Virus record (IMG/VR): IMGVR_UViG_3300032053_014799 | Coordinates: 1-23,337 of that record | From: a virus | Strand: one strand, 5' to 3' | Length of the DNA stretch: 23,337 nucleotides | Shown: positions 1 through 23,337 of the stretch, in pieces | How positions within the stretch are numbered: the first letter of the stretch is position 1 | Layout of the letters: every line of letters begins with the position of its first letter | Translations under genes and position numbers: made by a program | The notes under the pieces: model-generated | The model's database searches: none | What the model saw: the letters and a program-made list of their open reading frames with translations, nothing else | Told to the model about the DNA's origin: nothing

Positions 1-2
1 TT

Positions 3-119
3 CCTAATGATGATTTTGATTATGTTATTAATAATGATGGCTCTTTAAAAGATTTATCTAAACAAGTTGATAAATTAATAGTAAAATTAAAAAGGATTCA
101 GGGACATTCAATATTATAA
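3..119 (+). CDS. C-terminal fragment, possible nucleotide (dNMP) kinase
   Basis: The reading frame is open from the window edge and ends at TAA 117-119, so only the last 38 residues are seen. The fragment reads PNDDFDYVINNDGSLKDL and continues as a short amphipathic helix. A 'D-Y-V-I-x-N-D-G-S/T-L-x-x-L' segment followed by a helix is typical of the C-terminal end of P-loop nucleoside or deoxynucleoside monophosphate kinases, including phage dNMP kinases. The P-loop and catalytic residues would lie upstream of the window, so the family call rests on this tail alone and is tentative. Confidence 0.4.
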   Translation, partial: PNDDFDYVINNDGSLKDLSKQVDKLIVKLKRIQGHSIL

Positions 120-128
120 CATTTATAT

Positions 129-443
129 ATGAACGCCGATGCGTTGAAACAACAATTTTTACAACAGCATATTTCTAAAGGAGATGTAAAGTTTTACAAT
201 ATGTTAATAGTATATTCTCTTAATAATATCATTTTAATTATTAAAAATGATTTTAAGGGAACATCTCCTAATATTGAGCTTATGGATTATTATGATCAGT
301 TCATTATCTTGTATAGAAGGGAGGGTGATGCTAAATACTTGCAAATTGCTAAGCTTTTTAGGAAAGCGGCAAATAAAATATATAGAATAATGTTAAAAAA
401 GAATTTAGCAACCAAAAATACGAGATTTTTAAACGTGGCTTAA
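129..443 (+). CDS. hypothetical protein, 104 aa
   Basis: A small, basic, largely helical protein that I do not recognise. Residues 21-40 include a hydrophobic run (MLIVYSLNNIILII), but it is broken by polar residues and does not read as a convincing membrane segment. The C-terminal third is rich in Lys and Arg. The start ATG lies 9 bases after the upstream stop and has no clear Shine-Dalgarno sequence, so expression may depend on coupling to the preceding gene. The stop is one base before the next start. Support comes from tight packing between neighbours on the same strand. Confidence 0.6.
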   Translation: MNADALKQQFLQQHISKGDVKFYNMLIVYSLNNIILIIKNDFKGTSPNIELMDYYDQFIILYRREGDAKYLQIAKLFRKAANKIYRIMLKKNLATKNTRFLNVA

Positions 444-444
444 T

Positions 445-1431
445 ATGGCAGTTATATCAATAACAGTAACAGAATCATCAGAACAGATTGTCTCAGGTAT
501 ACCTAGACAAGTATCTATTGTTACTAATATTCCAAGTATGATATTTTATACTTTTGATGGTACTGATCCTACTATTAATTCTTCAATTTATATTGGCACA
601 TTAATAATGCCTACAAATAGTAGCCTTGTAATTTTAAAGATTTTCGCAACTAATGGAGTTGACTTATCGCCTGTTGTTGCAGAACATTATGAAACTAATG
701 TATTAAATAATGCCAGACTACCTAGATCAGCCACTGATGCTCCAGCAGAAAGTAGCTTACCATCATTGTACCCATTTGGTGATGGACCAATTCAACCAAA
801 TACGCACTTTTTTAATCCAGGAGATGCTGGAACTACTGTAAATAATGAGGCTATACCATCTGCATCAACAGGTTTTGATGCTTCTGGTAATCCTGCTGGT
901 TTCACTAACAAGCCATATGATTTAGAAAATTATAATGTTTTATATTCTGAAACAGATGACCAACATAAAACTGGTCGTGGTGTTGGTAATTTACCAGCCC
1001 AGGTAACAATTCAAGTAGCGCCGCCACCACCAACCGAATCAGATGTTGGGTCATCATTATTTGATCCAAGAGCTTTTGTAATTTTTCATGATGTGGCAGC
1101 GGAAAATCCAAATGACCCACCATTAATTAATAAACAGTTTTTTTCACTAGAAAATCCTGATAAAATAAGAGATGGTAATAATTATTTTAATCAAGGATTA
1201 AACGCGCCAACAACTACAGGTTCATTTTTAAGATCTCATTATAATCCAAGAGATCATACGATTACATATTATTATTATGATTCCATTGCTAATAAATGGA
1301 TTATTAGTAAAACACCATATACTCCAACAAATCCAACTCAAGGGCAGTTATATAACATAACTCTTTCTAAAGAAAGAGGCGCTGGATTTGTATTTACTTG
1401 GCAGCCCGGCGCTAGAAGAGTATTATTTTAA
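445..1431 (+). CDS. protein with chitobiase-C-terminal-like (CHB_HEX_C) domain, possible virion protein
   Basis: A 328-residue, beta-rich, Asn/Thr/Pro-rich protein. Residues about 18-85 fit the CHB_HEX_C pattern: a beta strand, then YTFDGTDPT, a Ser/Tyr turn (SSIYIG), then a strand and 'ILKIFATNG'. This small immunoglobulin-like fold occurs at the C-terminus of chitobiases and in many surface or phage appendage proteins. The rest contains a PPPPTE segment and a Tyr-rich stretch (ITYYYYDS) near 275-285; I assign no enzymatic motif to it. There is no signal peptide. A structural or host-contact role is inferred from the domain and composition only. The ATG is 1 base after the upstream stop and lacks a clear Shine-Dalgarno. 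Confidence 0.6.
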   Translation: MAVISITVTESSEQIVSGIPRQVSIVTNIPSMIFYTFDGTDPTINSSIYIGTLIMPTNSSLVILKIFATNGVDLSPVVAEHYETNVLNNARLPRSATDAPAESSLPSLYPFGDGPIQPNTHFFNPGDAGTTVNNEAIPSASTGFDASGNPAGFTNKPYDLENYNVLYSETDDQHKTGRGVGNLPAQVTIQVAPPPPTESDVGSSLFDPRAFVIFHDVAAENPNDPPLINKQFFSLENPDKIRDGNNYFNQGLNAPTTTGSFLRSHYNPRDHTITYYYYDSIANKWIISKTPYTPTNPTQGQLYNITLSKERGAGFVFTWQPGARRVLF

Positions 1432-1499
1432 ATAATTTTTAGTATCTAAAACTAAAATAAAGTTATACAATAACAATATTATATATTGAAAGATAAAAT

Positions 1500-2291
1500 A
1501 TGACAGACTTACGATTAAGCGTTTCTAAGACTAAGACTTTTATGAATTGTAAAAAGAAATTTGAATTTTCCTATATTATGAAATTGCCACGTAAAGAGTT
1601 TTCATATCATACTTTTGGTAAATTTGCTCATAAAATTCTTGAAGATTTTCATCTTGCTTATCTTAATGGTTCTAAAGAACCATATCATATAGTAATGTCT
1701 AAAGCATTCAAAGCTGCTGTTGAAGAATATAAAGATAAATTAACTCCTGATATGAAAAAAGAAGGTTGGGATATTATTCATGAATATTTGAAAATTGTAT
1801 CAAAAGATAAGAATAATAATTTACCATTAAATGTAATTGCCTGTGAAAAAACTTTTGAATTACCAATTGTTGGGCTAGATGGAAATATTGTTTTAAATGG
1901 TATGATAGATAGAATTCAATTAGATCCTGATGGTATACTGCATGTAGCAGATTATAAAACAACAAAAAATAAAAAATATTTAAAAGATGATTGGTTTCAA
2001 TTATTAACATATGCTTATATTCTTTTGGAAGAAGACCCAACTATTACAAAAGTAAGGGCTTCATATGTTTTATTACGTCATAATTTTGAACACATTACAA
2101 AGGAATTTAATGTAAAAGAAATTATGGAAGTTAAAAATAAATATATTGATTATGCAAATAAAATATTAACAGAAAAAGAATATGTACCCAATCCTACATT
2201 TTTATGTAATTGGTGTGAATTTCAAGATCAATGTCCAGCTGGCAAAACTCAATCAAGGTCCAATAATACTTTTGGCGAAGTAGGCTGGTAA
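1500..2291 (+). CDS. PD-(D/E)XK nuclease, RecB/Cas4-like with Fe-S cysteines
   Basis: A 263-residue protein with the order of motifs expected of RecB-family exonucleases: N-terminal LSVSKTKTFMNCKKKFEF with Cys17, the helix-borne His44 (GKFAHKILEDF), Asp137 in GMIDRI, the D-x-K pair at 151/153 in VADYKTT, and Gln167/Tyr171 on the following helix (FQLLTYAY). The C-terminus has CNWCEFQDQC (Cys236, 239, 245). Together with Cys17 this makes the four-cysteine Fe-S arrangement known from AddB, Cas4 and related nucleases. The likely role is DNA end processing in phage recombination or replication. Nothing CRISPR-related is nearby, so Cas4 identity is not implied. The upstream 68 bases are AT-rich, with only a weak GAAAGA ribosome site. 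Confidence 0.88.
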   Translation: MTDLRLSVSKTKTFMNCKKKFEFSYIMKLPRKEFSYHTFGKFAHKILEDFHLAYLNGSKEPYHIVMSKAFKAAVEEYKDKLTPDMKKEGWDIIHEYLKIVSKDKNNNLPLNVIACEKTFELPIVGLDGNIVLNGMIDRIQLDPDGILHVADYKTTKNKKYLKDDWFQLLTYAYILLEEDPTITKVRASYVLLRHNFEHITKEFNVKEIMEVKNKYIDYANKILTEKEYVPNPTFLCNWCEFQDQCPAGKTQSRSNNTFGEVGW

Positions 2292-2304
2292 TTTATTTTA
2301 ATTC

Positions 2305-2324
2305 GATAAAAATATAATTTTATC
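2305..2324 (+). promoter_or_regulatory. short hairpin overlapping a TATAAT, upstream of trigger factor gene
   Basis: GATAAAA (2305-2311) and TTTTATC (2318-2324) form a 7-bp stem with a 6-base loop. The sequence contains a TATAAT (2313-2318), but no -35-like hexamer sits at the right distance, so it is not called a promoter. No T-run follows directly, so it is a poor terminator. In sequence this AT-rich it may be chance. Confidence 0.2.
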
Positions 2325-2353
2325 AATGTAGACAGAGTTTTTTTAATGATTAT

Positions 2354-2370
2354 GTTACCAGTCTGGTAAC
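2354..2370 (+). promoter_or_regulatory. inverted repeat upstream of trigger factor gene
   Basis: GTTACCAG-T-CTGGTAAC is a perfect 8-bp dyad around a central T. As RNA it would fold as a 6-bp stem with a 5-base loop. It ends about 10 bases before the AAAGGA ribosome site (2381-2386). It is GC-rich for this window and no T-run follows, so an operator or an RNA element controlling translation is more likely than a terminator. Confidence 0.4.
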
Positions 2371-2394
2371 GCTAGTTCAAAAAGGAAAAGAATA

Positions 2395-3645
2395 ATGGAA
2401 ATACAAGTTAATGAAGTGGAATATTGCAAATTAAATGTTCACTATGAAGTGTTAGCTGAGGAAATCACCTCAAAAAAAGATGAGGTCTTAAAAATTTTTA
2501 AGAATGCTCCTGTACCAGGCTTTAGAAAAGGTAAGGCTAATATGGAAGCGATTAAGTATCATTATAAGAGTCAAATCAATGATGCTCTTAAACGAGCATT
2601 GGCTGAAGAGGCTTTTCATAATACTTTATTTGAAAAAAATATTAAGCCACTTGGGTCTCCAAATTTCCAATCATTGTTATTAACTGATGGTAAATTTGTT
2701 TGTGACTTTTCAATGAACAAAAAACCAGATTTTGAATTATGTGACTATAAGAAATTAGAAATACCTATGCCACATAACTCAATGAACCCTTCAGATGAGG
2801 CTGAAAAAACCTTACAAGACCTAAGAGTTAAATTTGGAGACTCTGTTCCATTTACAGAAACTGATTTTGTTCAACAAGGAGATAGTGTTATTGTTTCTTA
2901 TGAAGGTTTTCTTGGCAATGATAGAATTGATGCGTTGTCAACAAAGCAGGGTGAATTAATTAAAATTGGCTCCTCTGATCTTGCTGAATTTGATACTAAT
3001 TTATTGGGCATGAAATTAGGTGATTTTAGAGAATTTGACCTTCTTGCACCAGAAGGTGGATTGCCATCATTATCTGGTAAAACTATACATTTTAAATGTG
3101 AGCTTACTATGGGATCAAAGCATCACCCAAGTGCTTTAGATGATGCTTTGGCTAAAAAAGTTGGCAAAGAATCATTTCAAGAATTAAGGGATGTTATTAC
3201 TGATTTAGCTATAGCTAAGGTAAAGGCTAATGTTCAACAATTAATTAGAGAGGCAGTCTCAAATAATTTAACTGCATCAAATGATTTTAAGGTTCCTGAG
3301 TGGCTTGTATCTTCAGAGGCTAGATACTTAGCTGCACATTCTAAGTTAAATTGGGAATCATTGCCAAATGAAGACAGAGAGAAATTTATTTCTCTCGCTG
3401 ACAAAAATGTAAAATTGTCTCTAATTCTTGATAGGATTAGAGATGTGGAGCCAGAAGCACAATTATCAGATCACGAAGCTTTAGAGGTTGTAAAAGGCTT
3501 CTTAAGCAAAAATATTAAAAGTATGACAATAGAAACTGTCATTAATAATATGAATAAGACTGGCGAATTGCAACTCTTGTTAGCAAGGGTTAAAGATGAA
3601 AATACTATCGATTATGTAGCAAAAAATACTAAAATTACAGATTAA
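2395..3645 (+). CDS. tig: trigger factor-like ribosome-associated chaperone
   Basis: A 416-residue protein, against about 430 in bacterial trigger factor, with all three parts in order. The N-terminal domain carries the ribosome-docking signature GFRKGKAN at residues 42-49, almost the position of GFRKGKVP in E. coli (43-50); only the final Pro is changed. Residues about 160-240 match the FKBP-type PPIase domain, starting GDSVIVSYEGF and running through GMKLGDFREFDLLAP. From about 245 on (LDDALAKKVG, then FQELRDVITD) it follows the arm and SurA-like C-terminal domain. In bacteria this protein binds ribosomal protein L23 and shelters nascent chains. Here it might act on phage proteins or displace the host factor. 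It has an AAAGGA ribosome site 8 bases upstream and its own leader. Confidence 0.9.
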   Translation: MEIQVNEVEYCKLNVHYEVLAEEITSKKDEVLKIFKNAPVPGFRKGKANMEAIKYHYKSQINDALKRALAEEAFHNTLFEKNIKPLGSPNFQSLLLTDGKFVCDFSMNKKPDFELCDYKKLEIPMPHNSMNPSDEAEKTLQDLRVKFGDSVPFTETDFVQQGDSVIVSYEGFLGNDRIDALSTKQGELIKIGSSDLAEFDTNLLGMKLGDFREFDLLAPEGGLPSLSGKTIHFKCELTMGSKHHPSALDDALAKKVGKESFQELRDVITDLAIAKVKANVQQLIREAVSNNLTASNDFKVPEWLVSSEARYLAAHSKLNWESLPNEDREKFISLADKNVKLSLILDRIRDVEPEAQLSDHEALEVVKGFLSKNIKSMTIETVINNMNKTGELQLLLARVKDENTIDYVAKNTKITD

Positions 3646-3656
3646 GGAGAATTATT

Positions 3657-3965
3657 ATGAATGATGCATTTCCAGATAAATATTTAAAGAAATTACCAAC
3701 AGGGTTTACTGACAATATGGACGCAGCAGATACTAAGGAGTTAAAGAAAGTAATTGTAGAGTCTGAAGGAAACATTTACACTATTGATAAAGCAGCTGAA
3801 GCTGACCATAAGCTTAATGGGGCAAAAGATCTTGTGAAAGAACTTTCTTCAAGCTATCGTGAAGCAAAAGGTTGTCAGACATCAAAGATTAAATATTGTT
3901 TATGGTTAATGGAAAATAGGGGTGAAAATTTAGATAATAAAGATGTAGATGACGATAAGTCATGA
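3657..3965 (+). CDS. hypothetical protein, 102 aa
   Basis: Not recognised. It is a hydrophilic, mostly helical protein with an acidic tail (NKDVDDDKS). Two cysteines lie in the second half (GCQTSKIKYC). The start is well supported by AAGGAG overlapping the upstream stop, with ATG 9 bases on. Its last four bases (ATGA) overlap the start of the next gene, so the two are translated together, downstream of trigger factor. Confidence 0.7.
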   Translation: MNDAFPDKYLKKLPTGFTDNMDAADTKELKKVIVESEGNIYTIDKAAEADHKLNGAKDLVKELSSSYREAKGCQTSKIKYCLWLMENRGENLDNKDVDDDKS

Positions 3966-4237
3966 AAATTGAAAAGTTTGCGGTTCCAGCTTGTTGCGGG
4001 AGAATCACATTCATCTATAAATTAGATAAGGGAATATCTAAGGATTTTTTGGCATCCCTTATAGGCATAGGGTTTACTGAGTTGGCTCATTTTACAAAAT
4101 CTGGCATTTTATATGTAGAAAGTCCAGAGTTAATTGTAACAGGTCCATTTGGCGCAGATAGAATTCAAATTAAATGTAGGGTAGCCAATTGTCAAGAAAA
4201 ACTTAGTAATTTCGAGGCTTTAATTTCACAGATGTAG
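3962..4237 (+). CDS. hypothetical protein, 91 aa
   Basis: Not recognised. A compact alpha/beta-looking protein with a near N-terminal CC pair (VPACCGRITF) and a third and fourth cysteine in IKCRVANCQE. The spacing could bind a metal but does not match a zinc-finger family I can name. The repeated GPFGADRIQIKC style suggests strands. It overlaps the preceding gene by 4 bases and is followed at once by the peptidase gene, so it belongs to the trigger factor-peptidase cluster. Confidence 0.65.
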   Translation: MKIEKFAVPACCGRITFIYKLDKGISKDFLASLIGIGFTELAHFTKSGILYVESPELIVTGPFGADRIQIKCRVANCQEKLSNFEALISQM

Positions 4238-4243
4238 GTGAAT

Positions 4244-4891
4244 ATGACTCATAGTACAATAAAAAAGCTATCAAGAACTCATGACTTAATATCTACAACA
4301 TATCATGAATCGGGACATACAATTTATGCATTACTTCATTCAATGAAAATTGAATCAGTTTGCATAATCGATGGTCCTAGGATAGGCGGATTTACTTACT
4401 TTGATTCTATTACTGATCTTTTAAATGAAGATCAATTAAATTCTTATAGCTCAGAATTAATTAATAAGCTTTATATAAATGAAGCTGCTATGAATTATGC
4501 TGGGTTAACTGCAGAAAAACTCTTTTATAAAAAATCATCGGGATCTAATAAGTTCCCGATGATTTTAAGAGACGGATCATCAGATGATACTTTAACTGCC
4601 GCCGCTCTTATAAGAAAGCATAATCTTTCACCCGCTGGTAAAAAAAGATATTCTTTCAAAAAGAAATTAATTAAAGAAGTATCAATTGAATTAGAAAATA
4701 ATTGGGATGCAGTATCTGCTATTGCCCATGCATTATTTGATCGTAAAAAAATATATTTTGATGATATTAAATATATTTTAATTAGAAAAACAAATAATAA
4801 AGAATTTTGGAAAAATAAATTTAAGGATATCAATTATATTTATAATAATATTGAGTCGCTTGACAAAAGTAATTTTGATAATTATACTTAA
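4244..4891 (+). CDS. stand-alone FtsH-type (M41-like) zinc metallopeptidase domain
   Basis: Numbered from ATG 4244, residues 20-25 are YHESGH, the HExxH zinc motif in the same context as FtsH (YHEAGH). Later segments also follow the FtsH M41 domain: IDGPRIGGFTYF (like PRGRxLGYT), AGLTAEKLFY (like GGRAAEELxFG) and GSSDDTLTAAALIRK (like GASNDLxxATxxAR), the last supplying the expected third zinc ligand Asp. A final ENNWDAVSAIAHAL helix matches the end of the domain. There is no AAA ATPase and no transmembrane segment, so substrate delivery must differ from FtsH. Compared with FtsH it has an extra stretch (about residues 96-112) that coincides with a 13-bp inverted repeat in the DNA. GTG 4238 is an alternative start, but AGGTG sits before ATG 4244. 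Confidence 0.8.
   Translation: MTHSTIKKLSRTHDLISTTYHESGHTIYALLHSMKIESVCIIDGPRIGGFTYFDSITDLLNEDQLNSYSSELINKLYINEAAMNYAGLTAEKLFYKKSSGSNKFPMILRDGSSDDTLTAAALIRKHNLSPAGKKRYSFKKKLIKEVSIELENNWDAVSAIAHALFDRKKIYFDDIKYILIRKTNNKEFWKNKFKDINYIYNNIESLDKSNFDNYT
4531..4566 (+). repeat. 13-bp perfect inverted repeat inside the peptidase gene
   Basis: AAAATCATCGGGA (4531-4543) and TCCCGATGATTTT (4554-4566) are perfect complements around a 10-base spacer. The repeat encodes the KSSGSNKFPMIL segment, which lies where this protein seems longer than FtsH M41 domains. It could be an mRNA hairpin, a protein-binding dyad, or the trace of an insertion. Confidence 0.7.
4860..4888 (+). promoter_or_regulatory. sigma70-type promoter for dnaE
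   Basis: TTGACA (4860-4865), a 17-base spacer, then TATACT (4883-4888): a perfect -35 and a 5/6 -10 at ideal spacing. It overlaps the last codons of the peptidase gene. A transcript would begin near 4895, leaving a leader of about 105 bases before dnaE. Confidence 0.75.
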
Positions 4892-4929
4892 ATACATAAT
4901 ATTTTGCCGTATTCCCTGATAAAAATAAC

Positions 4930-4991
4930 CTAAAATTACAAGTTGATTTTAGCTAGCTTATATTAAGCTCGTTATTTGTATTAAAATACAA
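4930..4991 (+). promoter_or_regulatory. dnaE leader with three consecutive short hairpins
   Basis: Downstream of the promoter, the untranslated leader can form CTAAAAT/ATTTTAG (4930-4936 with 4946-4952), AGCTTA/TAAGCT (4955-4960 with 4964-4969) and TTGTAT/ATACAA (4976-4981 with 4986-4991). The last ends one base before the AAGGA ribosome site (4993-4997). Each stem is short and AT-rich, so the regulatory reading is an inference from their regular succession. Confidence 0.35.
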
Positions 4992-5001
4992 TAAGGAAGT
5001 C

Positions 5002-7701
5002 ATGACTGATTTTGTAAGTTTGCACAATCAAACTCAATTTTCTATTTTAGACGCACTATCAACTCCTAAAGAATTATTTGCCAAAGCGAAAGAGCTTGGA
5101 CAATCAGCATTAGCTATTACAGACCATGGCACATTTGCTGGGATTTGGGATGCTTTAAAAGCATCTAAAGAGTCTGGTGTTAAATTAATTGTTGGATGTG
5201 AATTTTATTTTGTCAATGATGCATCTACATCTAATAAAGATGAAAAATTTAGACATGTTGTCCTATTAGCAAAAAATGCTATAGGTTATAAAAATATATT
5301 AACAATTAATAAATTAGGATTTGATCAGAAATTCTTCTCTGGGAAAAGAATCTATTCAATTATAGATTGGAATTTATTAGAGAAATATTCTGAAGGAGTT
5401 ATTTGTTTAACTGCTTGTGGTAATGGCATTCTTGCAGCGCCACTTATGAATAAAAAATTTGATGAAGCTAATAAAATTGTAGAAAAGCTTATTGAAATAT
5501 TTGGTGCTAATTTAGCACTAGAAGTTCAAGCAAATAATATGAAAAGAAGTTCTTCATTTTATAATAGTGAAATTGAGCAATCATTCATTAATAAACAAAT
5601 AATTAACTTAGGTAAGAAATATAATGTTAAAGTTCTTGCAACTTGCAATACTCATTATATTGAAAAAGAGCAGCATGATACTCATGATGTACTTCTTACT
5701 ATTGGTTCGCAACAAAATATATTTTCTAATTTTAGATTGAAATATCCTGTTGCTGATTTTTATCTAAAAACTGGTGAAGAGATAAAAAGTTTCTTTACCA
5801 GAAATTATGGTGAAGATTTTGCCCAAGAGCTTTGTGATAATACTTTGCACATTGCAAATATGTGTGAGCAACCTGATTGGGTAGATCCTAAATTTTCAAA
5901 TCCCTCAGGCAAAGAGCTTCCTATTTTTCCAGTTAAAGATGAATCATGTTATCAAGATTTTTTACAATGGTCTAATAATCAATTAGAAACAGTTCAATTA
6001 TTGGAAGAAGATAAGAGGTATCTTAGATACCAATGTTTTGTAAATTTTGATTCTCGTATCAAAAATGTATCATCAGATAATCTTCCAGAATATTATGCAA
6101 GAATTGATGAAGAGCTAGATGTTCTAGAATATCACGGCTTTTCAAGCTACATGCTAATTGTAGCAGATTATATTAATTGGGCAAGAAAAAATAATATTGC
6201 TGTTGGTCCTGGTCGTGGTAGTGTCGGCGGATCTTTAGTTGCATTTTTATTAGGAATTCATGAGGCGGATCCTATTAAATATAATCTTATTTTCGCGAGA
6301 TTTCATAATAAAGAAAAATCAAGCTTCCCAGATATAGATACGGATTTTGCTCCGTCTGGACGTACCAAAGTACAACATTACTTGCGTCTTAAATATGGTG
6401 AGGATCACGTTGCACATGTAAGCAATGTTAATACAATCACTCCAAAAGTATATGTTAGAGATATTGCTAGGGCATTTGAGCTTGGAGGCTCTAGGGAGGA
6501 TGCAGTTAAACTTGGAAATGATGTTGCTGGATGCATTCCAGCAGATATTCACTCTATTCATGATGCTTTAGTTAAAGTTCCTTTGTTTGCTGAATATGCT
6601 AAGAAGTATCCAGAATTTGCAAAGTTTGCGGATATTTGTGGTAAATATAGGGCATGGTCTACTCATGCAGGCGGCATTGTTATTTCTGCAAGACCACTTA
6701 CTGGACTTATTCCACTTAGAAAAGATAAAGATGGTTCGCTTGCAGTTGAATATGATAAAGAGCGAGCTGAAGAAAATGGTTTAGTGAAAATGGATACTTT
6801 AGGATTGTCAACTTTAGATATAATTAGTGATACTTATAGAATCATAAAAGAAAATGGCAAAGAACTGCCTTCTATGCCATTGAATTATGATGATCAAGAT
6901 AAGGCTGCTTATGAGTTAATAGCTAATGGTGATACATTTTGTGTATTCCAATTAGGAACAAGTGCTGGCACAATAGATCTATGTAGAAGAATTAAACCGG
7001 GCAATATTAATGATCTTGCAAATATTAATGCCTTGGCAAGACCATCAGCTAGAGATATGAGAAATGATTTTATCTTAACAAGAGATGGTAAGAAAAAAAT
7101 GGCATTATTACATCCTAAGCTTGGTAGGGCTTTTAATAGTACATATGGATTTGGTTTGTATGAAGAATGTTTAATGTATTTGGCACAAGATGTTGCCGGA
7201 TGGGGCTTACATTCTGCAGACCGTTTGCGTAAATTGACAAAAGAAAAGGGAAAGAATCCTAAAAAAGCGCAGCAATGGAGATCGGAATTTATTTCGGATG
7301 CAGTAAAGAATGAAGTTAATGAAGAAATTGCTAAGAGAATTTGGGATGAAGTAGTTGATAAGTTTCAGGGTTACGGATTTAATGCGACCTTAGCACTTTT
7401 TGAATGTGTTAATATATATACTTCAGAAGGTAAATTTTTAAAGGTAAAAACAATGGAAGATGTTTCTATTGGAGACTATGTGAGATCACGAGATGAAACT
7501 ACAAAACTAGATATTTTTGTAGAAGTTACGAATAAATATGATCATGGAGTTTTGCCTTTAGTAGAAATTGAGTTAACATCTGGAGAAATTGTAAAATGCA
7601 CTATGAACCACAAATTTCGAGTCGAGGAGAATGGGGAGATGCTTCCATTGTGGAAGATAATAAAGGAAGAGTTAACTATTATTGTCAATGATATTAAATA
7701 A
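5002..7701 (+). CDS. dnaE: DNA polymerase III alpha subunit, N-terminal part fused to N-intein
   Basis: Of 899 residues, 1 to about 795 are DnaE and the last 102 or so are an intein N-fragment. The PHP domain begins FVSLHNQTQFSILDA and includes AITDHGTFAG and GCEFYF. The palm has GPGRGSVGGSLVAFLLG and PDIDTDF (Asp446, Asp448), with the third catalytic Asp598 in VKMDTLGL. STHAGGIVIS, FQLGTSAGTIDL and the finger segment LYEECLMYLAQDVAG are also typical. The PHP metal site looks degenerate: HNQ replaces the first H-x-H and CNTHY replaces NDxHY. The extein breaks at KFQGYGFN, where bacterial DnaE continues as KSHA; that continuation is found in the next gene. The start has AAGGA 5 bases upstream. 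The gene ends in tandem stops (TAATAA, 7699-7704). Confidence 0.93.
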   Translation: MTDFVSLHNQTQFSILDALSTPKELFAKAKELGQSALAITDHGTFAGIWDALKASKESGVKLIVGCEFYFVNDASTSNKDEKFRHVVLLAKNAIGYKNILTINKLGFDQKFFSGKRIYSIIDWNLLEKYSEGVICLTACGNGILAAPLMNKKFDEANKIVEKLIEIFGANLALEVQANNMKRSSSFYNSEIEQSFINKQIINLGKKYNVKVLATCNTHYIEKEQHDTHDVLLTIGSQQNIFSNFRLKYPVADFYLKTGEEIKSFFTRNYGEDFAQELCDNTLHIANMCEQPDWVDPKFSNPSGKELPIFPVKDESCYQDFLQWSNNQLETVQLLEEDKRYLRYQCFVNFDSRIKNVSSDNLPEYYARIDEELDVLEYHGFSSYMLIVADYINWARKNNIAVGPGRGSVGGSLVAFLLGIHEADPIKYNLIFARFHNKEKSSFPDIDTDFAPSGRTKVQHYLRLKYGEDHVAHVSNVNTITPKVYVRDIARAFELGGSREDAVKLGNDVAGCIPADIHSIHDALVKVPLFAEYAKKYPEFAKFADICGKYRAWSTHAGGIVISARPLTGLIPLRKDKDGSLAVEYDKERAEENGLVKMDTLGLSTLDIISDTYRIIKENGKELPSMPLNYDDQDKAAYELIANGDTFCVFQLGTSAGTIDLCRRIKPGNINDLANINALARPSARDMRNDFILTRDGKKKMALLHPKLGRAFNSTYGFGLYEECLMYLAQDVAGWGLHSADRLRKLTKEKGKNPKKAQQWRSEFISDAVKNEVNEEIAKRIWDEVVDKFQGYGFNATLALFECVNIYTSEGKFLKVKTMEDVSIGDYVRSRDETTKLDIFVEVTNKYDHGVLPLVEIELTSGEIVKCTMNHKFRVEENGEMLPLWKIIKEELTIIVNDIK
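7393..7698 (+). other. split intein, N-terminal half (DnaE type)
   Basis: Counted from Ala798 this is 102 residues, the length of the Npu DnaE N-intein. Block A reads ALFECVNIYTSEG, with Ile8, Thr10 and Gly13 at the usual places. Block B has the T-x-x-H motif in CTMNHKF. The end, GEMLPLWKIIKEEL followed by a short tail, parallels Npu GQMLPIDEIFEREL. The expected first residue is Cys or Ser, but by alignment position 1 is Ala798. Cys802 would be an alternative first residue, but it makes block A four residues short and leaves more extra extein sequence. No endonuclease domain is present. Confidence 0.82.
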
Positions 7702-7736
7702 TAAAGTTACAGGAATATATAGAATTGGAGATGCTT

Positions 7737-7847
7737 ATGGGAAATATTAAAAGCGTAAAATATGTTGGAGATATTCAAACTTATGATTTAGAAGTTAATC
7801 ATCAAGATCATCAATTTTATTTATCAAATGGGATGCTTACATCTAAC
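7737..7847 (+). other. split intein, C-terminal half (DnaE type)
   Basis: These 37 residues match the 36-residue Npu DnaE C-intein well: SVKYVGDIQTYDLEV followed by HQFYLSNGMLTSN. Block F (YDLEVNHQDHQF) and block G ending in Asn are intact. The residue before the terminal Asn is Ser, as in Npu (ASN). The +1 extein residue is Ser (7848-7850), a usable nucleophile. Confidence 0.88.
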
Positions 7848-8981
7848 TCCCACGCCGTATTGTATTCTATGACTGGATATGAAACAGCATATTTAAAAGC
7901 ACATTTTCCAAATGAATTCTTACTTGCAAATTTAATGGCTGAAGTTAATTCAAATACTCCAGATGCAAAATCTAATATTAGTAAAATTAAAAAGGAAATG
8001 AAAGCTAATAAGATTAAAATCGTATCTCCAGATATAAATAAATCTGGATTAAATTATAATATTATAGATAATAAATTGATAACTGGATTAGATTCATTAA
8101 AATTTGTTGGTGAAGAAGCAATTCAAGAAATATTGGCAAAAAGACCATTTACTGATTTTTTTGATTTTATGTCAAGATGTGATTCTAAAGCATTAAGAGC
8201 TAATGCAATTCAAGCTTTAGCTGCCAGTGGCTGCTTAAATTCATTTAATATGTCTAGAAAACAAATGTATTTATATTGTTCTGATTATAGGAAGAAGCTT
8301 CAAACATGGTGTAAAAGACATGATCCTAAAACTGAAGTATTTACTTATCCTTGGACAAATGAACCTGAATGGAGTGTTTCAGAAATATTTGCTTTAGAGA
8401 ATTATTATTTAGGCGATACTTTTATATGTAAACCACATGAAGCATATATTAATTTCTTTAAAAATAGTGAAGATACATCTATTTCAGAATTTAAAAAGTA
8501 TAAAGATAAATCAAATATTAAATCTATTAAGGGGATAATTAAAGACTATTTTGAATTTAAAGTTAAAAAAGAAGGCAGTAAATATTATGGACAATCTATG
8601 ATCAAGGCTGTCTTTGAAGATAAAAATGGTGATAGTTGTACATTGACTATTTTTCCAGATAAATGGCAATATATTCAAGATAGAATTAAAGAAATTCATA
8701 GGAAATATGTTTTTGGTATTGGTAGTGCTCTTCATTTTTCTGGCAATACAAATAATTATGAAGATGATGTTGGGATTATTTTAGACCAGTTATATAACTT
8801 TTCGCCACCGCCTCCAGTTCCAGAAGATTTGAAAGCTAAGAAGGTAGCTCTAACAAGAACTAAAAAAATAGATAAATTAACAAAATTTTCAACTAATCCA
8901 CAGGATTTGCAACAACAATTAGAAGATGAGCTTTATGATGAAGGTTTAATTGATTTTAATAGTGATATTGAAGATAATTAA
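7737..8981 (+). CDS. dnaE: DNA polymerase III alpha subunit, C-intein plus C-terminal part
   Basis: From ATG 7737 this is 414 residues: 37 of intein, then 377 of DnaE beginning SHAVLYSMTGYETAYLKAHFP, the direct continuation of the bacterial YGFNKSHA finger motif. Then come a helix-hairpin-helix region (EAIQEILAKRPFTDFFDFM and onward), an OB-fold-like segment (about residues 265-355 of the ORF: IKGIIKDYFEF to GIILDQLY), a PPPPVPEDL linker and an acidic tail. Adding both exteins gives about 1,170 residues, close to E. coli DnaE (1,160). Start choice: GGAG 7727-7730 sits 6 bases before ATG 7737. ATG 7731 and TTG 7725 are in frame but worse placed. The reading frame differs from the first half and is separated from it by tandem stops. 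Confidence 0.92.
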   Translation: MGNIKSVKYVGDIQTYDLEVNHQDHQFYLSNGMLTSNSHAVLYSMTGYETAYLKAHFPNEFLLANLMAEVNSNTPDAKSNISKIKKEMKANKIKIVSPDINKSGLNYNIIDNKLITGLDSLKFVGEEAIQEILAKRPFTDFFDFMSRCDSKALRANAIQALAASGCLNSFNMSRKQMYLYCSDYRKKLQTWCKRHDPKTEVFTYPWTNEPEWSVSEIFALENYYLGDTFICKPHEAYINFFKNSEDTSISEFKKYKDKSNIKSIKGIIKDYFEFKVKKEGSKYYGQSMIKAVFEDKNGDSCTLTIFPDKWQYIQDRIKEIHRKYVFGIGSALHFSGNTNNYEDDVGIILDQLYNFSPPPPVPEDLKAKKVALTRTKKIDKLTKFSTNPQDLQQQLEDELYDEGLIDFNSDIEDN

Positions 8982-8985
8982 AGAA

Positions 8986-9007
8986 ATATATCAATATTCA
9001 GATATAT
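8986..9007 (+). promoter_or_regulatory. hairpin before the HNH gene
   Basis: ATATATC (8986-8992) and GATATAT (9001-9007) pair perfectly with an 8-base loop, 9 bases ahead of the GGAG ribosome site of the HNH gene. Hairpins near the ribosome site are known to restrain translation of some phage homing-endonuclease genes; here that is only an inference, and the stem is AT-rich. Confidence 0.3.
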
Positions 9008-9026
9008 CATTTATCTGGAGAGTGAA

Positions 9027-9554
9027 ATGAATACATGGAAATGTGAAATATGTTGTTTGGATCACCATTTAGAAAAATTCTATTACATATATAATGATTT
9101 GGTTTATACTTTTGGTTCGTGTGATGACTGTCGTTTTAAATTTAGAGTAAATAAATATAATCAAAAATTATTAAATAATGTAAACACTATACTGAAAAAT
9201 ACTATATCTAGCACCATTCGACAAGATCTTAAAAAAAGATATCCATTTTACATTTCTAATGTTTTAGATTATTTACCATATAGTATTTTTCAATTAAAAG
9301 AACATTTAGAAAAACAATTTGAACCATGGATGAATTGGACTAATCGTAGGAAATATATAAGTCAGTTTTGGGATGATAATAATTCTTCTACTTGGAGGTG
9401 GAATATAGATCATATAATTCCAAAATCAACTTTTAATTATAAAACTGTGATTGATGAAGATTTTCAAAAATGTTGGGCACTAGAAAATTTACGCCCATAC
9501 TCTGCTAAACAAAATATAATTGATGGTACTACTAGGATAAGGCATTTTAAATGA
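9027..9554 (+). CDS. free-standing HNH endonuclease (homing type)
   Basis: A 175-residue protein. An N-terminal C-x2-C (Cys6, Cys9) and a second C-x2-C (Cys32, Cys35) form a zinc ribbon. The C-terminal HNH nuclease core reads WNIDHIIPKSTF, then DEDFQKCWALENLRPYSAKQN, with the metal-binding Asp-His, the central Asn and the final Asn. This is the family common as selfish endonuclease genes in large phages. GGAG lies 6 bases before the ATG. It directly follows the split dnaE pair, so it may have helped spread the intein or a neighbouring allele, though it is not inside the intein as a classic homing endonuclease would be. It overlaps the next gene by ATGA. Confidence 0.9.
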   Translation: MNTWKCEICCLDHHLEKFYYIYNDLVYTFGSCDDCRFKFRVNKYNQKLLNNVNTILKNTISSTIRQDLKKRYPFYISNVLDYLPYSIFQLKEHLEKQFEPWMNWTNRRKYISQFWDDNNSSTWRWNIDHIIPKSTFNYKTVIDEDFQKCWALENLRPYSAKQNIIDGTTRIRHFK

Positions 9555-10306
9555 AAACAATTAAATTATCAACCTGGTGTGATAAAACGGGTGTCAAATA
9601 CTTAACTGCTTGGAGATGGTTTAAAAATAAAAAAATGCCAGTATATGCTTATCAGACTGAATCTGGCACAATATTGGTTGAAGATGATGAAGATAATGAA
9701 ATTATGGAAAATAAAATGGATGCTTTAGAATCAAATAATAATGTAATGACTATGTTTTTAAAGAAAACAGTAGAATTTAGTAAAAATAATTCTTCTATTG
9801 AAGATTTTGCCGCATATGTTCTTTCAAATTTTAATTTGAAAGTTAACTCAAATGCTACTGATGAGTCTTTAAAATATTCAAAAAATAAACCTTCTAAAGA
9901 GGAAATTAATAATCATTTTAAGGGGTTTATGGTTAAATCAGAAAAGCCTGTAGCAAGTATGTTTTTAGTTAATGCTGATAAGTTATCATCTCTAACAGAT
10001 GAGATTAAAAGAAATGACGAAACTACTGCTAATAATTTAGGAACTGTAATTCCTTATGAAAGTTTTTGTAATACTGTATCTTCACCTGATGCAGTTAATG
10101 AGAATACATTTTTCATTAAAAATGCTAATTTAAGTAATAACATTTCTGATACCAGAATTGGATCTGAATCATTAATTAATGATGTAATATCAGCTTCAAC
10201 TACAGTGCTTCCAGCAGGAGCTACTGGAGATTTTGTTTTAACTCAAAAAGAGCTAGAACAAAGTAATAACACTATCACTAATAAACCCACAAAGAAGAAG
10301 AAATAA
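9551..10306 (+). CDS. MerR/IS607-type helix-turn-helix protein
   Basis: The first 45 or so residues (KLSTWCDKTGVKYLTAWRWFKNKKMPVYAYQT, then SGTILV) closely resemble the winged HTH at the N-terminus of IS607-type serine recombinases and other MerR-like proteins: 'A/GI-Y-x-TAWRWxKxGK-P-AYQT-x-xGTI-V'. In IS607 this is followed by a catalytic serine recombinase domain; here there is none. Instead come about 200 hydrophilic residues, Asn/Ser/Glu-rich, ending in PTKKKK. So this is likely a DNA-binding protein without recombinase activity. It overlaps the HNH gene by 4 bases and the next gene by 1 base. What it regulates or binds is unknown. Confidence 0.7.
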   Translation: MKTIKLSTWCDKTGVKYLTAWRWFKNKKMPVYAYQTESGTILVEDDEDNEIMENKMDALESNNNVMTMFLKKTVEFSKNNSSIEDFAAYVLSNFNLKVNSNATDESLKYSKNKPSKEEINNHFKGFMVKSEKPVASMFLVNADKLSSLTDEIKRNDETTANNLGTVIPYESFCNTVSSPDAVNENTFFIKNANLSNNISDTRIGSESLINDVISASTTVLPAGATGDFVLTQKELEQSNNTITNKPTKKKK

Positions 10307-11268
10307 TGTCACTATTACAACTATTAAAAGACACTGAAACATTTAAAAAGAAATTACTTCCAAAGTATGTTGATCTAGGAACTTCTTTGGCATTATTTTA
10401 TGTTGAACCACTTAAAAAATTTATGAAGCATTTGCTTGATGTTCAAGGAATTGATTCAAATACTTATCAAAATAGTTTAAGAACTAATTTAGAAACTCTT
10501 TTAAATACCGCTAATCATCATTATATTAGTCCTGAAGTTTTAAAAATTATTCCAAAAGTAAAATATTATAATGATATCAATCATAATTTTAAAAGATCAG
10601 TGAATTCTGTATCATCAAGTTTTAGCAGTGATAAGACTTATAATGCATCTAAATCTTTCATAAAAGAGATTGATAAAAAATATAAATTAGGATTAATTGA
10701 TGGTCCTGCCGTTTATACTTTAGATAAATCTGTCTTAGAAAATGTTGCTGAAAAACTAGCTGAAAAACTAGCATTGCATAATTCGAAAAATATGGATCAT
10801 GGCGAATCTATACCAATAGCTGGAGCTAGTGGATGTACTGGACCAATTGGTTATGGCGTTCCAACTGGACCTGTTGAACCTGTTGAGACTTATGGTTTTA
10901 TAAAATATGGTGATGATACCGATAAATTATCGGATTTTGTTGTTGATGATGATGTATCTACTTTAACAAAACCTCAATATTATGATAATCCATCAATAGA
11001 AGAGGCTCGTGAAGCCGCTGATAAAATGGTTGCTCTTGGATTATTGGATGATGATCAAAATTCAATTATGACTCAAGAAAAAGAGTTTCTTACCATGAAT
11101 AGAGGTCTTTTTATATTACTTTCAAAATCACTAAAATCTCGTACTAATAAAAAAGCTTCTTCTAAAGTGAAAAGTACACCATCAAAAGTAACAAGTAAAA
11201 AGAAGATACCATTAAAACCTAATATAATTGATGGAGCTAATAAAACAAGACATAAGAGGAGAACATAA
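10306..11268 (+). CDS. hypothetical protein with short collagen-like stretch, 320 aa
   Basis: Not recognised. The N-terminal half is helical (LLQLLKDTETFKKKLLPKYV and onward). Residues 173-184 (GASGCTGPIGYG) read as four Gly-X-Y triplets, followed by a Pro/Gly segment, then an acidic region, a helical region and a strongly basic, Lys/Ser-rich C-terminus (from about 280). A 12-base tandem duplication (10747-10770) gives AEKLAEKL. Its start overlaps the upstream stop (TAATG), as does the next gene's start with its own stop, so it sits inside an operon of unrecognised proteins. Confidence 0.7.
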   Translation: MSLLQLLKDTETFKKKLLPKYVDLGTSLALFYVEPLKKFMKHLLDVQGIDSNTYQNSLRTNLETLLNTANHHYISPEVLKIIPKVKYYNDINHNFKRSVNSVSSSFSSDKTYNASKSFIKEIDKKYKLGLIDGPAVYTLDKSVLENVAEKLAEKLALHNSKNMDHGESIPIAGASGCTGPIGYGVPTGPVEPVETYGFIKYGDDTDKLSDFVVDDDVSTLTKPQYYDNPSIEEAREAADKMVALGLLDDDQNSIMTQEKEFLTMNRGLFILLSKSLKSRTNKKASSKVKSTPSKVTSKKKIPLKPNIIDGANKTRHKRRT

Positions 11269-12038
11269 TGTTATGTATGACATGTAATGCAGAAATTAAT
11301 CCAAAATGGAAACATGCAATTGAAAATAATATATGTCCAGCATGTGGGGCAGCCATTATGGACGAAGCTCTTAAAAATTTATTATCTTCTCTAAGTGAAA
11401 CAATAGAGGCTTTTAAACAATCATTTCCAGAACAATTAGATGATTGGATGCTATCTAGTTTTAATTATATTAAAACTGACTCACCTAAATTAATATCATT
11501 TGTGCCAAAACAAAGTTTTATGAAGGCAAAAAAATCTATTAGAGAAATTGATGAAAATAATGATAGCGATATAGACGGTGATGACAACTCTGTTGTACTT
11601 GCTCAGCAAGATCAGGAAGTTACAAATGAATTTTTTAAAAGGACTGATTTTAGCAAATCAGTAAATAAGACCGCTCATTTACAAGGGCTTGTAAAACAAA
11701 TTAAAAGAACTGGTGCCCCTATGGCTGGTGGTAATGGCGGTGGCGCGGCTGGTGGATTGATCTCTGCAGAAATGTTAGAGAATGCAGACCCTGAAGCGAT
11801 TGCTGAGATGCAATCAATGTTATCTGGCGAAAATATTGCATCAGCAATGCTGCCCGAATCGGATGGGGAAGATGATGATGTTCACCAAAACATAGCTTCA
11901 GCTATGGCAAATAAGTTTAAAGGCAATGGGTCTTCTGTTAATCCAAAAGATATGGAAACATTAAGAAAATTGCAAGCAGGACCTTCGGCAGCAAGAAGAA
12001 ATTCAGCAAGTGGCAAAGGTGCCTTTTCAAGGACATAA
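11268..12038 (+). CDS. zinc-ribbon protein with Gly-rich linker, 256 aa
   Basis: The N-terminus holds a short zinc ribbon: C-x2-C at 3/6 (MLCMTCNAE) and C-x2-C at 23/26 (ICPACGAAI). A helical segment, an acidic Asp/Asn stretch near 93-107 and a Gly-rich linker at 149-163 (GAPMAGGNGGGAAGG) follow. The hexapeptide NIASAM occurs twice (189-194 and 208-213), in helices separated by an acidic loop. The C-terminus is basic and Ser-rich. The composition suggests a flexible adaptor or nucleic-acid-binding protein; no catalytic motif is visible. The start overlaps the preceding stop (TAATG). Confidence 0.7.
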   Translation: MLCMTCNAEINPKWKHAIENNICPACGAAIMDEALKNLLSSLSETIEAFKQSFPEQLDDWMLSSFNYIKTDSPKLISFVPKQSFMKAKKSIREIDENNDSDIDGDDNSVVLAQQDQEVTNEFFKRTDFSKSVNKTAHLQGLVKQIKRTGAPMAGGNGGGAAGGLISAEMLENADPEAIAEMQSMLSGENIASAMLPESDGEDDDVHQNIASAMANKFKGNGSSVNPKDMETLRKLQAGPSAARRNSASGKGAFSRT

Positions 12039-12041
12039 ATT

Positions 12042-12368
12042 ATGATTAGAATCATAGCAAATCGTAAAGTTGATTTGACAGATGATGAGTGGGCACTATA
12101 TAATCGCATATGCTTATCATACTCTGCTTATGGTGGAGTATCTTTATTTGATGATTTATTTGAATCTGATGAGAATGGGATTATAGTTTTTCTTAAGCCA
12201 CCTAATAAAAAACATACTACTTTTGAAGTGTTTTTATTTTTAATGGCTGTGCTTGAACAACAACATATGAGATTAATGCATAATCAAATTGATGATATCG
12301 TTGTTCAGGTCAAAAATAAACTAATTGAATTAGACTCAAAGCTTCAAAAATTATCAGAAAATAAGTAG
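12042..12368 (+). CDS. hypothetical protein, 108 aa
   Basis: Not recognised. The N-terminal half looks alpha/beta (MIRIIANRKVDLTDDEW, GIIVFLKPP). A helical region with VFLFLMAVLEQQH and a C-terminal amphipathic helix (VVQVKNKLIELDSKLQKL) suggests an oligomer or a small adaptor. It begins 3 bases after the upstream stop. A full-consensus promoter for the following genes lies within its first 65 bases. Confidence 0.65.
   Translation: MIRIIANRKVDLTDDEWALYNRICLSYSAYGGVSLFDDLFESDENGIIVFLKPPNKKHTTFEVFLFLMAVLEQQHMRLMHNQIDDIVVQVKNKLIELDSKLQKLSENK
12075..12104 (+). promoter_or_regulatory. sigma70-type promoter upstream of the recombinase genes
   Basis: TTGACA (12075-12080) and TATAAT (12099-12104) are both perfect hexamers, separated by 18 bases. 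It lies inside the 108-residue gene and would transcribe the mediator candidate and the RecA-like gene from about 12111. Confidence 0.65.
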
Positions 12369-12439
12369 TAAATTTATAATTTATATTAATTAGTTTGTAG
12401 AGAAAAAGTTCCCGATTTAATATTAAAGGAGTGTAAGCA

Positions 12440-12949
12440 ATGAGTAAGACTACTCTAGGAGATTATATAGGAAATGACTTAGAAGATGACTTTTTAAGTT
12501 TTGACTTAACTGAAATAAAAAAAGTACTAGATGCACTTCAAAGTATTGATGCTATTGATTTGGCGCATGCTGAATTTTTACAACAGCAAGCTTTAAGAGG
12601 TGCAGATATTCTTTCAGAATATTTAGGTAAAATAGTTAAAACTACAGCTTACTTAGAAGGAAAAGTAAATACTATAAAAAATAAGGTATCATTAGAATAT
12701 AAAGCTCCAGATGGAAGTAAAACAACAACCGATATGAAAATTTGGGCAGCAGGAGCTTCAACTGAAGTAGCAGATGTTCAAAATAAACTAGCTAGGGCAA
12801 AAGGGTCTAAAATATATTTAGAAAAAAAGTACGATATTTTAATTAAATCTCACCACCACTATAAAGAGATTGCGATGGGTTTAAGAAAAACTGTACTAGG
12901 TTATAATAATACGACGAATCAAGAAAAAATACCTGAAGGCTGGGATTAA
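12440..12949 (+). CDS. possible UvsY-like recombination mediator
   Basis: A 169-residue, mostly helical protein. A central region (ILSEYLGKIVKTTAYLEGKVNTIK) leads to VSLEYKAPDGSKTTTDMKIWAAG and then a second long helical region (KIYLEKKYDILIKSHHHYKEIA) ending in GLRKTVLGY. This helix / Y-x-x-DG-x-x-T-x-x-x-K / helix layout, with a second helix that could monitor ssDNA, is reminiscent of T4 UvsY, and the gene sits 12 bases before the RecA/UvsX gene, where a mediator would be expected. The similarity is in architecture rather than clear sequence identity, so the call is mainly from context. The start has AAAGGAG 8 bases upstream. Confidence 0.4.
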   Translation: MSKTTLGDYIGNDLEDDFLSFDLTEIKKVLDALQSIDAIDLAHAEFLQQQALRGADILSEYLGKIVKTTAYLEGKVNTIKNKVSLEYKAPDGSKTTTDMKIWAAGASTEVADVQNKLARAKGSKIYLEKKYDILIKSHHHYKEIAMGLRKTVLGYNNTTNQEKIPEGWD

Positions 12950-12961
12950 ATTAGGAGAAAA

Positions 12962-14155
12962 ATGAGTAAAGAATTAGATGCATTTTTTAAAAGTTTTGCA
13001 GAGGCAGATGGCGAATTAGATTATAAAATGGCGCATGAAACTGTAAGCGAAAAGGTTCCAGTTATTTCAACTGGATCCCTAGCTTTAGATGACGCATTAT
13101 CTTCTGGTGGGCTTCCAAAAGGAAGATTAATTCAATATTATGGGGCAGCAGGATCTGGTAAAACATTATTAGCCATGATTGCTATGATGGAAGCTCAAAG
13201 AGATGATCCAGAAGCACAACAAGTTTTTATTGATGCAGAAGGAACTTTTGATCCTGCTTGGGCAGAAATTTTAGGAGTAGATACCAGTAAAGTTATTCTT
13301 GTTGAAAAGGATACTGCTGTTAATGGTCGTAAATGTTTTGAAATGCTTTTAGGTGTTCCTAAAGAAGATAAGAAAACACATTTGTTTGTCGGCAAATCTA
13401 AAGAAGGTTTACTTGATAAAATTAATTCTGGAGAATTCAATATTAATCTAATTGTATTGGATTCATTAGGTGCTATCATTCCGCCAGGCGAAGACACTTC
13501 TGCCATTGGCAAAATGAATATGGCTTTGTTAGCTAGGTTTCTAACTACAACATTTAGAAAATTATCATTAGAATTAAATAAGGCAAAAGTTCCATTTATC
13601 ATTATTAATCATAAAAGAGATAATATGGATCCATATGGAGCGGATCACACTTTCTCTGGAGGAAATACATATTCACACTTTTTAAGTGCAAATATTTATT
13701 TTGAAGCAGTTCAAAGAAAAGATGCAATGATTGTTGATGAAAAGGAAAATAAAATAGGTCATCCATTAAGAGCTACAATAGAGAAAAGTAAGTTTGGTCC
13801 ATGGCCACGCAAGTGTGAGTTTAAAATCAATTTTGGAATTGGTGTTATAGATAAACATGAAGAAATTGCCCAGTTAGCATTAGATTATAATGTTGTCACA
13901 AAATCATCTACTGTTTCTCATGATTATGGCGATAAAACATGGGTTGGTTTTCCAAAATATTGTGCAGCAATTGCGGCTGATGCTGAATTAGCTAAAGAGT
14001 TAGTTTTAAAAATTAGTGAGGCTAGAGAATCTAAATTAGATGTTAAAAGGGCTGAGCAAGATGCTTTAAAAACTAAATCACTAAAAACTAGTGATGATGC
14101 TGATGGCGAATCTAATGATAAACCAAAAAAGAATAAAAAGGTAAAAAATGACTAA
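12962..14155 (+). CDS. recA: RecA/UvsX-like recombinase
   Basis: A 397-residue protein with the RecA core. Walker A is GAAGSGKT at residues 61-68, the catalytic Glu93 sits in VFIDAEGTFDPAW, and Walker B is NLIVLDSLGAI. A DNA-binding loop and Gly-Gly segment read NHKRDNMDPYGADHTFSGG. The N-terminal helix and the STGSLALDDALSSGGLPKGR segment are also standard. The enzyme forms ATP-dependent filaments on ssDNA and pairs homologous strands, in phages supporting recombination-dependent replication and repair. The C-terminal tail is charged and Lys-rich (DKPKKNKK), unlike the acidic tail of bacterial RecA. It has AGGAG 4 bases upstream and ends 8 bases inside the next gene. Confidence 0.93.
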   Translation: MSKELDAFFKSFAEADGELDYKMAHETVSEKVPVISTGSLALDDALSSGGLPKGRLIQYYGAAGSGKTLLAMIAMMEAQRDDPEAQQVFIDAEGTFDPAWAEILGVDTSKVILVEKDTAVNGRKCFEMLLGVPKEDKKTHLFVGKSKEGLLDKINSGEFNINLIVLDSLGAIIPPGEDTSAIGKMNMALLARFLTTTFRKLSLELNKAKVPFIIINHKRDNMDPYGADHTFSGGNTYSHFLSANIYFEAVQRKDAMIVDEKENKIGHPLRATIEKSKFGPWPRKCEFKINFGIGVIDKHEEIAQLALDYNVVTKSSTVSHDYGDKTWVGFPKYCAAIAADAELAKELVLKISEARESKLDVKRAEQDALKTKSLKTSDDADGESNDKPKKNKKVKND

Positions 14156-14465
14156 TGATATCGCAATAACTCCTGCTGGAATACCTAATGTTAGTTCGGT
14201 AAGTAATAAACCATCATATCTAGTTACTTTAGATGACTCTACGGGTAAAGCTAGAGTGACAAGACGTTTTATTACTTTAGATAAACCAGAACAAGGAAAT
14301 GGATTTATTTCGGCAAAAGGTTTTTTTTGTGAGGCTTCCGAGGAAGAAATAATTCTTTCTTTTTCTAGGCTGTTGACATCAATTCCAAAAGAATCTATAA
14401 TAGATATTATGATTCCGTGGCATAAAGTCTGCTACGTTAGGAGCCTTATTTATAAGGCTAAATAA
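14148..14465 (+). CDS. hypothetical protein, 105 aa
   Basis: Not recognised. A small protein, probably beta-rich at its N-terminus (SYLVTLDD, GKARVTRRFITLD), with a helical segment and a final hydrophobic strand (IIDIMIPWHKVCYVRSLI). It overlaps the recombinase gene by 8 bases, which suggests translational coupling and a linked role. Its second half carries a perfect-consensus promoter for the downstream ssDNA-binding protein gene. Confidence 0.65.
   Translation: MTNDIAITPAGIPNVSSVSNKPSYLVTLDDSTGKARVTRRFITLDKPEQGNGFISAKGFFCEASEEEIILSFSRLLTSIPKESIIDIMIPWHKVCYVRSLIYKAK
14373..14401 (+). promoter_or_regulatory. perfect-consensus sigma70 promoter upstream of ssb
   Basis: TTGACA (14373-14378), 17 bases, TATAAT (14396-14401). 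Hexamers and spacing are both ideal. It sits within the preceding gene and would start transcription near 14408, giving a leader of about 155 bases before the ssDNA-binding protein, which is usually needed in large amounts. Confidence 0.8.
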
Positions 14466-14491
14466 AAAGTTTTCGTTAATAAAAAACTGTA

Positions 14492-14507
14492 AAAGCACTT
14501 ATGCTTT
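14492..14507 (+). promoter_or_regulatory. small hairpin in the ssb leader
   Basis: AAAGCA (14492-14497) and TGCTTT (14502-14507) form a 6-bp stem with a CTTA loop. No T-run follows, so this is not a good terminator; it would lie in the leader of the ssb transcript. It may be chance. Confidence 0.25.
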
Positions 14508-14562
14508 AGGTTTAATAACGATATTATAAGAATAGTTACGAAAGTACAAATAGGAGAATAAA

Positions 14563-15303
14563 ATGAATACATTCGGTGAAGTTAGTTTTTTAGATGATAT
14601 TTATGGTGATAATAAAAAAACAGGGAATAATAAAGATTTATTCCTTCGTTTAAAAGAAGGTTCTAATGAACTTAGATTAATTACTGTGCCACATCAATAT
14701 ATTGTGCATAAATATAAGGCTGATGGCGACAAAGGTTATGGCTCTAAAGTGATGTGTTCTGCAACACATGGATCATGTCCTGTCTGTGATATACCAGGTG
14801 AAGAGCCTGGTAAGCCAAAGTTTCCAGCTAAACTACGCTGGTTTTTTGGAGCAATAAATCGTGACACTGGCAAGACTCAGATTTTAGATGTTGGGTTCGC
14901 AGTATACCAACAATTAAGAAAATGGGCAAAAAATCCAAAATGGGGTGATCCAGCTAAATATGATATTGATATTGTTGTAGATCCGAAAGGGGGTGCTACC
15001 GGATACTACACTGTTCAAGTTTGTTCAAAAGAACCACTTTCTGCCGAAGATCAGAAAAAGAAAGATGAATTCGATCTAATTGATCTAAAACGTAGGTGCT
15101 CACCACCAACCGTTGAATTTACTCTTTCTAAGCTAGAAAAACTTAATGCAGAATTTCCAGGAAATAGCAATGCTGGCAAAACAGCTAGCCCAGGAAAAGG
15201 CAGTGGTCCAGTTAAAACCGCTGCACCCGCACCAGTTAGTATGAGTGCTGATGAAGATGATAGCCCAGATTTTCCAGCATATTCAACAGACAATACAGTT
15301 TAA
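14563..15303 (+). CDS. ssb: ssDNA-binding protein, gp32-like
   Basis: A 246-residue protein shaped like T4 gp32-type phage SSBs. The N-terminal segment (FLDDIYG) precedes an OB-fold core with FLRLKEGSNELRLI and HQYIVHKY. A zinc cluster follows (Cys65, His69, Cys72, Cys75 in MCSATHGSCPVC), then FPAKLRWFFGAINRDTGKTQILDVG and a helix. The C-terminus is a low-complexity linker rich in Gly/Ala/Pro and an acidic tail (ADEDDSPDFPAYSTDNTV), which in this class contacts the polymerase, primase and recombinase. It binds and protects ssDNA during replication. It has AGGAG 7 bases upstream, its own strong promoter, and a strong terminator directly after it, so it is an independently transcribed gene. Confidence 0.88.
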   Translation: MNTFGEVSFLDDIYGDNKKTGNNKDLFLRLKEGSNELRLITVPHQYIVHKYKADGDKGYGSKVMCSATHGSCPVCDIPGEEPGKPKFPAKLRWFFGAINRDTGKTQILDVGFAVYQQLRKWAKNPKWGDPAKYDIDIVVDPKGGATGYYTVQVCSKEPLSAEDQKKKDEFDLIDLKRRCSPPTVEFTLSKLEKLNAEFPGNSNAGKTASPGKGSGPVKTAAPAPVSMSADEDDSPDFPAYSTDNTV

Positions 15304-15323
15304 CTTTCATTAATAATGAAATT

Positions 15324-15358
15324 AAAAGACCTAACATTAGTGTTAGGTCTTTTTTTTT
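15324..15358 (+). terminator. Rho-independent terminator after ssb
   Basis: AAAAGACCTAACA (15324-15336) pairs perfectly with TGTTAGGTCTTTT (15341-15353) around a TTAG loop and runs into an unbroken T tract (to 15358). This is the strongest terminator in the window. It lies 20 bases after the ssb stop. Confidence 0.95.
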
Positions 15359-15374
15359 CGATATATTGTATTGT

Positions 15375-15926
15375 ATGCCAATAGTTTTATCATTTGATGT
15401 AAGTTCTTCTTGTATAGGTTTTGCCGTATTAAATGTTGATATAGATAAAAAGATTATTAAATATAAAGATTCCGGTTATTTTAAACCACTTAAAACTGGA
15501 ACAATATTTGAAAGACTAATAGATAGTAGAAATAAAGTATTAGATATATTTACAAAATATAATCCAGATCTTATTGCTATTGAAGATATTATTCAATTTA
15601 TGCCTGGATCATCAACCGCCAAAACTATTATTATGCTAACTACTTTTAATCGTATGATTGGTTTATGTTCATATGATTTTAAAAAGAAATCTCCAAAATT
15701 ATGTAGCGTAATGTCAATAAGACATGGTTTAAAATTAAATAAAATATTTCCTAAAAAAGAAGAAATGCCAGAGCTTGTGGCTCATCATTTAGGAATTAAA
15801 TTTCCATATGAGAAAAACAAAAAAAATAATCTTAAAATTGAGAACTATGATAGAGCCGATGCAATTGCTGTAGCATTATATTATTCATTTATTTTGATTG
15901 GTAAAATTAAGGAAAAGAAGAAATGA
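15375..15926 (+). CDS. ruvC: RuvC-like Holliday junction resolvase
   Basis: From ATG 15375 this is 183 residues with the RuvC catalytic set at matching spacing: Asp8 in VLSFDVSSSCIGF, Glu70 in LIAIEDI, and the D-x-x-D pair 159/162 in YDRADAIAVAL. The RNase H fold and length (E. coli RuvC is 173) fit. It should cleave Holliday or other branched junctions, clearing recombination intermediates before packaging. TTG 15366 is an in-frame alternative, but MPIVLSFD is the usual beginning. There is no Shine-Dalgarno, and the gene starts only 16 bases past the terminator, so it is probably translated from read-through or from a promoter I cannot see. It overlaps dnaJ by 4 bases (ATGA). Confidence 0.85.
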   Translation: MPIVLSFDVSSSCIGFAVLNVDIDKKIIKYKDSGYFKPLKTGTIFERLIDSRNKVLDIFTKYNPDLIAIEDIIQFMPGSSTAKTIIMLTTFNRMIGLCSYDFKKKSPKLCSVMSIRHGLKLNKIFPKKEEMPELVAHHLGIKFPYEKNKKNNLKIENYDRADAIAVALYYSFILIGKIKEKKK

Positions 15927-16885
15927 GATTACAAGAAGCATATTCAACACTTGAGTTATCTTCAGATGCAACCCCAGCGGAAGCTAAGAAAAAATATCGA
16001 GAATTAAGTAAGAAATTTCATCCTGACATTAATAAAGAGCCTAATGCAGAAGATAAGTTTAAAAAAATTAATGAGGCTTATTCTGTAGTTCAATCTGGTA
16101 AAGATAATGAATTACAAAATTTCCAGAGCAATCCAGGCATAAATATAGAAGATTTTGTTAATCAACATTTTAAAAAACAAAGAATTGTTAGAGAAATTCA
16201 TAATAGTGTAATCATAACATTTAAAGAAGCTGTCTTTGGCTGTAAAAAAGATATTCAATATAAAAGAAATATAAAATGTGATGCCTGTAGTGGGCAGGGG
16301 CAAAAGGTAGAGTCTAATGGATGTTTAGCTTGTGGTGGTACTGGTAAAACAGTAATGAGACAAGGTCCAATGACATTTATTGGACCTTGTAGTACTTGTA
16401 AAGGTAATTTAAACATTAAGCAATGTAATACGTGTGGTGGCAAATCTGTTTTAGAAGCTGAGACTTCTATTGCTGTTACTGTTCCTGGTGGAGTTGAGAA
16501 TGGAAATGTACTTAGAATTTCTGGTAAGGGAGAATATGCTGGAACAATGCAAAATCCATTTATTAATCAATTAATAGATCAATACACTGATATGTTTTTG
16601 CACCTTACTGTTGTTCAAAGTTCTGATTTTAAGGTAGTTGACAATACTATTATAACTAATTATGATATTTCTTTATTAGATGCATTAGGCGGCTGCACTG
16701 TAGAAGTTATAACATTAGATGGTCAACAAACGATACAGGTCCCACCTAGTTCTAAAAATAAAGATATAGTATCAATACCAAATTTAGGAGTAGGTAGAGT
16801 GGGTCCACATAATGTTATCCTCAATGTTAATTATCCAAAAGATATCGATAAGCTAGTTGATTATTTAAAAAATAAGGATTTATAA
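15923..16885 (+). CDS. dnaJ: DnaJ (Hsp40) co-chaperone
   Basis: A 320-residue type-I-like DnaJ. The J domain holds HPD at 33-35. The zinc domain has four CxxC motifs: 119/122 (CDACSGQG), 134/137 (CLACGGTG), 156/159 (CSTCKG) and 168/171 (CNTCGG). The C-terminal substrate domain begins VPGGVENGNVLRISGKGEY. The Gly/Phe-rich linker of bacterial DnaJ is essentially missing, and the last zinc repeats are slightly irregular (CSTCKGN). The J domain stimulates the ATPase of Hsp70; no dnaK is in the window, so it probably recruits host DnaK. Lambda and P1 replication depend on host DnaJ/DnaK, so a phage-owned DnaJ beside replication genes is plausible. The start overlaps the resolvase stop. Confidence 0.92.
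   Translation: MRLQEAYSTLELSSDATPAEAKKKYRELSKKFHPDINKEPNAEDKFKKINEAYSVVQSGKDNELQNFQSNPGINIEDFVNQHFKKQRIVREIHNSVIITFKEAVFGCKKDIQYKRNIKCDACSGQGQKVESNGCLACGGTGKTVMRQGPMTFIGPCSTCKGNLNIKQCNTCGGKSVLEAETSIAVTVPGGVENGNVLRISGKGEYAGTMQNPFINQLIDQYTDMFLHLTVVQSSDFKVVDNTIITNYDISLLDALGGCTVEVITLDGQQTIQVPPSSKNKDIVSIPNLGVGRVGPHNVILNVNYPKDIDKLVDYLKNKDL
16638..16666 (+). promoter_or_regulatory. sigma70-type promoter upstream of the primase pair
   Basis: TTGACA (16638-16643), 17 bases, TATGAT (16661-16666): a perfect -35, a 5/6 -10 and ideal spacing. It lies within dnaJ and would transcribe the zinc-ribbon and primase genes from about 16673. Confidence 0.6.
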
Positions 16886-17226
16886 TGGCGTTTACTACAA
16901 ATTGTACAAGCAAAGGTTGTCATAAATTTCAGGAGCCATATTTGGACCCTGCAACGATGAAAGTACATTGCTCTGAATGTGATAAAGAAATACTTAATTT
17001 AAGTATCTTTACTATAAATCAAATGAAAAGTTCTAAGCAATTTAAAAAAGTAGAAAAAGTTCCATTTGCAGTTAAATGTAATAAATGTAATGTAACTAAA
17101 CGTCCAATTGTTGATGCTAAAGGTGAGGTTGTATGTTGCAGTTGTAAAAAGCCATTGGATAATGTAAGCAGTCATTTTAAAGAAATGTTAAAAGAAAAGT
17201 TAAAAACGGCTGATAAAGATGTTTGA
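16885..17226 (+). CDS. double zinc-ribbon protein, possible primase partner
   Basis: A 113-residue protein with two treble-clef-like or ribbon zinc sites. The first is C-x4-C-H (NCTSKGCHKF) paired with HCSEC; the second is VKCNKC paired with VCCSCKK. The tail is basic (KEMLKEKLKTADK). It begins on the TAATG of dnaJ and overlaps the primase gene by 8 bases, so it is co-translated with a DnaG core that lacks its own zinc-binding domain. A role as the primase's zinc (template-reading) module in trans is my inference. A general nucleic-acid-binding ribbon protein is the alternative. Confidence 0.75.
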   Translation: MAFTTNCTSKGCHKFQEPYLDPATMKVHCSECDKEILNLSIFTINQMKSSKQFKKVEKVPFAVKCNKCNVTKRPIVDAKGEVVCCSCKKPLDNVSSHFKEMLKEKLKTADKDV

Positions 17227-17980
17227 TAAAATAGTTGAACTATGTTCTTACCTACTAAATAACTATCCAGGTGCCAGTGCATGTAGAGAATATTTAGATG
17301 GTAGACTGTCTAAAGATAGTCAAAAAGATTTTAATTTTGGATATTTCCCTGGAATTAATAATATTTCACTTTTGACAACAATGATAGGATTTGAAGAATT
17401 AGAAAAACTTAAATTATTTTATCATAAAGAAATTGAAGATTCTTGGGGTCCGAGATCTATTAATTCATTATATTTTGAAAATTATCCTTTGATAATGCCA
17501 TATCATGATACATATGGTAACATTGTTGGTCTAGTTGGTAGAAGCTTATTATCAGATGACCAAAGGAAGACGTTAAGTATTTCTAAATATAAAAATACTG
17601 TTTTTCAAAAGGGTAATTATTTATTTGGTTTACATGCTGCAAAACAGTCAATTTTAGAACAAGACTCAGTTTATATTGTAGAAGGACAATTTGATGTTAT
17701 AAAGGCTCATGAGGCAGGATTTAAAAATATTGTTGCTTTAGGTAATTCTAATATGACATCCTATCAATTTTCTATCATTAGCAGATACACTAATAATATA
17801 TTTTTATTATTAGATAGTGATGAGGCTGGTGACAAGGGTAGGGCAAAAATAATTAGTGTGTTTGGTGATTATGCAAACATAAGAAATTTCTATTTGCCAA
17901 AACCATATAAAGATATTGATGAGTATTTAACTGAAAATAGTTATGACTCTTTGTCTTTTGAAGTCCGAGATAAATTATAA
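17219..17980 (+). CDS. dnaG: DnaG-type primase, catalytic core only
   Basis: A 253-residue protein that is the RNA-polymerase core of bacterial primase. The N-terminal subdomain has REYLDGRLSKDSQKDFNFGYFPG and PLIMPYHDTYGNIVGLVGRSL. The TOPRIM fold then has Glu155 in VYIVEGQFDVI, VALGNSNMT, and D-x-D-E at 199-202 (LLLDSDEAGDKGR), then KDIDEYL. It makes short RNA primers for lagging-strand synthesis. Bacterial DnaG also has an N-terminal CHC2 zinc domain and a C-terminal helicase-binding domain; both are absent. The upstream overlapping gene encodes a zinc-ribbon protein that may fill the first gap. No replicative helicase gene is in the window. Confidence 0.88.
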   Translation: MFDKIVELCSYLLNNYPGASACREYLDGRLSKDSQKDFNFGYFPGINNISLLTTMIGFEELEKLKLFYHKEIEDSWGPRSINSLYFENYPLIMPYHDTYGNIVGLVGRSLLSDDQRKTLSISKYKNTVFQKGNYLFGLHAAKQSILEQDSVYIVEGQFDVIKAHEAGFKNIVALGNSNMTSYQFSIISRYTNNIFLLLDSDEAGDKGRAKIISVFGDYANIRNFYLPKPYKDIDEYLTENSYDSLSFEVRDKL

Positions 17981-18046
17981 AAAAGGAATAGTTGCGATAA
18001 GTATCAAAATAAGAAACCGTACTAATATAATCGTATTTAAGTTAAC

Positions 18047-18883
18047 ATGCACTTTATATATAAAATAATAAATATGATTAATAACAAAATTTATATAGGA
18101 CAAACAAATAATCCGCCCTTACGTTGGTCTCAACATAAATCAAATGCAAAATATAATAGAGGTAATCAAGTTATAACAAGAGCTATTATTAAATATAGTT
18201 CAGAAAATTTTAAATTTGAAGTAATAGCAACTTCTTTAACACAAGAAGATGTTGATTTTTTAGAAGAGCAAATCATAAGTCAATATAATAGTCGCAATCC
18301 ATTATATGGATATAATGTAGATCCAGGCGGGAATACAACTCCAAAAACTCCAGAAATATTACAAAAAATATCTGATGGGCTTAAAAAATATTATAAAACT
18401 CATAATAATTGGAATAAAGGCGGGGTTTTATCTGATGAATGGAAAGAAAATCTTTCTAAAGGAAGTATGGGTAAATTAGGCACGAATCTTGGAAAGTCAT
18501 TTTCTAATGATTGGAAAATAAAAATATCAAAAGCACAATCTGGCAAAGAAAGAAAATCAACAAGAAGATTTACAGAAGAGATAGAAAAAGAAATATGCAG
18601 ATTATATGTAGAAGAAGCAAAATCTACATATAAATTAGAGCAACAGTATAATTGTTGTAGAACACTTATTAAAAGTATCTTATTAAGAAATGATGTAGAA
18701 ATAAGAAAATCAAACTATACTGGACACAACAATGGTTGTAATATTTTTTCTATAGCACAAGAATTAGAAATTTGCGCTAAATATTTAGAAGGTAATATAA
18801 GTAGGCATGATTTATCTACACAATTTAATTGTGGTAAAACTACTATTAGAGAAATCTTATTAAGACATAATGTTAAATTGTAA
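18047..18883 (+). CDS. GIY-YIG homing endonuclease with NUMOD repeats
   Basis: A 278-residue protein. The GIY-YIG nuclease domain is at 1-95: HFIYKIINMINNKIYIGQT, Arg in LRWSQHK, the catalytic Glu in DFLEEQIISQY, then GYNVDPGG. Two NUMOD3-like repeats follow (SDEWKENLSKGSMGK and SNDWKIKISKAQSGK). The C-terminus has two related HTH-like repeats: EICRLYVEEAKSTYKLEQQYN...IKSILLRNDVEI and EICAKYLEGNISRHDLSTQFN...IREILLRHNVKL. The layout is that of free-standing phage homing endonucleases, which cut intron- or gene-lacking relatives and spread by repair. It sits between the primase and a sigma-like gene, with a 66-base AT-rich gap before it and no Shine-Dalgarno. I see no group I intron around it. 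Confidence 0.92.
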   Translation: MHFIYKIINMINNKIYIGQTNNPPLRWSQHKSNAKYNRGNQVITRAIIKYSSENFKFEVIATSLTQEDVDFLEEQIISQYNSRNPLYGYNVDPGGNTTPKTPEILQKISDGLKKYYKTHNNWNKGGVLSDEWKENLSKGSMGKLGTNLGKSFSNDWKIKISKAQSGKERKSTRRFTEEIEKEICRLYVEEAKSTYKLEQQYNCCRTLIKSILLRNDVEIRKSNYTGHNNGCNIFSIAQELEICAKYLEGNISRHDLSTQFNCGKTTIREILLRHNVKL

Positions 18884-18898
18884 AGAGGGAGATATAAA

Positions 18899-19345
18899 AT
18901 GGAAAGAGAAAAAAGAAAGAATCGTTCAGATCATTATCAGCATTTACTACTAGAGGTTTCTTGTTCAAATGATACTTTGGAATCATTTTCTAACACAGAC
19001 AGCATTTATAATAGATTGAACCCTTATCATTATGATGAGAACCTAATAGATTTAGAGGATGAGTTAAAAAAAGAATTTTGGAGGATTGTAGATAATCTTT
19101 TAACTCCAAGACAAAAGCAAGTAATTAGATTATATGCAGATGGCTATACTCAAATGGAAATCGCAAAAATGCTTAATGTTAATCAAAGTTCAATAACTAA
19201 ATCATTAAATGGAAATGTTGATTATAAGAATGGCAAGCGAATTTATGGCGGAGCGAAGAAGAAATTAAATAAAATTACAGAGAAAGATGATAAGATTAAA
19301 GAAATTTTAGCCAAAATGGCCGAAATCAGAAGCGAAAAATATTGA
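18899..19345 (+). CDS. sigma-region-4-like HTH protein
   Basis: A 148-residue protein. After an Asp/Glu-rich N-terminal part, residues about 67-105 read LTPRQKQVIRLYADGYTQMEIAKMLNVNQSSITKSL, the sigma70 region 4 / LuxR-type HTH. Then come NGNVDYKNGKRIYGGAKKKL and a helical tail. There is no sigma region 2 (no -10-binding segment), so it is not a full sigma factor. It might be a phage transcription regulator that touches -35 elements, or another DNA-binding protein using the same fold. It has GAGGGAG 9 bases upstream. Its stop overlaps the start of a 42-codon ORF, and a terminator follows. Confidence 0.75.
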   Translation: MEREKRKNRSDHYQHLLLEVSCSNDTLESFSNTDSIYNRLNPYHYDENLIDLEDELKKEFWRIVDNLLTPRQKQVIRLYADGYTQMEIAKMLNVNQSSITKSLNGNVDYKNGKRIYGGAKKKLNKITEKDDKIKEILAKMAEIRSEKY

Positions 19346-19470
19346 CGAATATACGTATAATTAAACATGCAAAAACAAATGATGGACTTACTAAATGGTG
19401 TAAAGATTGTTTTAATGGATATAGAAAACAATCTCGTAAAGAAAATCTACTTAATAAATTAATTTATTAA
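19342..19470 (+). pseudogene. 42-codon ORF, possible remnant of a zinc-ribbon/HNH protein
   Basis: TTG at 19342 overlaps the upstream TGA (TTGA), a typical coupling arrangement. The product includes KTNDGLTKWCKDCFNGYRKQ and RKEN. A 'xDGLxxWCKxCxxxYxKxxRKEN' pattern is typical of the second half of the N-terminal zinc ribbon of phage HNH-type proteins, but the first C-x2-C is missing. It could be a decayed endonuclease gene or a genuine small protein. It ends directly before a terminator. Confidence 0.4.
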
Positions 19471-19471
19471 G

Positions 19472-19502
19472 AGCCAGCTAAGACTTACTTAGCTGGCTTT
19501 TT
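19472..19502 (+). terminator. Rho-independent terminator
   Basis: AGCCAGCTAAG (19472-19482) pairs perfectly with CTTAGCTGGCT (19488-19498) around an ACTTA loop, followed by five T residues (19498-19502). It separates the sigma-like gene from the last block of the window. Confidence 0.9.
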
Positions 19503-19519
19503 AGTTTAATCTTGTTATA

Positions 19520-19527
19520 TATAAATA
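19520..19527 (+). promoter_or_regulatory. possible T4-type late promoter (TATAAATA)
   Basis: TATAAATA matches the T4 late promoter consensus and lies 18 bases after the terminator and 67 bases before the next gene. The only other exact copy I found is inside dnaE (8033-8040), so in AT-rich DNA the match is weak evidence. A sigma70 alternative (TTGTTA 19512, TAATAG 19535) is poor. Confidence 0.3.
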
Positions 19528-19593
19528 AAAAACGTAATAGGTATCAATATTTGTTTATCTATATAGGCGTGATTTGCATAAAATGGAGATGTG

Positions 19594-20049
19594 ATGCCAA
19601 AGTTCCCAGTTAATTATTCAAGTTTGGATAATAAAATTTATAAAAAAGCTTATCGTTTAAATGATGTAAAACATCTTTTAGAGACAGTAGCTTTCGATGT
19701 TGTCCGTTTTAAAGATGCAGATAAAGGTGCCGATTTATGGCAAGTACAAAGTGCTGACGATGGTGATTATATCGTTTCTTTATATGCTGATGAAGACAAA
19801 AAAGAAGTAATGGCTTGGGAAGTCTTGGTTAATAAGACTGCTGGCGTCCTTCAAATTTCTTATAAAGGAGATCCTATTGTTAATGTAGCATCTCAGAAAT
19901 TAGGAATTCCAAAAAGTGAGCTAGATAAGGTTGGTGAGTACTTGCCACGTAAACTAGCAGAAAATTCAAAGTTGGTTAAAGCTTTACTTTCAGAATTGAG
20001 CCTGCCATCTAAAAAAGAAGTTTTAAACAAATATCCTGAATTAGCTTAA
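19594..20049 (+). CDS. hypothetical protein, 151 aa
   Basis: Not recognised. It has a beta-rich middle (AFDVVRFKDADKGADLWQVQ, DYIVSLYADED, EVLVNKTAGVLQISYKG) and a helical C-terminus, and is acidic. ATG 19594 is preferred to GTG 19591 because GGAG (19585-19588) is 5 bases before the ATG but only 2 before the GTG. It is the first gene of the last transcription block, followed 17 bases later by a 537-residue protein with similar short beta segments. Confidence 0.7.
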   Translation: MPKFPVNYSSLDNKIYKKAYRLNDVKHLLETVAFDVVRFKDADKGADLWQVQSADDGDYIVSLYADEDKKEVMAWEVLVNKTAGVLQISYKGDPIVNVASQKLGIPKSELDKVGEYLPRKLAENSKLVKALLSELSLPSKKEVLNKYPELA

Positions 20050-20066
20050 ATGCATATAGGTGTTAT

Positions 20067-21680
20067 ATGAGTTTTGATCAATTACAAAAATTAGTAGGTT
20101 CTCTGTCAAAAACGGTGGATTCCCAAGAAAAAATAGCTATTCCTTTATTAAAGGTTAAATTAGCTAAATGTCTGGAAATGTATCCACATGACCAAACTAT
20201 AGGTTCCATGCATAGAGTGGTAGAACAACTGTCTTTTAATAATAATATCTTTATTAGAAAAGCTGAGTTACAAAATTTATATAAAAGATTACATTCTCGC
20301 AATACAAAATTTGCGGAATTATTCCAAGAAGAGCTAGGTCAAACTGATCAGTTGCCAACACCAACTTTGTATCAAAGAGATTCTAATACTTCTCAAGTTG
20401 AAATTAATAATACTGGAGATGCAGTTTTAGCAAATGCATTAGAAAGTGTTTTTGATAAAAATATGCCAGTTAAATTATATTCTAAAGATTTAGCTAATAA
20501 GGCACAGAAATTAGTATTATCTATGTTAGATGGAATTAATTTAAAACCAAATGCAATTAGTGTTGCTAATGGGTCTGATAAATTTATCATTGTAAAAGCT
20601 GATTATGACACTCCTAAAGGTATTACAAGCTTCTATGTTCCAGTTGAAACAAAAGATAATAAAGCATTAAACCCTTCACTTTTTATGGGTAATGCTGGTC
20701 CACAAGAAATTGATCATAATACAGTTAAAAAATATGTTACTTCTTTTGCTGGAAATAAATTAAATGTTAATGCAGAAGCAATTGTTAGCGTTTTAAATAA
20801 AGCAGCATCAGAAAATACAGAAATTAGTAGCGCAGAATTAGCATTAGCTAATTTAAAAGCCTCTAGATTAAATAAAGAACAATTTTTTGCAAATCAAATA
20901 ACTGGACAAAAAATTGATGATGTTGTTAGAGGTGATGTTAAATTAGCCAAATCAAATGAATTCGAATCATTCGAAAAACAATTTTCTTCTCCATTGGGAG
21001 TTGCTAATCTTACTTTTGGCAAAGAAAAGGTAGCTTCTGGTAGAGAATCTGTGGTAAGAGACTTACTTGATTTTGGGTTTGCCAATGCACAAGTTACTGT
21101 CACTAATAGTGATAAAAGTACTATTTTCTATGGAATTTCATTAGATGCTGGGGCAACAGCATTTGTAGTTCCATTTAAATTAGTTAATGGTAAATTAATT
21201 AAACCATCTGTATTAATTTGTAATGGTTCTGTTATTCCTTTTGATAAATCAGGAATTAACAAATTATATTCTGAGAAACAATCTGATTATAAGATTGCAG
21301 CAGCAGCCTCTCCTCAATTTGGATTGAAGCCCGCTGATTTAATTCAAAATATTAGAAATGCAATGGTTTCTGGAAATCATTCTTTAGCAGAAGATGCTTT
21401 AAATGTATTACATCAAATGGGCGATGCTAAGATTTATGCTTATGCCTTTAATGTTTATAAAGAATGTTTATCTGGTGAATTTTCTAAAGAAGCCGAAAGT
21501 ACATGTTCAATGATTATTAAGAATGCAAAAAATAGTCAACATCCAATGTGTGCTCATACAAATTTACCAATTAATAAAGTTTATCAAGATAAAGACGGAA
21601 ATTGTAGACCACTTTATAGAAGAGACATTGATGAAACATATCAAGGTGCTTATTTTATGAATGCTAAAATTTTGGGATAA
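20067..21680 (+). CDS. hypothetical protein with an internal duplication, 537 aa
   Basis: Not recognised as a family. Two stretches look like copies of one domain: residues about 160-225 (VANGSDKFIIVKADYD, then SFYVPVETKDNKALNPSLFMGNAG and DHNTVKKYV) and about 343-402 (VTNSDKSTIFYGISLD, then AFVVPFKLVNGKLIKPSVLICNG and DKSGINKLY). The N-terminus is helical. The C-terminus has four or five cysteines (TCSMIIKNAK, PMCAHTNLP, DGNCRPLY) that could hold a metal. Size, position after a terminator and low similarity to enzymes are compatible with a virion or scaffold protein; nothing proves it. Ribosome site AGGTG (20058). Confidence 0.7.
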   Translation: MSFDQLQKLVGSLSKTVDSQEKIAIPLLKVKLAKCLEMYPHDQTIGSMHRVVEQLSFNNNIFIRKAELQNLYKRLHSRNTKFAELFQEELGQTDQLPTPTLYQRDSNTSQVEINNTGDAVLANALESVFDKNMPVKLYSKDLANKAQKLVLSMLDGINLKPNAISVANGSDKFIIVKADYDTPKGITSFYVPVETKDNKALNPSLFMGNAGPQEIDHNTVKKYVTSFAGNKLNVNAEAIVSVLNKAASENTEISSAELALANLKASRLNKEQFFANQITGQKIDDVVRGDVKLAKSNEFESFEKQFSSPLGVANLTFGKEKVASGRESVVRDLLDFGFANAQVTVTNSDKSTIFYGISLDAGATAFVVPFKLVNGKLIKPSVLICNGSVIPFDKSGINKLYSEKQSDYKIAAAASPQFGLKPADLIQNIRNAMVSGNHSLAEDALNVLHQMGDAKIYAYAFNVYKECLSGEFSKEAESTCSMIIKNAKNSQHPMCAHTNLPINKVYQDKDGNCRPLYRRDIDETYQGAYFMNAKILG

Positions 21681-21682
21681 TA

Positions 21683-23095
21683 ATGACAAATAGAATTCTA
21701 AGATTAGCCAATATTATATCCTTTAAATATAAAATTGCTGGAGACGGGGATCCATTAATTGATCCTGAAGTAAGCAAAAATATTGTACAAAGGCAAACAT
21801 CTGGAAGAGATGAAATATTTGCTAGGGATTCTCTACGTAATTTAAAAGATATTCAACCAGTAGGGGTAACCCGTGCATTTTTTAATTTAGCTTTAAATTT
21901 TGATTATCCTCCAGCAAAATTTGTTATTGATTCTATGAATTCGGCTGGTGAAATGTGGGCAACTAAAGATTTAAATGATCCATTAGAATTATTAGAAATT
22001 GCACAAGCGGAATTAATTCAAGATATCCATAATGGAAATATAGCATATGAAGCATATGAAGAATATAAGAAAGGTATCGCTGATAGAAACCTACAAGAAA
22101 TTCCTAAAAAAAATCCTTATTCATTTATAATGAATCGTTCAGTCACAGCTTTTAAACGTTCTAAATTAGATGAAGATCCAAAAACACAAGCGTATTCTGA
22201 ATATATGTTACATGCAAAAGCCATATTTGGCATATTAAAAAATGCTATTAGAAATTTAAAAATGGCATTATTATTGCCAGTAGATAAAGATATAAACATA
22301 AATCTTAAAAGAGAGCCGCTTATAAGTGTTGTGGCTAAAAAAGCCTGGCTTGATAATTATGGAGAAAAATTTGGTATTAATGGTGAAAACGCTTTTGCTA
22401 TTGTTAATAATAGTGAATTAGGTCCAACTTTACGATATTTTATTACTCGTTTTAATAGAGGCATTGATATTAGTGATAAAAAGAAAATAGCTTTTAAAGA
22501 AAATATAGCTAGTTTGTTTAGGAATATTCATGATAAAGAATCAAATCGAATGGGAGATTCTAATGTTGGAGTTGCAACAAATACTGGCATAATTCCAGGA
22601 TTAGAGCCACAGGTCAAGATAGAAAAATTAGTTGAACGATTGCAAAATGGCGAAATTTCAAAAGTTGAATATTTAAGAATATATCATGAATTAACAGGAA
22701 AATATCCTGGGCATCAAGCTGCTGAAATGGATCTCGCTCAAAATAGAAATACTACAATGAAGAACACTATTTTAGATCTTGAACGTGCAGATTTACCAGG
22801 TAACATTCATGAAAATGAAAATGAAATTGAAGAAATTGAAAAGAAAATTAAAAGTATTTTAGAAAAAATTTCCAAAAAAGAAAATAAAAAAAGAGTAACG
22901 AGACTTAATAGAGAAGAAATTGAGGATTTAGATTGGGAGATTGAGGAGCTTATTGCTCAAAAAAATAAATGTGAATTAGAGGTTAAACGATTAGAAAATC
23001 TTTCTACAGTTCAATCAAAATTAGAAAATGAAATAGATCCTTCTCTACTTGAAACAGATCCTAGTAGATATGAAGGATATGGAGATAAACTATGA
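21683..23095 (+). CDS. hypothetical protein with C-terminal coiled coil, 470 aa
   Basis: Not recognised. Residues 1-380 are mainly helical with no catalytic motif I can name (for example RAFFNLALNFDYPPAKFVIDSMNSAGEMWATKD). From about residue 388 to 455 the sequence is a charged heptad-like coiled coil (ENENEIEEIEKKIKSILEKI and onward, IEELIAQKNKCELEVKRLEN). The start follows the upstream stop by 2 bases and the stop overlaps the next gene (ATGA). A structural or assembly role is possible because it is in the same unit as the 537-residue protein, but this is context only. Confidence 0.7.
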   Translation: MTNRILRLANIISFKYKIAGDGDPLIDPEVSKNIVQRQTSGRDEIFARDSLRNLKDIQPVGVTRAFFNLALNFDYPPAKFVIDSMNSAGEMWATKDLNDPLELLEIAQAELIQDIHNGNIAYEAYEEYKKGIADRNLQEIPKKNPYSFIMNRSVTAFKRSKLDEDPKTQAYSEYMLHAKAIFGILKNAIRNLKMALLLPVDKDININLKREPLISVVAKKAWLDNYGEKFGINGENAFAIVNNSELGPTLRYFITRFNRGIDISDKKKIAFKENIASLFRNIHDKESNRMGDSNVGVATNTGIIPGLEPQVKIEKLVERLQNGEISKVEYLRIYHELTGKYPGHQAAEMDLAQNRNTTMKNTILDLERADLPGNIHENENEIEEIEKKIKSILEKISKKENKKRVTRLNREEIEDLDWEIEELIAQKNKCELEVKRLENLSTVQSKLENEIDPSLLETDPSRYEGYGDKL

Positions 23096-23337
23096 GAATT
23101 TCAGAAATGCTTACAGCAATAGCAAGTTGGCTAGAAAGCCCAGATAATGAAGCTTTATTATTGTCTGAATATGATGATCAATGTATTGATATTGTTGCTA
23201 ACTCTTGTGTAGCCGCAGCGTCTATTCTCCGCAAAGCTGCAGATGAAGTTGATATTATTGAGCCACCAGAAGCTAGTAATTTAACAAACTCTTCTATTGA
23301 AGAATTAGGTCAAGTAGCGAATGCATTTGATTCATCT
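23092..23337 (+). CDS. hypothetical protein, N-terminal 82 residues (runs off the window)
   Basis: The ATG overlaps the upstream TGA by ATGA, and the frame stays open to the end of the window. The visible part (RISEMLTAIASWLESPDNEA, then CVAAASILRKAADEVDIIEPPE) is a helical, acidic protein with a regular Ala-rich pattern, of a kind I associate with uncharacterised proteins of large phages; no function is known to me. The end and full length cannot be judged. Confidence 0.65.
   Translation, partial: MRISEMLTAIASWLESPDNEALLLSEYDDQCIDIVANSCVAAASILRKAADEVDIIEPPEASNLTNSSIEELGQVANAFDSS

Follow-up and report, generated by a model that had tools for sequence, protein, structure and literature searches.

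The window, by which we mean the whole stretch of DNA analysed, is an IMG/VR virus record of 23,337 bases with approximately 30% G+C, and its main genes are all on the + strand. The open reading frame (ORF) at 2395..3645 (+) starts with ATG, encodes 416 amino acids, and matches trigger factor (TF), a chaperone that meets new proteins at their exit from the ribosome, by the TIGR00115 and Pfam profiles and by an AlphaFold2 (AF2) model. A Shine-Dalgarno-like AAGGAA, read directly from the sequence, lies 5' of its start (2382..2387, +). The encoded protein comprises a predicted N-terminal ribosome-binding domain (residues 1-112; 2395..2730, +), an FKBP-type PPIase domain in which F199 and F233 are kept and the equivalents of Tyr221 and Phe177 are replaced (residues 152-243; 2848..3123, +), and a C-terminal substrate-binding domain (residues 244-416; 3124..3642, +), which was also recognised in the AF2 model.

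Directly upstream of the TF gene is a PD-(D/E)XK (RecB/Cas4-like) exonuclease gene (1500..2291, +; Pfam PDDEXK_1, 3e-31). Downstream, beginning 11 bp past the TF gene, are two genes for conserved proteins with no assigned function, of approximately 100 residues (3657..3965, +) and 91 residues (3962..4237, +), followed by a stand-alone M41 (FtsH-protease)-like gene with an HESGH motif and without an AAA domain (4238..4891, +; Peptidase_M41 E 3.7e-5, below the cut-off). A DnaE polymerase in two ORFs with split-intein halves (5002..8981, +), a UvsX/RecA recombinase (12962..14155, +; phrog_97, E 1e-56), a phage single-strand DNA-binding protein (14563..15303, +; phrog_8542 and phrog_1192) and a DnaJ-type co-chaperone (15923..16885, +; Pfam DnaJ and DnaJ_C) follow, the last being the folding partner within the window itself.

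Identity of the trigger factor and its phage context

The NCBIfam model TIGR00115 'tig' matched the window TF over model positions 2-409 of 410 (E 4e-54), and the score of 184 bits passes the equivalog cut-off of 180.2 bits by a narrow margin. Pfam Trigger_N (7e-21, residues 1-134) and Trigger_C (4e-9, residues 262-409) were both over their cut-offs, and FKBP_C, at 17.3 bits, was below its cut-off of 21.1. The phmmer comparison with E. coli TF (1w26) gave E 2e-13. The AF2 model, for which 41 viral homologues were the input, had a mean pLDDT of 87.1 and a pTM of 0.69, and the best 12 Foldseek matches to it in the PDB were all TFs (1w26, E 9e-23). Against E. coli TF the model gave a VIA Z of 19.1 over 402 residues with an overall rmsd of 10.2 Å, which indicates that the domains are placed differently in the model; fitted separately, the N-domain superposed at 2.3 Å over 114 residues (1oms) and the FKBP-type domain at 1.8 Å over 87 residues. 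Pfam, AF2 and Foldseek agree on the domain order of TF, namely N-domain, FKBP-type domain and C-terminal arm. The dN/dS against the nearest relative was approximately 0.13 (0.096/0.754), indicating purifying selection. The ORF is a full-length three-domain trigger factor, as the first-pass annotation had claimed, and the search against TF family profiles that it proposed gave the full-length TIGR00115 match above. The PHROGs cluster phrog_26774 matched residues 1-348 (E 3e-27), so a viral cluster of TF-like proteins already exists in that collection, where it carries no function label. A fold search of BFVD with the model gave no match at E <= 0.001, which is weak evidence that no TF-like model is prominent among catalogued viral proteins.

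A further 46 TF loci, with TF identities of 33-84%, were recovered from IMG/VR by profile search, and the gene order was nearly identical in all 47. The upstream part runs thioredoxin-like protein, CHC2 primase zinc finger, SbcD, SbcC, nucleotide kinase, two unknowns and exonuclease; from TF on, the order is TF, two small unknowns, M41-like protease and DnaE, then RecA/UvsX, SSB, RuvC and DnaJ. The exonuclease was present in 47/47 loci, the 100-residue protein in 45/47, the 91-residue protein in 47/47, and the M41-like protease in 42/47. TF is thus placed among replication and recombination genes, not virion genes. In most of the 47 loci the gaps on each side of TF are approximately 10-15 bp, and these short gaps, together with the fixed order, suggest that the block is probably one transcript.

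Several other features of the block were observed. The M41-like gene, two genes downstream of TF, is missing from the most divergent members. A protein with a Chitobiase C-terminal/Fn3-associated domain (window 445-1431) sits amid the replication genes in 46/47 loci. The first DnaE ORF of the window (5002-7701) ends with an intein N-half and the second (7725-8981), in another frame, opens with a C-half, the matches to TIGR01445/TIGR01443 being weak. The same split was found in at least 10 relatives (loci L037/L107, L043, L091, L092, L096, L109, L114, L120 and L123), and in some relatives approximately 1-2 kb separates the halves; the DnaE of L111 is one continuous ORF of 1630 residues, and that of L002 has no intein. 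Free-standing HNH genes occur at varying spots of the block, some adjoining TF (window 9027-9554, L002 8932-9798, L004 19481-20311, and after TF in L024/L042). In the 473-kb phage, a TnpB/IS605-OrfB-like gene recognised by eye lies just past DnaE (L004 16182-17393), and a PolyA-polymerase/tRNA nucleotidyltransferase head domain lies near terminase and portal (L346 13239-13994).

The first-pass annotation had raised the possibility that the contig is bacterial. This is contradicted by the phage-type neighbours and by the hallmark genes of the 473-kb relative, in which TerL (phrog_675, E 4e-62), portal (phrog_16240, E 2e-54) and tail sheath (phrog_2839, E 1e-14) indicate a lineage of jumbo phages with contractile tails. 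Divergent matches to tail sheath were obtained in 10/20 records. Within the 23-kb window itself, no TerL, portal or tail sheath and no tRNA were found. Relatives with the same gene order are on contigs of up to 481 kb, these being contig sizes and not those of established complete genomes; IMG/VR contigs may be incomplete. No close cultured relative was found when DnaE was compared with GenBank phages, among which the best match was approximately 34% identical.

Distribution and phylogeny of the viral trigger factors

Because a search with TF alone would be circular, two neighbours, the exonuclease and DnaE, were used as bait. The exonuclease profile recovered 80 loci with TF in 77, the other three being outsiders of 24% identity, so that same-family exonuclease loci had TF in 77/77. 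The DnaE profile recovered 77 loci with TF in 68; 7 of the remaining 9 have DnaE at the contig edge, and among loci with enough upstream sequence TF was present in 68/70. Some loci are near-identical contig duplicates (e.g., L003 and L004), so the numbers of loci do not equal numbers of independent species; for TF, distinct proteins were counted. TF was absent from the available flank of two distant DnaE loci, L125 and L126 (40% DnaE identity). A Zn-ribbon neighbour was dropped as bait because it was too variable. These results show that TF is a core gene of this jumbo-phage lineage and not a stray acquisition. The searches used short peptide patterns that miss distant relatives, and TF is rare in viruses only at this sensitivity.

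A FastTree phylogeny was built from 81 bacterial and 87 viral TFs, and 86 of the viral sequences fell into a single long-stemmed clade (support 1.0). A second phage group (L299-L305, L118 and L121), which has the same cassette without the M41-like gene and the two small genes, forms a sister clade, and all 94 viral TFs of the main and sister clades group at 0.977. Under a site-mixture model in IQ-TREE, the main clade (V1) and the sister clade (V2) were supported at 100/100 and 98/96, respectively; in 96% of bootstrap trees none of the 32 bacterial TFs fell among the viral ones, the branch itself receiving 63/95. The tree rules out a recent acquisition from one host, and we consider that one old acquisition would be its simplest reading. 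A different phage (L310, a 63-kb contig with a DnaB-type helicase) has TF between the helicase and a RecB-like exonuclease (9980-11278). This TF falls outside the main viral group, which indicates that TF entered phages more than once.

GenBank phage records were rejected as a source of phage TF, since the three that were opened (Acinetobacter phage MD-2021a, MT837294 and Staphylococcus phage SA 1306 Kay) were bacterial tig loci with clpP/clpX. In IMG/VR, ten TF matches were bacterial-like and unrelated to this group; most of them lie at the edge of a contig, and clpP adjoins four.

Docking loop and PPIase site

The docking signature of the window TF, GFRKGKAN (residues 42-49; 2518..2541, +), was located by aligning the protein with E. 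coli TF and with 87 viral TFs, and corresponds to the bacterial GFRxGxxP. The E. coli loop is G43-F-R-K-G-K-V-P50; GFRKGK thus occupies residues 42-47 in the window TF and 43-48 in E. coli, which agrees with the nearly identical residue number given by the first-pass annotation. Changing FRK to AAA in this loop lowers the ribosome-bound occupancy of E. coli TF from 85% to 20% (PMC11725819). Over the 86 main-clade TFs, R45 was kept in 86, G47 in 80, F44 in 76 (replaced in the other 10) and K48 in 75, and G43 was kept in 87/87 viral TFs in an earlier alignment.

In the window TF, GFRxGK is present and the final Pro is Asn, N49 occupying the position of Pro50. The 81 bacterial TFs were picked by a GFR-containing pattern, so the sample leans to the most phage-like TFs and is 81/81 at those positions by construction; the Pro is absent in 2/81 of them too. 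P50 was retained in 26/86 main-clade TFs, and Ser (31) and Thr (22) were the commonest replacements. The change from Pro to Asn had been noted correctly in the first-pass annotation, which suggested that it may tune ribosome binding; as most of the viral clade lacks this Pro, usually with Ser or Thr instead, the Asn is weak evidence for tuning in the window TF.

The key PPIase residues of E. coli TF are Glu178, Ile195, Phe198, Tyr221 and Phe233 (PMC9527764), and at these positions the window TF has D, L, F, G and F, respectively. Among the 86 main-clade TFs, F198 was kept in 78 and F233 in 71; Tyr221 was absent from the clade, with Gly in 41/86, and the Phe177 position was mostly Val or Ile. 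In the sister group, Tyr221 and Phe217 were kept in 8/8 and Phe177 in 7/8. As judged from these residues, the PPIase pocket appears to have been eroded on the stem of the main clade while the docking loop was spared. The main clade probably has little or no PPIase activity, and full PPIase function is doubtful; in the chloroplast CrTIG1, site substitutions reduce PPIase activity and need not abolish it (PMC9527764). A modified PPIase, one of the roles offered by the first-pass annotation, is the weakest of its options, since the Tyr221 and Phe177 equivalents are replaced in most of the main clade. The FKBP-type domain as a whole is conserved as well as the N-domain (mean pairwise identity 0.45), so a structural or client-binding role probably remains.

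Proposed function and comparison with known systems

The company of TF was surveyed in the large relatives. Peptide deformylase was present in 20/20 records tested, with its three catalytic motifs in most, and 26/27 deformylases had a C-terminal SEC-C metal-binding tail; such fusions (e.g., L002 241-780, L013 1004-1531 and L004 1345-1911) carry a possible ribosome tether. Ribosomal protein bS21, a DnaJ domain and GroEL were found in 18/18, 18/18 and 0/18 large relatives, respectively. Distances from TF were measured in 13 genomes. On the upstream side, deformylase is at 9-12.5 kb and bS21 at 12-16 kb, except for two genomes in which bS21 is at 25 and 32 kb; on the downstream side, DnaJ is at 11-16 kb. 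In the large genomes tested, TF, bS21, deformylase and DnaJ form one collinear block, which, like the core status of TF, had escaped the first-pass annotation. In the window, DnaJ is inside, and the bS21 and deformylase positions are beyond the left end. Such linkage shows that the genes are inherited together and does not show that their products act together. In SecA, the SEC-C-type metal-binding domain attaches to ribosomes close to uL23 (PMC6620043), the TF docking protein, and by this analogy the exit tunnel may be the destination of both deformylase and TF.

The identity of the protein, its phage genome, its core status, the single deep clade, the conserved docking residues and the collinear cassette are the observations on which our reading is based. 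We believe, with a probability of approximately 70%, that this TF is a dedicated viral nascent-chain chaperone, a vertically inherited core gene product that binds at the exit tunnel of the host ribosome, in competition with host TF or in its place. As gene order suggests, TF would be made from the phage replication-gene block. The conservation of the GFR loop suggests that the N-domain would then dock on uL23 at the host exit tunnel, where it would replace host TF or compete with it. Nascent phage polypeptides would be shielded in a cradle of the C-terminal and FKBP-like domains, as the complete C-domain suggests, and we speculate that they would be handed over to phage DnaJ acting with host DnaK. 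That the protein binds ribosomes, displaces host TF, and holds and hands over clients is thus proposed from sequence. It would act beside phage bS21 (initiation) and the SEC-C-tailed deformylase (N-terminal processing) as a ribosome-associated set from start to exit. Points that weigh against this reading are the Asn at the signature Pro, the replacement of F44 in 10 of the 86 main-clade TFs, and the position of TF amid replication and recombination genes, where it may have a special client. The broader idea that these phages make host ribosomes phage-dedicated at both ends, with bS21 at the mRNA platform, the SEC-C-tethered deformylase and TF at the exit tunnel, and hand-over to viral DnaJ, so that initiation, N-terminal processing and co-translational folding would all be in the hands of viral proteins, is tentative, and we would put it at somewhat less than an even chance.

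The close packing of TF with genes for DNA replication and recombination would also suit a ribosome-independent assembly chaperone that acts post-translationally on a single phage complex or a small number of them (replisome, recombination or virion proteins); a role for TF away from the ribosome and in assembly is already known (title of PDB 3gty/3gu0, whose fold matches closely), and here the PPIase pocket is remodelled while the domain itself is conserved. We consider this unlikely, because the docking loop, which would be unneeded off the ribosome, is the best-conserved part, with G43 and R45 invariant in the main clade, and because the linkage with bS21 and deformylase suggests a role at the ribosome. 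The retained docking residues, the eroded PPIase site and the nearby host takeover genes (bS21) could fit a decoy that occupies uL23 and blocks host TF, SRP or SecA, halting host protein biogenesis without folding clients; the N-domain would suffice for this purpose, and the complete, full-length and constrained client-holding C-terminal domain makes it improbable. A bacterial contaminant, or a host gene of no special function that was captured recently, which the clpP/clpX-bearing GenBank records and the bacterial-like IMG/VR matches could suggest, is refuted at this locus by the 47 loci of the same gene order, the clade stem of 0.7-1.1 changes per site, the identity of at most approximately 28% to bacterial TFs in full-length matches and the phage hallmark genes of the lineage, and its probability is negligible.

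The window TF resembles bacterial TF (tig; E. coli 1w26) in the three-domain order, the full-length TIGR00115 match, the place of GFRKGK and the retention of F198 and F233. In contrast to bacterial TF, the viral proteins are only approximately 18-28% identical to it, approximately 70% of the main viral clade has lost the signature Pro, other residues stand at the Tyr221 and most of the Phe177 equivalents, and the gene is in a phage replication operon instead of tig-clpP-clpX. The literature search for phage-encoded trigger factor gave nothing relevant, and co-mentions of jumbo phage and trigger factor concerned TF as a solubility tag. The protein family itself is known; what is new is that TF is a core gene here, that it forms a viral subfamily and that it belongs to this cassette.

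Huge phages have been reported, in the main text of Al-Shayeb 2020 (PMC7162821), to carry similar translation-hijack sets of bS21, peptide deformylase, and initiation and elongation factors; that main text names no trigger factor or chaperone and no fixed bS21-deformylase-TF-DnaJ block. Known phage takeover covers initiation (bS21), deformylation and elongation, and a nascent-chain chaperone is absent from the model in that main text. With a core TF in phages of 350-480 kb, co-translational folding becomes a directly testable part of viral takeover. Similarly, in bS21-encoding Bacteroidetes phages (Chen 2022, PMC9723584), phage bS21 is thought to bias ribosomes toward phage mRNA, and protein-folding chaperones and Clp are mentioned in the genomes; unlike here, bS21 is among virion genes and not in a TF block, and the text names no trigger factor. 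The chloroplast TIG1 (PDB 7zgi, PMC9527764) is likewise a TF adapted to its lineage, with substitutions in the PPIase site and a docking motif that varies in algae, but it is a plastid protein, keeps the Tyr221 equivalent, and has a measurable PPIase activity that is 100-fold lower. The viral TFs offer a natural series, with docking kept and the isomerase site lost on one branch, which bears on the role of the TF PPIase domain.
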